56,808 nucleotides of DNA. Origin: a virus. This document shows, piece by piece, positions 1 through 56,808 of the stretch. The notes below the pieces were generated by a model that saw only the letters and a program-made list of their open reading frames with translations, searched no databases and was not told the origin of the DNA. Position 1 is the stretch's first letter. Every line of letters starts with the position of its first letter. A program made the translations under genes and the position numbers. The stretch is taken from the IMG/VR virus record IMGVR_UViG_3300020202_000006, positions 1 to 56,808 of that record, one strand, 5' to 3'.

Positions 1-127
1 CCGACCGCGAGTGCCGCGGCGCCTGGTACGGGGTGGGGTGGCCCAGGTCGGTGGCGAGCTTGGCGTCCGCGGCGGGGTTGCCGCCGGTCAGCACCTCGCC
101 GTTGGGGACGGGCTTGTCGGCGGGCTC
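1..127 (-). repeat. 148-bp repeat, wrapped copy
   Basis: Bases 1-127 plus 56682-56702 (through the circular join) match 56137-56284 without a difference that I can see. The repeat encodes the identical C-terminal tail of two adjacent leftward genes. The final 106 bases of the window are the same DNA again, which is the circularisation overlap. Confidence 0.9.
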
Positions 128-535
128 GGGCAGCCGAAGCCGCGCCCGCTCGTCGGCAGAGAGGCCGAACCGCAGCGCGTCGTCCAGCGACGAGGCGACG
201 AGCATCTGGTTGCCAGCTTGGCAATCCCAGCCCGTGTAGTCGCACCCGCCGGAGGCGACGAGGTAACGACCATCCTTGAGGCGGAAGAGGCCGAGCCAAT
301 CGGCCACGTCATTCTCGCCATTGACGGCGGCGATGATCTCTGCCACATCCGCACGATTGGCGGGCGTCGTGTCCACGGGCGATCCCGGGGGGACCGCCTC
401 GGTGTCCTTGCTCACGTTGCCAGAGTTCGCGTCGGCGAAGACCTCGGCCCAGTTCCAGTCCGCCAGCAGCTCCGCCAGCGTGATCTCTACGGCCGGTCCC
501 GCCTCACCCCGCCCTGCTGCCTCTGTGCCGCTCAT
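1..535 (-). CDS. Phage hypothetical protein, 5' part of a gene crossing position 1
   Basis: The gene reads leftward from an ATG at 533-535 and is still open at base 1. If the 106-bp end overlap is closed, it continues at 56702 and stops at 56662, giving 191 residues. The N-terminus is MSGT followed by AGRGEAG. The core has a Cys motif (GCDYTGWDC) typical of a widespread small phage protein of unknown function. The last 50 or so residues are encoded by a 148-bp repeat shared perfectly with the gene at 56117-56665. Its start overlaps the integrase 3' end by 32 nt, and its stop overlaps the next gene's GTG by 4 nt (GTGA), so it is translationally coupled in the leftward early operon. Function unknown. 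Confidence 0.8.
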   Translation of the reverse strand, partial: MSGTEAAGRGEAGPAVEITLAELLADWNWAEVFADANSGNVSKDTEAVPPGSPVDTTPANRADVAEIIAAVNGENDVADWLGLFRLKDGRYLVASGGCDYTGWDCQAGNQMLVASSLDDALRFGLSADERARLRLPEPADKPVPNGEVLTGGNPAADAKLATDLGHPTPYQAPRHSRS

Positions 536-2207
536 CGCCACCTGCTCCCCTGAGCAGGCGGGCGACGGACTCAAGCAGGTCGGCCAGGGCGCCCAGATCG
601 GGCGCCCCTACGGGAGTGGAAGTGGGCGTTATCGCGCCGATACTCGCGTGGCCAACCAGCCGGCCGAAGCCCGCCAGCGCAGATACCTGCGAATCCACAG
701 ATGCCGCCGCCCGCCCGATGACGGCAGTTGCGACTCCGGGGCAGAGCCCACGGGCAGCGGCATGAGGGGATTCTGGTTCAAAACGGCCATCTCGGGTGAT
801 TTCCGAAGTCGCACCCGGAGTATCGGCGATCCCATCCCGGCTGTCAACAGTATTTTGGACGTTTTTCCGAAAATCCTTCTCATCCCCAGAATCGGGGGGA
901 GTGTTTGGGACAGGAGTATCGGGCCCAGCGCTATCGCCGGGCCACAACCGTGGCAACTTAAGCAGCGCCTCCCACTGGTCCGTGAGCGTCGGCTTGTAGT
1001 ACCGGTGCTCCGGCCGCCCCCGGTGCCGCATCAGGAAGTCCACCATCTTCTCGGCGACGCCCTGGCGCGTCAGCTCGGTGGACAGGAACTTGCGGGCCGA
1101 GTGCGGCGTGTACGGCAGGCCCTGGCGGTCCCGCAGTTCGATCCCCGCCCGCTCCCGGTCGGCGGCGAAGATGTTGCGCGGGGGAACGCCGGGGAAGACG
1201 CGGTCGCCGGGCTGGGGCTTGAGGAGGTCGTGCCGCTCCCGCAGCTTCGCCGCCAGCTCCGGGGCCAGCGCGACCACGACGCGACGCTTGTTCTTGTGCA
1301 TCGTCGGACGCCACACCAGATGCGGCACCCGGTCCTCCTCGTACCGGCTCGCCGGGTCCACGTCCAGGTGCAGGTCGGACCAGAGCCAGCGCGTCGGCTC
1401 CTCGGCCCGGCACCCGGCGGCGTAGAGGCAGAGGTAGTACAGGGCGGTGGGGGCCTTGCGGCGCCCGTCCACCCGCTCGATGAGCGCCGCGGCGGAGAGG
1501 TGGGCGCGGGCCTCCTGGAGCGTCGCGGCCCGGCTCCCTTCCCCGTGCTCGCCCGACGACTTCTCCGCCTCGGCCAGCGGGTCCGCCGCCAGCACCCGCG
1601 CCCGGCACAGGTGCCGCGTGAAGCTCCGCAGGCAGACGAGGTAGGAGTTGTAGGTGGCGGGCGTCCAGCGTGGGTGCTGGCTCAGCCACGCCACCAGGCC
1701 CGAGTAGGTGAGCTGGTCCGGCCGCGCCCACCCCGTCTCGCGGATGACGCGGGCGATCAGGCGCCGGTACATCTCGATGGTGTTGAAGGTGCGGCCCTTG
1801 GCCGAGAGCGCGGTCAGCCACTCCTCGGCCAGGGCGACGAGGGGGTTCGCCGGCGCGTCGATGCGGCCGGCGACGGACTCGGTCTGTGGTCGCTCCCCCT
1901 CCGTGGGCAGCGGGCGTGCGGGCAGCCCCATCCCTTCCTCCTGGCGGAACTCTCTCGGGGCACCAGGTGCTTCATCATGCCCACTATCGGCCGCGTGGGC
2001 AAGCAGGCCGGCGATATTTTCGCGCCGGTAGCTCCGGGCGAAGGCGACCAGCTCCCGGATAACGTCGCGGTACAGCGCCTCGTGGGCGGGGTCGGCCGCG
2101 GCCTCGACGAACGCCCGGTCGATGGCATCGCTCACCCCCGGCGGGAGGGGGTTGGAACGTTCGTGGGGCGGCTCCCCTTCCCCGACCAGTTTCAGGTCGG
2201 TCAACAC
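504..2207 (-). CDS. int: Tyrosine recombinase / integrase
   Basis: This 567-residue protein has the catalytic layout of a tyrosine site-specific recombinase. I see Arg at about 267 (GCRAEE), Lys in MHKNKR at about 305, His-x-x-Arg at 369-372 (HSAR), His at 395 (MRHRG) and the nucleophile Tyr at 403 or 404 (HRYYKP). An N-terminal SAM-like core-binding region spans about 120-205. The last 150 residues are low-complexity and not needed for the fold. The GTG start at 2205-2207 is preceded by a weak GGGGGTGA. The role is presumably integration and excision of the phage genome. With the circle closed, this gene sits at the head of the leftward early operon, divergent from two HTH regulators and next to a tRNA cluster, a common integration target. 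Confidence 0.93.
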   Translation of the reverse strand: MLTDLKLVGEGEPPHERSNPLPPGVSDAIDRAFVEAAADPAHEALYRDVIRELVAFARSYRRENIAGLLAHAADSGHDEAPGAPREFRQEEGMGLPARPLPTEGERPQTESVAGRIDAPANPLVALAEEWLTALSAKGRTFNTIEMYRRLIARVIRETGWARPDQLTYSGLVAWLSQHPRWTPATYNSYLVCLRSFTRHLCRARVLAADPLAEAEKSSGEHGEGSRAATLQEARAHLSAAALIERVDGRRKAPTALYYLCLYAAGCRAEEPTRWLWSDLHLDVDPASRYEEDRVPHLVWRPTMHKNKRRVVVALAPELAAKLRERHDLLKPQPGDRVFPGVPPRNIFAADRERAGIELRDRQGLPYTPHSARKFLSTELTRQGVAEKMVDFLMRHRGRPEHRYYKPTLTDQWEALLKLPRLWPGDSAGPDTPVPNTPPDSGDEKDFRKNVQNTVDSRDGIADTPGATSEITRDGRFEPESPHAAARGLCPGVATAVIGRAAASVDSQVSALAGFGRLVGHASIGAITPTSTPVGAPDLGALADLLESVARLLRGAGGDERHRGSRAG

Positions 2208-2365
2208 TCACCCCCGTGGGGTCCAGGGCACGCAATCCACTTATACCGCGGATAGTCCCGAAGGTTCCCGGGCTGTAAAGATTCCTTCCCGCGGCGATGG
2301 GAATATCCGCACCGGGGTATCGACTCCTAGCGCCGCGCGAGCGCGGGGCCGGGGACACTGGGCGC
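2208..2365. promoter_or_regulatory. Divergent control region between int and the HTH genes
   Basis: This 158-bp gap separates the leftward integrase from the rightward HTH genes, so promoters for both directions should lie here. It is richer in A+T around 2240-2300. A TATAAG-like box reads leftward at about 2240-2246, but I could not pair it with a good -35 element. This is inference from position rather than from a clear consensus. Confidence 0.45.
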
Positions 2366-2584
2366 ATGGCCCGCCGCCGGCGCCGCTTGCGCCCGAGCAT
2401 CATCGAGGTGGTCAAGCGCGAGATGCGGTTGCAGGGCGTCACCCAGGGGGACATCGCGCGGCACTGCGTCGTCGCCACGTCGCAGCTCTCGCCGTGGCTG
2501 CGGGGCAAGCGGGGCCTGCGGCAGGAGACCATCGAGAGCGTGCTGGCCTACCTGGGCATCAGGCTGATGGGGCCGGGGGAGTAG
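2366..2584 (+). CDS. Small HTH (XRE-type) DNA-binding protein
   Basis: The 72-residue protein starts with an Arg-rich arm (MARRRRRLRP). It then has a helix-turn-helix resembling lambda Cro/CI-type regulators: VTQGDIARHC, VATSQLSPWL and LRQETIESVLAYLG. I chose the ATG at 2366 over an upstream in-frame ATG at 2297 because the conserved part begins here; the ribosome site is weak. It is the first rightward gene opposite the integrase, so a role in the lysis-lysogeny decision or in control of excision is plausible, but this is inference. Confidence 0.65.
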   Translation: MARRRRRLRPSIIEVVKREMRLQGVTQGDIARHCVVATSQLSPWLRGKRGLRQETIESVLAYLGIRLMGPGE

Positions 2585-2592
2585 AATCGTGC

Positions 2593-2904
2593 ATGGACGA
2601 GCATGAACGTGTGCCGACAAAGGGGCCGCGCGCACTGGAACGGCGACTGGGCAACCGCGCAAGACTCCGCGAGGAGGTGTCGGAGGGATTGCGCGACCTG
2701 ATGCGGAAGCGTCGGATCGGCAAGGCCGCCCTCGCTCGCCGCGCCGGATGTTCTGAGGAGACCGTCGAGCGCGTGCTTGAGGGCTCGTACAGCTTCACGA
2801 TCGAGACGCTTGCCGACCTCTCCATCGCGCTCGGTCGCGGTGTCCACGTCGTCTTCGGTGCCGACGCCGAAGAGATGCGCCTGCCGCATGACGAGGCCGA
2901 CTAA
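2593..2904 (+). CDS. HTH domain protein, antitoxin- or regulator-like
   Basis: The 103-residue protein carries a helix-turn-helix around residues 42-75 (KAALARRAGCSEETVERVL, then FTIETLADLSIALG). This resembles XRE-family antitoxins and regulators. The ATG at 2593 lies 8 nt after the preceding stop, so the two HTH genes form a pair. No toxin gene accompanies it. A hairpin at 2908-2934 follows directly and probably ends the transcript. Confidence 0.7.
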   Translation: MDEHERVPTKGPRALERRLGNRARLREEVSEGLRDLMRKRRIGKAALARRAGCSEETVERVLEGSYSFTIETLADLSIALGRGVHVVFGADAEEMRLPHDEAD

Positions 2905-2907
2905 CGA

Positions 2908-2934
2908 CAACGCCCGCCGGTGAGGCGGGCGTTG
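2908..2934. terminator. Perfect 11-bp hairpin after the HTH pair
   Basis: Arms CAACGCCCGCC and GGCGGGCGTTG pair perfectly around a GGTGA loop. The hairpin lies between the rightward HTH genes and the leftward tRNA cluster and so could act in both directions. No run of T follows on either strand, so intrinsic termination is likely but not certain. Confidence 0.6.
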
Positions 2935-2953
2935 CCCGATCGCCGCTATATTC

Positions 2954-3020
2954 CGCCCGGGTCGGACTCGAACCGACGACCGCCCGCTCTGGGGACGCTC
3001 CACCACTGAGCTACCGGACG
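2954..3020 (-). tRNA. tRNA-like gene with shortened anticodon arm, probably defective
   Basis: On the minus strand a 7-bp acceptor stem (CGTCCGG with CCGGGCG, one G-U), a four-pair D stem (GCTC/GAGC) and a perfect T arm (GTCGG, TTCGAGT, CCGAC) are all present. Only 19 nt separate the D and T arms, where 22-23 are normal. The best anticodon stem (CGTCC/GGGCG) borrows a D-stem base and leaves the loop CCAGAGC, which lacks U33 and would place AGA in the anticodon. The total is 67 nt with no encoded CCA. It is either a decaying tRNA or an unusual one. Confidence 0.6.
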
Positions 3021-3088
3021 AGTCGGCGACGGCGGGTTGCGCACCCCGCGCCACCACTCTACGCCGCGCGATACGCTGGCGCCGTGGT

Positions 3089-3124
3089 CTATCAGAACTC
3101 TATCAATCGCGTTGATACTGATAG
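3089..3124. promoter_or_regulatory. Dyad cluster of CTATCA half-sites (operator or attP core)
   Basis: Four related half-sites lie in 36 bp: CTATCAG (3089-3095), CTATCAA (3100-3106), its inverse TTGATA (3112-3117) and CTGATAG (3118-3124). The inner pair is symmetric about TCGCG. The stretch is distinctly A+T-rich for this genome and lies between tRNA-like genes, close to the integrase and HTH genes. Such a cluster suits a repressor operator or integrase binding at attP. No protein can be assigned from sequence alone. Confidence 0.5.
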
Positions 3125-3172
3125 ACTCGCGCCATGCCCTCCCTCCGCGACCGGCGCCTCGCCGCGCAAGGG

Positions 3173-3193
3173 GTTCTGGCTCTTCACCAGAAC
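3173..3193. other. 7-bp inverted repeat upstream of tRNA-Arg 3' end
   Basis: GTTCTGG and CCAGAAC are perfect inverted arms with a 7-nt loop, just downstream (in minus-strand transcription) of the tRNA-Arg 3' end at 3201. It may be a processing or termination hairpin for the tRNA transcript. No T run is visible. Confidence 0.4.
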
Positions 3194-3200
3194 TCAAAGC

Positions 3201-3272
3201 CCTCGGGGCGGGACTCGAACCCGCGGCATCCCCGTTAGGACCGGGGCGCTCTGTCCGCTGAGCTACCCGAGA
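3201..3272 (-). tRNA. tRNA-Arg (anticodon CCT)
   Basis: This is a canonical 72-nt cloverleaf. The acceptor is TCTCGGG with CCCGAGG, the D arm GCTC...GAGC, the anticodon stem CCCCG/CGGGG with loop GTCCTAA (anticodon CCT), a 5-nt variable loop, and the T stem GCGGG/CCCGC with TTCGAGT. It reads AGG codons, which are rare in GC-rich genomes. CCA is not encoded. It ends 2 nt from the tRNA-Trp gene, so the two are probably processed from one transcript. Confidence 0.92.
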
Positions 3273-3274
3273 AC

Positions 3275-3344
3275 TGACGGGGCAGGGTTTGAACCTGCAT
3301 CACCCGGATTTGGAATCCGGGGCATTGCCTTATGCTACCCGCCA
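3275..3344 (-). tRNA. tRNA-Trp (anticodon CCA)
   Basis: This is a canonical 70-nt cloverleaf. The acceptor is TGGCGGG with CCCGTCA (one G-U), the D arm GCAT...ATGC, the anticodon stem CCGGA/TCCGG with loop TTCCAAA (anticodon CCA), and the T stem GCAGG/CCTGC with TTCAAAC. CCA at the 3' end is not encoded. It lies directly upstream of tRNA-Arg in minus-strand transcription. Confidence 0.92.
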
Positions 3345-3450
3345 GAGAAGGGTCCTTGTCCGCGCTCGGGCGCGGAGTCAGACCCACCCAACTCTACACC
3401 CCCAACCCATCGCACTCAAGTCCAGGCGGCTACACTCCCTGTAGAAGACC

Positions 3451-3523
3451 GCACGGCGCGGGCCTGGAGCCTGCCTGCCGGTGGTCAGCGTCCCCCCACA
3501 GCCCGTCACGCACATAGCCGCGC
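3451..3523 (-). tRNA. Degenerate tRNA-like sequence (Ser-GCT-like)
   Basis: A 73-nt frame on the minus strand gives a fully paired acceptor (GCGCGGC with GCCGTGC, one G-U), a T stem with four of five pairs (GCAGG/CCCGC) and an anticodon stem with four of five pairs (GGGGG/CCACC). The loop ACGCTGA would carry anticodon GCT but lacks U33. The T loop is not TTC and no D stem forms. It is most likely a decayed tRNA at the 5' end of the cluster. Chance similarity is possible. Confidence 0.35.
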
Positions 3524-3568
3524 CGCCGCGGTCTTCTCTCGCGCGCGCCTAACGGCTCGTGCGGGTTT

Positions 3569-4000
3569 ATGCCATTCCCCACTCGCCCCCGCTGCACCCT
3601 CCTGGGCTTCTGCCTGGGCACCATGACCGGCTGCCTCTTCGGCTTCGCCTCGGTGAAGATGATCGGCTGCACCGCCGATCAGCGGACCGACCTCGCCGCC
3701 ATCCGCGGCGCCGCGGTCGAGACCGACGCCCAGGTCGCCGCCCTCCCGCAGACCCCCGAGAACCAGGCCCTGGCCCGCGACGTGGCGAAGGTCTCCGCGC
3801 CCGTCCAGCTGGTGCTCAACCCCGACGGCACGGTCAACGTCGCCGGCGCCGTGCAGGCCACCGCCCAGGCGCTCCCGGCCCAATACGCCCAGTACGGCAC
3901 GCTGGCCATCCTGCTCGCCCACATGGCCCAGAGCGCGTGGCAGTCCCGCCGCCGCACCACGCCCCCCTCCACGCCCGTCCCGCCGGGAACGCCCCAATGA
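3569..4000 (+). CDS. Putative phage lipoprotein / membrane protein
   Basis: The 143-residue protein has a hydrophobic N-terminal segment at about 9-33 ending in MIGC-T, which resembles a lipobox. This suggests signal peptidase II processing and attachment of the rest to a membrane. A second apolar stretch lies near 110-125 (YGTLAILLAHMA) before a Pro-rich tail. It overlaps the next gene by ATGA and precedes a small membrane coiled-coil protein, an arrangement seen for spanins. That role is inference. No clear ribosome site precedes the ATG, so the start could be the ATG at 3623. Confidence 0.6.
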   Translation: MPFPTRPRCTLLGFCLGTMTGCLFGFASVKMIGCTADQRTDLAAIRGAAVETDAQVAALPQTPENQALARDVAKVSAPVQLVLNPDGTVNVAGAVQATAQALPAQYAQYGTLAILLAHMAQSAWQSRRRTTPPSTPVPPGTPQ

Positions 4001-4305
4001 CCCCCGGCTGGCGCGAGGCCCCCTGCGTGACCTGCGGCGAGCCCACGCTCGTCATGGACGCGACGCGGCTCCTCGACGCCGCCTGCGGCAAGTGCGCCAT
4101 CGCCGAGGTCGATGCCGACCCCGCGAAGGTGTACAGCAAGCTGCGCCTCCTGCGGGCACACTCGCGCCGCGACTTTGCCCTGGATATGGCGTGGTACGAG
4201 GCCCGGTGGGGCGCGGCCTACTGCCCCGACTCACGCGACGGCGTCCCCGACGAGGTGAGCGCCATCCAGCAGAACGCCATCCGCCAGTTGGAGGACCCGG
4301 AGTGA
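3997..4305 (+). CDS. Small zinc-ribbon-like protein
   Basis: The 102-residue protein has a four-cysteine cluster near its N-terminus (CVTC about residues 10-13, and CGKC about 32-35) that could bind zinc, then a helical region. It starts at the ATGA overlap with the preceding stop and ends in a GTGA overlap with the next gene, so it is tightly coupled. Function unknown. Confidence 0.7.
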   Translation: MTPGWREAPCVTCGEPTLVMDATRLLDAACGKCAIAEVDADPAKVYSKLRLLRAHSRRDFALDMAWYEARWGAAYCPDSRDGVPDEVSAIQQNAIRQLEDPE

Positions 4306-4556
4306 CCGACATCTCGTCCCAGATCATGATCCCGCTCCTGGTCAGCGTGATCTCCTCGGCGATCATCGGCATCGCGGGCATCTTCGCCACCATCTACGTT
4401 GGCCAGCGCCTCTTCGCCCTGCGGCTGGACCGCGCCGAGCGCGACATCGAGGACAACAGGAACGAGATGGAGAAGCGGCTGGACACGGTCTCCACCGCGA
4501 TGGGCGAGGTGCGGGCCGACGTGGCGTGGATCCGCGGCAAGCTGGAGGGGAGGTAG
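4302..4556 (+). CDS. Small membrane protein with coiled-coil tail (holin/spanin candidate)
   Basis: The 84-residue protein starts at GTG in a GTGA overlap. Residues 8-34 form a strong transmembrane helix (IMIPLLVSVISSAIIGIAGI). The remainder is charged with heptad-like spacing (RLDRAERDIEDNRNEMEKRL). This topology suits a lysis accessory protein such as a holin or inner-membrane spanin. It lies between a lipoprotein-like gene and a fibre gene. The role is inferred from size and topology only. Confidence 0.65.
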   Translation: MTDISSQIMIPLLVSVISSAIIGIAGIFATIYVGQRLFALRLDRAERDIEDNRNEMEKRLDTVSTAMGEVRADVAWIRGKLEGR

Positions 4557-6737
4557 ATGAGCACCGTCCGGTCCCTTGAGCAGCGTCTGCGGCAGACCGG
4601 GGGCGTCGCCATCCTCCAGGACTGGGGCGACTCCACCTGCCAGCGCAACGGCTACGGCGTCGCCGGCGCCTTCGACGAGGCCCTGTCCCTCTTCATCTAC
4701 CGCCTGGGCGACTACGTGGGCGCCAACGAGACGTGGGCGGGCCTCACCGGCTCGCGCAACTACGTCCGGCGCCGCAACGGCACCCACTACGGACCCACCG
4801 CCACCACCGGCCTCCCCACCGCCTTCGCCGCCCTCGTCCCCCTCCCCAACAACGGCACCACCTCCGACGACTGGACCGGCCTGCGGGGCGCGTACATCCC
4901 CAAGGTCACCGTCGCCGCCGGCGGGTACGCCGCCACCGACACGTCCCTGGTCGTCAACGAGACCATCAGCGCCTGGCCCTCCACGGGGAACATCGCCGGC
5001 AGCAACTCCGACAACCGCAACTACTCCAGCTACAACGCGGGCACCAAGACGTTCACCCTCGCGGCCGGCGGCCTGGCCAGCAACTACAACCAGAACGACG
5101 TGCTGGGCCTGCGGTACTTCGCCGACTTCGGCATCCAGATCATGTGCGAGTCCGACCTGGCGATGAGCGGCGCCACGCTCGTGGGCTCCTGCTACTGGCT
5201 GGGCGTCAACGGCGCCGCCACCAACTACGACAACCTCCGCCTCGCCTGGTACAAGACGCTCGACCACACCGCCACCGGCGCCCTCACCGCCTTCTCCCCG
5301 GCCGTCGCGGGGACGGCCTTCAAGACGACCGACCCGGGCTACACCGACGGCGAGGTCCGCAGCACCGACCTGGAGCTGTCGGCGGCCCTGCGGCAGACGC
5401 CCAACATCAGCGTGGTCTTCAGCGTCGGCGCCATCGCCGCGTTCGTGGGTCCCGCCGCCATCCCCGGCTTCTCCGTCGTCAAGAAGGGCCCGCCCTACGG
5501 CTACATCCGCATGACGGGGCTGAACAAGGGCGGCCAGGGCCTGTGCGAGATGGCCGGGGCCATCGACTTCAAGACGGGCACGTTCAGCTACGCCACCGAA
5601 CTCCGCACCCACTACCGCTGCGCCATTAAGGCCGCCGTCAAGAGCCGCGGCTCGGGCACCCGCGTCCCCTTCGTCCCGCTCATCGTCTCGATGCACAACG
5701 ACACCGGCCGCTCCGTCGCGGGCATCCCGCTCACGGACCAGTCCTGGAGCATCGCGGCCACCACCACCACCACCAACGACGTGACCAGCGCCAGCACCGA
5801 GGTGCCGATCGCCGAGTGCTCGCAGTTCCTGGGCGCCTCGACCGCGCCGGGCCACGCGATCATCGACGACCTCTACCGCATCACCTACACCGGCGTCTCG
5901 GCCGCCAGCGGCGCGGGCAACCTCACGGGCGTGACCTGGGGCGTGCTGGGCTCGGACCCGCCCGCGGGCACCATCAGCAGCGGCGCCGGCATCAAGTGCG
6001 GCCACCGCCAGGACTCCGCCGCCGGCTACGCCGCCGACCTCATCCACGTCCTGCGGCGCCTCGCGGCCATTTACCAGCTCGCCGCCACCGACGAGAGCGC
6101 GACGTACAGCGAGGGGAGCGACTTCCGGCCGCTGATCCCCCGCGCCTGGCCGTGCTGGGACACGCCCGAGACCGACACCAGCGACCCCGACGGCAACCTC
6201 GCCAAGCGTGAGGGGACGTTCCAGCGGATGTGGGCCGAGGCCAAGAGCCGCGTCCGGGGCGTCTTCCCCAACGCCATCATGCTCGACCCCAGCGAGGTGA
6301 TGGACCTGGAGGAGATCGTCAAGGTCGGGTGGAACGACATGAGCGCCGCGCAGGCGACCACCGCCGCCATCAGCACCACCACCCAGAGCACCATCGGCGT
6401 GACCACGCTCCAGAGCCACGCGGACTACGGCGTGGGCGTCCTGGGCACGCAGGGCAGCCCCGAGATCGTGCGGTGGACGGCGCGCTCGGCGTCCTCGGGC
6501 GCCGGCAATATCACCTCCGTGTCCCGCGGGCAGTTCGGCACCACGGCCGCGACCCACGCGAGCGGGGTGCAGTTCTGCGAGATCGACCTCATCCACAACG
6601 GCGCGACGTGCTACCAGACGGGCGCGCTGCGGCTGGTGGTCGAGGACATGACGGGGGCGGCGTTCACCGACGGATCGGGCGTGCAGCAGTCGTACGGGCA
6701 GGGGCGGTTCGGCCGCGGACGCGGCGCGGGAGCGTGA
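4557..6737 (+). CDS. Putative tail fibre/spike with SGNH-hydrolase-like signature
   Basis: The 726-residue protein is rich in Thr, Ser, Ala, Gly and Asn with beta-repeat character, as in receptor-binding proteins. An N-terminal WGDST at residues 23-27 resembles block I of SGNH/GDSL esterases. A near-C-terminal D677-x-x-H680 followed by NGATCYQTGAL resembles block V. Between them lies a large insertion-rich region. If both motifs belong to one domain, the enzyme could de-O-acetylate surface glycans of the host. It begins immediately after the membrane-protein gene with no gap. The esterase assignment is by motif only and could be wrong. Confidence 0.55.
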   Translation: MSTVRSLEQRLRQTGGVAILQDWGDSTCQRNGYGVAGAFDEALSLFIYRLGDYVGANETWAGLTGSRNYVRRRNGTHYGPTATTGLPTAFAALVPLPNNGTTSDDWTGLRGAYIPKVTVAAGGYAATDTSLVVNETISAWPSTGNIAGSNSDNRNYSSYNAGTKTFTLAAGGLASNYNQNDVLGLRYFADFGIQIMCESDLAMSGATLVGSCYWLGVNGAATNYDNLRLAWYKTLDHTATGALTAFSPAVAGTAFKTTDPGYTDGEVRSTDLELSAALRQTPNISVVFSVGAIAAFVGPAAIPGFSVVKKGPPYGYIRMTGLNKGGQGLCEMAGAIDFKTGTFSYATELRTHYRCAIKAAVKSRGSGTRVPFVPLIVSMHNDTGRSVAGIPLTDQSWSIAATTTTTNDVTSASTEVPIAECSQFLGASTAPGHAIIDDLYRITYTGVSAASGAGNLTGVTWGVLGSDPPAGTISSGAGIKCGHRQDSAAGYAADLIHVLRRLAAIYQLAATDESATYSEGSDFRPLIPRAWPCWDTPETDTSDPDGNLAKREGTFQRMWAEAKSRVRGVFPNAIMLDPSEVMDLEEIVKVGWNDMSAAQATTAAISTTTQSTIGVTTLQSHADYGVGVLGTQGSPEIVRWTARSASSGAGNITSVSRGQFGTTAATHASGVQFCEIDLIHNGATCYQTGALRLVVEDMTGAAFTDGSGVQQSYGQGRFGRGRGAGA

Positions 6738-6742
6738 GCAGT

Positions 6743-6982
6743 ATGACCGACGAAGAACTCATCGACGAACTCGGCAAGCGGCACCCGCACGTGGTGGTGC
6801 TCATCCGGTACGACCGGGTCAGCGACGCCGAGCCGGCGCGGCTGATGCACCACCGCGGCAACGACCTGGACGCGACGGTGGGCCTGCTGCGGCTGGGCCT
6901 GCTGGGCGCGGAGCGCGAGGCGTCGGCCGAGGCCAAGGGCTACCTGCAAACCTGGGAGGCGGTCGGGAGCCTGCCGGTCTAG
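6743..6982 (+). CDS. Hypothetical protein
   Basis: This 79-residue acidic-helical protein begins MTDEELIDELGKRHP, 5 nt after the fibre gene stop. It has no transmembrane segment or recognisable motif. It is the last rightward gene before the leftward block and could be a fibre chaperone by position, which is a guess. Confidence 0.6.
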   Translation: MTDEELIDELGKRHPHVVVLIRYDRVSDAEPARLMHHRGNDLDATVGLLRLGLLGAEREASAEAKGYLQTWEAVGSLPV

Positions 6983-7110
6983 GATGGCGCCACGCCCGAG
7001 TTCCCAGGCACACCCGAGGCGTTTCGCGCCGGCACAACCGCCTTCGCCCGCGAGCTGATGTTGCGGTGGAGCGGGCGGGGCAACGCGGTAAGCGCGCAGG
7101 GAGAGCCGTA

Positions 7111-7308
7111 TCAGGTTGCCATGTTGGAGGCCATTCGGCCGACAATCCCGCTACGGGCCCGCTTGTTCTGCCGAATGCGTGCGGCCTCGATGCGCTTGGC
7201 TTCATCCTCCAGTGCCACGAGCCGCTCGGCAATCTGCTTACGGAGGTGCCGGAACTGCACGGATGACTGTGAGGACTTGCGGGTTGTCGATTTGGTATCC
7301 GGCAGCAC
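7111..7308 (-). CDS. Small basic coiled-coil protein
   Basis: The 65-residue protein starts at GTG (7306-7308) with a good ribosome site, GGGAG, 6 nt upstream. The body is a charged helix (RKQIAERLVALEDEAKRIEAAR). It overlaps the end of the upstream gene at 7238-7468 by 71 nt in another frame, so coupled translation is likely. Function unknown. Confidence 0.5.
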   Translation of the reverse strand: MLPDTKSTTRKSSQSSVQFRHLRKQIAERLVALEDEAKRIEAARIRQNKRARSGIVGRMASNMAT

Positions 7309-7468
7309 TGGCTTCTCCCTTCCCTTTCCCGACCAGAACAGTATACCAGATCAATGCGACGACAAGCATCCCGAAGCTCAAGCCAAGGAAAAGTACGGCC
7401 CGACTGATTCGCAACAGCACCTTCAAGGTGTCAATCGGCTTGGGGTTCGACGCGCCATCGTCGGCCAT
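7238..7468 (-). CDS. Small single-pass membrane protein
   Basis: The 76-residue protein has one transmembrane helix at about 24-45 (VLFLGLSFGMLVVALIWYTV) and short polar ends. I took the ATG at 7466-7468. An upstream in-frame start at 7585 would add an unlikely stretch overlapping direct repeats. It could serve in lysis or membrane exclusion, but there is no direct evidence. Confidence 0.55.
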   Translation of the reverse strand: MADDGASNPKPIDTLKVLLRISRAVLFLGLSFGMLVVALIWYTVLVGKGKGEASAAGYQIDNPQVLTVIRAVPAPP

Positions 7469-7516
7469 GCACCAAGTGTACATTCCTGCCAGAGCTTTTG
7501 CTTGGCCGGGGCCCCC

Positions 7517-7587
7517 GATGCAACAAAGGGCTAAACACCGGGTTTTTCGTGCGCCCACCGCCTGATGCATCAAAGGGCTAAACACCG
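7517..7587. repeat. Two 24-bp direct repeats, 47 bp apart
   Basis: The copies at 7517-7540 and 7564-7587 differ at one base and share the core CAAAGGGCTAAACACCG. They lie between the end of the 1535-residue gene and the start of the small membrane gene. They are much richer in A+T than their surroundings. They may be regulator sites for the leftward small genes. Confidence 0.8.
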
Positions 7588-7611
7588 AAACAACCCCGTA
7601 CGCCGATCGGC

Positions 7612-10600
7612 CTACCTGACCGCCTCCAGCTGACGCGCGCCGTACTTGGGCACCTCGTCGCCCAGCCCCGCCTGCTCCATCTGCTCCCAGAGCTTCAGGA
7701 GCCGCGCCCGCTCGGGCAGCGAGTCCTGCCCCTCACGCTCCAGCAGGTTGATGCGCTTCCTGATCGCCCGCTCCTGCTCGCTGAACTGACGCAGCAGGCC
7801 GAAGCGCACCCGCTCGTCGTCCATCGGCTGGAACCGCCCGCCCAGCAGCAGGCGCCCGGCGCCCTCCCCCAGCCCCTGCTCGAAGGCGCGGACGGTGGGC
7901 CCGCGGCGCGCCTGACCGACGCCCAGCTCCCGCAGGGGGCGGACCTGGCCGAGCAGGTACTCCGAGGGCGTCAAATCTCCCTCGCCCTCCCGCGCCGAGA
8001 TGGTCCGCTTGGTGAAGAACTCCCGGCCCCCGCCAAGCTCGCCGATCACGCGCGGGACGGGCGCGAGGGACGACACGAAGTATTCCATGAGTTCCTGCGC
8101 CCCTTCGGCGCCCAGCAGCGCCGCGGCGGCGCGCATCCCCGTCTCCTGCGGGAGGGCCGAGCCCAGCGTGAGCCCGTAGCGCGTCTCCGGGTCGGTGCCG
8201 ATCTGCACCGCCATCTGGTCCCGCATCCACCGCGGGCGCAGGTGCTCGGGGATCGCCTCCTCACCCGCCGTCATCTCCTCCAGCGCGTGGGCCGTGTGCG
8301 GGGCGAGCGTCACGTACTTCGGGTCGCTGAGCAGCTGCCGCACGCCGTAGACGCCCGAGTTCTTCATCCACGAGTAGAAGGGGAAGAGCCGCCGGAAGAC
8401 CTGCGACTCGGCGCGGGTCAGGTCGGCCATGTCGAAGTGGGAGCGGACGACCTTCTCCGCCGCGCTCGCCACGTCGTCGCCCTGGTCGAGCAGCGCCAGG
8501 AGCGTCGTGGTGCGGATCCAGCTGTTGACCTTGGCGTTCAGGCGCCCCCAGGGCCCGAAGACGCGGCGCAGGTACGCCTCGTCGAGCACGAGCCCCTTCA
8601 TCTCGTGGATCTGCCTGAACCCCTTGACCTTCGCCATCCTCGACCCGACGGCCGCGATCTCGGTGTTCTTCTTCGCCGCCTCGCGGAGTTCCTTGAACCA
8701 CGGGCCGGTGAAGGGCGTGGCCTGCGAGGGCAGCCGCGCCGACCCGTCGGCCAGCATCTGCACCAGCGCCTCCTCGCCCATCGACCCCTCGGCCACGGCG
8801 CCCCGCACCGCCGGGTCCGTCAGAAGTTCGGCCACGTTTATCTGACGGCCCGCGACGCTGACCGTGGCGTCGCCCTTGCCGAAGGTCGCCCTGAGCGCCG
8901 GCAGCAGCCACTTGCCCACCCGCACGGGATCCCCCACCGCCGACAGGCTCTGGATGAGCCCGCCCACCGTGTCGAAGACCGTCCACGAGGGGGAGAGGAG
9001 GGTGGTGGCCTTCCACAGCTTCGTCGCCTCGTCGGACAGCTTCAGCAGCCCCCGCGCCGCGTCCTCGCTGGCGAAGGGGGCGAGGGTGTCCTCGACCACC
9101 CGCGCCATGTCGTCGGGCAGGTACGCCGTCTCGACGCGCGAGTCGTGCCCCAGCAGGTCCACCACGCCCTTGGCGACCTTGGGCTTGCGGTAGCGCACCC
9201 CGCCGATCTCGATGGCCTCCCCCCCGTCCAGGACGCGGGCGACGGCGCCGTTCTGGAGGCGGTACGTGAGCGGGCCCTCCCGCCGCGCGATGGTCATCAG
9301 CTCCTGGTCGTTGACCGGCAGGGCGTGCCGCTGGAGCAGCGACTCCATCATCTCGCGGCGGTACTTCCGCTCGCTCTGCATGGTGCGGCCGGCGAGCATG
9401 GTGGCGAGGTTGGTCTCAAAAAACCCCCGCCCCAGCTCCGCCCCGCCCGTCAGCGGCGCCAGCGCCCCGCGCCGGGCCAGGCGGTTGATCTCGAAGACCG
9501 AGAGCGGCTTCCACTCCATCGCGTCCGCGTCGAGCCCCAGCCCCGCGGCCGAGTCCTGCACCAGCTTCCAGCGGCGCTGCACGTCGGCGACGTGGGCGGC
9601 GGCGGCGGGCGTGAGCTGCGCCACGTCCTCGGGGCCGAAGGAGGTGTAGACCTTCTCGAACCCATAAAACCGCTCGGGCTGGCCCGTCTCCGGGTTGGGC
9701 ACGTCGAGGTAGAGGGTGGAGCGCGGGCGCTCGAACGCCTCGGCGACGCGGCCGGCGACGCCCCCGGCGGGGTTGGCGCCCCCGCGACGCAGCGTCTCGC
9801 CGAAGGCCCCGAACTGCCCCGTCAGCGCCCGGCGGGCCTCCGGCGTGAGCACGTTGGGGACGTACGCCTCGCGCCCCACGCCCACGGCGTCGAAGTCCGC
9901 CAGGTCGTCGAGGAGGTCGACGTTCTTCTTCGCCAGCTTCTCCAGCGCCGTCCGCAGGCCCGGATGCACCCGCTCGTCGAGCGTGGCCGAGGCCGCGGCG
10001 TCCTGGAGCACGTCCCACACCGCGTCGTCGGGCCCGAAGATCCCCATCGCCGGGTCGCGCTCCTTGTACGCGAGCACCGTGGCGAGTTCGAGGAGTTCGT
10101 CGGCCTTGGTGGCGGGCAGGCCGTGGGCCTTGGCCAGGTCCACCGCCTCGCGGTAGAGCCCGTTGAGCGCGTCCTGGCGGGCGTGGGAGGTGCGGGGGTT
10201 GCTCGCCCGCTTGAGGGCGCGGGCGCTCTCGCGCACGCGGCCGGGGGCCTCGCCGAAGACTCGCCGGACGCCCCCGCGCACGTCGTCGAGCACGTCGCCC
10301 AGGCCCAGGGCCACCCCGGAGTCCTTGCCGAAGACGGCGCGGGCGGCCATCTTGACGGGGCCGAACATGTCGTTGTTGTCCAGCCCCAGGAGCATCTTGG
10401 ACGCCCCGGCGAGGTCGGCGTCCCCCTTGGCCATCGTCTGGGCTAGCGGGCCCTTCATCACCTGGGCGAGGCGCGACGCGGCCTCGACGCGCTGATTGAG
10501 GAGGTCGGCGACCTTGGTGCGGGCCTCGACCTGCTCGGGGCTCATGTCCAGCAGCCGGGCGGCGCGCCCGTCGGCCTTCGCCATCGCGTCCTGGTGAACC

Positions 10601-12219
10601 AGGCGGGCGGCGTCGGCCCGCACCCGGGCATCGTCCACGTCCAGGCCCGCCGCCTTGAGCCGCGCCGTCTCCGCCGCGACCATCTCGTCGGTTCGCCTGC
10701 TGATCGGCCCCAGGAGGCGGTTCCGTTCGGCTAACGCCGACCGCCATTCATCGGTGTATTCCTGGGCTTTTGACGCCATGGCGTCGTAGCGGGCTTGTGC
10801 GGCCTCCCAGAGCCGGGCCTGGTGCAAGTGCAAGGCCGCCTCGGGGCTCTCAAGCGTCCCAGCGGCCATCGTAGGGCTTGCCTGCGCCTGCTTGAGACGT
10901 TCCAGCCCGGCCTCGAACCCCCGCTTCACCTCGTTGAGCCGTCCCAGGGTCTCGCCCCGGCGGAACTGCCGGGTCGCCTCGTCCATCTCGCCCGGGGCGT
11001 CGAGGGTGGGGAGCGCGGGGCGGTCCAGCCCCTCCAGGGCGTCGGTCAGGTCGTCCCACTCGTTGGCGTAGGCGTCGAGCTGGGCGGTGATGTCCTGGGC
11101 CGCGGCGGGCAGGGGGCCGATGGCGCGGGAGGGATCCCCGGCGTACTGCCCGGCGCGGGCGAGGGTGCCGGCGGCCATGCCCGTCAGCGCCGCCCCCGTG
11201 AACGCGGGGACGCGCAGCCCCACCTCGGTGAAGGGGATGTGGGCGAGGGTGGTGCCGGCGCGGATGCGGCCGGGGCCGCCCGAAGAGAACTCCACGCCCA
11301 TCCTGCCCGTGTTCACGTCGCGGCCGATGCGGACGCCGGGGGCTGCGTCGGGGCCGAACTCGCGGAGGAAGGCGCGGGCGGCGGGGTTCCCCTGCGGCTC
11401 CAGGGCGTCGGCGATGAGCCCGCCCTTGCGCGTGGGCTCCAGGCCGATGAACTCCGCGGCCTTCTTGGGCTTGCCGGCGCCCCCGAGCAGGCGCGTGGAC
11501 AGAGAGGAGCGCAGGCGCTTGGCCGCGTCCTCGGGCGAGACCCCGGCCTTGGCGTACGCCCCGCGCAGGCGGTCCACGGCGCCGGGCTTGGCCGCGGCGT
11601 CGATGACCCCCTGCACCACGGGGCTGCGGACGGCCTGGCCCCGCGCGTACGCCTTCACGCCCGTTTCGAGGGCCCTTCGGCCGCGGGCGCCGACCTGCGC
11701 GACCTTGCCGCCGCTGGAGACGGCGCGGGCGCCGAACCCGGCCCCGCCCGCGTAGGTGAGCGGGTCCATCGCCACGTCGCCCACGAAGCCCACGACGCCG
11801 CGGATGACGCGGTTCTCCACGCCCAGGTCGTCGAGGATGTCCGAGAACCGCACCGTCCCCATGCCGAAGGTGCCGGTGTCGCCCGACTCTCGCTTGCGGC
11901 GCGCGATGCCCGGGGCGATGACGTTGGCCAGCGTGTTGCGGGGGAGGTCGAGGAGATCGAGGAACTTGGTGACGGGGCCGCGCTGGTCGAGCTTGGTGGT
12001 GCGGAAACGCGACCGCAGCGCGTCGATGTCGCTGTCGTTCAGCTCCTCCACGCTCATGCGCGGGACGGCGCGGAGGTCCTGCACGCCCGGGGGCGCCTTC
12101 GCCCGCGTCTCGGCCACCAGCGAATCGACCATGAGCCGGCGGGCGGGCTTGGGTAGGTCAAGATTAGGGATTGCGTCGAGCGAGTCCGGCTGTAGGATTG
12201 ACGTTGAGAGCGTGGACAT
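7612..12219 (-). CDS. Giant virion-associated protein (internal/ejection protein candidate)
   Basis: At 1535 residues this is the longest gene of the window. It is Ala/Arg/Leu-rich and mainly helical. Residues about 138-175 hold an apolar Gly-rich segment (GVVGFVGDVAMDPLTYAGGA). A motif PFYSWMKNSG lies about residue 1300. The C-terminus is a charged coiled coil (EQERAIRKRINLLEREG). The PFYSW-type motif recalls large phage internal or 'polyvalent' proteins, as far as I remember. I see no lytic transglycosylase active site. With the 529-residue upstream neighbour it probably forms the internal or ejection complex of a short-tailed virion. That role is inference. Confidence 0.6.
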   Translation of the reverse strand: MSTLSTSILQPDSLDAIPNLDLPKPARRLMVDSLVAETRAKAPPGVQDLRAVPRMSVEELNDSDIDALRSRFRTTKLDQRGPVTKFLDLLDLPRNTLANVIAPGIARRKRESGDTGTFGMGTVRFSDILDDLGVENRVIRGVVGFVGDVAMDPLTYAGGAGFGARAVSSGGKVAQVGARGRRALETGVKAYARGQAVRSPVVQGVIDAAAKPGAVDRLRGAYAKAGVSPEDAAKRLRSSLSTRLLGGAGKPKKAAEFIGLEPTRKGGLIADALEPQGNPAARAFLREFGPDAAPGVRIGRDVNTGRMGVEFSSGGPGRIRAGTTLAHIPFTEVGLRVPAFTGAALTGMAAGTLARAGQYAGDPSRAIGPLPAAAQDITAQLDAYANEWDDLTDALEGLDRPALPTLDAPGEMDEATRQFRRGETLGRLNEVKRGFEAGLERLKQAQASPTMAAGTLESPEAALHLHQARLWEAAQARYDAMASKAQEYTDEWRSALAERNRLLGPISRRTDEMVAAETARLKAAGLDVDDARVRADAARLVHQDAMAKADGRAARLLDMSPEQVEARTKVADLLNQRVEAASRLAQVMKGPLAQTMAKGDADLAGASKMLLGLDNNDMFGPVKMAARAVFGKDSGVALGLGDVLDDVRGGVRRVFGEAPGRVRESARALKRASNPRTSHARQDALNGLYREAVDLAKAHGLPATKADELLELATVLAYKERDPAMGIFGPDDAVWDVLQDAAASATLDERVHPGLRTALEKLAKKNVDLLDDLADFDAVGVGREAYVPNVLTPEARRALTGQFGAFGETLRRGGANPAGGVAGRVAEAFERPRSTLYLDVPNPETGQPERFYGFEKVYTSFGPEDVAQLTPAAAAHVADVQRRWKLVQDSAAGLGLDADAMEWKPLSVFEINRLARRGALAPLTGGAELGRGFFETNLATMLAGRTMQSERKYRREMMESLLQRHALPVNDQELMTIARREGPLTYRLQNGAVARVLDGGEAIEIGGVRYRKPKVAKGVVDLLGHDSRVETAYLPDDMARVVEDTLAPFASEDAARGLLKLSDEATKLWKATTLLSPSWTVFDTVGGLIQSLSAVGDPVRVGKWLLPALRATFGKGDATVSVAGRQINVAELLTDPAVRGAVAEGSMGEEALVQMLADGSARLPSQATPFTGPWFKELREAAKKNTEIAAVGSRMAKVKGFRQIHEMKGLVLDEAYLRRVFGPWGRLNAKVNSWIRTTTLLALLDQGDDVASAAEKVVRSHFDMADLTRAESQVFRRLFPFYSWMKNSGVYGVRQLLSDPKYVTLAPHTAHALEEMTAGEEAIPEHLRPRWMRDQMAVQIGTDPETRYGLTLGSALPQETGMRAAAALLGAEGAQELMEYFVSSLAPVPRVIGELGGGREFFTKRTISAREGEGDLTPSEYLLGQVRPLRELGVGQARRGPTVRAFEQGLGEGAGRLLLGGRFQPMDDERVRFGLLRQFSEQERAIRKRINLLEREGQDSLPERARLLKLWEQMEQAGLGDEVPKYGARQLEAVR

Positions 12220-12247
12220 GGGGCAGAATCCCTACAGGAGCGGGGCC

Positions 12248-12577
12248 ATGAGCGCGAGACCGTTTACGTGGTGGTGGCCGTCGAGCACTCCCGGGAAGGC
12301 GGCGATGTGGGCCGTCATCGGGTTGTCGTCGCTCACGGTGCTCGTCGCCGGCCCGTTCGCGGTCATCAACGTCGCGTTCTGGTATCTGGTGGCCGTCGGA
12401 GCGAGATTCATCGGCATCAAGGCGACCCACGGCGGCGGCACGCCAAGCGAGCCCACCGCGAGACGCGGCCCTGACAGGTCATCGGAGGTCATTGCGGCCG
12501 TCGGTATGACCATCGGCGGGCTCGCGGTCATGGGCATGGTCGTCGCCGCTATGGCGTACCTGATGGCGTGGGCTTGA
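12248..12577 (+). CDS. Small multi-pass membrane protein (holin-like), opposite strand to neighbours
   Basis: The 109-residue protein has two or three transmembrane segments (about 20-55 and 83-108) separated by a polar, charged loop. AGGAG lies 7 nt before the ATG, and the frame has high G+C at third codon positions, so it looks genuine. It reads rightward between two leftward genes and overlaps the 3' end of the 529-residue gene by 29 nt. A holin is possible from topology. Its isolation suggests separate regulation or acquisition as a moron. Confidence 0.6.
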   Translation: MSARPFTWWWPSSTPGKAAMWAVIGLSSLTVLVAGPFAVINVAFWYLVAVGARFIGIKATHGGGTPSEPTARRGPDRSSEVIAAVGMTIGGLAVMGMVVAAMAYLMAWA

Positions 12578-14138
12578 CGAAGCCCTGGAGCGCCGACTTG
12601 ATGGCGCCATGCACCGAGCGGGCGACGTTGCTCTGCGTCGTGGCGATCCCGGCGCCGGGCTGAAGGAACGTCGACCCTAGGCCAGCGATGTTGAGACCCG
12701 CGAAGGCGCCGGGCTCCTCCATCTGGCCGAGGATGTCGCTCGCCTGCTGCGCCGCAAGAGCGGGATGCAGCTTGGCGAGTTGCTGAAGGCGCGGCAGCAC
12801 ACGCGTGTTGAACATCTCCATCGCCCGCTGAGGATCGGATCCGCCGGCAGCGCTAGCGATGTTGGCGGCGTCCTCCTTCCACGCGAGCATTTCGTCGGGG
12901 CTCGTGAACCCGGCCTGGATGATGGCGGCGTCTCGCGCTTGCTGGTCGTAGGCCGCGCCCTCGGGCGTGGCAGCGCCGGGGTTGGCGGCCTGGGCCTGCT
13001 GACGGCGCCGGTACTCGGCCTCGGCGATGCGGTTGCCTAGCGCGATCTGGTCCGTCTGCGCGCCCACGAGCCCGGCCTGCGCCGTCTTGAGCGGGTCGCC
13101 CTGCGCCCGCGCCGCCGCGGCCTCGGCGAGCTTGCGCCCCTCCAGGTCCAGCTCGGCCTGCTGCCAGGGCTGCAACGGCTGGATGCCCAGCGTGCGGTTC
13201 TTCTCCGCCTCCTGCTGCGCCAGCGCCTGCCCGCGGTTCCCCTCCGCCAGCGCCCCCGCGTGCTGCCCGCGCCCCTCGCGCTCGCGGGCCCAGATGTTGT
13301 ACTCCAGCATCGCCTCCTGCATCCGCGCCTGGTCCGCGAGCCTCGCCTTCTCCGCGTTCTCGCGCTGCGCCGAGGTCGTCTCGGGGCCCACCGGCCTGTT
13401 GAAGTACGCCTCCCCCTCCTTCATGCGCCTCAGGAGATCGTCGGCCTGCCGCGCGTACTCGCCCGCCTGGGGCGTCCCCGGCGTCGCGCCCGCGAGGTTC
13501 CTGGCGACCCCCGCGGCGTCGTCGCGCAGGATGCCCTGGAGCTGCCCGCCCAGCCGCCGGCGGTTGGCGGTGTTCTCCTCGGGGCTGAGCACCTTCTTGG
13601 GGGCGCCGGGCGTGGTGGCCCGGCGGTAGGCGTCCATCTCGGACCCCATCGCGCGCACCTCGTCGGCCCGCGCCGAGAACTCGGTCTCGCGCGGCCCGCC
13701 CACGGGCGTCATGATCTTGTCGTTGATGAGCTGGCGTTGGGCCGCCTTGTGCCGCGCCCGCAGCTCGGCCAGCTCCCGTCCGGTGTCCGGGGCGCCGCGC
13801 TCGGCCATCCTCACGTCGCCCGCGCCCGCGGCGGGGGCCATCGGGCTCGCCTGGGTGGGCGGGGCCGCGTTGGGCCTCATGGCGCCGTAGGGACCGACGC
13901 CCAGGCGCCGGTCCTCGGCCATGATGGCGCCCTGCTTCATCAGGTCGGCGCGCCACCCCTCGTTGCTGTTCGGATCCAGGGGCCCGCGGGTGAGCGACGG
14001 GCCGGCGGGCGCCGTGGGCCGCCCCTCACGGATGTCGGCGGTCTGGAGGGCCGGGCCGCCGGGGGGCACGGGCTTCTTCTTCTTGGGCTGGGTGCCGAAC
14101 CTGCCGATGCCGTAGTCCGTGGCGCCTTCATAGGTCAT
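12549..14138 (-). CDS. Virion-associated helical protein, function unknown
   Basis: The 529-residue protein has a disordered Pro/Lys/Ala-rich N-terminus (about 1-115) followed by long Ala/Gln/Glu-rich helices, with coiled-coil character about 250-400. It has no enzyme motif. It lies directly upstream of the 1535-residue gene in the same direction, with a hairpin terminator upstream at 14185-14215. Together they may be a pair of internal or ejection proteins. I do not recognise the family. Confidence 0.6.
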   Translation of the reverse strand: MTYEGATDYGIGRFGTQPKKKKPVPPGGPALQTADIREGRPTAPAGPSLTRGPLDPNSNEGWRADLMKQGAIMAEDRRLGVGPYGAMRPNAAPPTQASPMAPAAGAGDVRMAERGAPDTGRELAELRARHKAAQRQLINDKIMTPVGGPRETEFSARADEVRAMGSEMDAYRRATTPGAPKKVLSPEENTANRRRLGGQLQGILRDDAAGVARNLAGATPGTPQAGEYARQADDLLRRMKEGEAYFNRPVGPETTSAQRENAEKARLADQARMQEAMLEYNIWAREREGRGQHAGALAEGNRGQALAQQEAEKNRTLGIQPLQPWQQAELDLEGRKLAEAAAARAQGDPLKTAQAGLVGAQTDQIALGNRIAEAEYRRRQQAQAANPGAATPEGAAYDQQARDAAIIQAGFTSPDEMLAWKEDAANIASAAGGSDPQRAMEMFNTRVLPRLQQLAKLHPALAAQQASDILGQMEEPGAFAGLNIAGLGSTFLQPGAGIATTQSNVARSVHGAIKSALQGFVKPTPSGTP

Positions 14139-14184
14139 CAGAGAACCCCTTGCTGGGTCCTCGCTCGGTGAATCCTAGGCGTAG

Positions 14185-14215
14185 AAACGACAACGCCCCG
14201 CCTTTCGACGGGGCG
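14185..14215 (-). terminator. Intrinsic terminator of the small-gene array
   Basis: On the minus strand CGCCCCG and CGGGGCG pair around an 8-nt loop and are followed by TTGTCGTTT. The terminator lies just after the stop of the gene at 14246-14560 and separates the small-gene array from the two large virion genes. Confidence 0.7.
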
Positions 14216-14245
14216 CGAACACTCCACCTACGCATGGCAGGCGAG

Positions 14246-14560
14246 CTAAGGGACTTTACCCACGTCGATGCCCAGCTTCCGCCACGCCCGCGCGAGGGTG
14301 GCGCGGGGCACGCCCGTTTCCTTGCTCGCCCGCACGCGGCTCATGCCCCCCTTGACGAGTTCGGCGGCCCTGCGGACGGCGGCCTCGTCGAAGGCGGGCT
14401 TGCGGCCGGGACTCTTGCGCCGCGGCCCCCGCACGGCCTCGCGGGCGACCTTGCGCACCACCGCCATGAAGTCGCGGTAGAACTCCGCCGTCCAGCCCGG
14501 GGGCAGCGGGAACGTGTCGGGGTCGGGCTCCGGCCCCCTTTCGAGGTCTGGCGCCGTCAT
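14246..14560 (-). CDS. HTH DNA-binding protein (possible small terminase or regulator)
   Basis: The 104-residue protein ends in a resolvase-like helix-turn-helix: FDEAAVRRAAELVKGGM, then RVRASKETGVPRATLARAWR. The N-terminus is acidic and Pro-rich. It starts in an ATGA overlap with the preceding gene and is the last of a leftward array. Such proteins can be small terminase subunits, but it lies far from the large terminase, so a regulator is equally likely. Confidence 0.65.
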   Translation of the reverse strand: MTAPDLERGPEPDPDTFPLPPGWTAEFYRDFMAVVRKVAREAVRGPRRKSPGRKPAFDEAAVRRAAELVKGGMSRVRASKETGVPRATLARAWRKLGIDVGKVP

Positions 14561-14742
14561 GGGCTCACCCGCGCGAGGAGGGCGCGCAGCGGGGCCACGT
14601 CGCCGGCCTCTCTGAAGGCGTCCCATTTGCACTCGTCGTACTTCTCCTCGCCGGCGCGGTCGAACGCATCGACCACAAGGCGGAGGGCGGCGATGGCCTC
14701 TTCCAGCGTCGGGGGGCCCACTTTGGGGGTCTGGTCGCTCAT
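14557..14742 (-). CDS. Hypothetical protein
   Basis: The 61-residue protein starts at ATG (14740-14742) in an ATGA overlap with the upstream gene and ends in an ATGA overlap with the HTH gene. The helix TLEEAIAALRLVVDAFDRA and one Cys are visible. Function unknown. The tight coupling supports it being real. Confidence 0.65.
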   Translation of the reverse strand: MSDQTPKVGPPTLEEAIAALRLVVDAFDRAGEEKYDECKWDAFREAGDVAPLRALLARVSP

Positions 14743-14942
14743 TGATGCTCCGCGTTGAGCCTGGCGACGTCCTTGAGCGCGCGCTGATAGTGGCGGCCCC
14801 TGTTCGCCCCCCATGTTCCATCTGGCAAGACGGCCCGGTAGCCGGCACGGTGGCCGCAGAGAACCCCGACCCAGGCGAGGCCCCGTTGCCTCCGCGCCCT
14901 GTCGCGCCCCGTTGCCGGGACCATGCCATCGTCAAGCCGCAT
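14739..14942 (-). CDS. Hypothetical basic protein
   Basis: The 67-residue protein contains the segment GLAWVGVLCGHRAGYRAVLP and a basic C-terminus. I chose the ATG at 14940-14942 over an upstream in-frame codon because AGGAG lies 10 nt before it. Function unknown. Confidence 0.6.
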   Translation of the reverse strand: MRLDDGMVPATGRDRARRQRGLAWVGVLCGHRAGYRAVLPDGTWGANRGRHYQRALKDVARLNAEHQ

Positions 14943-15009
14943 TGCTCGCTCTCCTGGGTATACTCGCTCGCCCGCGGGGGGGCGTTCTCCACCCTCGGGC
15001 ACTGCCGGG

Positions 15010-15046
15010 GCCCCGGGCGTTGTCAAGTGCCGCCCGGGGCTCTTTT
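15010..15046 (+). terminator. Strong rightward terminator inside a leftward array
   Basis: A perfect 10-bp stem (GCCCCGGGCG with CGCCCGGGGC) and an 11-nt loop are followed by TCTTTT on the plus strand. All nearby genes are on the minus strand, where no T run follows. It would stop antisense transcription, for example read-through from the rightward gene at 12248-12577. Confidence 0.75.
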
Positions 15047-15083
15047 CAATCCGCCCCGCCGAGTTCCCCCGGCGGAGTGGGGT

Positions 15084-15302
15084 TTACCAGCCTTTCGCGT
15101 TCCACTCGGCGAACGTGGAGTTGGCAGGCTCGCGGGATTCCTCCACCGTCGGGGCGCGGCCGTTGCGGTCCTTCGGCCCGTAGGCATCCGTGAGCACCGC
15201 CAGCGCCTGCGCCGCCTCTTCGCGGGTCGGGAACCGCGTGCGTCGGTCCAGCCCCGTGTTCTCCATCGCGCCGCTTTCCACGTACCAGCTCGTCGCTTCC
15301 AT
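15084..15302 (-). CDS. Hypothetical protein
   Basis: The 72-residue protein has ATG at 15300-15302 with AAAGGAG 7 nt upstream. It contains RFPTREEAAQALAVLTDAYG, a helical region resembling small phage accessory proteins. A GC-rich hairpin lies beyond its stop. Function unknown. Confidence 0.65.
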   Translation of the reverse strand: MEATSWYVESGAMENTGLDRRTRFPTREEAAQALAVLTDAYGPKDRNGRAPTVEESREPANSTFAEWNAKGW

Positions 15303-15331
15303 CGCTCGCTCCTTTCTGGGCGGGAGGGGGA

Positions 15332-15559
15332 TTAGTCGAACATGATCCATCCGACCTCGACGGGGCCGCGCTCTTTGTACCTCTTCCACAGTCCGGGGCC
15401 GTCCAACCCCCGCTTCTTCGCGCCGTTGTAGAGCATTTCGGCGCTGTACGCCGGATTTGCGGACGCGAGGGCTTGGCAGACCACCGACAGCTCCGCGTTC
15501 CCTTTGGCGCGGGATACTCCGGCCTTCTTCACGGCGCCCTTGGCCTTGGCAAACGTCAT
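15332..15559 (-). CDS. Hypothetical protein
   Basis: The 75-residue protein is Lys-rich at the N-terminus (MTFAKAKGAVKKAG) and preceded by AAAGGAG at good spacing. The body has ALASANPAYSAEMLYNGAKK, a helical segment. It ends 29 nt before the next gene. Function unknown. Confidence 0.65.
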   Translation of the reverse strand: MTFAKAKGAVKKAGVSRAKGNAELSVVCQALASANPAYSAEMLYNGAKKRGLDGPGLWKRYKERGPVEVGWIMFD

Positions 15560-15623
15560 GCTCGCTCCTTTGGATGAGAGTCTAAACCACGCCGGGCCCG
15601 GTGGGGCGCGGCGGGGTGGGGGC

Positions 15624-16028
15624 TCACTCGCGCTCTGTGTTGAAGAGCAGGTTCCGGTACTCGTCGTCGCCCAGGAACACCTTGAGCTTCACGGACTGCT
15701 GAACGCACGTCTTGTACGTCTTCTCGGCCTTGCGGCTGTCGGTGTCTAGTCCGAACTCGCCCGCCCAGTCCTCGAAGCCCTTGGCGTTCTCGACGCTCGC
15801 GGCGTCCGACCCCACGCAGTCAAGCACGGTCGCCAGGCCGGGCGGCTCCCCGTGGTGCCCGCGGCCCATGCTGAAGGGGATGGTGAGCATCCGACGCCCC
15901 TTGCGGATCCGGCAGCGCCAATGGTCCATGTCGGCCCCGTCGTCCATGTTCGGGTTGCTGTCCGCCCACTCCGCCTTCATCGTCAGCCCCAGTCGCGCAA
16001 TGAAAGCCGCTACAGTCTCGGTTGCCAT
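15624..16028 (-). CDS. Conserved hypothetical mobile-element protein
   Basis: The 134-residue acidic protein begins MATETVAAFIARLGLTM and has DMDHWRCRIRKG and a C-terminal KVFLGDDEYRNLLF. From memory this layout recurs in phage and mobile-element hypothetical proteins. No catalytic motif is evident. It is one of the larger members of the leftward small-gene array. Confidence 0.7.
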   Translation of the reverse strand: MATETVAAFIARLGLTMKAEWADSNPNMDDGADMDHWRCRIRKGRRMLTIPFSMGRGHHGEPPGLATVLDCVGSDAASVENAKGFEDWAGEFGLDTDSRKAEKTYKTCVQQSVKLKVFLGDDEYRNLLFNTERE

Positions 16029-16149
16029 ACCGGGTTACCTCCGGTTGTGGTCCGGGGCGCTTCCGTTCCAGCGGTCGCGCCCCTTTGATGTCCGCCCACG
16101 GCGGGCGGGAAGCGCCCCGTTCCCCGTCGGGGGAGCGGGGCGGGGTGGG

Positions 16150-16251
16150 TTAGAGGACCGATGTTCGCCATCCGAAGCCGACGGCGCGCGACGCTAGGTG
16201 TGACGCTATCTCAACGGGCCCCATGCGGGTCATGGGATGCATGTTCCCCAT
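16150..16251 (-). CDS. Very small protein, tentative
   Basis: This is a 33-codon frame (or 27 from an internal ATG) ending in FGWRTSVL and a TAA. Its support is contextual: its stop is bounded by the same GGGTGGGTTA-type sequence that marks the 3' ends of the neighbouring genes, and a GC hairpin precedes it. The ribosome site (GGGGAAC) is poor. Confidence 0.4.
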   Translation of the reverse strand: MGNMHPMTRMGPVEIASHLASRAVGFGWRTSVL

Positions 16252-16307
16252 ACCGCCCCGCCGGGGCGGGAAACCTCCCCCGCGCCGGTGGGCGCGGGGC
16301 GGGTGGG

Positions 16308-16562
16308 TCAGGCGCCAAGCCTCTTTGCCAGCCCTGCCACCGACCCGGCGCAGAGCGTGAGCCCGTCGTCGAAGGCGTAGCACAGGGCATCGGGCATGGT
16401 CTTCGCCAGCCACCGCACGCACTCTTTGCGGTTACGGAAGTCGTGGCGCCATCCGCCGTCGGCGGTCAGGCCCATGCGGCCGCCCTCGGGCATCGACACA
16501 TAGGCGCGGCCGCCGGGGATGGACGGGTGTTCAACGTACTCGGCGTAGACCGATGCGAACAT
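16308..16562 (-). CDS. Hypothetical protein
   Basis: The 84-residue protein starts at ATG (16560-16562) with AAGGAG 7 nt upstream, itself preceded by the 15-bp palindrome at 16578-16592. It contains DFRNRKECVRWLAKTM and two Cys. Function unknown. It shares its leader architecture with two other genes of the array. Confidence 0.65.
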   Translation of the reverse strand: MFASVYAEYVEHPSIPGGRAYVSMPEGGRMGLTADGGWRHDFRNRKECVRWLAKTMPDALCYAFDDGLTLCAGSVAGLAKRLGA

Positions 16563-16577
16563 GTTCGTTCTCCTTGT

Positions 16578-16592
16578 GTCCCTGCCAGGGAC
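16578..16592. promoter_or_regulatory. 15-bp palindrome, copy 1
   Basis: GTCCCTGCCAGGGAC is a perfect odd-centred palindrome lying 16 nt before the start codon at 16562, just upstream of the ribosome site. Identical copies occur at 17444-17458 and 17755-17769. It could be an operator or an RNA hairpin controlling translation. Confidence 0.75.
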
Positions 16593-16620
16593 AAACCGAC
16601 CCGGCCCCGTTGGGGGTCGG
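16593..16620 (-). repeat. Hairpin module next to palindrome, copy 1
   Basis: In minus-strand orientation CCGACCC and GGGTCGG flank a C/G-rich loop, forming a strong hairpin between the stop of the gene at 16633 and the palindrome. Almost the same sequence lies at 17459-17490, and a diverged copy near 17172-17215. It may attenuate transcription between genes. Confidence 0.65.
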
Positions 16621-16632
16621 GTGGGTGGGGGG

Positions 16633-17091
16633 TTAGACGCACGACCAGAGCAAGGACCACTTGCCATCGTCGCGCCGGTACAACTCCAGGTTGCCGTGGT
16701 CAGAGACGTGCAGGAACAGGGAGCCGTTCTGCGCGTCCTCCGGGAGCTCATCCCCGCTGTCGAGGCTCCCGTCGCGCCGGTCCTCGTCCACCCTATCGAG
16801 GTCGGGCCACCACCCGAAATCGGCGCCGTCGCCGGGGTGAGTGCCGAAGTACACGTAGTCCGGGGCGAATCCATTTAGCGCGTCCTGAAGATCGGCCAAG
16901 AGTTCGTCGGCATCCTCCTCCGAGCGAACGTCGCCGGTCTCCTCGTCGAGCCCGTCCCAGCCGTCCGCTTCCTTGACGAGCCTGTGGTCGGGATCGAGCC
17001 TGCGGAGTTCGTCGGCGAACACAGGCAGGAGGTCAGAAAAGCGGAGGGTGCCCAAGGAGACGCTGCCGAGGGTGATGTGTACGCCGGTCAT
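16633..17091 (-). CDS. Acidic conserved hypothetical protein
   Basis: This is a 152-residue, strongly acidic protein. The segment DYVYFGTHPGDGADFGWWPD and the ending DHGNLELYRRDDGKW recur, from memory, in phage and plasmid proteins of unknown function. Its high Asp/Glu content might mimic DNA, as in anti-restriction proteins, but no family evidence supports this. It starts at ATG 17089-17091 after a rich direct-repeat leader. Confidence 0.7.
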   Translation of the reverse strand: MTGVHITLGSVSLGTLRFSDLLPVFADELRRLDPDHRLVKEADGWDGLDEETGDVRSEEDADELLADLQDALNGFAPDYVYFGTHPGDGADFGWWPDLDRVDEDRRDGSLDSGDELPEDAQNGSLFLHVSDHGNLELYRRDDGKWSLLWSCV

Positions 17092-17121
17092 GTTCGGACC
17101 TTTCAGAGAGGTTCGGACCTC

Positions 17122-17155
17122 GCCCCGGGACGCGCCAACGTCGCCGGGGCTTTTT
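17122..17155 (+). terminator. Second rightward terminator inside the leftward array
   Basis: GCCCCGG and CCGGGGC pair across a 15-nt loop and are followed by TTTTT on the plus strand. As at 15010, the T run faces away from the local genes, so it would end antisense transcription. In the minus direction it is only a leader hairpin. Confidence 0.6.
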
Positions 17156-17220
17156 CATGCTCCCGCCAAGGAGTATGGTCACAAGCCGACCCGGCCCCTT
17201 TCGGGGCAGGGTGGGTGGGG

Positions 17221-17427
17221 TTAGCAGTACGCGCTCTCGCGCTTCAGCTTGTCCTCGTCCTCGTCGCGCCGCGTCGCGCGGAGGGTGTGCGGCTCGCGGT
17301 TGAAGTCGCGGGCGTGCATCCGTATCGCGTCCTCCGCGGACGCCACGCGGTAGTACCGCCCTTCGCGCCACGTCCCGTCGGCGTTGCGGATCTCGACGAG
17401 GTACAGGTGGGTCTGGGTCGTCATCAT
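17221..17427 (-). CDS. Hypothetical protein
   Basis: The 68-residue protein has ATG-ATG at 17422-17427 with AAGGAG upstream and the 15-bp palindrome before that. THLYLVEIRNADGTW suggests a beta strand pair, followed by a basic-acidic C-terminus (RRDEDEDKLKRE). Function unknown. Confidence 0.6.
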   Translation of the reverse strand: MMTTQTHLYLVEIRNADGTWREGRYYRVASAEDAIRMHARDFNREPHTLRATRRDEDEDKLKRESAYC

Positions 17428-17443
17428 CGCCGTTCTCCTTGTC

Positions 17444-17458
17444 GTCCCTGCCAGGGAC
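17444..17458. promoter_or_regulatory. 15-bp palindrome, copy 2
   Basis: The same GTCCCTGCCAGGGAC lies immediately upstream of the ribosome site of the gene at 17221-17427. No promoter is visible upstream of this copy, which argues for a role in RNA or in a multi-site repressor. Confidence 0.75.
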
Positions 17459-17490
17459 AAGCCGACCCGGCCCCGTTGGGGGTCGGGGAG
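17459..17490 (-). repeat. Hairpin module next to palindrome, copy 2
   Basis: This is a near-identical copy of the 16593-16620 module, with CCGACCC/GGGTCGG arms. It joins the 3' end of the gene at 17500 to the palindromic leader of the next gene. Confidence 0.65.
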
Positions 17491-17499
17491 GGGTGAGGG

Positions 17500-17739
17500 T
17501 CAGTTGGCGAAGTGGTACTGGCCGGCGGGGTCGGGCGTGAGAGCGAACACCTCGCAAGGCCGGGCGCTGTCCGTCATCATCACCGGAACCCCGCCGAGCA
17601 GGTAGGTGGTCCACGTCCGCGCGTCGGGCGTCCCCTCGCCCATCGTGCAGCGGCGGATGCGCCACCCGTCCGCGGGCTTGCCCTTCAGGAACGCATCCAC
17701 CTGACCCTTGCTACGCATCGACGTTTCACTGTACCGCAT
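17500..17739 (-). CDS. Hypothetical protein, first gene after a strong promoter
   Basis: The 79-residue protein starts at ATG 17737-17739 with GGAGAACACCG upstream. The segment GQVDAFLKGKPADGWRIRRC is visible. The promoter at 17777-17806 and palindrome at 17755-17769 lie directly upstream, so it heads the leftward array. Function unknown. Confidence 0.65.
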   Translation of the reverse strand: MRYSETSMRSKGQVDAFLKGKPADGWRIRRCTMGEGTPDARTWTTYLLGGVPVMMTDSARPCEVFALTPDPAGQYHFAN

Positions 17740-17754
17740 CGGTGTTCTCCATTC

Positions 17755-17769
17755 GTCCCTGCCAGGGAC
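17755..17769. promoter_or_regulatory. 15-bp palindrome, copy 3, at the transcription start
   Basis: GTCCCTGCCAGGGAC begins 7-8 nt downstream of the -10 box of the leftward promoter. It therefore covers the expected start site and first transcribed bases. This is a classic position for a repressor operator. Confidence 0.75.
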
Positions 17770-17776
17770 TGACCAC

Positions 17777-17806
17777 AATATACCGCACTCCATCGGGCAG
17801 TGTCAA
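17777..17806 (-). promoter_or_regulatory. Near-consensus sigma-70-type promoter, leftward
   Basis: On the minus strand TTGACA (17806-17801) and TATATT (17782-17777) are separated by 18 bp in an A+T-rich stretch. It points into the small-gene array beginning at 17739. It is the best promoter match that I found in the window. Confidence 0.8.
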
Positions 17807-17957
17807 CGACAAATCCCCAGAATCCAAAAGAATTCTGTCCACATCGCACCAACCCCAGGGTGGAAATCCGACTTTTGCCCTAATACGATCAGGAAAAAAG
17901 CAGTACTGCTCCTCCTCGGGAGCGGAGCGGACGAGAAGAAGGACTCGGGTGCGCGCA

Positions 17958-18290
17958 CTACTCCCCGTAGACAGCAGGACGCGCCCGGACAACCACATCG
18001 TCCATGCCGCCTGACGGCGGAGAAGTAGAAGAAGCAGGAGCGCGCGAGGCCCAATAGCCGCGCACGACGTCGAGAGGGTCACGGCCGGACTGGCGACAAC
18101 GCCGGTTCAGCTGCTTGGCGTAGTTCGACAGCGCACGCGCGAGTACGTCGTCGGCCGTCGTCCCTGGCTCCAGGACACGCGCGATCGCGCACAGCTCGTA
18201 GAAACGACGACGGGTCGAGTCCGATACCCAGCCGATGCTCCCCGATGATGTAGTTCGACGACGGGTCGAACGCGACATCGGAGAGGGCAT
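17958..18290 (-). CDS. Hypothetical protein
   Basis: The frame of 110 codons has a Ser/Arg-rich N-terminus and a convincing helical middle (RFYELCAIARVLEPGTTADD, then LSNYAKQLNRRCRQSG). The start is uncertain. The ATG at 18288-18290 has a poor ribosome site, and a sequence repeat (GACCCGTCGTCG, twice) near the N-terminus could have caused a frameshift. A putative regulated promoter lies upstream at 18393-18421. Confidence 0.45.
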   Translation of the reverse strand: MPSPMSRSTRRRTTSSGSIGWVSDSTRRRFYELCAIARVLEPGTTADDVLARALSNYAKQLNRRCRQSGRDPLDVVRGYWASRAPASSTSPPSGGMDDVVVRARPAVYGE

Positions 18291-18376
18291 GGATGAGAAC
18301 CTTCAATCTCGCGTGTTCTCGCGTCGGTTCACCCCGTCACCGTCATCGTCCCCAAGTGCGATACCCCCATCAACGA

Positions 18377-18421
18377 TGTCCCGATAACAGCGTTTATGTA
18401 AAGCAGATGCGTTCGGGACAA
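18377..18421 (-). promoter_or_regulatory. Possible leftward promoter within an inverted repeat
   Basis: On the minus strand TTGTCC (18421-18416) and CATAAA (18398-18393) are 17 bp apart. An 8-bp inverted repeat, TGTCCCGA (18377-18384) and TCGGGACA (18413-18420), brackets the -10 and overlaps the -35. The surrounding 18291-18554 stretch has no convincing gene. Confidence 0.4.
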
Positions 18422-18554
18422 GGGGCGTAACCGACCGTGGGATAAGGGGTTGCGTGTTCGGGTGCGGAGACGTGAGTGCTGGCGAGTGTACCGCGGACGG
18501 GGTGACGAAGAGGGGGGGACCAACCCCACACGGGGGGCCTCTTCACGATGATGA

Positions 18555-18836
18555 TTACCGCCTCTCACAACTCGAAAGCGGTTTTGGGAAGTTGGTCCCG
18601 TCGGTGAGATCGGCGACGAGTCCGCCGAGGGTGTGGGTGCCACGGGCGCTCTCCAGCAAGTTGGCGTAGTGCTGCTGGACGACGCGCAGGGCGTCCGGGG
18701 TGCAGGCAGACGGGGGCGGGTTGGTGTTCATCGACGGGTCCGGGTAGGCGTGACGCCAGGGATCGGGCGTGACCGGGTCGGGAGTGAAGACGACGCGCCC
18801 GTGCTCGGGGTCGTGGTAGACGAGGTCGTCGTTCAT
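18555..18836 (-). CDS. Hypothetical protein with SSCER tail
   Basis: The 93-residue protein starts at ATG 18834-18836 after GGGAGCAGCG. The N-terminus is MNDDLVYHDPEHGRVVFTPD, and a helix RVVQQHYANLLESA follows. It ends in NFPKPLSSCERR, which matches the ending of the upstream gene. The start is in an ATGA overlap. Function unknown. Confidence 0.6.
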   Translation of the reverse strand: MNDDLVYHDPEHGRVVFTPDPVTPDPWRHAYPDPSMNTNPPPSACTPDALRVVQQHYANLLESARGTHTLGGLVADLTDGTNFPKPLSSCERR

Positions 18837-19033
18837 CGCTGCTCCCTCTCACAACTGGAGACCAAAACGGGGAAGTTGGTGTCGCCGGGGCCGGGCCACC
18901 CGAACTCGATGTGGACGCGGTGGCCGGGGATGCGAGACCAGCCGGAGGCCGCGGGGGGCGTCGGTGGCGGGGTGGGCGCCGACTTCCAGGGGTGAGAGAC
19001 CCAGGCGGGTCGGTTGTCGTCGATGGCGTTCAT
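18833..19033 (-). CDS. Hypothetical protein with SSCER tail
   Basis: This 66-residue Pro-rich protein starts at ATG 19031-19033 with GGAGCAGCG, the same leader as the next gene. It ends in NFPVLVSSCEREQR, close to the tail of its downstream neighbour, which indicates a local duplication. Function unknown. Confidence 0.55.
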   Translation of the reverse strand: MNAIDDNRPAWVSHPWKSAPTPPPTPPAASGWSRIPGHRVHIEFGWPGPGDTNFPVLVSSCEREQR

Positions 19034-19368
19034 CGCTGCTCCGAACGTTGGGGGTCTCGGGGGAGGGGGAGCCACGACGGGGTCCACGGCGCGGGTTCAA
19101 CATGGAAGACTGCGCCAGGCTCGGCGATCCGGGCAAGCTCGTCGTACAGGGCTGCCGTGTCCTCGGCCTCGGCGAGACGGCGGAGGAGGCGTTCGGCCTC
19201 GACGCGGACATTGCGGAGGTTGCAGCCCAGAAGGGAGCACCCGCAGGGTCGCAGGTCGTCCGAGATGGTGTGGACGGCCTGGTCGCCGATCTTGTGCCGC
19301 AAAACCGCCTCGAAGGCGTCCAGGGCGGAGAGGATGGGCTGGGGCACGGGGTTGCGGTTCTGGCTCAC
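19030..19368 (-). CDS. Hypothetical protein with CxC-x4-C motif
   Basis: The 112-residue protein starts at GTG (19366-19368) in a GTGA overlap with the coiled-coil gene. It has a Cys cluster (RPCGCSLLGC, about residues 41-50) and helices on both sides (AERLLRRLAEAEDTAALYDE). Zinc binding is possible. Function unknown. Confidence 0.6.
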   Translation of the reverse strand: MSQNRNPVPQPILSALDAFEAVLRHKIGDQAVHTISDDLRPCGCSLLGCNLRNVRVEAERLLRRLAEAEDTAALYDELARIAEPGAVFHVEPAPWTPSWLPLPRDPQRSEQR

Positions 19369-20318
19369 CGGCGGGCTCCCTTCGGCTTGGGCTTGGCCTT
19401 CTTCTCCAGGGCGTCCAGCCGCATCTGCATCATGTCGAGGGCGTGGTCCCAGCAGGTGGGGAGTTCGCCAAGAAGTGCGGTCATGGCCTCCAAGCCCTTG
19501 AGCCGCTGGGCGTTGCCATTGACCGTCTGGCGGAGTTCCGCGATGGCCCGCTCCGCCCCCTCGGCCTTGTTCTTGGCGACGGTGACCATCGCCTGGAGGG
19601 CCTTGACCGCCTCCTGCTGGAGCTTCAGGTGCTCCGCGGCCTGGGCTTCGAGGGCGGTGATGCGGTGGTTCAGCGCGGCTACCGCGTCGGCTGTGCCGTT
19701 GGCCCAGGCGGCGGACTTCGTCAGGTTGTAGACCTTCTCATCCAGGGCGGCGATGCGGGCCAGGGTTTCGAGCAGCCGGCCCTCGGCCTGATCCAGCCGT
19801 CGGCCTATGGCCTCCCGTCTGTAGGCGCCGTTCTCGACGGCCATCTCCATCCGCCGCTCCATCTCCGCCATCGCCGCCGCCTGCGCCTTCATCTTCCCCT
19901 CCACGGCCGCGATCCGCTCCTCGGGGGTGGGCTTGGCGGGCCGCTGGAGGTCGGCGTGACAGGCTTTGTTGACGTAGTCGACATCGGCGTGCAGCAGCCC
20001 TCGCTCGTCGGTCGAGGGCTTGGCGGCCTTCTCGGCCTCCGCCGCCTTCGCGCCGGCCTGCTCCGCCATCCACTCCTCGGCGGTGATCCAGCCAGTCCCG
20101 GGGGACCAGTACGACTTGGTCCCGTTGGCCTTCCAGCCCTCGATCTTTATGTCCACCGACGGCTGGCTCGTGAAGGTCAGCGTGCCCCCGGTGCCGGAGA
20201 CGGTCTTGCCAGCAGCGGGGGGCGGCGGCGGCTCCAGCCGGCGGATGCGGCCGAAGGCGTCCGCGATGTCGCGGCGAAGGTCGCCCACCTGACGACGAAG
20301 TTCTTTGATCCCGAACAT
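19365..20318 (-). CDS. Long coiled-coil protein
   Basis: The 317-residue protein has a short helix, a Pro-rich linker and a beta-like segment about residues 36-85. It then has a long coiled coil from about 130 to 315 (EERIAAVEGKMKAQAAAMAE and several similar stretches). I chose the ATG at 20316-20318, preceded by AGGAG, over a longer frame. It faces the late operon across a divergent control region. A structural or fibre-attachment role is possible but unproven. Confidence 0.6.
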   Translation of the reverse strand: MFGIKELRRQVGDLRRDIADAFGRIRRLEPPPPPAAGKTVSGTGGTLTFTSQPSVDIKIEGWKANGTKSYWSPGTGWITAEEWMAEQAGAKAAEAEKAAKPSTDERGLLHADVDYVNKACHADLQRPAKPTPEERIAAVEGKMKAQAAAMAEMERRMEMAVENGAYRREAIGRRLDQAEGRLLETLARIAALDEKVYNLTKSAAWANGTADAVAALNHRITALEAQAAEHLKLQQEAVKALQAMVTVAKNKAEGAERAIAELRQTVNGNAQRLKGLEAMTALLGELPTCWDHALDMMQMRLDALEKKAKPKPKGARR

Positions 20319-20353
20319 GGTGCTCGCTCCTGAGAACCGGACAGCATAGGCGG

Positions 20354-20388
20354 GTGGACGCAATTCGTCCACGCGGCAGGGGTATACT
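20354..20388 (+). promoter_or_regulatory. Likely late promoter with 19-bp dyad operator
   Basis: GTGGACGCAATTCGTCCAC (20354-20372) is a perfect 7-bp inverted repeat around CAATT. A TATACT box follows at 20383-20388, so the dyad covers the expected -35 position. The first late gene starts at 20449. A transcriptional activator or repressor acting here would control the whole morphogenesis operon. Confidence 0.5.
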
Positions 20389-20448
20389 CTACGGCGGGGA
20401 TGTTGTGTCCACCATTGCTTCGGGCCCGTTGCTTGCGGGGGTATCGCC

Positions 20449-20886
20449 ATGCCGTCGTACCAGGAAATGACCTTCACCGCGGCGAGCGCCAACATCACGG
20501 CGGGCGCGTCGTGGCAGAAGCTCGTCTACACGCCCGGCAACGACCTGCCCGGCTCGGCGGCGGGCGGCCACCAGTCCTGCGTGGTGCTGGCCACGTCGAA
20601 CCAGTCGTCGGGGAGCGCCACCATCGCCTTCCGCTGGGCCCTGAAGAACCAGTCGCTCGACTGCGTGTGGCAGGACAAGAGCGCGTCGGTGACGGTCACG
20701 ACGACGCGGACGGACCTGGACGGGGACAGCGGGAACTACATCTGCACGGTCGCGTTCGACGACGGGTCCAACTTCGTGGACCTGGCGCCCCAGGGGCAGG
20801 AGTTCGACATCTGGGTCGGCTGCTCGGCGCTCACGACCATCACGTCGCTGGCCGTCCGCGTCCAGCCCAAGCGGGTGACGGGATGA
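20449..20886 (+). CDS. Putative beta-sandwich virion protein
   Basis: The 145-residue protein is rich in Ser, Thr, Ala and Val in alternating strands (SATIAFRWALKNQSLDCVW). This suits a head decoration or fibre domain. It is the first gene of the late operon and ends in an ATGA overlap with the next gene. No family is recognised. Confidence 0.6.
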   Translation: MPSYQEMTFTAASANITAGASWQKLVYTPGNDLPGSAAGGHQSCVVLATSNQSSGSATIAFRWALKNQSLDCVWQDKSASVTVTTTRTDLDGDSGNYICTVAFDDGSNFVDLAPQGQEFDIWVGCSALTTITSLAVRVQPKRVTG

Positions 20887-21035
20887 CCTTCACCGACCCC
20901 CTCTGCTACGGCGTCTTCTCGCTGTGCGGCCTGCGGCTGTCCGTGCTCGTCGCGCAGCGCGAGACGTGGACGTGGTGGGACGGCGACCCCGACCCCCTCT
21001 TCCCCGACGCCCCCCACGTGGAGCGAGCCCGATGA
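20883..21035 (+). CDS. Small hypothetical protein
   Basis: A 50-residue frame beginning MTFTDPLCYGVFSLCGLRL lies between ATGA overlaps on both sides. This overlap pattern and its codon use support it. The Trp-rich TWTWWDGDPDP segment is notable. Function unknown. Confidence 0.5.
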   Translation: MTFTDPLCYGVFSLCGLRLSVLVAQRETWTWWDGDPDPLFPDAPHVERAR

Positions 21036-21238
21036 CCATCAGCCGCGTCATCTACGACGACCGCGAGTTCCTGTCGGCCGTCACCGGAGACCGCGACGAG
21101 GCGCTGCGCTTCGAGGCCCCCGAGGGCTTCCGGCCGTTCCCGCCCGCCGGCGTGCGGTGGTACTGGGCGCCCGGCGATCGGGGCGGCGGGTGGCGCTTCG
21201 ACCTGTACCGCGACCGCGTGGCGGAGGGCGCGGACTGA
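21032..21238 (+). CDS. Small hypothetical protein
   Basis: The 68-residue protein MTISRVIYDDREFLSAVTGD starts in an ATGA overlap and ends 1 nt before the terminase ATG. It might be a cryptic small-terminase partner by position, but no HTH is visible. Confidence 0.5.
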   Translation: MTISRVIYDDREFLSAVTGDRDEALRFEAPEGFRPFPPAGVRWYWAPGDRGGGWRFDLYRDRVAEGAD

Positions 21239-21239
21239 G

Positions 21240-23543
21240 ATGTCCAAGCCCCGCGACGAGTCCGCGCTCCTCAACGCCGACATCCCGGAGGGGTTGCAGG
21301 CCATCCTCGACGAGATCGGCCGCGCCCCCCCGCGCGTCGACGGCCACGCCAACCCCGAGCACTACCGCCGCCGCCTCGCCCGCCTCTCCGCCACCAGCGA
21401 GTGGTTCAACGAGCGCGGGGGCGCCATCCCCTTCAACCTCGAATCCGCCCACAAGATGATCTACCGCGAGGCGGAACTCGCCGGCATCGACGCCAAATCG
21501 CTGGCCGACGCCCGCTCCGAGGGCGACAAGATCCGCGACGCCGCGGAGATGCTGAAGGAGATCCCCGACGCCGTGTGGGAGGTCCCCTCCGCCGAACTCC
21601 GGCGCATCCTTGAAGAGATGGAGTCGGCCAAGGACCTCGCCAAGAACCTCATCGACTCCCGCCGCAAGCCCATGACCAGCGAGGAAGAGATGCGCTGGCA
21701 GGCCATGACGCACGCCGAGAAGCAGCGAGAACGCCGGGGAAAAGCCCTTTGCGCCCTGATGCGGGGAGTGCTCAGGGCGCGGGAGCTGGCGAGCAACCCG
21801 AACCCCCCGGGAGTCAAGAACGGCCCGTGGTGGGAGGCGACGCACGTGCTCCGGGTGATGCTCTACGTGGGCCGGAGCAACATGACCAAGAGCAGGGCGG
21901 CCGATGAGGCGGGCGGCGCGACCGTCTTCCTCATGGCCCCGCACCTCGTGCGCTACGCCGTGGACACCTGGGAGGCGCGCAACGGCGTCCAGTACGACCA
22001 GCACGGCCCCCGCCGCGGCGTCTTTGACTACAAGGGCGTCGTGCTCATCGCCCCGATGGGCCACTCCAAGACGGAGTACGCCGAGCACTGGCTGGGCACC
22101 GAGATCGCCATGAACCACCGCACGCAGGCGGCGTACCTGCACGCGATCGAGGAGAAGGCGATCGAGCCCAAGGAGTACGTCCACAACCTCTTCCGCACCT
22201 CCACGGCGTCCGGCCGACGCATGGCCGCGCTCTTCGGGCGGGTCGAGTTCGACAGGAAGGACAACAACTCGACGACGATGAGGCTGAGGCTCGACAGGCG
22301 GCTCAAGAGCCCCACACTCCAGGCGTGCGGCGTGATGAAGAAGGGCCTGGGCGGGAACACCAACATCCAGATATGGGACGACGTGGTCCCCCAGAGCGAC
22401 CGCGACAGCGAGAGCGAGCGCGAGCGCCGCAAGAAGCAGCTCCACATGACCTGGGCCAGCCGCCAGCGCGGCAACGGCACGTTCATCCTCGCCATCGGCA
22501 CGCTCTGGCACAACGACGACGCCCTGTCCGAACTCGTCAAGCAGGGGAAGAAGGGCTCGTTCCTCATCTCGGTGCAGCGCACGGGCGGCCCCACGAGCAG
22601 CCCGCCGTTCTTCCCGCTCTGGCCGGAGGTGTACCCGGCGGCGGAGCTGCGGAAGAAGTACAACAACCTCCGCGACCGGGCGCTCTGGGCGGCGTGCTAC
22701 GAGGCCAACCCCATCGCGGAGGACATGCGGGTCGTCAAAAGGATCCGCTTCTACGACCCCGACAGCCCCGAGCACCGCCGGTTCGTGGACTCGTGCTTCA
22801 AGGCCCTGTCCCTGGACCCAGCCGCCACGGCGAAGGTCGAGAACGACAAGGCGGGGTTCCTCTACGCGGGCATCGGCGAGGTCTCCGTGGAAACAGACCG
22901 CGACGGCGTGAAGGTCCGCGAGTACCAGAACCGCGTGCGGATCCTCCAGGCCCGCCAGTTCCACGCGACCCAGAGCGCGCTGGTCACGGAGGCCGAGGCG
23001 TTCCTCGCCTCCCATGCCGTGGACAGCGTTCTGGTCGAGACCCGCGGCGGGTATCACGCCACGGCGGAGATGTTCGAGAACAGGTACGGGCTGCCTGTCG
23101 AGCGGCGCGACCCCACGAACACGAAGAAGCTGCAACGTCTCAAGCAGTGCGCGGGGCTCATCGAGCACGGGAACCCCGGCATCGACGCCGTGGTGGAGTT
23201 CCCGGGCAAGTGGAACGAGGACCGCACGGAACTCGTGCCCGACGAGAACTTCAGGGACCTCTACAAGCAGATCCTCGACTTCGGCATCGAGTCCGAGGAC
23301 CACCTGATCGACACGCTGACCCAGCTGCTGATCTGGGCGATGGAGGAGGGGCGGGTCACGGCGGGCGTGGGGATGGCGAGCGCCCTGGTGCGCCGGGCCG
23401 TGGCGGAGGCGGGGGATTCGCGGCTGCTGGGGATGTACAAGCAGGCCGAGGCCCCCGAGAACCACAGGAAGACGGTGGAGGAGGAGGACGGCGACTTTCT
23501 CTGCAACCGCCTCGCGCCCTACTTCGGCGCGACGCTCAACTGA
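21240..23543 (+). CDS. terL: Large terminase subunit
   Basis: This 767-residue packaging motor-nuclease has the ATPase motifs in order. A Walker A-like APMGHSKTE lies at 271-279, a Walker B IWDD at 378-381 and a coupling motif GTLWHNDD at 420-427. A C-terminal RNase H-type nuclease follows, with acidic residues at about 526 (SLDPA), 600 (LVETRGG) and 691 (LIDTL). A 200-residue helical N-terminal extension precedes the ATPase, longer than usual, and may include adaptor functions since no clear small terminase is adjacent. It would translocate DNA into the prohead and cut it. Confidence 0.93.
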   Translation: MSKPRDESALLNADIPEGLQAILDEIGRAPPRVDGHANPEHYRRRLARLSATSEWFNERGGAIPFNLESAHKMIYREAELAGIDAKSLADARSEGDKIRDAAEMLKEIPDAVWEVPSAELRRILEEMESAKDLAKNLIDSRRKPMTSEEEMRWQAMTHAEKQRERRGKALCALMRGVLRARELASNPNPPGVKNGPWWEATHVLRVMLYVGRSNMTKSRAADEAGGATVFLMAPHLVRYAVDTWEARNGVQYDQHGPRRGVFDYKGVVLIAPMGHSKTEYAEHWLGTEIAMNHRTQAAYLHAIEEKAIEPKEYVHNLFRTSTASGRRMAALFGRVEFDRKDNNSTTMRLRLDRRLKSPTLQACGVMKKGLGGNTNIQIWDDVVPQSDRDSESERERRKKQLHMTWASRQRGNGTFILAIGTLWHNDDALSELVKQGKKGSFLISVQRTGGPTSSPPFFPLWPEVYPAAELRKKYNNLRDRALWAACYEANPIAEDMRVVKRIRFYDPDSPEHRRFVDSCFKALSLDPAATAKVENDKAGFLYAGIGEVSVETDRDGVKVREYQNRVRILQARQFHATQSALVTEAEAFLASHAVDSVLVETRGGYHATAEMFENRYGLPVERRDPTNTKKLQRLKQCAGLIEHGNPGIDAVVEFPGKWNEDRTELVPDENFRDLYKQILDFGIESEDHLIDTLTQLLIWAMEEGRVTAGVGMASALVRRAVAEAGDSRLLGMYKQAEAPENHRKTVEEEDGDFLCNRLAPYFGATLN

Positions 23544-23557
23544 AAGCGAGGACAGCG

Positions 23558-23806
23558 ATGGACGAGTTTTGGAGGTGGATGCTGGCGCTGGCGACGTTTT
23601 ACTGCGTGTTTGTCGGGATCTACGCGCCGGCGTTCCTCATCGAAAGCGGATGGAAGAACCGCGCGGTCGGCAGAGTCGCCGGAGGCGTGGTGCTGCTTTT
23701 TCTCTGGATGCTGGGACTCCTGGCGTTTTCCGTGCGCGAGGACGCGGCCCAGAAGGACACCAAGAAGAGCGAGACGACCCAAACGAGCGAGGTGACCAAT
23801 GGCTAA
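23558..23806 (+). CDS. Putative holin (two transmembrane helices)
   Basis: The 82-residue protein has two helices (about 7-30 and 42-62), a short basic turn and a charged hydrophilic C-terminus (REDAAQKDTKK). This matches class II holins in size and layout. AGCGAGGACAGCG precedes the ATG at 23558. It follows the terminase gene directly. The holin role is inferred, and two other membrane proteins of the window compete for it. Confidence 0.6.
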   Translation: MDEFWRWMLALATFYCVFVGIYAPAFLIESGWKNRAVGRVAGGVVLLFLWMLGLLAFSVREDAAQKDTKKSETTQTSEVTNG

Positions 23807-24086
23807 GACCCTGAAGAAGACGGAGGCCGCCCCCACGCGGACGGCGACGCACACGGCGGAGTTCCGCGACGGCGCGTGGCGCCTGCGCGAACGGGCCACC
23901 CTCAACGCCCGCAACTCGCACCCCATGCAGACCGCGGTGGAGCAGGCCGCCCTCTCCGCCGCCACCGTCGCCCTGGACGCGCTCATCGGCGGCGACCTCG
24001 CCGGCGTGGGCGCCCTGGCCGGCGACGGGCGGCCCGTCGAGGTGACCGTCACCATCTCCATCCCCGAGCCCGCGGAGGTGGAGTGA
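23799..24086 (+). CDS. Hypothetical protein
   Basis: The 95-residue protein has a Lys/Thr/Ala-rich N-terminus, then an Ala-rich helix and a C-terminal beta segment (VEVTVTISIPEP). It overlaps the holin-like gene by 8 nt and shares an A with the next start (TGATG). Function unknown. Confidence 0.6.
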   Translation: MAKTLKKTEAAPTRTATHTAEFRDGAWRLRERATLNARNSHPMQTAVEQAALSAATVALDALIGGDLAGVGALAGDGRPVEVTVTISIPEPAEVE

Positions 24087-24307
24087 TGGACCCCCTCGAA
24101 CCGCGCGACGAGGCCGTGGGCACGGCTCTCTATACGTTGCAACTCCCGATGACCGACGACGCGCTGCGAGAGCTGTGCGTCACCCTCACGCGAAACGCCA
24201 TCAATGACATGCGGGAGGAAGACGCGAACTACGGGCGGCTCATGGCGTCGGGCAGCCGCCTGGATGTATCGGTCATGGTGACCGTGCGGAAGGCGGTGGA
24301 GGCGTGA
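24086..24307 (+). CDS. Hypothetical protein
   Basis: The 73-residue protein MDPLEPRDEAVGTALYTLQL ends in LDVSVMVTVRKAVEA. Start and stop are coupled to both neighbours (TGATG and GTGA). Its C-terminal beta strand resembles that of the preceding protein, which hints at a small paralogous pair. Function unknown. Confidence 0.6.
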   Translation: MDPLEPRDEAVGTALYTLQLPMTDDALRELCVTLTRNAINDMREEDANYGRLMASGSRLDVSVMVTVRKAVEA

Positions 24308-24492
24308 ACATCGAAGTCACCAACGAGAAGCGGTACGCGACCAAGGACGATTCCGTCGTCCTGGTCGTTCACGGCGACGGCTCGGCCTCCCTGACGGTGG
24401 ACGACATCAGCCTGGACGAGATGTTCCTGACCCCCGACGCCGTGGAGGCGCTGGACGCCATCTTCGCCAAGGTGCGGGAGGCACGCCAGTGA
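24304..24492 (+). CDS. Small hypothetical protein
   Basis: The 62-residue protein starts at GTG in a GTGA overlap. It has three short strands and a helix: NEKRYATKDDSVVLVVHGDG and PDAVEALDAIFAKVREA. Function unknown. Confidence 0.6.
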   Translation: MNIEVTNEKRYATKDDSVVLVVHGDGSASLTVDDISLDEMFLTPDAVEALDAIFAKVREARQ

Positions 24493-24737
24493 TGAACTTC
24501 TCACTCGAAGCGCAGGCCACACTGAACCGTCTCGTCGGAGTGGTGCCCGGGATCCCCGCGCACGACACCGATGCGTACCGGACGCTGGCGTCGGCGTTTG
24601 TGCAGAGGCTTGAAAAGGCGTTCAAGGCGGGGTATGAGCGGGCCCAGCAGGACTTCGGCAAGAAGTGGCCCGTCGCGGACCCGGCATGGGACGAGGTGGT
24701 CCGCAAGGCGTACGCCGACGAGGAGGTGGCCCCATGA
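24492..24737 (+). CDS. Small helical hypothetical protein
   Basis: The 81-residue protein begins MNFSLEAQATLNRLVGVVPG and contains FVQRLEKAFKAGYERAQQDF. The ATG at 24492 shares a base with the preceding TGA. An alternative GTG lies one codon earlier. Function unknown. Confidence 0.6.
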   Translation: MNFSLEAQATLNRLVGVVPGIPAHDTDAYRTLASAFVQRLEKAFKAGYERAQQDFGKKWPVADPAWDEVVRKAYADEEVAP

Positions 24738-25045
24738 CCTCCGCCCTCTGGATCCTCGCCGGGCTCTGCGTCGTCTTCGTCGTGGCGATGGCCCTCAACG
24801 CCTGGAGCGAGCGCGAGTTCCGCAAGGCCCTCGCCGAGCGCGACGAGCGCCTGCTCGAACGCTTCGCCGACGCCGCCCTCGCCATCTCCGATCAGCACCG
24901 CGAGCTTCAGCAGCTCCGCATCTCGGCAGAGCACGCGGCACGGCGCCCCCCGGCAGCGTCGCCGGGGGGCCTGCCGTTCGTCCCCGCCGGCGCGGCGGAC
25001 ATGAACGACACCGTCGTCGCCTACCGCGGCGAGGAAGGCCCGTAG
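24734..25045 (+). CDS. Single-pass membrane protein with coiled coil (spanin-like)
   Basis: The 103-residue protein begins in an ATGA overlap. Residues 2-22 form a transmembrane helix (SALWILAGLCVVFVVAMAL), followed by a charged helix to about 60 (EREFRKALAERDERLLERFA). An N-in inner-membrane protein with a periplasmic coiled coil is the layout of an i-spanin. Its position after the holin-like gene agrees, but no o-spanin is evident beside it. Confidence 0.6.
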   Translation: MTSALWILAGLCVVFVVAMALNAWSEREFRKALAERDERLLERFADAALAISDQHRELQQLRISAEHAARRPPAASPGGLPFVPAGAADMNDTVVAYRGEEGP

Positions 25046-25061
25046 TCCCTGGGGGTGAGGC

Positions 25062-27119
25062 GTGCAGTTCAAGAACCCGGCGCAGTTCAAAGACTTCATC
25101 ACCGAGGCCCGCAGGAGCGCCGAGGGCTATCGCCTCGCCCTGGCCCAGCGCACCGCCATCGACGAGTGTTATTACGAGGCCGTCCAGTGGCTCACCGACG
25201 CGGCCTCCCGCTACGGCCACCTCAACACCTCCACCGGCCAGCTCTACACCTCCATCAACCCCGACATCCCCAAGCTCCGCGTCACCCGCAACCGCGTCAC
25301 CCGCTACATCTCGCAGGTCGCCGTCGCCACCCGCCCCGAGCGGCTGGAGTACAGCGTCCCCCCCTCGCCCCGCGACGCCGGGCCCGCCGGCGCCCACAAG
25401 GCCCAGCTCCTCGAAGACCTGCTCACCGCCGCGTCCGACGCCTGCGGGCTCGTCGAGGCCGCCCGCGTCGCCAACTTCCGCCGCTGCGTCACCGGCACCT
25501 ACGGCCTGGGCCTGGCCGCCAAGATCCAGCCCCGCCGCCTCTCCATCGCCGGGCAGGACGTGCAGATGCGGGACTCCAAGGTGGAGGCGTTCGCCTTCCA
25601 CCCCCTGCGGCTGGTCCTGGACCCCCACAACCAGAGCCCCGACCTGCGGCGACACGAGTACGTCGCGTACACCGACGTGTGGTCCGCCGCCAAGATCCGC
25701 CGGATGTACCCCGGCGTCACGCTCGACGAGAACATGCTCAAGACCGTGGGGAGCCTGACGCCCCACGAGCAGAACGCCCACGCGCTCAGCGCCGGGCGTC
25801 TCTTCCGGCGCTACGCCGACATGGCGAGCACCAAGGGCGCCCGCGTCTACCAGCTGCACTGCAAGGACGAGACGGGCCGCTTCGGGCTGATGTACTGCGC
25901 CATCGAGACCGCCGACGGCGAGTACCGGGTCGTCAATATGGAGGAGCCCGTCAGCCCCTTCGGCGGGTGCGGGCTCCCCCTGGTCCTGCTGCACGCGACC
26001 CCCCGCGCGGACGCGATGTGGTCCGTCTCGGACGTGTCGCTCATCAAGGACGACCAGGACTCGGTCAACCTGGCCTACTCGATGTGGTGGCGGACGCTCC
26101 AGCGGTACACCGCCCCGCAGTGGGTGGTGGACCTGCGGTTCTTCGGGAACCCCTCCCAGACCGAGGACGTCACCCACCTCTTCCACAACAAGGTCGGCGC
26201 CATCATCCAGGGCAAGCCGACGATGGACGCCAAGCCCCCGCAGCTCGTGGCGCCCCCGCCCCCGCAGGCGGCGATCATGGAGTCCGCCGACCGCGCCGAC
26301 CGGGACATGGCGGCCAACACCAGCGTCCCCGACCAGAAGTACGGCCAGGGCGTCAAGAGCCACGTCCCCGACGCCGCGTACCAGACCCTCCTCCGCCAGG
26401 CCGACCACAAGCACGCCGCCCGCGTCAGCGACGACAGCGCGGCCTACGTCGCCTTCGCCCAGATGCTCCTGGGCACCACCCTCCGCGAGGTCCACGCGCA
26501 GACCCCCTCGACGCTGGCGATGCTCGCCAAGGCCGGATTCGACGGGGAGGATTTCTCGGCCCTCCTGGAGTGCGACCCCGGCGCCGACTACGCCGTCGAA
26601 CTCAGCGAGAGCAGCGTGCGGTTCCGGTCGGCGGCCGAGAAGCGCGAGGAGTTGCAGACCGCCGCCCAGGTCCAGATGGTCACGCCGTACCAGTACCGCC
26701 GGGCGATGGCGGACCTGGACATGGCGCTCACCACCGAGGACGCGGAGATGACGCGGAAGATCCAGCGCGCCATCGTCCGCCTCTTGCAGGGCGTCCCCTG
26801 GCGGCCCCTGGACCTGGGGGAGTTCAACGAGTGGTGCCTGGCCGAACTCCGCAAGGCCCAGTTCGACCGCCGGGCCGAGCAGGACGAGTCCGTGGCGACG
26901 CTGGTGCAGGAGGCCATCGCCGTCCAGACCCAGCTCGGCGTCCAGGCGGCCATGATGCAGGCCCAGGCCGAGGCCCCCCCGGCCCCGCAGGCGGCCCCCG
27001 GGGCGGATACGCAACAGAATACGCAACAGCCGCCCCAACTCCTGTCCGATGTGTTGGCTATGCTATCGGGTGAGACAAGCAATAGCGGCGGCCAGGCGGC
27101 CCAACCCGCTGTTGCGTAA
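25062..27119 (+). CDS. Portal protein
   Basis: This 685-residue protein, with GTG start, lies between terminase and scaffold, where a portal is expected. The length and helical layout fit the large portals of P22-like phages, with an N-terminal adaptor region, a central stem region (SVSDVSLIKDDQDSVNLAYS about 325-345) and a long helical C-terminus rich in Gln, Ala and Pro (about 620-685). It would form the dodecameric DNA gate. The assignment rests on position, size and general character. Confidence 0.8.
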   Translation: MQFKNPAQFKDFITEARRSAEGYRLALAQRTAIDECYYEAVQWLTDAASRYGHLNTSTGQLYTSINPDIPKLRVTRNRVTRYISQVAVATRPERLEYSVPPSPRDAGPAGAHKAQLLEDLLTAASDACGLVEAARVANFRRCVTGTYGLGLAAKIQPRRLSIAGQDVQMRDSKVEAFAFHPLRLVLDPHNQSPDLRRHEYVAYTDVWSAAKIRRMYPGVTLDENMLKTVGSLTPHEQNAHALSAGRLFRRYADMASTKGARVYQLHCKDETGRFGLMYCAIETADGEYRVVNMEEPVSPFGGCGLPLVLLHATPRADAMWSVSDVSLIKDDQDSVNLAYSMWWRTLQRYTAPQWVVDLRFFGNPSQTEDVTHLFHNKVGAIIQGKPTMDAKPPQLVAPPPPQAAIMESADRADRDMAANTSVPDQKYGQGVKSHVPDAAYQTLLRQADHKHAARVSDDSAAYVAFAQMLLGTTLREVHAQTPSTLAMLAKAGFDGEDFSALLECDPGADYAVELSESSVRFRSAAEKREELQTAAQVQMVTPYQYRRAMADLDMALTTEDAEMTRKIQRAIVRLLQGVPWRPLDLGEFNEWCLAELRKAQFDRRAEQDESVATLVQEAIAVQTQLGVQAAMMQAQAEAPPAPQAAPGADTQQNTQQPPQLLSDVLAMLSGETSNSGGQAAQPAVA

Positions 27120-27176
27120 GAGCCGGACCCAACCCGCGGCCTGTTGCTTGTGGCGGTCCTGCTTCGGAGACGTTCC

Positions 27177-27998
27177 GTGAGCGATCTTGCTAGCCAGGGT
27201 GTCGGTGCGGCCGGGCAACCCGCGCAATCCGCGGCCCCGCAACCCGCGCAGGCCGGAGGCGTGCAGGCGCCGTCTTTCAACCCCGAGGAGGTCGGGCGTT
27301 GGAAGCGAGGGGCCGAGCAGTACGAGGGCGTGCGGGGCTTTGTGACCAAGGCCCAGCAGTTCGGGATCAAGGGCGAGAAGGAACTCGAAGCGTGGGGTCC
27401 GTTGGTGACCCACGCGCAGAGGCAAGGCTGGGGGCCCGACCGGCTCATGGCCGCCTTCTTTCCCCAGCAGCCCGAGCCGCAGCACGCCCAGAGCCAGTTC
27501 GACCCCGAGGAGTTCGAGAAGGGCCTGATGGAGAAGCTGTCGGCGCGGGAACGCGAGAGGATGGAGAAGGAGCATCAGCGGGCGCTGGACGCCGAGTACG
27601 GCGAGCTGGCGGACGAAAAGCTCTTCGCCTCCCACCTCAAGGGCGTCCCCAAGCCGCTCCAGCCCCTCTACGCCGAACTGCTCCGCGCGCGGTATTCCGC
27701 GGCGCGCCAGCCGTACCCCGAGGACCACGCCCTGAAAGGGATGCACGGGCCCGCGGGGCGGACCTTCCTGGACTCCGTCCCCAAGACCATCGCGGAGTGG
27801 GACAAGGCCGTCAAGGCCGCCCAGATGAACGCGATCGCGGAGGCCGCGCAGAAGCCCGGCGCCGCGCCCCCCGCCGGGAGTGCCGGCGGCCAGGGGGCAC
27901 CTGACAAGACCAAAGACCCTCGGCGGGCCCAGGGCCTGCCGAGCAGAGAGGAGATCGAGGCGTCGCACGCGCAGCGGGTTGCCGCGCGGTCGCGCTGA
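27177..27998 (+). CDS. Capsid scaffolding protein
   Basis: The 273-residue protein begins at GTG with GGAGA 6 nt upstream. The N-terminus is Ala/Gln/Pro-rich, and the middle is charged and helical (EKGLMEKLSARERERMEKEH). It lies between portal and major capsid genes. Low complexity, charge and position are typical of a scaffold that guides prohead assembly and then exits. Confidence 0.75.
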   Translation: MSDLASQGVGAAGQPAQSAAPQPAQAGGVQAPSFNPEEVGRWKRGAEQYEGVRGFVTKAQQFGIKGEKELEAWGPLVTHAQRQGWGPDRLMAAFFPQQPEPQHAQSQFDPEEFEKGLMEKLSARERERMEKEHQRALDAEYGELADEKLFASHLKGVPKPLQPLYAELLRARYSAARQPYPEDHALKGMHGPAGRTFLDSVPKTIAEWDKAVKAAQMNAIAEAAQKPGAAPPAGSAGGQGAPDKTKDPRRAQGLPSREEIEASHAQRVAARSR

Positions 27999-28018
27999 GG
28001 CTCCGGGAGTGAAGGCTC

Positions 28019-29422
28019 ATGGCCGAGCCCCTTGACAGTGCAGTCTTTCTGGAAGACGCGACCGCGATCGTCCAGCAGCAATACTTCGGGAAGTACGAGG
28101 AGCAGTACGCCGACCGCTTCGGCTCGGTGACCAACAAGCTCTTCACGCCCGAGTCCGAGGCGATCTCGGGCGACGGCAAGACCATGCAGTTCGAGCTGGG
28201 GCCCGCCGACAGCGTGCGCTTCCAGATCGACCCGCTGGGCAACATCGCCAACCCCCAGAACCTGGAGGCCGGCACGCTCAAGGTGCGGTGGAACCGCACC
28301 AACACGGCGCTGCACGACTTCACGCTGGCGACCGCCCGCGTGCAGTTCGACATCTACACGATCGAGAACCACGCCAGGGGCACCATCGTCGACCTGGCCG
28401 ACCGGATCTACCGCTCGGTGCAGGACGACTTCGACGAGAAGCTGGCGATCATGCGGCACGCCGGTCGCACCGCCCAGCTCTGCCTCGTCGACGGCACGCC
28501 CCGGCAGAACGACCGCGAGACGTGGGCCGACGCCGCCGCCACGCCCACCAACACCACGGGGATGCGGGTCAAGATCGACACCGGCTCGATCGCCACCATC
28601 CGCCCCAACGGCCGCTACGACTTCATCCGCCCCGCCACCGGCGCCGTCATCGCCGGCAACGTGCGCTGCACGGACATCCCCAACTTCACCGAGAAGTCCG
28701 CGGGCTTCGAGTTCATCACCTCGGGCCTGACGGGCGAGCTGTCCACCGGCAACCTGGCCAACGTCGCGGACAACGACATCGTCGTCTTCTCCGGCACGTA
28801 CAACCAGGGCATCTGGTCCTTCGGCGCGTACTTCTCGGCCCCCTCCGCGGGCGAGACGTTCATCGGCGGCATGGACCGCACCGACGCCGGCAACCGCTGG
28901 GCGATCACCCAGCGGCTCGACGCGGCCAGCGCGCGGATCAACAAGTCGCACTTCAACGACATGGCCATCGCCATGGGCTTCCTCTCCGAGAAGCGCCGCG
29001 CCGGCACGGTGTGGATGTCGGACCCGACCCAGCACCAGCGCCTCCGCGAGGAGCTGGGCGAGGAGTCGTTCATCCAGCTCCCCATCGGCGACGACCGCGC
29101 CGAGCGCTTTATGAACTTCGGGTCCGTCGGCCTGAACTACCAGCACGGCACGTTCGGCACGGTGAAGATCGTGTCCGACGGCCTGGCGCGGCAGGACCGC
29201 ATCCTGATCCTCCAGAACGACACGTGGAAGGCGCTGTACTACGGCTGGAAGGGCCTGCGCGCCCTGCCCGCCGACGGCGGCGGCCACTGGTACCGGATGA
29301 ACCAGGGCACGCCCAACACCGGCCGCGGCCTCATCAAGTGCGCGGACTGGGCCGGCAACTGCTGCGATTGGTGCACCCGCCCGTGGCAGAACGGCGTCAT
29401 CCACAGCCTCGCGGTCTCCTGA
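28019..29422 (+). CDS. Major capsid protein
   Basis: The 467-residue protein directly follows the scaffold, with GGGAGTGAAGGCTC before the ATG. A helical N-terminus (EDATAIVQQQYFGKYEEQYA) is followed by alternating strands and helices. Its C-terminal part is Trp- and Cys-containing (CADWAGNCCDWC, about residues 440-451). An HK97-type fold is expected for this gene order. The Cys cluster may allow disulfide or metal stabilisation of the shell, which is unusual. Confidence 0.82.
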   Translation: MAEPLDSAVFLEDATAIVQQQYFGKYEEQYADRFGSVTNKLFTPESEAISGDGKTMQFELGPADSVRFQIDPLGNIANPQNLEAGTLKVRWNRTNTALHDFTLATARVQFDIYTIENHARGTIVDLADRIYRSVQDDFDEKLAIMRHAGRTAQLCLVDGTPRQNDRETWADAAATPTNTTGMRVKIDTGSIATIRPNGRYDFIRPATGAVIAGNVRCTDIPNFTEKSAGFEFITSGLTGELSTGNLANVADNDIVVFSGTYNQGIWSFGAYFSAPSAGETFIGGMDRTDAGNRWAITQRLDAASARINKSHFNDMAIAMGFLSEKRRAGTVWMSDPTQHQRLREELGEESFIQLPIGDDRAERFMNFGSVGLNYQHGTFGTVKIVSDGLARQDRILILQNDTWKALYYGWKGLRALPADGGGHWYRMNQGTPNTGRGLIKCADWAGNCCDWCTRPWQNGVIHSLAVS

Positions 29423-29474
29423 TCTGCTGTTCTCGCTCCCCCTCGCGCTTCGCAAGGAGCGCGGGGGGTTTCAG

Positions 29475-29933
29475 ATGACGTACGACCGACGCTATCCGTG
29501 GATGGCCCCCATCGACCGCGCGGGCTTCCGCTTCGGACTCGACGCCCTGCGCGTGCGCAGGAACGCGGGCGAGGTGGCCAAGCGCACCGGCACCAACGCC
29601 TTCTACAACGCCGCGCGCGACGAGGTGCTGTTCGCCTACGGCGACGAGCCCTGCGGCGGGCCGCTGGCGGTGGGCGCCGAGGAGGTGCAGCGCTGGCACC
29701 AGGGCCGCATCGACGACGCCGTGCTCTACGTGAACATGGGCAAGGCCGACCGGCGCGAGAAGGACCGCATCGCCGAGCGGAACGCGCGGCTGGAGAAGCG
29801 GCAGCGGGAAGAGAAGCGCGACAAGGAGCTGGCCGACCGTCGGCCGGACGCAACCGACTACGCCGGCTTCCTCGACCGGGAGCGGCGCGGCACCCGCAAG
29901 GTGGTGTCGTGTAGTGCAGGAGTGACCCCATGA
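29475..29933 (+). CDS. Putative head-associated basic protein
   Basis: The 152-residue protein begins MTYDRRYPWMAPIDRAGFRF, has GTNAFYNAARDEVLFAYG and ends in a long basic helix (about 95-125, KADRREKDRIAERNARLEKR). It sits between the major capsid gene and a small beta protein, so it is likely virion-associated. Function unknown. Confidence 0.6.
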   Translation: MTYDRRYPWMAPIDRAGFRFGLDALRVRRNAGEVAKRTGTNAFYNAARDEVLFAYGDEPCGGPLAVGAEEVQRWHQGRIDDAVLYVNMGKADRREKDRIAERNARLEKRQREEKRDKELADRRPDATDYAGFLDRERRGTRKVVSCSAGVTP

Positions 29934-30268
29934 GCATGTGGAGCCGTCTCAAGTCCCTGGCCGGCGGCGACCGGACGCGGTACACGCTGGCCTCCGCCGC
30001 GGCCCTCGCCATCCCCGACGACACCAACTTCGTCACCGTCACGGGCACCACCGCCGTCACGTCCCTGAGCGTGACGGCGAGCGCGCGCAACCGTGAGATC
30101 ACGATCCTCGGCGGCGCCAGCGCGGCCGTCAGTTTCACCAACACCAACAGCCCCTCGGCGGGACAGATGTACCTCCGCGGGTCCGACCGGCTTGTGTCGG
30201 AGGATGTCGTGCTCAAGCTGCTTGTGAAGGCGGACGGCACGGTCACGCTCATCAGTTTCACCGGCTGA
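29930..30268 (+). CDS. Putative head decoration / beta-rich protein
   Basis: The 112-residue Thr/Ser/Val-rich protein has repeated strands (NFVTVTGTTAVTSLSVTASA) typical of small capsid decoration or fibre beta domains. It starts in an ATGA overlap. The family is not recognised. Confidence 0.6.
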   Translation: MSMWSRLKSLAGGDRTRYTLASAAALAIPDDTNFVTVTGTTAVTSLSVTASARNREITILGGASAAVSFTNTNSPSAGQMYLRGSDRLVSEDVVLKLLVKADGTVTLISFTG

Positions 30269-30338
30269 ACCCCGGCTCGTCGCCGGGGCCGACACCCAGG
30301 GCGCGGGGTAACGCGCCGTCAGTTGCAAGGAGCGCAAC

Positions 30339-30962
30339 ATGTCCGCACCGTCCACCACCCCCAGCACCACCTTCGAGTCGAGCGCCGCGTGGTACAGCGG
30401 CCGGAAGGCCATCCGCTACCGCCAGCGCGTGACCCTCACGCACGGCCAGAGCATCATCGCCTGCGGCTTCAACATCCCGGCCAAGAGCCGGGTCATCCAC
30501 TCCCACGTCCGCAACGCCGGCACCAACAACGCCGTCTCGGGCGCCATCGGCGGCACGGCCCCCAACGCCGTCGCGCTGGTGATGTTCCCGACCTCCAACG
30601 CCGCGGCCACCTCGGTCCTGACCGCCTCGCCCACCACGGCGAGCCAGTCCAACCCCGGCGGCACCAACGGCTACATGCTCGCCATCACGCCCGGCACCGG
30701 CACGTCCGAGACCAACGGCGTCTGGCGCGGGCCCCCGCTCATCGAGACGATGGCGACCAACGCCCCCGGCGTCAACCGCAACCCCGTCGACGCCTTCCTC
30801 GCGCTCGTGCCGGCGCACACCTCGTCCAACCGCATCCAGGTCAACAGCGCCGCGACCGACTCGGGGTACTACTTCGGCACCACCAACGCCGCGAACACCA
30901 GCTCCCCGGGCTCGGTCGACGTGGTCCTCTACGTCGAGACGTACGACGACTACCCGTCCTGA
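30339..30962 (+). CDS. Putative virion surface protein
   Basis: The 207-residue Ser/Thr/Asn/Ala-rich protein is mostly beta strands, with GRKAIRYRQRVTLTHGQSII near the N-terminus. GGAGCGCAAC precedes the ATG. It is likely a major decoration or second capsid protein given its position and composition. No catalytic motif is visible. Confidence 0.6.
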   Translation: MSAPSTTPSTTFESSAAWYSGRKAIRYRQRVTLTHGQSIIACGFNIPAKSRVIHSHVRNAGTNNAVSGAIGGTAPNAVALVMFPTSNAAATSVLTASPTTASQSNPGGTNGYMLAITPGTGTSETNGVWRGPPLIETMATNAPGVNRNPVDAFLALVPAHTSSNRIQVNSAATDSGYYFGTTNAANTSSPGSVDVVLYVETYDDYPS

Positions 30963-31002
30963 GCGGGCGGGCCGGATCCTGTATCAAAAGGGAAACACAG
31001 GA

Positions 31003-33042
31003 ATGGACCCTCAGACTCTCACGGGCTCAACGGCCCCTTTTGATGGACCGGGCGGCGGGGTCGCTCCCCGCGCCGGTCTTCCTTCCTCTGGGCCGCCCCT
31101 CGACGAGGGGTGCGTCTGGGTTGCCCTGCACGCCAAGGGGTGGCAGGAGGGCGAGCAGGGCGTCATCGAGACGATCATCGACCACCTCGAAGACCACATC
31201 CCCGCCGAGCAGCGGTGGGTGGTCGAGTTCGGCGCCGGCGAGGGCTCGGCCGCGCTCCCCGTCACCGTCGCCCCCCTCTGCGTGCGCGAGGGGTGGAAGT
31301 CGCTGCTCATCGAGCCCCACCCGCAGGTCCGCCAGCGGCTGACGCGCAACGCCCCCTCGCGGTGCGTCATCGACGGCTCGTGCGTCCTGCCCGACGGCGA
31401 GAACACCATCGACGCCATCATGGCCCGCCACGAGTGCCACCCCAATCCGGCGGTGATGGTGGTGGACGTGGACTCGATCGAGTACCACATCGTCGAGGCG
31501 ATGGAGAGCCGGCCGATCGTGCTCTGCGTCGAGACGCTGGACCTGAACAGCCCCAGGCACAGGGAGTCGCCGCTGGAGCCGTACGTGCCCGAGCGGCACG
31601 AGTCGGGCACCATCCTCGACGACGACTTCGGCACCCAGCTCCAGGCCAACGCCGCGGCGTTCGACGCCCTGCTGGGCGCCCGCGGGTACAAGCTGGTCTT
31701 CCGCACCCGATTCAACAGCGTCTACGTGCGGGACGACCTGACGCCCCGCCTGCGCAAGCGCAAGCTCAACCTGGGCGCGGGCCCCACCGTCTTCCCGGGC
31801 TACGAGGCCCTGGACATCAAGACCGGCACCGACATCCGCAAGCTCGACCTGCCCGACTGCTCGGTGGACGAGGTCTACTGCTCGCACGTCCTGGAGCACT
31901 TCCCCTACGAGGAGCGCCTGGCGATCGTGAAGGAGTGGGTGCGGGTCCTCAAGCCCTGGGGCTCGCTCAAGATCGCGGTCCCCGACATGACCAAGCTGGC
32001 CAGGGCCATCGTCTCCGACGAGCCCGAGCAGCCCCTCTCGTACCTGGAGTCGGTGGTCTACGGCGGGCACAACGACGCCAACGACCACCACCGGGCGATG
32101 TTCACGGCGGCGACGCTGGCGAAGCTGATGAACGACGCGGGCGTGGGGTCGGTCGCCCCCTTCAAGCCCTTCATGCCCGACTGCTCGCAGAACCCCTACT
32201 CGCTGAACCTGGAGGGCGTGAAGCGCTGGTATCCCAGGGTGGAGAAGCCCCGGATCGCGCTGGTGATGAGCCAGCCCGAGCTGACGCACACCTGCCACGA
32301 GGAGAGCCTGGTCCGGCTGGCGCAGAGGATCGGCTTCGAGATCGTCCCCTGCAAGGGCGCGTTCTGGGACCGCGACGTGACGATCGGCACGCAGCACGCC
32401 ATCGCCACGCACAACCCCGACTTCCTGCTCTACAGCGACTACGACAGCGTCTTCGAGCCCGAGGACGTGCAGAAGCTCATCGACGCGATGAACGCCGACC
32501 CCACGCTGGCGGCGATCGGCAGCGTGCAGATGAGCCGGCACAACGACGCGCCGCTGGTCTTCGACCCCGAGTGGGACTACTCGGGGGAGATCTGCCGGGT
32601 GCGCTACTCGCACTTCGGGCTGACGCTGATCCGCCGCGAGGTCTTCGAGGAGATGCCCCAGCCGTGGTTCTGGTCCGTGCCGGGCCGGACGCCCGAGGGC
32701 GGGTGGGACTGGCAGGCGTGGGGCCGCACGGACGCGGACATCACGTTCTGGCGGAACTGCGACATCCTGGGGCTGAAGGTCTGCCAGCACAACGGCGTGT
32801 GCATCGGGCACAGCATCCGCGCCATCAAGTACCCCTGCGACAAGGGCAAGGGCGTGATGCTCGTGCCCATCGAGAACTACCGCCGGCAGGGCAAGCCCAA
32901 GGCCGCGGCGTTCAACCCCGCGCTGTACCGCAAGAGGCCCGAGCCGGCGCCGGTGCCGGCGCCCCCCGCCGACTTCCTGGCCGCGGCGACCAACGCCGTG
33001 CGTCCCGAGCCGCAAACCCCCGACGTGAGCGCGAGCCCGTGA
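31003..33042 (+). CDS. Three-domain methyltransferase-methyltransferase-glycosyltransferase-like protein
   Basis: Three enzyme-like domains are fused in 679 residues. Residues about 36-245 resemble FkbM-type methyltransferases, with EFGAGEG (75-81), LLIEPHP (101-107) and VVDVDSIEYHIVEAM (153-167). Residues about 253-400 are a second class I SAM domain, with LNLGAG (255-260), HVLEHF (295-300) and RVLKPWGSLKIAVPDM. Residues about 415-615 look like a GT-A glycosyltransferase, with a DxD-like SDYDS (478-482) and TDADITFW. The tail is Pro-rich. It lies inside the head operon, and its stop overlaps the connector GTG. It may decorate virion or host-surface glycans. The substrate is unknown. Confidence 0.75.
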   Translation: MDPQTLTGSTAPFDGPGGGVAPRAGLPSSGPPLDEGCVWVALHAKGWQEGEQGVIETIIDHLEDHIPAEQRWVVEFGAGEGSAALPVTVAPLCVREGWKSLLIEPHPQVRQRLTRNAPSRCVIDGSCVLPDGENTIDAIMARHECHPNPAVMVVDVDSIEYHIVEAMESRPIVLCVETLDLNSPRHRESPLEPYVPERHESGTILDDDFGTQLQANAAAFDALLGARGYKLVFRTRFNSVYVRDDLTPRLRKRKLNLGAGPTVFPGYEALDIKTGTDIRKLDLPDCSVDEVYCSHVLEHFPYEERLAIVKEWVRVLKPWGSLKIAVPDMTKLARAIVSDEPEQPLSYLESVVYGGHNDANDHHRAMFTAATLAKLMNDAGVGSVAPFKPFMPDCSQNPYSLNLEGVKRWYPRVEKPRIALVMSQPELTHTCHEESLVRLAQRIGFEIVPCKGAFWDRDVTIGTQHAIATHNPDFLLYSDYDSVFEPEDVQKLIDAMNADPTLAAIGSVQMSRHNDAPLVFDPEWDYSGEICRVRYSHFGLTLIRREVFEEMPQPWFWSVPGRTPEGGWDWQAWGRTDADITFWRNCDILGLKVCQHNGVCIGHSIRAIKYPCDKGKGVMLVPIENYRRQGKPKAAAFNPALYRKRPEPAPVPAPPADFLAAATNAVRPEPQTPDVSASP

Positions 33043-34160
33043 GCAGCATCTCCTACGCCGCCGCCTTCCAGGACGAGATCGCCCTGCTGCTGACGGGCGG
33101 GCTGTACGCCGCCTGCACGACGGAGCAGAAGACGCTCATCGACGGCAACTCCACGGCCAGCCCCCCCACGCGGGGCGCGGCCAAGGGGGCGTGGGACAAG
33201 GCCGTCCTGACCGACTACTGGGTGCAGCGCGTGGCCGCGGGGTCCACGGCCCCGGACCTCGACGCGCGGCGGTGGTTCATCTGGGAGGCCGTCAAGCAGG
33301 CCGGGGTGCAGATGCGCCCCAACATGCTCGACGTGTACACCAAGAACGCCGCGGAGGCCGAGGCGCAGTACGTCGAGCAGGCCGCGCGCCTGGCCATCGA
33401 CGCCAGCCCGGCCAGCTCCACCGAGCCCTGGGCCGTCAACCAGCAGAACATCCGCCTCTACTGCCTCGCGCACCTCATCCGCCGCACGCCCCGCGTGCTC
33501 GCCCCCGTCGAGACCATCGACGCCGCGACCTACGCGGTGCTCGCCGAGCTGTGGGACGGCTTCGACTGGCCCTTCCGCCGGCGCCTGGTGACGATGGCGA
33601 TCACCACCAGCGAGACGGTGACGTTCTCGGTGGGGACCAACACGCAGAGCATCGACCGCCCCGCGACGCGGGAGTTCTACTACGGGCCCGACGACGAGGA
33701 GGAGTCGTGCCTGAAGTGGGCGGACGGGGACGACTTCGCGCAGCGCCGCGCGGCCAACGACGGGGACACGGGCCAGCCCCGCTGGTGGCGCTTCCAGTCC
33801 GCGGGCGACACGCTCACGCACTACTTCGTCCCGATCCCCGACGCCGCGTACGAGCTGACGGGCGAAATCTACATCACCGGCCCGGGCAACCCCAGCAGCG
33901 CGACGGACACGACCCCCTTCGCCCGGTTCCCCGCCAGCGTGCAGCCGCTCATCCGCGAGCTGGTGCTGGCCCGCGTGCTCAAGGAGATGCGGGCCGACGG
34001 CGGGCGGGAGGAGTGGGAGAAGGAGTGGGCGCGGGCGACGGAGATGTGCCTGCGGCTCGCCGACCAGGGGCGGCAGGACGACGTGCAGGTGGTCCGCGAC
34101 GAGGCCCGCGACTTCCTGGAGTACGACGGCGTGGGCGGGATGCTGGGGGGGCCGCTGTGA
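33039..34160 (+). CDS. Putative head-tail connector / neck protein
   Basis: The 373-residue protein starts in a GTGA overlap. The first half is helical (AEAEAQYVEQAARLAIDASP), the middle is beta-rich (ETVTFSVGTNTQSIDRPATR) and a C-terminal helix is charged. Its place between head genes and an HK97-gp10-like gene supports a connector or adaptor role. I do not recognise the exact family. Confidence 0.55.
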   Translation: MSSISYAAAFQDEIALLLTGGLYAACTTEQKTLIDGNSTASPPTRGAAKGAWDKAVLTDYWVQRVAAGSTAPDLDARRWFIWEAVKQAGVQMRPNMLDVYTKNAAEAEAQYVEQAARLAIDASPASSTEPWAVNQQNIRLYCLAHLIRRTPRVLAPVETIDAATYAVLAELWDGFDWPFRRRLVTMAITTSETVTFSVGTNTQSIDRPATREFYYGPDDEEESCLKWADGDDFAQRRAANDGDTGQPRWWRFQSAGDTLTHYFVPIPDAAYELTGEIYITGPGNPSSATDTTPFARFPASVQPLIRELVLARVLKEMRADGGREEWEKEWARATEMCLRLADQGRQDDVQVVRDEARDFLEYDGVGGMLGGPL

Positions 34161-34423
34161 ATCCCCCCACGCTCATGGACGCGCTGCTCCCCGCCGTCCG
34201 CAGGATGGCGGACGGGGCCGCATTGGACGTGGCCCGGCGGGTGCAGCGCGAGATGCTGGCCCCGACCAGGGGCGCCGCGTCCATCGAGCGCGTGGGCGAG
34301 GGGATGTACCTCGTCAGCGCGACCGGCCCCGGGCTGGCGGACAGGGAGTACGGGAACACGGGCGTGCCCGCCGAGCCCTTCGTGATGGACGCGGTCGGCC
34401 GCGCCGGGGGGGTGCTCTCGTGA
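34157..34423 (+). CDS. HK97 gp10-like tail completion protein
   Basis: The 88-residue protein starts in a GTGA overlap. A helical N-terminus (ALDVARRVQREMLAPTRGAA) is followed by DREYGNTGVPAEPFVMDAV. The pattern 'small residue, Tyr, Gly, then Pro-x-Pro-Phe' at the end recalls the HK97 gp10 family of head-tail joining proteins. It is short for the family. The next gene looks like a tail terminator, which agrees. Confidence 0.6.
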   Translation: MNPPTLMDALLPAVRRMADGAALDVARRVQREMLAPTRGAASIERVGEGMYLVSATGPGLADREYGNTGVPAEPFVMDAVGRAGGVLS

Positions 34424-34872
34424 CGCTGGAGGAGGCGGTGTACTCGGCGGTCAGCGACGCCATCACGGGGGACACCGTGGCGGCGACGGGGCTGTTCAAC
34501 ACCACCAACCAGTACTACGTGCGGCGCCTCTCCCGCCAGGGGCACGGCGACGACCGCGACACGCACAACTACCCGCGCATCGAGGTGCAGTTCCCCCTGG
34601 ACGCGGCGGAGGACTCCTTCGCCCGCGGGTCCAACGCGGTGCTGTTCCGCCTCGTCGTCGTCACGCAGCGCGACGGGCACTTCCCGGCGGAGGACGCGGT
34701 GTGCAAGCGGGTGCGCGAGCTGCTGCACAACCAGACGCTCAACACGGACCCGACGGACTGGTCGCTCAACAAGCCGACCATCGTGCGCACGCTCCGCGGG
34801 CCCATCTCCGACACGGAAAAGCGCAAGGTGTTCGAGTTCAGGATCGGCGCCAGCCGCGATTCGGGGGCATGA
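34420..34872 (+). CDS. Putative tail terminator protein
   Basis: The 150-residue protein has a helix, strands and RLVVVTQRDGHFPAEDAVCK about residues 77-96. It has the size and alternating pattern of gpU/DUF3168-type terminators, which cap the tail tube and meet the neck. It lies between the gp10-like and tube-like genes, as expected. Confidence 0.6.
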   Translation: MTLEEAVYSAVSDAITGDTVAATGLFNTTNQYYVRRLSRQGHGDDRDTHNYPRIEVQFPLDAAEDSFARGSNAVLFRLVVVTQRDGHFPAEDAVCKRVRELLHNQTLNTDPTDWSLNKPTIVRTLRGPISDTEKRKVFEFRIGASRDSGA

Positions 34873-34875
34873 CCT

Positions 34876-35271
34876 ATGGCGATTCTCCGGGGCAACCAGG
34901 CGGCCTTCTCCTTCGCGGGGCAGACCATCACCACCATCGAGCACCACGCCTGGGAGGCCGACTTCCAGCGCCCGCAGCACGAGTCCACGCCCTTCGGCTA
35001 CGAGGGCACCCGCAACGAGATCGGCACCATCACCATCCGCGGCACCGTCCGCGGGTTCCGCGACTCCGCGGCCAACACCGCCGTCGTGCCGGACGGGACG
35101 GCGGGGACCATGACGCTGACGACGGTGAGCGGCAAGTCGTACGCCTTCAACGCCCGGCTCTACGGCATGGGCATCAGCGCCCTGTCGCTCAACGGCGGGC
35201 CCAACCAGCCCACGCAGTACTCCTTCATCTCCTCCGCCGCCAGCTCGGCGGCGCCGGTGACCACCGCCTGA
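34876..35271 (+). CDS. Putative tail tube protein
   Basis: The 131-residue beta-rich protein (GTITIRGTVRGFRDSAANTA, GTMTLTTVSGKSYAF) resembles small phage tail tube proteins in size and strand pattern. Its stop shares a base with the next ATG (TGATG). If no tape measure exists, it may instead form a short tail nozzle. Confidence 0.55.
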   Translation: MAILRGNQAAFSFAGQTITTIEHHAWEADFQRPQHESTPFGYEGTRNEIGTITIRGTVRGFRDSAANTAVVPDGTAGTMTLTTVSGKSYAFNARLYGMGISALSLNGGPNQPTQYSFISSAASSAAPVTTA

Positions 35272-35684
35272 TGGAAGACAACGCCCCCATCTTCGAGGTC
35301 TCCAAGGTCACGGTCCCCGTGGGGATGGACGTGTCGGAGGCCGAGCGCGCCGTGGACGCCCTAGAGGAGCGGGTGGCGGCGCTGCACGCGCAGGCCGGCA
35401 AGGTGGGCGAAGCGCTGACCAAGGGCCTGGAGGCGGCGGAGGAGGCGGCGGGCCGGTTGCTGGAGACGCTGGGCAAGATGGCGGACATCCGCGTCCCCGA
35501 GATGCCCGAGGCCCAGGAGCCGCGGCGCGAGCCAGGCGGTGACGTGGAGGCGGCGCTCGACGACGAGTCGCGCCGGCCGGTGACGGACCAGGAGTTCCAG
35601 AACTTCCGCGCCGACTTCGAGAGGCGCCTGGACGAGATCGCCACGCTCCTGGGCAACATCGACGCGAACACGGAGGGCCGGTGA
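35271..35684 (+). CDS. Coiled-coil tail assembly candidate
   Basis: The 137-residue acidic protein has two coiled-coil stretches (ERAVDALEERVAALHAQAGK and FRADFERRLDEIATLLGNID) around a Pro/Glu-rich linker. In long-tailed phages, tail assembly chaperones and the tape measure follow the tube gene. This is far too short for a tape measure and might be a remnant or a chaperone. Confidence 0.5.
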   Translation: MEDNAPIFEVSKVTVPVGMDVSEAERAVDALEERVAALHAQAGKVGEALTKGLEAAEEAAGRLLETLGKMADIRVPEMPEAQEPRREPGGDVEAALDDESRRPVTDQEFQNFRADFERRLDEIATLLGNIDANTEGR

Positions 35685-36431
35685 GTGCCCGCCGAACGCA
35701 TCAAGCCCGCCCAGTACGGCACGGCCCCGCGGACCCTGGCCTGGGAGACGTGGCGCGTCACCGACCGCAACTGGGACGACTGCCACGCCGACCCGCAGCT
35801 CCCCCAGCGCGGGACGCCCCACCCGGCCAACACCAACCTCGTGGTCTACGACATCCAGCCCTTCAAGGAGGTGCGGCCCGGCGTCCACTTCGTCCGGCTG
35901 CTCTACCTCCCGCCCAGCTTCAACCTGCCGCAGATCCGCGGGTCGGAGGCGGAGGTCACGGCCGACGAGGACTTCGAGCTTCCGGTCCTGTCGAGCGACA
36001 CGGGCACGGGCCCGCTCGCCCAGATCAAGCGGCGCTTCGTGAAGCGCGGGCGGATGATCTCGGTCGAGTCGCGGCTGGTGGGCGCGGGCGAGGGCGAGCT
36101 GCGCGCGGCCAAGTCGCTGCTGCTGAACAACCTGGGGTGCTGGTATCTGCTCCCCCGCGGGCAGACGTTCAACCAGATCCCCGGCATCCTGATCTCCTCG
36201 CGGCTGCGGCTGGACCGCTCGAACCTCGTCTTCGCCGACGTGCGGTTCCTGACGACGGGCTGGGTGCGGGCCATCCCCGCCGGCTCGTACCTGGGGCAGA
36301 CGCTCGCGCTCCCGGAGCTGCCCCCGCTGGCGGAGTACAACGCCGACTTCAACGCCAGCGGCGTCGCGTCCGTGGCCGTCAAGCTCTACACGGACATCTA
36401 CCGCCAAGGGCAGGTGATCCCGTGGCTCTAG
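35685..36431 (+). CDS. Putative tail / baseplate protein
   Basis: The 248-residue protein has GTG start at 35685. Long beta stretches (HFVRLLYLPPSFNLPQIRGS) and GCWYLLPRGQTFNQIPGILI suggest a tail structural protein. Neighbouring small beta proteins support a tail-tip role. No enzyme motif is visible. Confidence 0.55.
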   Translation: MPAERIKPAQYGTAPRTLAWETWRVTDRNWDDCHADPQLPQRGTPHPANTNLVVYDIQPFKEVRPGVHFVRLLYLPPSFNLPQIRGSEAEVTADEDFELPVLSSDTGTGPLAQIKRRFVKRGRMISVESRLVGAGEGELRAAKSLLLNNLGCWYLLPRGQTFNQIPGILISSRLRLDRSNLVFADVRFLTTGWVRAIPAGSYLGQTLALPELPPLAEYNADFNASGVASVAVKLYTDIYRQGQVIPWL

Positions 36432-36781
36432 ACGCCGCCACCAACTTCGACGTGGCGATGGGCGTCGTGCGCACGGCGAGCGCCCAGGCCGGGCCCGCCG
36501 ACACGGTGCGGTACTCGGGCTACGCCATCTCGCTGGTCACGGGCGCCCAGTCGCCCTTCACGAACATGCTCCCGTACCGCTGGGGCGGCCCCTCGGACGT
36601 GATGATCCAGGCCGCGGCGCCCGCGGGGTCGCTCGCCATCGTCTCGGTGTACAACGGCACCCGCCGGCTCTACGTCTTCGAGGAGCGGTTCGAGCCCGCC
36701 GACTGCGACGACAACCCCGGCGCGCGGCAGGCCGCCGCGCTGGCCGCGGCCTTCGCCGCTCAGCCCGGAGGTGCGACGTGA
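36422..36781 (+). CDS. Small virion-like protein
   Basis: The 119-residue protein starts at GTG, overlapping the previous stop by 10 nt. It has YSGYAISLVTGAQSPFTNML and an Ala-rich C-terminus, and ends in a GTGA overlap. Probably a tail-tip component by position. Confidence 0.5.
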   Translation: MALDAATNFDVAMGVVRTASAQAGPADTVRYSGYAISLVTGAQSPFTNMLPYRWGGPSDVMIQAAAPAGSLAIVSVYNGTRRLYVFEERFEPADCDDNPGARQAAALAAAFAAQPGGAT

Positions 36782-37134
36782 AGATCCTGCCCCCGCTCAA
36801 CCCGGGGAAGACGACCATCGACCTGGGCGTGCCCGAGGACGCACTGGACTACCGCGTGCCCAACGACGTGGAGCACGTCGTGGTGCAACGCGACATGCGC
36901 GACGGGGGCGCGTGGCCCACGGGCACCGTGCCGATCGTCACGCTCAAGCACAGCCTCGACGGCGGGAGTTATCACGCCTTCGCCGCCGGGGCCGTCACGT
37001 ACAACACCGAGGGCATCGGCGCGGCCGTGTCGGTCGTGCCGGGCTCGTACCTGCGTCTGTATGTCTCGACCATCGCGGCCTCCACCGGCGAGACCATGCG
37101 CCCGGTGCTCCGTGGGTACAAGGACACCGACTGA
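36778..37134 (+). CDS. Small beta-rich virion-like protein
   Basis: The 118-residue protein (PLNPGKTTIDLGVPEDALDY, YLRLYVSTIAASTGETMRPV) resembles small decoration or tail-tip proteins. GGAGGTGCGAC-type ribosome site overlaps the previous gene's end. Function unknown. Confidence 0.55.
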   Translation: MKILPPLNPGKTTIDLGVPEDALDYRVPNDVEHVVVQRDMRDGGAWPTGTVPIVTLKHSLDGGSYHAFAAGAVTYNTEGIGAAVSVVPGSYLRLYVSTIAASTGETMRPVLRGYKDTD

Positions 37135-37150
37135 TTTTCGGGGGTGACTT

Positions 37151-38020
37151 ATGGCGAACTTTCGCTGGACAGGAGCTGCGGGCGACGGGAACATCCAGAC
37201 CGCGGGCAACTACGCGGGCGGTGCGGCGCCCAGCGCCGACGCCGACAACCTGTACTTCGACACCAACGTCGACCCGAACACGGGCCACCCGACGAACGGC
37301 ACGCTGGCGTTCGCCTTCGGCGAGATCGTCGTCTCCCCGGGCGTGAACGTCGCCATCGGCAACGACTCGGGACAGCCGACCTTCGGCGGCGCAGGCGACA
37401 CCATCCCGCTCATCCGCCTCGCGGGCACGGCCCGGCGCCACCGGCTGGCCTGCGGCGCCGACGCCGTGACCAGGCTCTCCTGCGAGCTGGGCACCGGCCA
37501 GCAGGTCCACCTCATCAGCGGGACCTACACCACGACCGTGGCCGAGCGGTGCGAGGTGCTGCCCGGCGCCTCCGCGGTCACCACGAACATCCGCGTCATG
37601 CGCGGCGGCAAGGTCGTGGCCGCCACGAACGGCACGGCCATCACGCTCCTGGAGCTGGACGACGCCTCCAGCGCCGAGGTGACGAGCCGCGCCATCACCA
37701 CGGTCTACGTCGAGGGGGCGTCGAACCTGACGACCAAGGGCTCGACGGTGGTGACGACCGGCCACTGCACGAGTGGTTCCACGTACAACAAGCAGTCGGC
37801 CGCCACCGACACGACCTGGAACCTCCGCGGCCGGGGCAGCAAGATCACCCCCGCGGGCTACGCGAGCCCGGCGACGGCCAACACCATCACGACCCTGAAC
37901 CGCCACGGCACGGCGACGCTCATCAAGAGCGCCGGCGGCGCCACACTGACCGTCACGAACGACAACCTCTTCGGCACCGAGTCGGACACCAACAACACGC
38001 CCATCACGTTCAACCCGTGA
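37151..38020 (+). CDS. Putative beta-helix tail fibre / receptor-binding protein
   Basis: The 289-residue protein begins with a FRWTGAAGDGNIQTAGNY motif, similar to the W-x-G...NW-x-G start of autotransporter-like beta-helix repeats. It continues with short Thr/Val/Gly-rich strands. Such right-handed beta-helices form fibres or spikes. It follows the tail-tip genes and precedes the Cys-rich protein. Confidence 0.6.
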   Translation: MANFRWTGAAGDGNIQTAGNYAGGAAPSADADNLYFDTNVDPNTGHPTNGTLAFAFGEIVVSPGVNVAIGNDSGQPTFGGAGDTIPLIRLAGTARRHRLACGADAVTRLSCELGTGQQVHLISGTYTTTVAERCEVLPGASAVTTNIRVMRGGKVVAATNGTAITLLELDDASSAEVTSRAITTVYVEGASNLTTKGSTVVTTGHCTSGSTYNKQSAATDTTWNLRGRGSKITPAGYASPATANTITTLNRHGTATLIKSAGGATLTVTNDNLFGTESDTNNTPITFNP

Positions 38021-38025
38021 GATGA

Positions 38026-39165
38026 ATGCAGCGTCCCCTGTACAGAGCCGGTGAGAGCGGGCGCCGCCGGTTGCACCGGGGCGGGAGGCCCGCCACCGAC
38101 GCGGCCAGGGACTGCTGCTGCGGGGAGGGCGAGTGGCACGCCCTGCACAACTGCTGCTTCCCCTCCCGGCGGGTCTGGGTGCTCGCCGACCGCGTCCCCG
38201 CCGGGTGCTCCGTCGTGGTCGCGCACCTCGACGGGAGCAACTGCTGGACCGTGGTGCGCTCGGGGCTCACGCGCGAGCAGGTGCTCGCCGTCGACCCCCG
38301 GGCGGTGTTCATCGAGCCGGGCCCGCCCTTCGAGTGCGCGCCCGACTGCGACGACGCCCGCTGCACGCCGCGGGCCGACTGCGACTGCTGCCTGTTCGCC
38401 GACGTGTCCCGCCCCTGCGGCTATCCCGGCGGCGAGAACACGACGGTCTGCTGCACCTACGGCCAGCGCTTCCGCGTGCGGTTCTACGGGACGCGGCGGG
38501 AGGTCTTCCGCACCTGGGGGTCCTCCAGCTCCATCTGCTGCCCGATGACCGCCGAGACCGTGACCAACACGGCCTGGGACGAGACGTACGAGTACCGCGT
38601 CGTCCCCGGCTGCACCTACGAGCGGGAGTGCCTGAACCGCTTCGTCACGGTGGTCACCCGCGGGTTCACGTCGGACCAGTCGCCCGGCGGCCCCCTGTGC
38701 GGCACCCGCAACCCGCCCTTCGAGAGCATCAACAACTACCGCTGTGACGAGGGCGGCCAGAGCGCCGTCGGCTGGAACTTCAGCGTCTCCCCGGCGGGCG
38801 GCCTCATCTACGGGGACGTGCGGAACCTCTCGCTGACGACGTGCCACTCCGACGTGGAGCCCCGGCCCTGCAACTTCTCCTGCCGGCAGACCACCACCGT
38901 CAACGGCATCGAGCACGTCAGCCACGAGCGGTCGGCCGAGGCCGGTTGCTTCGAGGGGCGGCTGACGCTCCGGGAGCTGTACCACCGCGACTTCGTCGTC
39001 GGTGACGACCAGCACCTGTGCAACGACTACGAGATCGGCCAGGAGGTCGTCTCCAACTTCCAGATCACGGTGAACGAGGAGTGCGCGCGGTCGCCGTGCT
39101 CGGGGCCGGACCGGCGCGGCCCGCGCGACGAGCCCCCGGCGCTGGGGACGGGGGACCTGCTATGA
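38026..39165 (+). CDS. Cysteine-rich virion-like protein
   Basis: The 379-residue protein holds about 29 cysteines, in clusters such as DCCCGEGEWH, NCCFPSRR, DCDCCLFAD, TTVCCTYG and SSICCPM. This density suggests an extracellular, disulfide-stabilised or metal-binding fold and is rare for phage proteins. The rest is beta-rich with Thr/Arg. It ends in an ATGA overlap with another Cys-rich protein. It may be a host-binding tip or adhesin-like fibre. No family is recognised. Confidence 0.65.
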   Translation: MQRPLYRAGESGRRRLHRGGRPATDAARDCCCGEGEWHALHNCCFPSRRVWVLADRVPAGCSVVVAHLDGSNCWTVVRSGLTREQVLAVDPRAVFIEPGPPFECAPDCDDARCTPRADCDCCLFADVSRPCGYPGGENTTVCCTYGQRFRVRFYGTRREVFRTWGSSSSICCPMTAETVTNTAWDETYEYRVVPGCTYERECLNRFVTVVTRGFTSDQSPGGPLCGTRNPPFESINNYRCDEGGQSAVGWNFSVSPAGGLIYGDVRNLSLTTCHSDVEPRPCNFSCRQTTTVNGIEHVSHERSAEAGCFEGRLTLRELYHRDFVVGDDQHLCNDYEIGQEVVSNFQITVNEECARSPCSGPDRRGPRDEPPALGTGDLL

Positions 39166-39536
39166 CGTGCGGATGCGCCCCGGGCACCGTCCCTCTGCCC
39201 CCGGGCGCCCGGGAGGCGGCGGCGCTGTGCCACCTGTGCCTCTACGCGGAGCACGCGCCCGTGTCGGCGGCGGTCAAGGGCATGGTGGCCTGCACCCTCG
39301 ACGGCGCCCCGATGCTGGCGGCGGTGACGCGCCCGTGCCCGGCGGGGCTGCACCCCGACCGCGACGGCGTCGTGCGGTGGATGGGCGTGCGGTGGGAGGG
39401 CGTGCCGGCGCCGATCCGCTGGTGGCTCTGGGCGTTCCACCCCAGGCACCCCCGTCCCGGCTCGTTCGCGGGCTGCGGGTGCGTCCGGGTTCTGAAGCGG
39501 GCATGGCGGCGTTTGAGGGGAGCGAAGCATGGCTGA
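39162..39536 (+). CDS. Cysteine-rich small protein
   Basis: The 124-residue protein has eight Cys: MTCGC, LCHLC, ACT, PCP and GCGC. The middle is Trp-rich (VRWEGVPAPIRWWLWAFHP) and the C-terminus strongly basic. The paired Cys could bind metal. It starts in an ATGA overlap with the 29-Cys gene, which suggests joint function. Confidence 0.6.
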   Translation: MTCGCAPGTVPLPPGAREAAALCHLCLYAEHAPVSAAVKGMVACTLDGAPMLAAVTRPCPAGLHPDRDGVVRWMGVRWEGVPAPIRWWLWAFHPRHPRPGSFAGCGCVRVLKRAWRRLRGAKHG

Positions 39537-40404
39537 GGGCGTTCCGTTCTCTGTGCGCCGGGGCGGGTCCGGCGTCACCATCGTCACCCAGGACATCGCC
39601 TCCCGCGCGAGCTGGGAGCAGTGGTATCTGGTCCGCAGCGACGTGCACCACGACAACGCCAAGAGCAGGCGGGACCTGGAGCGGCGGCACCTCGAAGAGG
39701 CCCGCGCCCGCAACGCCGGCATCCTCGACATCGGCGACCTGTTCTGCGCCATGCAGGGCAAGTACGACAAGCGCTCGGACAAGGGGGCCCTGCGGGAGGA
39801 GCACAAGCAGGGCGACTACCTCGACGCGCTGGTGCGCACGGCGGCGGACTTCTACGAGCCCTTCGCCCGCCACTTCGTGATGATCGCCCCCGGCAACCAC
39901 GAGTCGTCGGTCCACGCCCGGCACGAGACGGACCTGACGACGCGGCTGGTGGAGCGGCTGAACGACAGGGCCGGGGCGGGCATCGTCCGCGGCGGGTACT
40001 CGGGCTGGGTGTGGTTCCAGTACACCCAGAGCGGCAAGGCCAAGGCGTCGCGGCGGCTCTGGTACATCCACGGCTACGGCGGGGGCGGGCCGGTCACCCT
40101 CGACACCATCCAGGCCCAGAGGCAGGCGGTCTACGTCGAGAACGCCGACTACATCGTGAGCGGGCACGTCCACGAGTGCTGGGCGGCCGAGCGGCCCCGC
40201 ATCCGCCTGGACATGGAGGGGAACGTCGAGACGCGGACGGTGTGGCTGGTCAAGTGCCCCACGTACAAGGACGAGTACGGCGCCGGGGAGGGCGGGTGGC
40301 ACGTCGAGACGGGCAAGGCGCCCAAGCCCCTGGGGTGCTGGTGGCTGCGTCACTGGTGGGACGGGGAGCGGGGGCTGCGCGAGCAATGGATACGGGCGGA
40401 CTGA
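39529..40404 (+). CDS. Metallophosphoesterase (calcineurin-like)
   Basis: The 291-residue protein carries the family motifs in order. These are DVHHD (D38, H40), GD (69-70), GNHE (122-125), His 181 and GHVH (212-215), which together hold two metal ions. Substrates can be nucleic acid, nucleotides or phosphoproteins, and none can be named here. It overlaps the preceding gene by 8 nt at the end of the late operon, an unusual place for a nuclease or phosphatase. The GHVHE element is intact, so it is probably active. Confidence 0.85.
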   Translation: MAEGVPFSVRRGGSGVTIVTQDIASRASWEQWYLVRSDVHHDNAKSRRDLERRHLEEARARNAGILDIGDLFCAMQGKYDKRSDKGALREEHKQGDYLDALVRTAADFYEPFARHFVMIAPGNHESSVHARHETDLTTRLVERLNDRAGAGIVRGGYSGWVWFQYTQSGKAKASRRLWYIHGYGGGGPVTLDTIQAQRQAVYVENADYIVSGHVHECWAAERPRIRLDMEGNVETRTVWLVKCPTYKDEYGAGEGGWHVETGKAPKPLGCWWLRHWWDGERGLREQWIRAD

Positions 40405-40595
40405 TGCCGAGCGACCCCCCATGCCGCAACTGCAACCGCCGCGGGGCCGCCTTCGAGCGGGCCTGGTGCTGGGACTGTCTCAACCAGTTCATGGAGTGGC
40501 TGCACGAGCGCAAGTCGCTGCCGCTCTCGCCGGCGCGGCAGAAGGACGAGCAGCGGATGAAGGACCGGGGGCACAAGACGGAGCAGGAGCCATGA
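40404..40595 (+). CDS. Small zinc-ribbon-like protein
   Basis: The 63-residue protein has CRNC and CWDC about 16 residues apart, a likely zinc site, then a basic helix. The ATG at 40404 shares a base with the preceding TGA. It is also open from 40386. Function unknown. Confidence 0.6.
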   Translation: MPSDPPCRNCNRRGAAFERAWCWDCLNQFMEWLHERKSLPLSPARQKDEQRMKDRGHKTEQEP

Positions 40596-40822
40596 GCGAC
40601 ACGACGCCCGAGCCCGCGCCCAAGCCCCGCAAGCACCCCACGGAGCGGGCGCTCACCATCCTGGCCGAGCACCACGCGGCGGCGGTCATCATCGTCGCCA
40701 ACCCGGCGCCCGACGGCGAGAAGGTGCTGCGGTTCATGCACGGCCCGCGGGTCTACTGCGAGGCGCTGGTGCGCGAGGCGGCGGCGCTGGTGGACCCCGA
40801 CGAGGGCGAGGACGAGGACTGA
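40592..40822 (+). CDS. Hypothetical protein, last gene of the late operon
   Basis: The 76-residue protein starts in an ATGA overlap. A Pro/Lys-rich N-terminus is followed by RALTILAEHHAAAVIIVANP and an acidic tail (DPDEGEDED). The 3' end overlaps the convergent gene 40753-41331 by 70 nt. No terminator is visible between them. Confidence 0.6.
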   Translation: MSDTTPEPAPKPRKHPTERALTILAEHHAAAVIIVANPAPDGEKVLRFMHGPRVYCEALVREAAALVDPDEGEDED

Positions 40823-41331
40823 TCCGTGGCGACCTCGACCTCGACACCGACGGCCTTCAGAGCGGCCAGGCAGACGGCGAGGGGCATGGCGTCTTCGTTG
40901 GCGTTGGCCCAGCGGCAGCCCGAGCCGATCTCGCATTGTCCGTGGACGCAGCCCGTGCCGTGCCGTCCGAACTCGACGGTGTGGAACCCGTCGCCATCGC
41001 CCATGCGGTACTCCCAGCCGTCCGCCCGCATCTTCTTCACCACCGACCACGCCGCGGCGGGATCAGTCGAGTATTCCGGCACCACGTCCACCCACGACAG
41101 CGGAACGCCGCCGATGGATTCGTCGTCCGTGGTGGGCACTTCGCCCACGGGCCAGAAGGGGCTCTGGGCCACTGGTTGCAGGTGGCACGACTCGCCGTCG
41201 TGGATGGGCTTGAGCCGGAGAATCCAGTCCCCATCAACGCCATATGCATGGACCTTCCCGAGCACCCTCAGCCCCATGATGTGCACGGCGACCAGCGCGT
41301 CGATCTCCCGCAACGTCTTCTTCTCGGCCAT
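40753..41331 (-). CDS. Phage ABA-sandwich-type protein
   Basis: The 192-residue protein begins REIDALVAVHIMG and has VPEYSTDPAAAWSVVKKM, FHTVEFG and AMPLAVCLAALKAVG. I recall this pattern from the small phage 'ABA sandwich' domain family of unknown role. The last 24 residues are Ser-rich and overlap the convergent gene; they may be dispensable. A related protein is encoded at 44898-45245. Confidence 0.65.
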   Translation of the reverse strand: MAEKKTLREIDALVAVHIMGLRVLGKVHAYGVDGDWILRLKPIHDGESCHLQPVAQSPFWPVGEVPTTDDESIGGVPLSWVDVVPEYSTDPAAAWSVVKKMRADGWEYRMGDGDGFHTVEFGRHGTGCVHGQCEIGSGCRWANANEDAMPLAVCLAALKAVGVEVEVATDQSSSSPSSGSTSAAASRTSASQ

Positions 41332-41356
41332 GCTTGACTCCCTGAAAGGTTAGACC

Positions 41357-42022
41357 ATGCCCCTGCTCTATGCCGCCGCGTACGCCGTCGCCCTGCACCA
41401 GACGCCCGTGGTGCCCGAGCGCTTCGAGGCGTGGATCAACCCCGAGGCCGTCGCCGGCATCCCCGACGACCTCTCCGCCTTCGGCACCCGCCGCACCGTC
41501 GCCGGGGTGCTCTCCGTCCCCCTCCCCGCCCACATCCCCTCCTCCGCCGTCGAGGCGCTGGTCGTCACCCTCTACGGCTGGTCCGAGGGCCCCTGCGCCG
41601 TCACCATCGCCGTGGGCGCCGAGTCGGCGCGGGTGTGCAACGGGGGGTTCTCCGACACGGTGAGCTTTTCGGTGGAGTTCTCGCAATCGGCTCTTCTCGG
41701 CCCTGTTTCCGGCCTCGCGGTGACGGTGTCGATCGAGCCCCCGGGCGAGTGCGGGCCGGACCTGTTCGACTACGCCGGGGTCGACGCGCTGCTGGCGGAG
41801 GCGGTGTACCGCAAGTGCGAGGCGGACCTGGACAACGGGTCGGGGGTGGGCGTGCCCGACGGCGTGGTGGGCGTGGACGACCTGGCGTACGTGCTGGAGC
41901 GGTGGCCCGAGGGCGACCCGCGGTGCGACCTGGACGACGGGAGCGGGACGGGGGACAGCGACGGCGCCGTCACGGTCGATGACCTCCTGCACTTCCTGGA
42001 TCGGTACTCGCGGGGGTGCTAG
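41357..42022 (+). CDS. Dockerin-type (Gly-Cys-ending) protein
   Basis: The 221-residue protein has a beta-rich N-terminal domain (about 20-130). Two EF-hand-like calcium loops follow, DLDNGSGVGVPDGVVGVDDL (157-176) and DLDDGSGTGDSDGAVTVDDL (191-210). It ends in the helix LHFLDRYSRGC. Paired loops with DDGSGTG and a terminal Gly-Cys match, in my memory, the secreted 'GC-type dockerin' proteins of Phycisphaerae planctomycetes. AAAGG precedes the ATG. No strong signal peptide is visible. It stands alone on the plus strand, so it may be a moron displayed on the virion or host surface. Confidence 0.75.
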   Translation: MPLLYAAAYAVALHQTPVVPERFEAWINPEAVAGIPDDLSAFGTRRTVAGVLSVPLPAHIPSSAVEALVVTLYGWSEGPCAVTIAVGAESARVCNGGFSDTVSFSVEFSQSALLGPVSGLAVTVSIEPPGECGPDLFDYAGVDALLAEAVYRKCEADLDNGSGVGVPDGVVGVDDLAYVLERWPEGDPRCDLDDGSGTGDSDGAVTVDDLLHFLDRYSRGC

Positions 42023-42212
42023 AGCCGTCGGCATTGGCCATTGCGGTCTCTTCGCGCACAAGGACGAGCAGCGCGAACGATGAAGCGACGACCGCGAACA
42101 CGCCGAACGCGATTGTCGTCCAGTCGGTCGATCGGCAGACGATCCACACGGCGAAGATGACGGCGAACGTCAGAACCAGCCGCAGCAGAAACAAGAAGGT
42201 CCTCATCTGCAT
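41970..42212 (-). CDS. Small two-helix membrane protein
   Basis: The 80-residue protein has two adjacent transmembrane helices (about 4-26 and 32-53, TFLFLLRLVLTFAVIFAVWI) and a polar C-terminus. The 3' end overlaps the dockerin gene by 53 nt, convergently. It lies next to the pseudopilin gene. A holin-like or membrane-anchor role is possible. Confidence 0.6.
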   Translation of the reverse strand: MQMRTFLFLLRLVLTFAVIFAVWIVCRSTDWTTIAFGVFAVVASSFALLVLVREETAMANADGSSTPASTDPGSAGGHRP

Positions 42213-42222
42213 TCTCCTTTCG

Positions 42223-42690
42223 TCACCACGTTCTCACTATCCCCTCCACGTCGACGCCGTGCCGGTGACCCCCGGCGCTGCACTTGACCACGACGCGCCC
42301 GTCGTTGGGCGAGACCTCGGGGCACCCCCGCCGCATCGCGTGCCGCAGCAGCGCCCGGATCTGCCCGTCGCCCTCGTAGCTGCTCCGCCCCGGGCGCCGT
42401 GGGTCGTCCACCCACAGCCGGTCCCCGGGGCACCGCAGCACCCCCGGGGGCAGGCCGTACCACGCGCCCAGCTCCGCCACGGTGGCGTAGTCGGGCCACG
42501 AGGGGGCCTGCTGGTAGTCGTGGACGTACTGGATGAGCACGGTGCCGATGCCGCGGAGGTTGGTGGCGCAGCGGGTGCGCTGGGCGTGGAGCCGGGCGCG
42601 GGCCAGCCCGGGGGCCAGGACCGCCAGCAACAGGGCGATGGTGAGCACGACGATGAGCAGTTCGATGAGCGTGAACGCGCGCGTTCGCAT
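42223..42690 (-). CDS. Type IV pseudopilin-like protein
   Basis: The 155-residue protein begins MRTRAFTLIELLIVVLTIAL. This is a prepilin peptidase site (cleavage A5-F6) with the conserved Glu at mature position 5 and a long apolar helix. A basic segment and a small soluble domain follow, with CAT, CPGD and KCSAGG cysteines. Planctomycetes encode many such pseudopilins, several as surface or secretion components. A phage copy would insert into the host inner membrane and could enter the type II secretion or pilus machinery. Start codon ATG at 42688-42690. Confidence 0.78.
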   Translation of the reverse strand: MRTRAFTLIELLIVVLTIALLLAVLAPGLARARLHAQRTRCATNLRGIGTVLIQYVHDYQQAPSWPDYATVAELGAWYGLPPGVLRCPGDRLWVDDPRRPGRSSYEGDGQIRALLRHAMRRGCPEVSPNDGRVVVKCSAGGHRHGVDVEGIVRTW

Positions 42691-42726
42691 GGTGTCCTCC
42701 CCGCGGGAACGCAGCGGATGGGTGGG

Positions 42727-43014
42727 TTATGCCTTGAGGGCGGCGCGGGCGATATCGCGCACGGCGTCCATGCGGTCGGGCAGGCTGATGACCCAATCGC
42801 AGTCCCGCAGGCGTTCCAGCGCCGCCCGCAGCCTGTCGCGTTCGGCGCGGAGGGCGTCGAGCTCGGCATAGAGAGGGTCGGCAACCTGCTCGACGGTGAG
42901 GCTGAGGCTCCGGACGTTGATGCACACGGTGTCGATGTTCTCAGGGTCGTCGGGCTCGCGGTCGCACACCGCCTGTATCAAAGCGTTGGCGAGGTCGAGG
43001 GTCCTATCGCTCAT
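42727..43014 (-). CDS. Helical hypothetical protein
   Basis: The 95-residue protein has a coiled-coil core (LYAELDALRAERDRLRAALE) flanked by helices and two Cys. GGAGAG precedes the ATG. It lies between the pseudopilin and a 272-residue gene. Function unknown. Confidence 0.6.
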   Translation of the reverse strand: MSDRTLDLANALIQAVCDREPDDPENIDTVCINVRSLSLTVEQVADPLYAELDALRAERDRLRAALERLRDCDWVISLPDRMDAVRDIARAALKA

Positions 43015-43026
43015 GCATCTCTCCTT

Positions 43027-43845
43027 TCAGTTGTCATCCCCCGGCGCCGGCGACACGCCGGGCAGGGCCCTGGCAAAGTCCGTGGCCCGCACGCTCTCCC
43101 ACCGCACGACCTCCCACCGCTCGCCCGCCTCGTCCATCTGGATCCGGCCCGGCAGCCAGTCCACCACCGCGTCGTCGGGCTCCAGCAGCGACCGGACGTG
43201 CGCCACGTCGTCCTGGTACATCCCGTCGGGCAGCCACGTCCACGCGCCGTAGGTGTTGGGGAGCATCCTGATGGGCGAGAGCAGGACGCGCAGGGGCAGC
43301 CCCCACCACCGCGCCATCCTGATGTTGTGCCCGGCGAAGTCCCGCCAGTAGCGGTCGTAGTCCTCGCCCTTGCGGTAGAAGTCGAAGCAGACGAAGGCGC
43401 TGTTGGCCGCGGCGCCCATCTCCTTCAGGGCGGCGTACCCGCCCCTGACCGCCGCCTCGTAGGTCGCGGTGCTCAGGCCGTGGTAGTGCGGTCGGTGCAG
43501 GAGGTTGTAGAAGGACAGGGCCTGGCGGGCCTCGGCGTTCTGGCAGCGGCGGCCCATCTCGCGGGCCTTGAGGACGCAGGAGCGTGCGAGGGCCAGCGTG
43601 GGGGACTGGGTGGGGTCGGACTGCCAGAAGTCGGGGTGGGCGTCCGTGTACTCCACGTCGATGCAGAGTTCGACCCCGGCGAGGTCGTCGTCGATGAGGT
43701 CGAGCGTGTCGTAGTCGATGACCGGCGTGCCGTCGGGCCGGCGGGCGGTGATCTCGTTGGCGTAGACCATGCGCACGGGGGGGAGCGCCGGGGTCTGCGG
43801 GAAGTCCTCGATGCCGATGGCGTGGAGGCGCTGGGTGGTGGGCAT
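43027..43845 (-). CDS. Putative TIM-barrel / glycoside-hydrolase-like protein
   Basis: The 272-residue protein has the motifs ELCIDVEYTDAHPDFW (about 58-75), SAFVCFDFYRKGEDYDRYWR (about 147-166) and YGAWTWLPDGMYQDDV. Acidic residues at the ends of successive strand-like segments recall a (beta/alpha)8 barrel. No precise family is certain. It lies in the accessory island with dockerin and pilin genes, so a surface-polysaccharide role is a fair guess. Start ATG at 43843-43845 overlaps the orphan dockerin fragment on the other strand. Confidence 0.5.
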   Translation of the reverse strand: MPTTQRLHAIGIEDFPQTPALPPVRMVYANEITARRPDGTPVIDYDTLDLIDDDLAGVELCIDVEYTDAHPDFWQSDPTQSPTLALARSCVLKAREMGRRCQNAEARQALSFYNLLHRPHYHGLSTATYEAAVRGGYAALKEMGAAANSAFVCFDFYRKGEDYDRYWRDFAGHNIRMARWWGLPLRVLLSPIRMLPNTYGAWTWLPDGMYQDDVAHVRSLLEPDDAVVDWLPGRIQMDEAGERWEVVRWESVRATDFARALPGVSPAPGDDN

Positions 43846-43924
43846 GGGGTCAGGGTCTCCGGGGTTGGGGCTGCGAATCGACGACCTGCTCTACTACCTC
43901 ACGCGGTTCGGGGAGGGGTGCTAG
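43844..43924 (+). pseudogene. Orphan dockerin C-terminal fragment
   Basis: The plus strand encodes a 26-codon frame ending in RIDDLLYYLTRFGEGC and a stop. This matches the last calcium-loop half, final helix and terminal Gly-Cys of a GC-type dockerin. The upstream domain is absent; the opposite strand holds another gene. It is most likely the 3' remnant of a dockerin gene cut by insertion of the island or by recombination. The ATG at 43844 may be incidental. Confidence 0.6.
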
Positions 43925-44283
43925 GGGGCGGCGTCATCCGGAACGCGCTGGATGTCCACACACACGCCGTCCGTGAACTTGGCGTTGAACTCAAACCAGC
44001 GGTCGCCGTCGTCTTCGTAGTGGTAGAAGTTGAGCATCCCGTGGTGGTTCTGGTCCACCACGCGCTCGGACCCCTTTACGCGACGGAGAATGGGAAGGCC
44101 GTTCGCGTCCTTCTCGTCATCAGGGACGCCCTCCATCTTGTAGCGATTGCAAACAAGACGCCCCTCCGCGGTTATTTCGTAGACCCAGAGGCAGCAGTCA
44201 AGGCCTTTCGTCTGAAAAGTCGGGTACGGCTTCTCCATCCCGGGAAGCGGCATGTGACACAGCACCTCATCAAACATTCCCAT
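43921..44283 (-). CDS. Conserved phage hypothetical protein
   Basis: The 120-residue protein starts MGMFDEVLCHMPLPG and has FQTKGLDCCLWVYEITAEG. This start (MGMFD, PLPG, FQTK-LDC) recurs in phages and mobile elements, in my memory, without known function. It overlaps the next upstream gene by 14 nt. Confidence 0.75.
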   Translation of the reverse strand: MGMFDEVLCHMPLPGMEKPYPTFQTKGLDCCLWVYEITAEGRLVCNRYKMEGVPDDEKDANGLPILRRVKGSERVVDQNHHGMLNFYHYEDDGDRWFEFNAKFTDGVCVDIQRVPDDAAP

Positions 44284-44710
44284 CGGTCTTCTCCTCGCCC
44301 ACCGCCGCCGCGAAGGCGGCGAGGGCTTCAGCTAGTGCGGGGTGCTTCCCCGTTCCGTTGCAACGATGGCAGCGGTAATCCGGTGCCTGGGGAATCGGCA
44401 CGGTGCGGGCGTAGCAGACGGGGCACGGAAGGCTCGCCGCCGCCTCCACCACCGCCAGCAAAGCGGGCAGGGCGTTGCGGGCGAGAACATAGCCGCGTGC
44501 GTTGGGACCTGGCGCCCGGAAGTCGCCGTCGTAAAAGGACGCGATCCACTCCATCCCCGCCGGGTCGTCCGCGCTTGGGTTCGTTCCCGGCTCGGACATA
44601 ATGCACCAGCTCTCGTCCTTCGGCCTGGCGCTGATGTGCAGGGGCCCTTGCGTCCCGTGACGCAAAGCCTCCCGCAGCCTCGCAATCGCCGCCGTCACGT
44701 CGTCCATCAT
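44270..44710 (-). CDS. Zinc-ribbon hypothetical protein
   Basis: The 146-residue protein has a helical N-terminus, DDPAGMEWIASFYDGDFRAP in the middle, and a DnaJ-like zinc ribbon (CPVC ... RCHRCNGTG) near residues 107-127. The ATG-ATG start at 44705-44710 is preceded by AGGAGGACGA. Function unknown. Confidence 0.65.
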   Translation of the reverse strand: MMDDVTAAIARLREALRHGTQGPLHISARPKDESWCIMSEPGTNPSADDPAGMEWIASFYDGDFRAPGPNARGYVLARNALPALLAVVEAAASLPCPVCYARTVPIPQAPDYRCHRCNGTGKHPALAEALAAFAAAVGEEKTDGNV

Positions 44711-44901
44711 TCGTCCTCCTCTCCCTCTTCGCAGGCGAAGCATCGCACGTTCTTGCCAGCAATGCAGCGGCAGCAGCAACGGTCGAAGCACTCTGGGCAC
44801 TCGATGAGCCCCGGCTCGTCGGGGGGTGGCGGCTGGCCGCATGAGTCGCACACGTCTACGAGCGAAGTGCGCAGCACGGGCGGCGCGTCACTTGGCATCA
44901 T
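44707..44901 (-). CDS. Small multi-cysteine zinc-binding protein
   Basis: The 64-residue protein contains CDSC, CPEC, CCCRC and CFAC, enough for two zinc sites (a treble-clef or B-box-like fold). It ends in EEGEEDE. It overlaps both neighbours. It may bind nucleic acid or protein. Confidence 0.65.
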   Translation of the reverse strand: MMPSDAPPVLRTSLVDVCDSCGQPPPPDEPGLIECPECFDRCCCRCIAGKNVRCFACEEGEEDE

Positions 44902-45245
44902 TCGTCCTCCTTGAGCAGCCCCGCCGCGCGCAGCACGGCCGTGGTGATGTCGCGGGGCGAGGCGGTGAGCAGGAACCAACTGAACCCCTGCGCACGTGCG
45001 GCCGCGTCGTAGGTGATAGCCAGAACGTCCGCAATCGCGTCCTGCATCCCCCTCTTCTCCGCCTCCGCGAGCAGGGCGCGGGCGTGGTCGATGGTGGTGG
45101 CCGGGTTCCAGTGGACGCGGAAGTCTCCTGTAGGACCGATCAGTCCCGGCGCCATCGCACTCCGTCCCTCAAGCACGTCCTTCACGGTGACGCGCTTGTA
45201 CCCCATCCACTCCGCCGCCTTGGCGTTGAGTTCTGCGTCGGTCAT
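44898..45245 (-). CDS. Phage ABA-sandwich-type protein, second copy
   Basis: The 115-residue protein has AEWMGYKRVTVKDVLEG, WNPATTIDHARALLAEAEKR and TASPRDITTAVLRAAGL, matching the same small phage family as 40753-41331. It overlaps both neighbours by 4 nt. Function unknown. Confidence 0.65.
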   Translation of the reverse strand: MTDAELNAKAAEWMGYKRVTVKDVLEGRSAMAPGLIGPTGDFRVHWNPATTIDHARALLAEAEKRGMQDAIADVLAITYDAAARAQGFSWFLLTASPRDITTAVLRAAGLLKEDE

Positions 45246-46171
45246 GTGGGCTCCTGGGGCTGGGGCGGGCGGAGCGTGTCATGCAGGGCGTTCCTCGCCA
45301 TGTTGGCGGAGTGAACCACCTTGCGATAGAGGACGTACGGGAAGTCGTCCTCGCTCCCGCGGTTGTTGTCGATGGCCGTGAGCGTCGCCCGCATCCGGGC
45401 GTTCTCCGCTTCGAGGGCGGCGATGCGGGCGCGGAGGTCCTGCGTCTGCGTCTTGACGGCGGCGTTGAGCGCAATGGCGTTCCAGAGACGGACATGCTCA
45501 GGACTACCAACGTCCCGCAGCGCCTCGGCCGTGGGCGCGGGGCGGGCACGCAGGGCGGCGAGTTCGGCCTCGGCCTTGTTCGCGCGTTGCCGCTCCCTGT
45601 CCCGCTCGGCCTCGGCCTTCTCGGCGCGGGCGCGGAGGGTGTCGAAGGCGTCGGGACATGGCACGGCGACTTGAGCGGGGCCCGCCTCCCGGTCCTCGTA
45701 AGGCCACCGCTCACTGCGCGACTCGATTGCCTTGGCCCTCTCGCGGGTGTAGCGGCCCGCAGACTTGATGTGGGCGGTGTAACCGCTGCTATTACCACGC
45801 CACCACAGCCCGTCCTCACGGTCGTAGATGAGCCAGTCCGCCGCTTCCCCCGCGGGCTCAACCTGTAAGGGGGGCTTACACGTTGCGGGCTCCCCCTCAG
45901 TCACCCGTGAATCAGCCGGTACAGGCTGTAGAGCAGCAGCGCCAGGAACGCCAGCGGGAGCAGGACCGGCAGGCACGCCAGCAGCAGCCCCAGCAGGCCC
46001 ATCGCCGCAATGACCAGCAGCGCCGCCGCCAGCGCCAAGTATTCGCCCAGCCTCGCAAGCACAGTCCACCTCCGTCTTGGTGTCGCCGTTGCCGTACACG
46101 GTGATGCGCAGCACGCCGCGCTCCACGACGCAGAGCACGCTGTTGGGGGCGGTGATGGTGGGGGTCAACAT
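45242..46171 (-). CDS. Coiled-coil hypothetical protein, uncertain N-terminus
   Basis: The frame is open for 309 codons. The C-terminal 220 residues (from a GTG at 45904) look genuine, with ADWLIYDREDGLWWRGNSSG and a coiled coil (ARAEKAEAERDRERQRANKA). The N-terminal 40 residues (MLTPTITAPNSVLCVVERGV) also look genuine. Codons about 42-88 are Gly/Ala/Pro-rich and overlie a membrane-protein gene in another frame. Either two genes were joined by loss of a stop, or a long gene contains a nested one. The GTG at 45904 sits in a GTGA overlap with the nested gene's stop. Confidence 0.55.
   Translation of the reverse strand: MLTPTITAPNSVLCVVERGVLRITVYGNGDTKTEVDCACEAGRILGAGGGAAGHCGDGPAGAAAGVPAGPAPAGVPGAAALQPVPADSRVTEGEPATCKPPLQVEPAGEAADWLIYDREDGLWWRGNSSGYTAHIKSAGRYTRERAKAIESRSERWPYEDREAGPAQVAVPCPDAFDTLRARAEKAEAERDRERQRANKAEAELAALRARPAPTAEALRDVGSPEHVRLWNAIALNAAVKTQTQDLRARIAALEAENARMRATLTAIDNNRGSEDDFPYVLYRKVVHSANMARNALHDTLRPPQPQEPT
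45901..46062 (-). CDS. Nested small membrane protein
   Basis: The 53-residue protein has GTG start at 46060-46062 with GGAGG 6 nt upstream and is almost wholly apolar: two helices with a Cys-Leu-Pro turn, ending LYSLYRLIHG. It lies entirely inside the 309-codon frame in another reading frame. Its third-position G+C and ribosome site support it better than the overlying frame. It may be a holin or toxin-like peptide. Confidence 0.6.
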   Translation of the reverse strand: MLARLGEYLALAAALLVIAAMGLLGLLLACLPVLLPLAFLALLLYSLYRLIHG

Positions 46172-47136
46172 TGGGTCTCCTGTGCTTCGAGTATCACTCT
46201 GCCGATTGCTTCCGCGACATCCGGGACGACGCTGTTGCCGTAAGCCCGGAGAGCACTTCGGCGGGCAAGTGACACCAATCGGGCGGGTAGCCCATCAGCG
46301 TCGCCACCCAGTCGGGGTTGAGCGAGCCGCGCAACCAGTCGGGGCGGCTCCCATCTGTGCTGGGGCTCTCCGGGGCGGGAGGGCCAGACTTGATGCGCCC
46401 CAGCAGGTTCCCGCCCCCGTCGTGGTTCTCCGTTGCGCCGTAGTCCGGTCCCCGGTTCGCGTCCGCCGAGCGCGGCGTCGGCCACGTCGCCTCCTGCGGC
46501 TCCAGGCAGTCCTTCCCGCCCCGCTTCCAGTCGCGCGAGCGGGGGGTGTTCCAGGCCAGTACTTGCGCGGGCAGGTTCGGTTGGCCCCCATCCTTCCGCT
46601 CCGGGTGATGAATCACAGGGCGATCGCCGTTGCTCGCCTTCGGCGTATTCCACTCGTCCGACGATCCACACCCGGTCCCGCCTGTGCGGGGCTCCGACCG
46701 CCCAAGCACCCACCACGAGCGGCCAGCAGGCGTACCCGAGTCCTTCCAGCGCAGCGAGCGCGTCGTCAGCCCCGCGAGTCCGGAGAGCAGGGACGTTCTC
46801 AGCCAGCACCCAAGCGGGTCGCACGGCCTCGATGACGCGCCGCATCTCCCACCACAGCCCGGAGCGCTCCCCGCCGAGACCGGCGCCCTTCCCGGCGCAG
46901 GAAATGTCCTGGCAGGGGAAGCCTCCACAAACAACATCGACTGGCCCACAGCGTCGCGCCACCTCATCGCCGGTCACCTCACGCACGTCGTCCCAGCAGG
47001 GCACCCCGGGCCAGTGCTTCGCCAGCACCGCGCGGGCGAAGGGGTCGATCTCGCACTGACCCACCACCGTCATGCCCGCCCTTTCAAGGCCCAGGTCGAG
47101 CCCGCCGATGCCGGAGAAGAGGGACAGGACACGCAT
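46165..47136 (-). CDS. C5 cytosine DNA methyltransferase, apparently frameshifted in the target-recognition region
   Basis: The continuous frame has C5-methyltransferase motifs: I (LFSGIGGLDLGLERAG, 6-21), IV (GGFPCQDIS with catalytic Cys75), VI (AENV, 112-115), VIII (RRDRVW, 152-157) and a final AYGNSVVP. Between about 46668 and 46250 the continuous frame is Arg/Pro-rich with low third-position G+C. Another frame there has high third-position G+C and the family-typical WNTPKAS, WPTPRSADAN and SLNPDWVATLMGYPPDW. Two compensating one-base shifts are the simplest reading. As printed, the target-recognition part would be scrambled. It would methylate DNA to protect it from host restriction. Confidence 0.8.
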   Translation of the reverse strand: MRVLSLFSGIGGLDLGLERAGMTVVGQCEIDPFARAVLAKHWPGVPCWDDVREVTGDEVARRCGPVDVVCGGFPCQDISCAGKGAGLGGERSGLWWEMRRVIEAVRPAWVLAENVPALRTRGADDALAALEGLGYACWPLVVGAWAVGAPHRRDRVWIVGRVEYAEGEQRRSPCDSSPGAEGWGPTEPARASTGLEHPPLARLEAGREGLPGAAGGDVADAALGGREPGTGLRRNGEPRRGREPAGAHQVWPSRPGEPQHRWEPPRLVARLAQPRLGGDADGLPARLVSLARRSALRAYGNSVVPDVAEAIGRVILEAQETQC

Positions 47137-47137
47137 A

Positions 47138-47359
47138 TCAGCTCGCCGTCTTCGCCCACACCCGCGTCGTACTCGTCAGGCTGGGAGTGCTCGCCCAGAA
47201 CCGCTTGCTCCTCAGCCGCGGCAGGAGGGTGATGGCCCACGCGATGAGGCAGAGCGTGAGCACCACGCGCCCCCACCGCCTCGCCGTGTTCCACCGACGG
47301 CGCCGGTCCAGCGGCGCCCGCCTCTGCCTCAACGCCTCGCGTATCTCGTGCGTCTCCAT
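47138..47359 (-). CDS. Small single-pass membrane protein
   Basis: The 73-residue protein starts at ATG (47357-47359) with AAGGAG 6 nt upstream. A basic N-terminus (RQRRAPLDRRRRWN) precedes one transmembrane helix at about 29-46 (VVLTLCLIAWAITLL) and a Ser/Thr/Lys tail. Positive-inside topology is expected. Function unknown. Confidence 0.6.
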   Translation of the reverse strand: METHEIREALRQRRAPLDRRRRWNTARRWGRVVLTLCLIAWAITLLPRLRSKRFWASTPSLTSTTRVWAKTAS

Positions 47360-47379
47360 GCTGCTCTCCTTCGCCGCGG

Positions 47380-47562
47380 TCACGCACGCGGGGTTGGTTG
47401 CTTCCTCCGTTGGCTCCGGCTCACGAACGTCCCCGTGACCACCCGATACCGACCGGTGCTCCATCCGTTCAGATGCCGACATCTCGCGTCGGCCAACCCC
47501 TTGTTTCGGAACGCCTCGACGGGGCGGCCCTGACACGCGAGCATGTACACCCGGGCCCTCAT
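47380..47562 (-). CDS. Small basic hypothetical protein
   Basis: The 60-residue protein MRARVYMLACQGRPVEAFRN continues with ADARCRHLNG and a basic tail (SRSQRRKQ). It overlaps the next upstream gene by 4 nt (ATGA). It may bind nucleic acid. Confidence 0.6.
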   Translation of the reverse strand: MRARVYMLACQGRPVEAFRNKGLADARCRHLNGWSTGRYRVVTGTFVSRSQRRKQPTPRA

Positions 47563-48026
47563 GCCACCTCCCTGTTGCGGGTCACGGCGTCGTCCGACTC
47601 GACGCGCGGGGCCCACTGCCTGTAGGAGTCGTCCGCGGCCTGGCCGCTGATGTGGTGCAGCAGGTCCACGGGCGCGTGCGGGTCGAAGAGTTCGCGGCCC
47701 TGGTAGCGGAAGGCGTGGAACAACTCGTGGCGGACGACGAGTTCGACCTGCATCCACAGCGTCTTGACGACGCCGCTCTTGCCGGTGCCCGCCCAGAGCA
47801 CCACGTCGCGCCCGCGCCCGCGGCCGAACGAACCGTCGTCCACGTTCACGCGGTCGAACGTGACCCACAGCAACCAGCCCTTGCGCTCGCCGCCCACGTC
47901 GGGGAGGCGGAAGGGCTTCCACTCGAACGCCCAGTGCCAGTTGGTCGGTCCGATGCGCGACATCTCGACCTGCGAGATGACCTCGGCCAAGTCCGCGTCG
48001 GTGTAGACCATCTTCTCGGTGTGCAT
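47559..48026 (-). CDS. Hypothetical protein with HExxH motif
   Basis: The 155-residue protein has EFKPFRLPD-like Trp-rich strands, a Gly/Arg loop (GSFGRGRGRDVVLW) and H100-E-L-F-H104 in a helix (VELVVRHELFHAFRYQ). HExxH binds zinc in many metalloproteases, and a third ligand could be one of the later His (HHISG). No signal peptide is present. Chance occurrence of the motif cannot be excluded. Confidence 0.6.
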   Translation of the reverse strand: MHTEKMVYTDADLAEVISQVEMSRIGPTNWHWAFEWKPFRLPDVGGERKGWLLWVTFDRVNVDDGSFGRGRGRDVVLWAGTGKSGVVKTLWMQVELVVRHELFHAFRYQGRELFDPHAPVDLLHHISGQAADDSYRQWAPRVESDDAVTRNREVA

Positions 48027-48035
48027 CCGTCGCTC

Positions 48036-48449
48036 CTACGCCGCGTCCGCGGCCTTGGGGGATTCGGGGAACCGCTCCTTGTGCAGCGCCACCCGCCGCA
48101 CCAGGGCCATCACGTCCGGGCGGCCCAGGCCCTCCTCGCGCCGCTTGATCCAGGCGCCGTGGTCGGACCCGCTCCCGCCCGTGATGGCGATGGCGATGCT
48201 GCTCCACGACGGGACCGCCTCGCCCTCGCCCACGTCGTCCCGGCAGAGGACGGCCAGGGCCCGCCGCGACTGCACCTGCGCGGTGGAGCGTCCGGGCGGG
48301 GACACGTCCCCGAGATGGTCGAGGTAGCGCATGATGCGGGCGCGGAGGGCGCGGACGGCGGGCGGCGCGTCCGCGATGGGCGCGCCGCACTCGCGCCTGG
48401 CCCAGTGGGCGCCGCAGGTCGGGCAGACGCCGGGGGACATGGGCGTCAT
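48036..48449 (-). CDS. Hypothetical protein with zinc knuckle
   Basis: The 137-residue protein begins MTPMSPGVCPTCGAHWARRE with a third Cys 13 residues later. A helical body follows (RALRARIMRYLDHLGDVSPP). ATG at 48447-48449 overlaps the preceding stop. Function unknown. Confidence 0.6.
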   Translation of the reverse strand: MTPMSPGVCPTCGAHWARRECGAPIADAPPAVRALRARIMRYLDHLGDVSPPGRSTAQVQSRRALAVLCRDDVGEGEAVPSWSSIAIAITGGSGSDHGAWIKRREEGLGRPDVMALVRRVALHKERFPESPKAADAA

Positions 48450-48652
48450 TGCGCGTCCTCCGGGGCGGGGGCGGCAATCTCCTCGGGTCCGCCGTCGATG
48501 TAGTTCCAAGCCCATTCTGTCCAGTGCTCCTGGACGGCCTTGTCGCGGGCATCAGCGTCCAGCCCCGCCAGTTCCTCGTCGTCGATCTCGTACTCCGTGT
48601 CATGGCGAGCGCCGGCGAAGCCGATCCCGAGCGTGAACCTGAACCATGCCAT
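48446..48652 (-). CDS. Small conserved acidic protein
   Basis: The 68-residue protein MAWFRFTLGIGFAGARHDTE continues with EIDDEELAGL and WTEWAWNYID. This layout is common, in my memory, among short phage proteins of unknown role. ATG at 48650-48652; overlap of 4 nt with the next gene. Confidence 0.65.
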   Translation of the reverse strand: MAWFRFTLGIGFAGARHDTEYEIDDEELAGLDADARDKAVQEHWTEWAWNYIDGGPEEIAAPAPEDAQ

Positions 48653-48653
48653 G

Positions 48654-49016
48654 TCAGTCCTCCGGGTTGACAACCTTCGTCTCGAATCCGCCGCCCTCGC
48701 GCTGGGGCTTGGGCCGCACCAGCACGGCGCGGAAGGGGAAGAGGGACGCCGCCACCTTGAGCTTGACCCAGGCGTCGTCCTCCATGTGCCCCTTGACCTC
48801 GTGGATCTCCAGCGTGCCGTCGGGCAGCATGACCACGAAGTCGGGGGTGTACCGCGTGTCCGGGGCGAGCTTGAACGTGAACGCCTCGAACCAGTACGCG
48901 GCGACCTTGCCCTCCAGCCTGAGCGCGGCGAGCACGTCGGCGTAGCGGGCCTCGGACTTGTTCATGGTGCCGGGGGTGCGGCGGGCGGTGCGGCCACGGG
49001 CGAAGATGCGCGTCAC
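48654..49016 (-). CDS. DUF1064-type phage nuclease
   Basis: The 120-residue protein has a basic N-terminus with NKSEARYADVLAALRLEGKV, then RYTPDFVVML, IHEVKGHMEDD and KLKVAASLFPF. These match the PD-(D/E)XK core (Asp in TPDF, Glu-x-Lys in EVK) of the small DUF1064 phage family, probably a Holliday-junction or recombination nuclease. It lies in the early operon upstream of the methyltransferase, in keeping with DNA metabolism. Confidence 0.8.
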   Translation of the reverse strand: MTRIFARGRTARRTPGTMNKSEARYADVLAALRLEGKVAAYWFEAFTFKLAPDTRYTPDFVVMLPDGTLEIHEVKGHMEDDAWVKLKVAASLFPFRAVLVRPKPQREGGGFETKVVNPED

Positions 49017-49267
49017 GTGCTGCCCTCCCTGCCGAACAGCGCCGCCCCCGCGTCGCTCTCGTCCGCCTGCGCCTGTCGCTTGCGGAGCACGCGGTCGGAC
49101 GGCGCAACCTTGTTCGTCTCCTGCAGCCAGACGAGGTACGGGTAGCGCTCACGGGTCGCCCAGGGGAAGGCGTTGAGGAGCATCGCGCGAAGCTCGGCGC
49201 GGCTGGCGCGTGGGTTGTCCCGCACGATCGCGGCGATGCGGCGGGCTGCGTCTTCTCGCCAGGTCAC
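49013..49267 (-). CDS. Small conserved phage protein
   Basis: The 84-residue protein starts at GTG in a GTGA overlap. It has AARRIAAIVRDNPRASRAEL and a Tyr-Trp motif (ATRERYPYLVWLQE), similar to small phage proteins found next to nucleases or replication genes. Function unknown. Confidence 0.65.
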   Translation of the reverse strand: MTWREDAARRIAAIVRDNPRASRAELRAMLLNAFPWATRERYPYLVWLQETNKVAPSDRVLRKRQAQADESDAGAALFGREGST

Positions 49268-49488
49268 GTGAACAGCCCTCCTTTGTTCGCTTCCGGCTTC
49301 TCCGCCGCCGGCACCATCGCCCTGAACCTGTCCCGCTCCGTGGGGCCGATGGAGAACCACGTCGCCTTGGGGTCGTACAAGCCCGCCTGCTTGAGCGCCA
49401 TGTACCGGCCGATGGCCGCCTCCTCCGCGGGCGTGCCCGCGTGCGCGTCGAAGTCGTCGAGGTTGCTGCGGGTGGGGGTGGCGGTCAT
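49264..49488 (-). CDS. Hypothetical protein
   Basis: The 74-residue protein (ATG at 49486-49488, ATGA overlap) has GTPAEEAAIGRYMALKQAGL and TWFSIGPTERDRFRAM. Helical and soluble. Function unknown. Confidence 0.6.
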   Translation of the reverse strand: MTATPTRSNLDDFDAHAGTPAEEAAIGRYMALKQAGLYDPKATWFSIGPTERDRFRAMVPAAEKPEANKGGLFT

Positions 49489-49838
49489 GCGGACGGCCCA
49501 TCCTCCCGGTGCGTCTCTGTGGCAAGCCGAGCGGTGAGCCACCGGATAGCGGCGTCCCGGCGTCCGCTCTCGACGGGGATAGACAGCATGGCCGCCAGCG
49601 CCTCCGCCATGTAGTGAACGTCGGTGCATCCGGCGCTCTCGGCGTGCAGCCGCGTCAGGTCGTCGACCGTCATGCCGAACGCCTTGGCATAGCGGCGGAG
49701 CGCGGTCGGCTTGATGGGGGCGCCCTTCTCATGCTTGCACACCGACGACTGCGACACGCCGGACCGCTTGGACAACTCACACTGGGTGAGCCCGCGAGCC
49801 TTCCGCAACATCCGTACGACAGCACCTGTGCCGCTCAT
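49485..49838 (-). CDS. XRE-family HTH regulator
   Basis: The 117-residue protein has a Cro/CI-type helix-turn-helix (VVRMLRKARGLTQCELSKRS, GVSQSSVCKHEKG, LRRYAKAFGMTVDDLTRL). A short helical C-terminal part follows. GGAGAGGAGG precedes the ATG. It lies in the early leftward operon and may be a phage repressor or autoregulator of the operon. It could be the protein that binds the palindromes, which is speculation. Confidence 0.8.
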   Translation of the reverse strand: MSGTGAVVRMLRKARGLTQCELSKRSGVSQSSVCKHEKGAPIKPTALRRYAKAFGMTVDDLTRLHAESAGCTDVHYMAEALAAMLSIPVESGRRDAAIRWLTARLATETHREDGPSA

Positions 49839-50029
49839 AACTCAGACCTCCTCTCCCTCGGCAACCGCTCGCGCTTGCTCGGCACCGGCAGCGTGCGCAC
49901 GGCCACGCCGACGCAGGCGCAGTGCCCGCGCACGCGCCCGCAGCCGGGGCACACCACCGGCGCCGACGTGCCCACCACGGGGCTGGGCCGCGCGGGCGGG
50001 GGCTTGGGGGCTATCTCGCGGTGCCTCAT
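49835..50029 (-). CDS. Small zinc-ribbon protein
   Basis: The 64-residue protein has CPGCGRVRGHCAC (two pairs of Cys) within a Pro/Arg-rich sequence. It overlaps both neighbours by 4 nt. Function unknown. Confidence 0.6.
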   Translation of the reverse strand: MRHREIAPKPPPARPSPVVGTSAPVVCPGCGRVRGHCACVGVAVRTLPVPSKRERLPRERRSEL

Positions 50030-50247
50030 CGCCCGCCCCTCCGGTGGTGCCGCTTGTACTGCTCCCAGGCGGCGTCAATGTCGGAAATGACTACTGACGC
50101 CTCCACAATCGCCCGTCGGCTGCTCCGCGCCATCGCGGCGTCGCTGCTGATGTACCGCTCCCCCGCCACGTACCCCACCAGCACGCCCTGGGCGAGCTTG
50201 CGGAGCGTCGCGGCCGACAGGGGGCGCTTGCGCTGTCTCTTGGCCAT
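50026..50247 (-). CDS. Small basic hypothetical protein
   Basis: The protein of about 73 residues begins MAKRQRKRPLSAATLRKLAQ and has a helical C-terminal half. The start may be the GTG one codon earlier (50250). It shares TGATG with the upstream gene. Function unknown. Confidence 0.6.
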   Translation of the reverse strand: MAKRQRKRPLSAATLRKLAQGVLVGYVAGERYISSDAAMARSSRRAIVEASVVISDIDAAWEQYKRHHRRGGR

Positions 50248-50585
50248 CACCGCACCTCCATCTCGGACTCATGGGCGAAGACCAGCGCGCCGGGCACCGG
50301 GCCCAGCGGCTCCAGTTGCAGCAGGTACAGGCCCGCCCCGTCCCGCACCGGCGCCGTCCGCCGCGGGTCGTTGGGGGCGTACGTGTGCTCGGGGCCCGGC
50401 ACGTCCAGCACCCGCCCCGCGTGGCGGCGCAGCACCTTGGCGGGCAGCCGGTGCCCGTCGGCCACCAGCGTCACGCGCTGGAACTCCCGGAACAGCGGCT
50501 CGGCCGGGCGCACGAACCGGGCCACGAAGCGGAACCGCGGGGGCTTGCGCGTGGCGGCGGGGTTCGTCATGTTCATCAGAGTCAT
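50247..50585 (-). CDS. Hypothetical protein
   Basis: The 112-residue protein has strands FRFVARFVRP and FQRVTLVADGHRLPAKVLRR and an acidic end. It starts in an ATGA overlap with the DnaC-like gene's stop, so it belongs to the replication module. It may be an accessory loader or single-strand binding factor, but nothing decisive is seen. Confidence 0.6.
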   Translation of the reverse strand: MTLMNMTNPAATRKPPRFRFVARFVRPAEPLFREFQRVTLVADGHRLPAKVLRRHAGRVLDVPGPEHTYAPNDPRRTAPVRDGAGLYLLQLEPLGPVPGALVFAHESEMEVR

Positions 50586-51154
50586 CGCTCGTCTCTCCTG
50601 AAGCTCGGCCAGTCGCACACGATCACCACCCCCGTCTCCCGCATCCGGTCGGCGACGCTCGGACCCAGCGACTTGGCCAGTTCCTCGGGCCGGTGGTTGC
50701 TCACGAGCACGGTGTCCAGCATCGCCGCGTACCGGCGGTCGATGATGTGGGTGAGCACGTTGTCCTCCCACGCCGACTCCCCCCGCACCTGCGCCTCGTC
50801 GATCACCAGCACCCCGGGCCGGGCGTAGCGGTCCACCAGCGCCCGCTCGGTCGCCTCCGCGCCCTGCCGGAACGCCTCGCGGATGCGGAGGAACATCCCC
50901 ACCGCCGTCGTGTACAGGATCGAGCGCCCGTTCTCGCCGGCGTGCCGCAGCGCGGTGCAGACCATGTGCGACTTGCCCGTGCCCCGGTTCCCCACGACGG
51001 CCGCCACGGCGCCGGTGCCGAAGGTCGCCCACAAGCGTCCGCCGGCCTCGATCCATCGCGTCCCCCGGGCGTCGCCGGGCGGCAGGTCCCTAGGTGGATC
51101 CCAGTACCGCCGGGGGATGTCCGCCGCGCGGAGCCTGTCGCGGATGTCAGCCAC
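50582..51154 (-). CDS. DnaC-like AAA+ helicase loader
   Basis: The 190-residue ATPase has Walker A GNRGTGKS (55-62), Walker B VLVIDE (115-120) and a sensor I Asn in VSNHRPEEL (153). This is the compact layout of DnaC/IstB-type loaders. It would place the host replicative helicase at the phage origin. I chose the GTG at 51152-51154: GGGGAGGA lies 5 nt upstream and the 8-nt overlap with the preceding stop (GTGGCTGA) suggests coupling. A longer frame to 51274 lacks conserved sequence. Confidence 0.85.
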   Translation of the reverse strand: MADIRDRLRAADIPRRYWDPPRDLPPGDARGTRWIEAGGRLWATFGTGAVAAVVGNRGTGKSHMVCTALRHAGENGRSILYTTAVGMFLRIREAFRQGAEATERALVDRYARPGVLVIDEAQVRGESAWEDNVLTHIIDRRYAAMLDTVLVSNHRPEELAKSLGPSVADRMRETGVVIVCDWPSFRRDER

Positions 51155-51989
51155 GGGAGTCCTCCCCGGGCCGCACGACGGGCAGGGTCGCCCAGTCGTC
51201 CGGCTCGTCGAAGTCGCGCCCACGCTGCTGGGCCCGCCGCTGCTCGGCGGCGCCCGGCGCCGGGCCGGTCGCACGGGGCGCGGCGTGCCGCATGTCCCCG
51301 CCGCGGTCCTGCTCCCGCTTGAGCCAGCCGGTCAGGAACCGGTCCCAGTTGCTCTTGTGCGCCCGCTCGGGGTTGGCCCGCAGCCACACGTCGGCCGCGG
51401 CGAGCTGGCGGTCGATGTCGCACGCCGGGAACGCCAGGGCCCAGCGGCGGCGGTCCTCGTCGGCGATGCCCGTCCACCCCCCGGCGGGCGTCCACGCGAT
51501 CGCGGCCTCGCGCGTCTTCTCCTTCTTCTTCTTCTTATCTCTTAAGGGGGAGGGGGGAGCGGGGGGCGGGGGAACCAAAGTTGAACCAACCGTGAACCAA
51601 GGTTGAACCACCGTTGAACCACCGTTCGTTTCGTCGCGCACGCCGTCCTTCCGTGCTCGCCGTGCTTCCCCGCTGGCCCGTCCGTTCGCCGCCTGCGCCA
51701 CGCTGCGCTGTCGCTCGCGTTCGTACGCGGCGGCCAGCAACGGGTGGACGTATCCGCTGCCACGCCGCGCGAAGTGCGCGAGCACCGACGATTCCACTGA
51801 CGGCCAGTCGGACGAACTCACGCCGGCAAGGCGGGCGAGAGCGGGGCCGCTGGGGGGCAGGGCGGGGTCGGGTTGGCTAGCGAAACGAATCACCAGTCGC
51901 ACCAGGGCCGCGAGCGCGTCGTTGTCGAGCGCGTCGACGGTGTTGGGCGGGAACAGCCGCAGCAGCGACTCACGGAATCCGTCGGCCAC
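51147..51989 (-). CDS. Phage replication initiator (helicase-loader partner), gene contains iterons
   Basis: The 280-residue protein has a helical N-terminal domain (LPPSGPALARLAGVSSSDWP), an Arg-rich stretch, a low-complexity linker (Thr/Val/Pro, then KKKKKEK at about 152-158) and a C-terminal domain (WANPERAHKSNWDRFLTGWL-like). It lies directly upstream of the DnaC-like gene, as lambda O precedes P. Five 11-bp iterons and an A+T-rich tract lie inside it, at the linker. It is therefore a candidate origin-binding initiator. GTG start at 51987-51989. Confidence 0.65.
   Translation of the reverse strand: MADGFRESLLRLFPPNTVDALDNDALAALVRLVIRFASQPDPALPPSGPALARLAGVSSSDWPSVESSVLAHFARRGSGYVHPLLAAAYERERQRSVAQAANGRASGEARRARKDGVRDETNGGSTVVQPWFTVGSTLVPPPPAPPSPLRDKKKKKEKTREAAIAWTPAGGWTGIADEDRRRWALAFPACDIDRQLAAADVWLRANPERAHKSNWDRFLTGWLKREQDRGGDMRHAAPRATGPAPGAAEQRRAQQRGRDFDEPDDWATLPVVRPGEDSRG
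51514..51623. promoter_or_regulatory. Candidate replication origin: five 11-bp iterons plus A+T-rich tract
   Basis: From 51569 to 51623 five tandem units occur with exact 11-bp period, and the plus-strand consensus is GTTGAACCANN. They are GGGGAACCAAA, GTTGAACCAAC, CGTGAACCAAG and two copies of GTTGAACCACC. The period does not divide by three, so the repeats are not a protein repeat. An A+T-rich purine-pyrimidine tract (51514-51545) adjoins them and could melt. The layout matches lambda-type origins inside the initiator gene. Confidence 0.7.
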
Positions 51990-52360
51990 GTCGGCGTCCT
52001 GCCGGGGTGAGAACCGCGCTCACAGAGGCTCCCCGCGCGCGTCAGCACCAAGTACCTCTCTCGGTGCGTCGCGGGGCTATGAGCTATTGGAATCCCGCGT
52101 TCCGGGCTCTCGCCCGTTCCGCGGAAGGCGGACGCTGTTCCAAGCAGCCCCGCCCCGCCGTCATTGCCGCCGATCGGGCACCCGCGATGACGGACGCGGG
52201 CTCCTACGACGCCCGTTTATGGACGCGCCGGTCTCCATTCGGACGGCCGGACTTCCCAAGGCTCAGCGGCTCACCTGGTGTCTTCAATGCGGCGTCTAGG
52301 AGGGCTCCGCGACGCCGCGGGGTTGCCGGAGATTCGGGCTCTCCGGCGGCCAGGCGATAC
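51990..52360. other. 371-bp stretch without a convincing gene
   Basis: It lies between the replication gene and the ParB-like gene, both leftward. I see only short frames with poor codon use, including a 26-codon minus-strand frame from about 52173. A G+C inverted repeat (GCGTTCCGGG and nearby partners) occurs around 52100-52130. A promoter for the replication genes may lie here, but no consensus stands out. Confidence 0.5.
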
Positions 52361-53275
52361 TCAGGCGGCGGCGACGCTCGGCGCGAGGCCGCGGGGGAGG
52401 GGGAACGCCTCGCTGGGCTTGAAGGCCAGGAGGCTGATCTGGCTCCCCGAGCGGTGGGCGTTCCACGCCTTGATGAACCACGCCAGCGTGTTGCGGTAGT
52501 CCCCGATGGTGCGGCGGGCGGGGGCGTTGAGCAGCACGCGGCGGAGGATCAGGCGCGGGTCGCGCGCCCCCAGGTTCGCGCCCTCGACGGTGCTGTTGAT
52601 GAAGTAGTCCGCCGCGCCGTGGTCGATCCGGCGGAGGAGCCAGATCGTGAACGCCATGACGCTGGGTGGGGCGATCGTCCGGTGCTCGCGGCTGCCGCTC
52701 ACCACGGCGACGGCCTCGCGGATGCCGGGGGTGCGGGCCAAGATCCCCATCAACTCGGCGTTGGAGACGCGGCGGTCGCGTCCCCCCTGGAGCCCCGCCT
52801 CGTCGCTCCACCGTGCCACCAGCCGCAGCGTGGACGCGAGTATGGAGGTGTTCACCTCCCCCGCCATCGCCAGCGAGTCGCTGCCCTTGCGGACGCGCCC
52901 GGTGTCGATCACGTCCTTGGCCGCGACCGGGAGCCCATAGACCACCAGCACGTCGAGCGGGACGCCCGAGCGGACCACGGCGTGGCAGCGGTGCTGGCCG
53001 TCGATCAGCTCCCCGTTCACGTCGAAGCGGATGGGGGTGGCGTCGTAGATCGCGCGACCGGCCAGCAGCTCCGCCTCGATGGAGAGGATGTTGCCCTCGG
53101 AGAGTGGCCGGTTCGCCACGTTGCGGGAGAGGAACGCCTCGGCCTGCTCGGGCGTCATGGTCAGGCGACGGGTGCCCACCTCGCCGGGGGCGGGGAGCCA
53201 GGCATGGGCGGGCGCGGGCGAGAGGCGGTGATTCGACGGTCGGGCCGGGGGCGTTCGTTCCAGAACTGCTGTCAT
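52361..53275 (-). CDS. ParB/Srx-like domain protein
   Basis: The 304-residue protein has the ParB-type N-terminal motif ELIDGQHRCHAVVRSG (89-104) after PEQAEAFLS and LSEGNILSIEAELLAG. A helical C-terminal part follows. CGGAGC lies 6 nt before the chosen ATG at 53273-53275. ParB-like phage proteins are thought to be nucleases, CTP-dependent DNA binders or regulators. No ParA gene or parS is evident, so plasmid-type partitioning is not supported. Confidence 0.75.
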   Translation of the reverse strand: MTAVLERTPPARPSNHRLSPAPAHAWLPAPGEVGTRRLTMTPEQAEAFLSRNVANRPLSEGNILSIEAELLAGRAIYDATPIRFDVNGELIDGQHRCHAVVRSGVPLDVLVVYGLPVAAKDVIDTGRVRKGSDSLAMAGEVNTSILASTLRLVARWSDEAGLQGGRDRRVSNAELMGILARTPGIREAVAVVSGSREHRTIAPPSVMAFTIWLLRRIDHGAADYFINSTVEGANLGARDPRLILRRVLLNAPARRTIGDYRNTLAWFIKAWNAHRSGSQISLLAFKPSEAFPLPRGLAPSVAAA

Positions 53276-53342
53276 GTGTCGCTCCGTTGCAGAGGGAACA
53301 CTCGGGAACCGGCCGGATCTCGGGGACGAGCCCGGCCACAAA

Positions 53343-53372
53343 GCTTGGCGCCGCGGTCCCGCGACGCCAAGC
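53343..53372. terminator. Long hairpin upstream of the ParB-like gene
   Basis: GCTTGGCG and CGCCAAGC pair perfectly around a self-complementary G+C loop (CGCGGTCCCGCG). It lies between the tiny genes at 53393-53583 and the ParB-like gene. It may attenuate or process the operon transcript. No T run follows. Confidence 0.5.
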
Positions 53373-53392
53373 AAGGAGAGAGGATGAGGCCG

Positions 53393-53488
53393 TTACTCGC
53401 CCACGAAGATGAGCGCGATGAACTTGAGGAAGGCGAGCGCCACGAAGGCCGCCCACTCCCGGGCGCTGAGGTCGTCGTGGCGGCTCAC
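53393..53488 (-). CDS. 31-residue membrane peptide
   Basis: GTG start at 53486-53488 lies in a GTGA overlap with the previous stop. The peptide MSRHDDLSAREWAAFVALAF continues into a single apolar helix and ends VGE. High third-position G+C supports it. Function unknown. Confidence 0.55.
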   Translation of the reverse strand: MSRHDDLSAREWAAFVALAFLKFIALIFVGE

Positions 53489-53583
53489 TGCGCGTCCTCG
53501 CTTTCGTGGCCCTGTTCGCTATGCGCGACGGGCGAGAAGAGGCGGAAGACGAGGTGCCAGAGCGTGACGAGGGGATGGAGCAT
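53485..53583 (-). CDS. 32-residue peptide
   Basis: ATG at 53581-53583 is preceded by AGGAGACCCGTC, a good ribosome site. The peptide MLHPLVTLWHLVFRLFSPVA has an amphipathic or membrane helix and an acidic tail (GHESEDAQ). It is coupled to the next peptide gene. Function unknown. Confidence 0.55.
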   Translation of the reverse strand: MLHPLVTLWHLVFRLFSPVAHSEQGHESEDAQ

Positions 53584-53648
53584 GACGGGTCTCCTGGTTC
53601 GAGAAACCCCGGCACCCGCGGAGGCGAGCGCCGGAGCAGTGAGGAAGG

Positions 53649-54089
53649 TCAGAACGGGGGATCGCTGTCGTCCATCTCGATCGGCTGCGTGCGGGTGAGC
53701 GCCGCCTGCGTGCGCGGGGACGCCCTGGGCGGGGCCGCCTTGGGCGCGGGCGCGGCGCTCTCCTCGCGGGGGCCGACGAACTGGAACTCCTCGACGACGA
53801 CGGAGAGCTTGGACCGCCGCTGGCCGTCGGACTCCCACTGGTCGAGCTTGAGGCGGCCCTCGATCAGCACCTCGCGGCCCTTGGACAGGTGCTGGGCCAT
53901 CACCTCCGCCGTCTTGCCGAAGGCGGTGCAGTCGACGAACAGCACCTCCTCCTTCGCCTCGCCGTCGCGGCCCTTGGAGCGGCGGTTGACGGCGAGCCCG
54001 ACGGTGGCGACGGAGACGCCGCTGCTGGTGTTCTTGAGTTCGATGTCGCGGACCAGACGCCCGCCGAGGATGACCTTGTTGTAGTTCAC
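53649..54089 (-). CDS. ssb: Single-stranded DNA-binding protein
   Basis: The 146-residue protein has an OB fold beginning MNYNKVILGGRLVRDIELK, with VSVATVGLAVNRR, VLFVDCTAFGKTAEV and VLIEGRLKLDQWE. A Pro/Ala linker and an acidic tip (DDSDPPF) follow, the usual docking site for partner proteins. It would coat single strands in replication and recombination. It lies next to an ERF-type annealing protein. Length and motifs match bacterial SSB. Confidence 0.95.
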   Translation of the reverse strand: MNYNKVILGGRLVRDIELKNTSSGVSVATVGLAVNRRSKGRDGEAKEEVLFVDCTAFGKTAEVMAQHLSKGREVLIEGRLKLDQWESDGQRRSKLSVVVEEFQFVGPREESAAPAPKAAPPRASPRTQAALTRTQPIEMDDSDPPF

Positions 54090-54319
54090 GCCGCACCTCC
54101 TTCGCGGGCCGCGAGCATCGCGTCGGCGAACCCCAGCGCCGCTGCGGCGACCGTGCGCTCTAGGTCGCGGTGTTGCTCGTGCGGAAGGCTCACCGCTTTG
54201 AGGTAGAAGCTTGCCAGCATCCCCTGCATCGCCTGCCCCGCGAACCAGTCGCGGAGGGACATCCCGTCCGAGCCCGAGGCTCCGGCGAACGCCGGTCCGC
54301 CGTCGTCCTTCTTATCCAC
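54086..54319 (-). CDS. Conserved small phage protein
   Basis: The 77-residue protein starts at GTG and contains DGGPAFAG, GMSLRDWFAGQAMQGML and a C-terminal ADAMLAAR. This pattern (GGPAF, SLRDWFAGQA, ADAML) is very common in phages, in my memory, and its function is unknown. It sits between SSB and ERF genes with overlaps on both sides. Confidence 0.75.
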   Translation of the reverse strand: MDKKDDGGPAFAGASGSDGMSLRDWFAGQAMQGMLASFYLKAVSLPHEQHRDLERTVAAAALGFADAMLAAREGGAA

Positions 54320-55106
54320 GCGCCACCGCCTTCCTGCCCCTGGGGGCCTTGCCGTTCCCGATCGCCTTGTCCGCGTGCGCCTCCTCGCGCTCGACGTGGT
54401 CCTGCAAGTCGTTCTTGAGCGCCGCGTCCTGCGCCGCCTCGTCCATCACCTCGCCCGTCGCGGTGTCGACGCGCTTGCCGTCCAGATCCGCCAGGAACTC
54501 GGCGCCGCTCTGGACTGGCTTGGGCTCGGGCTGGTCCTTGAGCCACGCCGTCAGCACGGGCCGCAGGGTCACGGGCCACTTGCTCGCGGGCAGAGTCAGC
54601 CCCAGCGCCGCCGCGGCGTCCGCGAGCGTGAGGTTCTTGGATTTGAAGTGGGCCCGCATCTTCTCCTCGCCCTCGGCGCCGAAGGTCTCGGGCGGGCGGT
54701 CGTACTTGACCTCCTGGTCCTGGTCGGGGTCGTCGCCCGTCTCCAGCCCCAGCGTCTTGAGGAGGGCGTACTTGACGGCGTAGCTGATCGCCTTGCCGGG
54801 GCCCTTGTCCTGGTCGTCGATGCCGTAGCCGAACATGTCCACCGACAGCCTGTCGGCGGGCTGGTCGGAGTTGACGAACGTGACGGTCACGACGGCCTCG
54901 GTGCGGTTGCCCGTCTGCGCCCGTTCCTTGACGCAGGCGAAGTAGACCACGCCCTGGTTGACGAGCGCCGGGCGGACCTTGGCGGTGACCGCGTCGTGGG
55001 AGACGATCGAGTACCGCATCCCCTGCTTGGACTCTTTGCGGACGTAGGTCACGTCCTTCATCACCGCCAGCAGCCGCTGGTACAGGTTCCGTGTGTCGCG
55101 TTCCAT
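54312..55106 (-). CDS. ERF-family single-strand annealing protein
   Basis: The 264-residue protein begins with a helix, then YVRKESKQGMRYSIVSHDAV, VTVTFVNSDQPADRLSVDMF and GYGIDDQDKGPGKAISYAVK, the core of ERF-type recombinases. The C-terminus is charged (HVEREEAHADKAIGNGKAPR). It would anneal complementary strands in phage recombination and possibly genome circularisation. It lies upstream of SSB, as is frequent. Confidence 0.88.
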   Translation of the reverse strand: MERDTRNLYQRLLAVMKDVTYVRKESKQGMRYSIVSHDAVTAKVRPALVNQGVVYFACVKERAQTGNRTEAVVTVTFVNSDQPADRLSVDMFGYGIDDQDKGPGKAISYAVKYALLKTLGLETGDDPDQDQEVKYDRPPETFGAEGEEKMRAHFKSKNLTLADAAAALGLTLPASKWPVTLRPVLTAWLKDQPEPKPVQSGAEFLADLDGKRVDTATGEVMDEAAQDAALKNDLQDHVEREEAHADKAIGNGKAPRGRKAVARG

Positions 55107-55109
55107 CGT

Positions 55110-55265
55110 TCAGCCCTCGTCTCGTGCCCGCCGCAGCGCCGCCGCGGCCTTCGCCATCTCCGCCAGCCTCTCCGCCGTCCAGCGGACCTCCTCCGCCGCC
55201 TCGCGCCGCGCCTGCTCGGCGTCGTGCTCGTCGGCGAGGGCGATGACGCGGGGGTCCTGGCTCAT
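55110..55265 (-). CDS. Small coiled-coil protein
   Basis: The 51-residue protein MSQDPRVIALADEHDAEQAR continues as a charged helix (WTAERLAEMAKAAAALRRAR). ATG at 55263-55265 overlaps the preceding gene's stop. Function unknown. Confidence 0.6.
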   Translation of the reverse strand: MSQDPRVIALADEHDAEQARREAAEEVRWTAERLAEMAKAAAALRRARDEG

Positions 55266-55618
55266 CGCCCACCCCCCCGCGCCGCCTCTCGCGCGCCGCG
55301 CACCGAGACGCCGACGAGGTCGGCCGTCACGTGCAGCCGCTTCGCCAGCAAATCGGCCTCGTTCAGGTTGGATTCGGTGACGGGATCCAGCAGCAGCAGG
55401 TCCATCCGCCGCAGGCTGTCGCGCATGAGCAGCACGTGCGCCCGCGCGAGGTCCAGGTCCGGGGCCTCGTCCATGTCCGCCGCGATGCGGTCCATACACC
55501 GGCGGTTCGCGGCGTCGCTCATGCGTGTGACGAGGGTGTCGAACCGGGACGCGAGCACGTCGGCGTCCTCGGGGCGGAGGCGTTCGGGCTCGGCGATGGG
55601 GCTGGTGAGTTCACCCAC
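55262..55618 (-). CDS. Helical hypothetical protein
   Basis: The 118-residue protein starts at GTG with GGAGG 6 nt upstream and overlaps the preceding stop by 8 nt. Helices include LASRFDTLVTRMSDAANRRC and EADLLAKRLHVTADLVG. Function unknown; probably part of the recombination group. Confidence 0.65.
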   Translation of the reverse strand: MGELTSPIAEPERLRPEDADVLASRFDTLVTRMSDAANRRCMDRIAADMDEAPDLDLARAHVLLMRDSLRRMDLLLLDPVTESNLNEADLLAKRLHVTADLVGVSVRGAREAARGGGR

Positions 55619-56120
55619 GGCCCACCTCCTCGGCCTTGGCCGCATCGGTGGCAGGGCGGAGAAGAACGGCGCGGGCGCGGATGATGTCAGAGAGGGCGAG
55701 CCGCACCAGCCCCTTGACCTTCCTGCCGGGCAGGATGAGGTCCACGTTGGATTCGCCGTCCCAGGCGTCGAAGTTGAACGCGGAATGCACGCAGGCGAAG
55801 GGACGCAGCGCCTCCACCGCCGCGTCCCGCTGGCGCTCGGCCTCTTCGGCGCGGCGGAGGAGGGCGGCGGGGTCAACGGGGGGCGCGGGCGGCTCGTACC
55901 ACTGGCCGCCGGACTCCGCGACGATGGCGCGGGCATCTGTCTCGGTGATGCGCTCGCCGTTGCCGAACACTCCTTGCGGGTACTCCGACTGAAGCCACTG
56001 CCGGCCGGAGCGGCCGTAGTACAGGCCGCCGACCGGAAACGCCCCGCCGAAGGCCCAGAAGCCCATTCCGTTCGCGGCGCCGAAGAACTCCGTCCCTGTC
56101 GTCGTGGGTGTGCCGCTCAT
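55611..56120 (-). CDS. Hypothetical protein of the MSGT-start group
   Basis: The 169-residue protein begins MSGTPTTTG and shares the start-region DNA (GTGCCGCTCA on the plus strand) with the next two upstream genes. It has FFGAANGMGFWAFGGAFPVG, then a coiled coil (ALLRRAEEAERQRDAAVEAL) and ESNVDLILPGRKVKGL. No repeat tail is present. Function unknown. Confidence 0.65.
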   Translation of the reverse strand: MSGTPTTTGTEFFGAANGMGFWAFGGAFPVGGLYYGRSGRQWLQSEYPQGVFGNGERITETDARAIVAESGGQWYEPPAPPVDPAALLRRAEEAERQRDAAVEALRPFACVHSAFNFDAWDGESNVDLILPGRKVKGLVRLALSDIIRARAVLLRPATDAAKAEEVGRG

Positions 56121-56665
56121 TGCTCACCCCCGACGCTGGAGCGGCGTGCGGCCTCGGCCGACCGCGAGTGCCGCGGCGCCTGGTACGGGGTGGGGTGGCC
56201 CAGGTCGGTGGCGAGCTTGGCGTCCGCGGCGGGGTTGCCGCCGGTCAGCACCTCGCCGTTGGGGACGGGCTTGTCGGCGGGCTCAGCAAAGCCGAAGCAG
56301 TGGACGGGAGCCGTGCCCGCCTCGCCCGCAATGCGAACGGGACTGAATCGGAGCAGGCCGTAGCCCGCATAGTCACATGGCCCCTTGCCCTTGACGGACC
56401 CCGCCTCACCAAACGCCTTGGCCGCGCCCGCGACATAGCGGCCGATGCACTCGTTGGTGACGCTGCTGGGGGTGGCGCCCTGATCCTTGAATGGGCGGAA
56501 GTCCTCGGGGGTGGCGACGTTCCCGCAAAGCGGGCACTCAAAGCGCCACTTCATCTTGTCGGGGCCGAAGCGGCGCGAGCCCTCCGCGGCCCACTCTGCC
56601 TCCGTCATCGTGACGGGCTTCGCCGTCCCCGCCTCACCCCGCCCTGCTTGGTTGGTGCCGCTCAC
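56117..56665 (-). CDS. Conserved phage protein, cassette-like paralogue
   Basis: The 182-residue protein starts at GTG in a GTGA overlap. MSGT and AGRGEAG match the wrapped neighbour. The core (WAAEGSRRFG, WRFECPLCGN, CIGRYVAGAA, CDYAGYGLLRF) is a common phage family with a CPLC zinc pair. The last 50 residues are identical to the wrapped neighbour's because of the 148-bp repeat. Different cores within the same ends suggest domain exchange. Function unknown. Confidence 0.75.
   Translation of the reverse strand: MSGTNQAGRGEAGTAKPVTMTEAEWAAEGSRRFGPDKMKWRFECPLCGNVATPEDFRPFKDQGATPSSVTNECIGRYVAGAAKAFGEAGSVKGKGPCDYAGYGLLRFSPVRIAGEAGTAPVHCFGFAEPADKPVPNGEVLTGGNPAADAKLATDLGHPTPYQAPRHSRSAEAARRSSVGGEQ
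56137..56284 (-). repeat. 148-bp repeat, internal copy
   Basis: It is identical, by eye, to 56682-56702 plus 1-127 through the join. It encodes the shared C-terminal tail (PADKPVPNGEVLTGGNPAAD and following). Recombination between the copies would delete one gene core. Confidence 0.9.
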
Positions 56666-56808
56666 TCCTCACCCCCCGTCATGGAGCGGCGTGCGGCCTC
56701 GGCCGACCGCGAGTGCCGCGGCGCCTGGTACGGGGTGGGGTGGCCCAGGTCGGTGGCGAGCTTGGCGTCCGCGGCGGGGTTGCCGCCGGTCAGCACCTCG
56801 CCGTTGGG
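56662..56808 (-). CDS. 3' part of the gene crossing position 1, and circularisation overlap
   Basis: Bases 56703-56808 repeat 1-106 exactly, and 56662-56702 supply the missing end of the gene that starts at 535 (tail RRSMTGGEE). The join gives one frame with no shift and the stop in a GTGA overlap with the gene at 56665. A third tandem paralogue beyond the window end is the alternative reading. Confidence 0.8.
   Translation of the reverse strand, partial: PNGEVLTGGNPAADAKLATDLGHPTPYQAPRHSRSAEAARRSMTGGEE

Follow-up and report, generated by a model that had tools for sequence, protein, structure and literature searches.

Glycosylation of phage virions has, to our knowledge, been demonstrated in few systems, most of them mycobacteriophages. 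Four genes of phage Corndog, situated between those for the portal and the protease, encode an O-methyltransferase (gp35), two glycosyltransferases (gp36 and gp37) and a GlcNAc-transferase (gp38), and a role in capsid modification has been proposed for them (PMC4351075). Glycosylation of both capsid and tail proteins in mycobacteriophages, Che8 and Corndog among them, is attributed to Freeman 2023 in two later papers that cite it (PMC12363180, PMC11652166). The virion glycosylation genes of Che8 (gp108-gp110) lie near the right end of the genome; the first of them, gp108 (L200:2172-3347, NC_004680), is annotated only as a glycosyltransferase, yet consists of a GT2 glycosyltransferase fused to a TylF-type methyltransferase, the latter being 54% identical to gp33 of the Corndog-type phage Firecracker.

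Here a locus of the same general kind is examined within a 56.8 kb virus contig that carries terminase, portal, integrase, ERF and SSB genes. This contig--the whole 56,808-nucleotide stretch of DNA analysed, termed here the window--was compared with IMG/VR, GTDB and 50,697 deposited phage records (L numbers denote loci). Its head operon includes a gene for a 679-residue protein in which two methyltransferase domains and a glycosyltransferase domain are joined, so that the phage-encoded glycosyltransferase and methyltransferases of the Che8- and Corndog-kind cassettes are both represented. The window resembles Corndog and Firecracker in having these activities inside the head operon, and resembles Che8 in having a glycosyltransferase fused to a methyltransferase. 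It differs from Corndog, however, in that one fusion replaces separate genes and in that the enzyme follows the coat gene; and it differs from Che8, where gp108 has the reverse order (glycosyltransferase first) and a single methyltransferase, and where the genes are not with the head genes. Hidden Markov models (HMMs) of the three domains, compared with Che8 gp108-gp110 and with Firecracker gp33-gp36 as representatives of the Corndog-kind enzymes, including their TylF-type methyltransferases, gave no detectable homology (E > 0.1). The systems are therefore alike in setting and parts, but do not share the same enzyme families.

Homologous enzymes occur in two uncultivated phages. Like the window, both encode methyltransferases and glycosyltransferases: in ctTUS972 (MW202573, L011) a methyltransferase and a glycosyltransferase gene lie between a P22-like coat gene and a tail adaptor gene, and ctKR88 (MW202524, L008) has consecutive methyltransferase, glycosyltransferase and methyltransferase genes. 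The methyltransferases of both are homologous to the window's (E = 1e-13 and 9e-15, respectively), as is the ctKR88 glycosyltransferase (E = 2e-15), whereas the ctTUS972 glycosyltransferase match is marginal (E = 1e-3). Unlike in the window, the genes are separate, and an FkbM domain is absent from the three cassette proteins.

The fusion gene (Table 1) runs without internal stops from an ATG, before which stands AAAGGG, to a TGA that shares 4 nt (GTGA) with the start, a GTG, of the ORF that follows. Third-position GC is 0.98-1.00 along residues 61-660, and this uniformity indicates one coherent coding frame. A frameshift or assembly artefact as the source of the fusion was ruled out on this ground and on the identical domain order in three other contigs. 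An AlphaFold2 model built on a 31-sequence alignment has a mean pLDDT of 78.7, most blocks of domains 2 and 3 lying close to 90; because each Foldseek match spans one domain only, whole-model TM scores are low. The C-terminal tail is mostly missing in relatives. Pfam, profile-profile comparison and AlphaFold2 with Foldseek agree with the first-pass annotation that three enzyme-like domains are present in one protein, and its proposed boundaries (residues 36-245, 253-400 and 415-615) match the model. The HMM and structure searches that it had suggested identify the domains as FkbM-type by profile-profile comparison, as Methyltransf_11 (MT11) by Pfam, and as a GT-A glycosyltransferase by fold.

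Table 1. Features of the head operon and of the fusion protein (window coordinates).
Feature	Position	Strand	Basis
Terminase large subunit	21240..23543	+	phrog_38, E 1.5e-28
Portal protein, P22-like lineage	25062..27119	+	phrog_156, E 5e-7; L019 orthologue matches PF16510 P22_portal, E 3.5e-7
Presumed scaffolding protein	27144..27998	+	position; no family match; syntenic in L019
Presumed major capsid protein	28019..29422	+	position; no family match; syntenic L019 orthologue
Head-operon ORF, 152 aa	29475..29933	+	syntenic with L019
Ser/Thr-rich ORF (25.7%), 112 aa, second candidate acceptor	29930..30268	+	L019 orthologue
Ser/Thr-rich ORF (24.0%), 207 aa, directly upstream of fusion, candidate acceptor	30339..30962	+	L019 orthologue, 45% identity
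Fusion, FkbM-type methyltransferase / Methyltransf_11-type methyltransferase / GT-A, 679 aa	31003..33042	+	ORF, translation, third-position GC, AlphaFold2
Domain 1, residues 36-245, FkbM-type methyltransferase	31108..31737	+	profile-profile comparison, motifs
Domain 2, residues 251-411, Methyltransf_11-type class I methyltransferase	31753..32235	+	PF08241, phrog_6636
Domain 3, residues 412-646, GT-A glycosyltransferase	32236..32940	+	Foldseek, invariant motifs, weak PF00535
Pro/Ala-rich C-terminal tail, residues 647-679	32941..33039	+	falling pLDDT, <50 at 670-679
Presumed connector ORF, GTG start	33039..34160	+	no family match; L019 orthologue 36% identical

Domain 1 is the most divergent of the three and has the lowest AlphaFold2 confidence; searched alone against Pfam it matches nothing, PF05050 (FkbM) included. 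A profile made from the window, L053 and L062, however, can be aligned across 170 columns to phage proteins of the FkbM type (probability 99.5, E = 1e-22), and four of the five phage proteins that align to it match PF05050. Domain 1 is thus like the FkbM family by profile comparison but is a diverged subtype in which EFGAGDG..LP replaces GAADG..SNT. These same peculiarities, together with the lack of domain 1 in the closest relative (L019), are what might be expected if one domain, most plausibly this one, were inactive and now served as an acceptor-binding module. That explanation is nevertheless extremely improbable, inasmuch as domain 1 retains SAM-binding motif I (EFGAGEG at residue 75), the acidic LIEPHP (102) and VVDVDS (153), the first two of which are also kept in L053 and L062, and inasmuch as dN/dS between L053 and L054 is low there as well as in the other two domains (0.048, 0.044 and 0.014 for domains 1 to 3), so that, by sequence comparison, all three are under purifying selection in these phages.

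Domain 2 carries the motifs LNLGAG (at 255) and SHVLEHF (at 294) and matches both PF08241 (38.2 bits against a curated cut-off of 21.2; E = 2.4e-9) and phrog_6636 (E = 6e-9). Domain 3 scores 18.2 bits against PF00535 (GT2), which is under the curated cut-off of 23.3; its model has a GT-A fold, the closest solved structure being A197 of STIV (PDB 2c0n; TM 0.71 by target length, E = 5e-8), with further Foldseek matches to ppGalNAc-T2, lysyl hydroxylase LH3 and GlfT2. Unlike the fusion, A197 is a single-domain protein of an archaeal virus, and it is 16% identical in the structural alignment. Residues D479, Y480, D481, H537, F538, G539, D579, G602 and H603 are invariant in 31 sequences, and D577 nearly so; the DxD motif is DYD at 479-481.

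Neither whole-protein nor single-domain searches of phages, IMG/VR and GTDB found a full-length relative of the fusion, and whole-protein matches in IMG/VR were limited to the methyltransferase of L002 and L003. When domain 2 was first aligned with remote methyltransferases of phages, an IMG/VR scan with this alignment yielded 80 loci, to which domain 2 is about 26-48% identical and to which GTDB adds six; for those GTDB loci that were checked, terminase, portal or capsid genes mark the contig as phage-like. Fusions of MT11 to a glycosyltransferase number 59 ORFs, 35 of them non-redundant (both counts including the window), and none of the 50,697 deposited phage records matches at least 80% of such a fusion. 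The earlier statement that no phage protein with the window's domain order has been described thus stands for the described proteins searched, but the order itself recurs in at least three uncultivated phages (L053, L054 and L062), and its uniqueness to the window was accordingly rejected.

Several other arrangements occur. The order is MT11-FkbM-GT in L065 and L104; FkbM is a neighbouring gene of the MT11-GT fusion in L020 (upstream) and L027 (downstream); L199 lacks MT11 but has unfused FkbM and glycosyltransferase genes within a single head operon; and L185 and L211 have a glycosyltransferase fused to another type of methyltransferase. In a tree, the window and L019, its nearest relative, form a group supported at 100/100. 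Two changes are required for the N-terminal FkbM label, which by this tree means either independent gain or loss both in L019 and among the sister lineages of L054 and L062. As judged from these sequences, the enzyme family is modular and, so far, uncultured. Three side observations were made among these loci: L048 has, besides its fusion, an unfused GT-A gene that belongs to this family (L048:4528-5256), just upstream of its methyltransferase-glycosyltransferase fusion; the translated terminase large subunit of L104 (L104:97-1974) contains an apparent in-frame intein (CLPAGTLVETEDG ... LLVHNC); and L002:2121-3698, between presumed capsid and adaptor genes (i.e., in the same slot), joins Methyltransf_11 to a different C-terminal half that may be GT-B/GT9-like, a resemblance seen by eye only, Pfam detecting the methyltransferase alone.

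Such modularity raises the question of whether the domains act together. They might have separate targets--the methyltransferases acting, for example, on a coat side chain and the glycosyltransferase alone on a sugar--with fusion ensuring equal dosage; Methyltransf_11 is a broad class, and the domains are also found apart, as in L199 and L011. This is a decidedly unlikely reading, however, given that the same three modules are repeatedly fused or adjacent in varied orders and that two carriers also have sugar-nucleotide genes, which suggests one pathway. Those two carriers are L027 and L065, where GDP-mannose 4,6-dehydratase and epimerase genes adjoin the enzyme (for L027, E = 4e-143 and 4e-65, respectively; for the L065 dehydratase homologue, E = 4e-111), and their presence points to GDP-deoxyhexose as a likely product in these phages. 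No sugar-nucleotide gene was seen among the window genes scanned, and the nucleotide sugar would therefore have to come from the host.

The nature of these partners also bears on whether the fusion might modify the bases of phage DNA, i.e., a hypermodification against restriction, expressed late by virtue of its position. Glycosyltransferases acting on DNA bases do occur in phages, and a soluble cytoplasmic enzyme would fit such a role. Sugar O-methylation, on the other hand, is common among FkbM enzymes, and the company of FkbM, Methyltransf_11 and GDP-deoxyhexose genes accords with it rather than with base synthesis; moreover, the fusion sits among head genes, and an unsystematic look beside it noticed no base-synthesis genes. 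DNA modification is consequently regarded as very unlikely.

The position of the enzyme is conserved across unrelated heads. HK97-type carriers run from portal and protease through the major capsid gene (phrog_10) and that for a phrog_5707 protein of 150 aa to the enzyme and then the head-tail adaptor (phrog_442). Of the 33 non-redundant loci that could be assessed, 29 have the capsid gene, the phrog_5707 gene or both directly upstream of the enzyme, at a median gap of 90 nt, and 25 have the adaptor downstream. The window and L019, which are syntenic from portal to connector, have a P22-like portal and hence a different portal/coat lineage, and in both the coat protein matches no family, yet they have the enzyme in an equivalent place; so does ctTUS972 (P22 coat, methyltransferase, glycosyltransferase, tail adaptor), and likewise L002 and L003. 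In the prophage-like loci L208-L210 and L232, protease, capsid, phrog_5707 and adaptor genes follow one another with no enzyme between, and it is therefore an optional insertion. The initial description of the fusion as lying between capsid and connector genes holds as regards the head operon, though both names are positional (next to the portal) and have no family match behind them. Searches with the window's coat, terminase, connector and portal proteins found no relatives, and profile comparison revealed no detectable link between its connector and the adaptors of L011 and L002.

A fixed place among head genes also weighs against the proposal that the fusion alters glycans on the surface of the host, be it lipopolysaccharide or some other polysaccharide of the envelope, and thereby blocks superinfection or changes a receptor, as serotype-converting prophages do. 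The integrase and ERF genes do suggest a temperate phage, and MT11-only relatives are widespread in bacterial genomes. But the gene lies in a late head operon, overlaps the start of the connector gene, and recurs in phages with unrelated heads; serotype-conversion (gtr) cassettes encode membrane-bound, bactoprenol-linked enzymes, whereas hydropathy detects no membrane segment in the 679-residue protein (maximum 1.23 over 19 residues, for this protein only); and 294 planctomycete genomes lack the MT11-GT fusion, save for a bin already found in the family scan. Modification of host glycans is therefore considered unlikely.

As to the host itself, a 221-aa ORF elsewhere in the window (41357-42022, +) has at its C-terminal end a dockerin domain of the GC type (NF041540, E = 1.2e-18). 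Of 99 planctomycete genomes, 3 contain matches above the cut-off of this model, each at least 54 of them, and 14 control genomes contain no such match; this distribution suggests that the host is Phycisphaerales-like and that the phage carries a dockerin-tagged protein. The window's portal was not found in 392 planctomycete genomes, in a search that had no positive control. The contig also has an exact 127-bp repeat near its ends (1-127 and 56158-56284), the second copy being followed by 524 unrelated bases; this may be an imperfect terminal redundancy or may reflect paralogous gene starts.

A candidate acceptor is suggested by composition. The two Ser/Thr-rich ORFs upstream of the fusion have the highest Ser+Thr contents of the window's called genes longer than 90 aa (mean 11.2%, s.d. 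4.9). Among relatives, the phrog_5707-like protein has a median Ser+Thr content of 22.0% when the enzyme is present (n = 30) versus 14.2% when it is absent (n = 10; p = 1.7e-4, a value that ignores relatedness between loci and is obtained from groups that differ in overall composition). Corresponding shifts in capsid, protease and adaptor proteins are smaller. An exception is L226, whose phrog_5707-like protein reaches 26% with no glycosyltransferase detected. Profile comparison found no detectable homology between phrog_5707 and the window ORF directly upstream of the fusion, and the phrog_5707 structure model is a beta-sandwich with weak, unspecific fold matches. A Ser/Thr-rich upstream head protein as acceptor is thus a lead.

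Taken together, virion-protein glycosylation is the best supported role, owing to the fixed slot across unrelated heads, the sugar-nucleotide genes of two carriers and the mycobacteriophage precedent; against it is counted that a head-operon position could reflect late expression only. The first-pass suggestion that the fusion methylates and glycosylates virion proteins is upheld to this extent, whereas none of the findings favours the host mimicry or receptor evasion that it also proposed. By analogy with Che8 and Corndog, the best reading, to which we assign a probability of roughly 0.6, is that a head protein rich in Ser and Thr is O-glycosylated and that the sugar it bears is O-methylated, the fusion serving as a one-polypeptide virion glycan writer. 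Its catalytic activity, the identity of the sugar, the acceptor, any benefit, and O-methylation of a sugar rather than of a protein are inferred. The GT-A domain would take a sugar from a nucleotide sugar that the host supplies and attach it to Ser or Thr of a head protein, or to a first sugar; the acceptor would be another product of this operon, most probably one or both of the Ser/Thr-rich proteins encoded just upstream, or else the coat protein; the two methyltransferases would O-methylate the transferred sugar at different positions; and the benefit might be shielding of the particle or altered adsorption.

More tentatively, and at something short of even odds, the family may constitute a mobile, modular capsid glycan-writing unit, which repeatedly occupies one slot in unrelated heads and gains, loses and rearranges its modules, while the upstream Ser/Thr-rich protein evolves as its acceptor. 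A conserved yet optional, slot-specific family in uncultivated phages that has empty-site relatives and an adjacent candidate acceptor would make the extent and purpose of capsid glycosylation testable, and its permuted fusions show how such glycan pathways are assembled.
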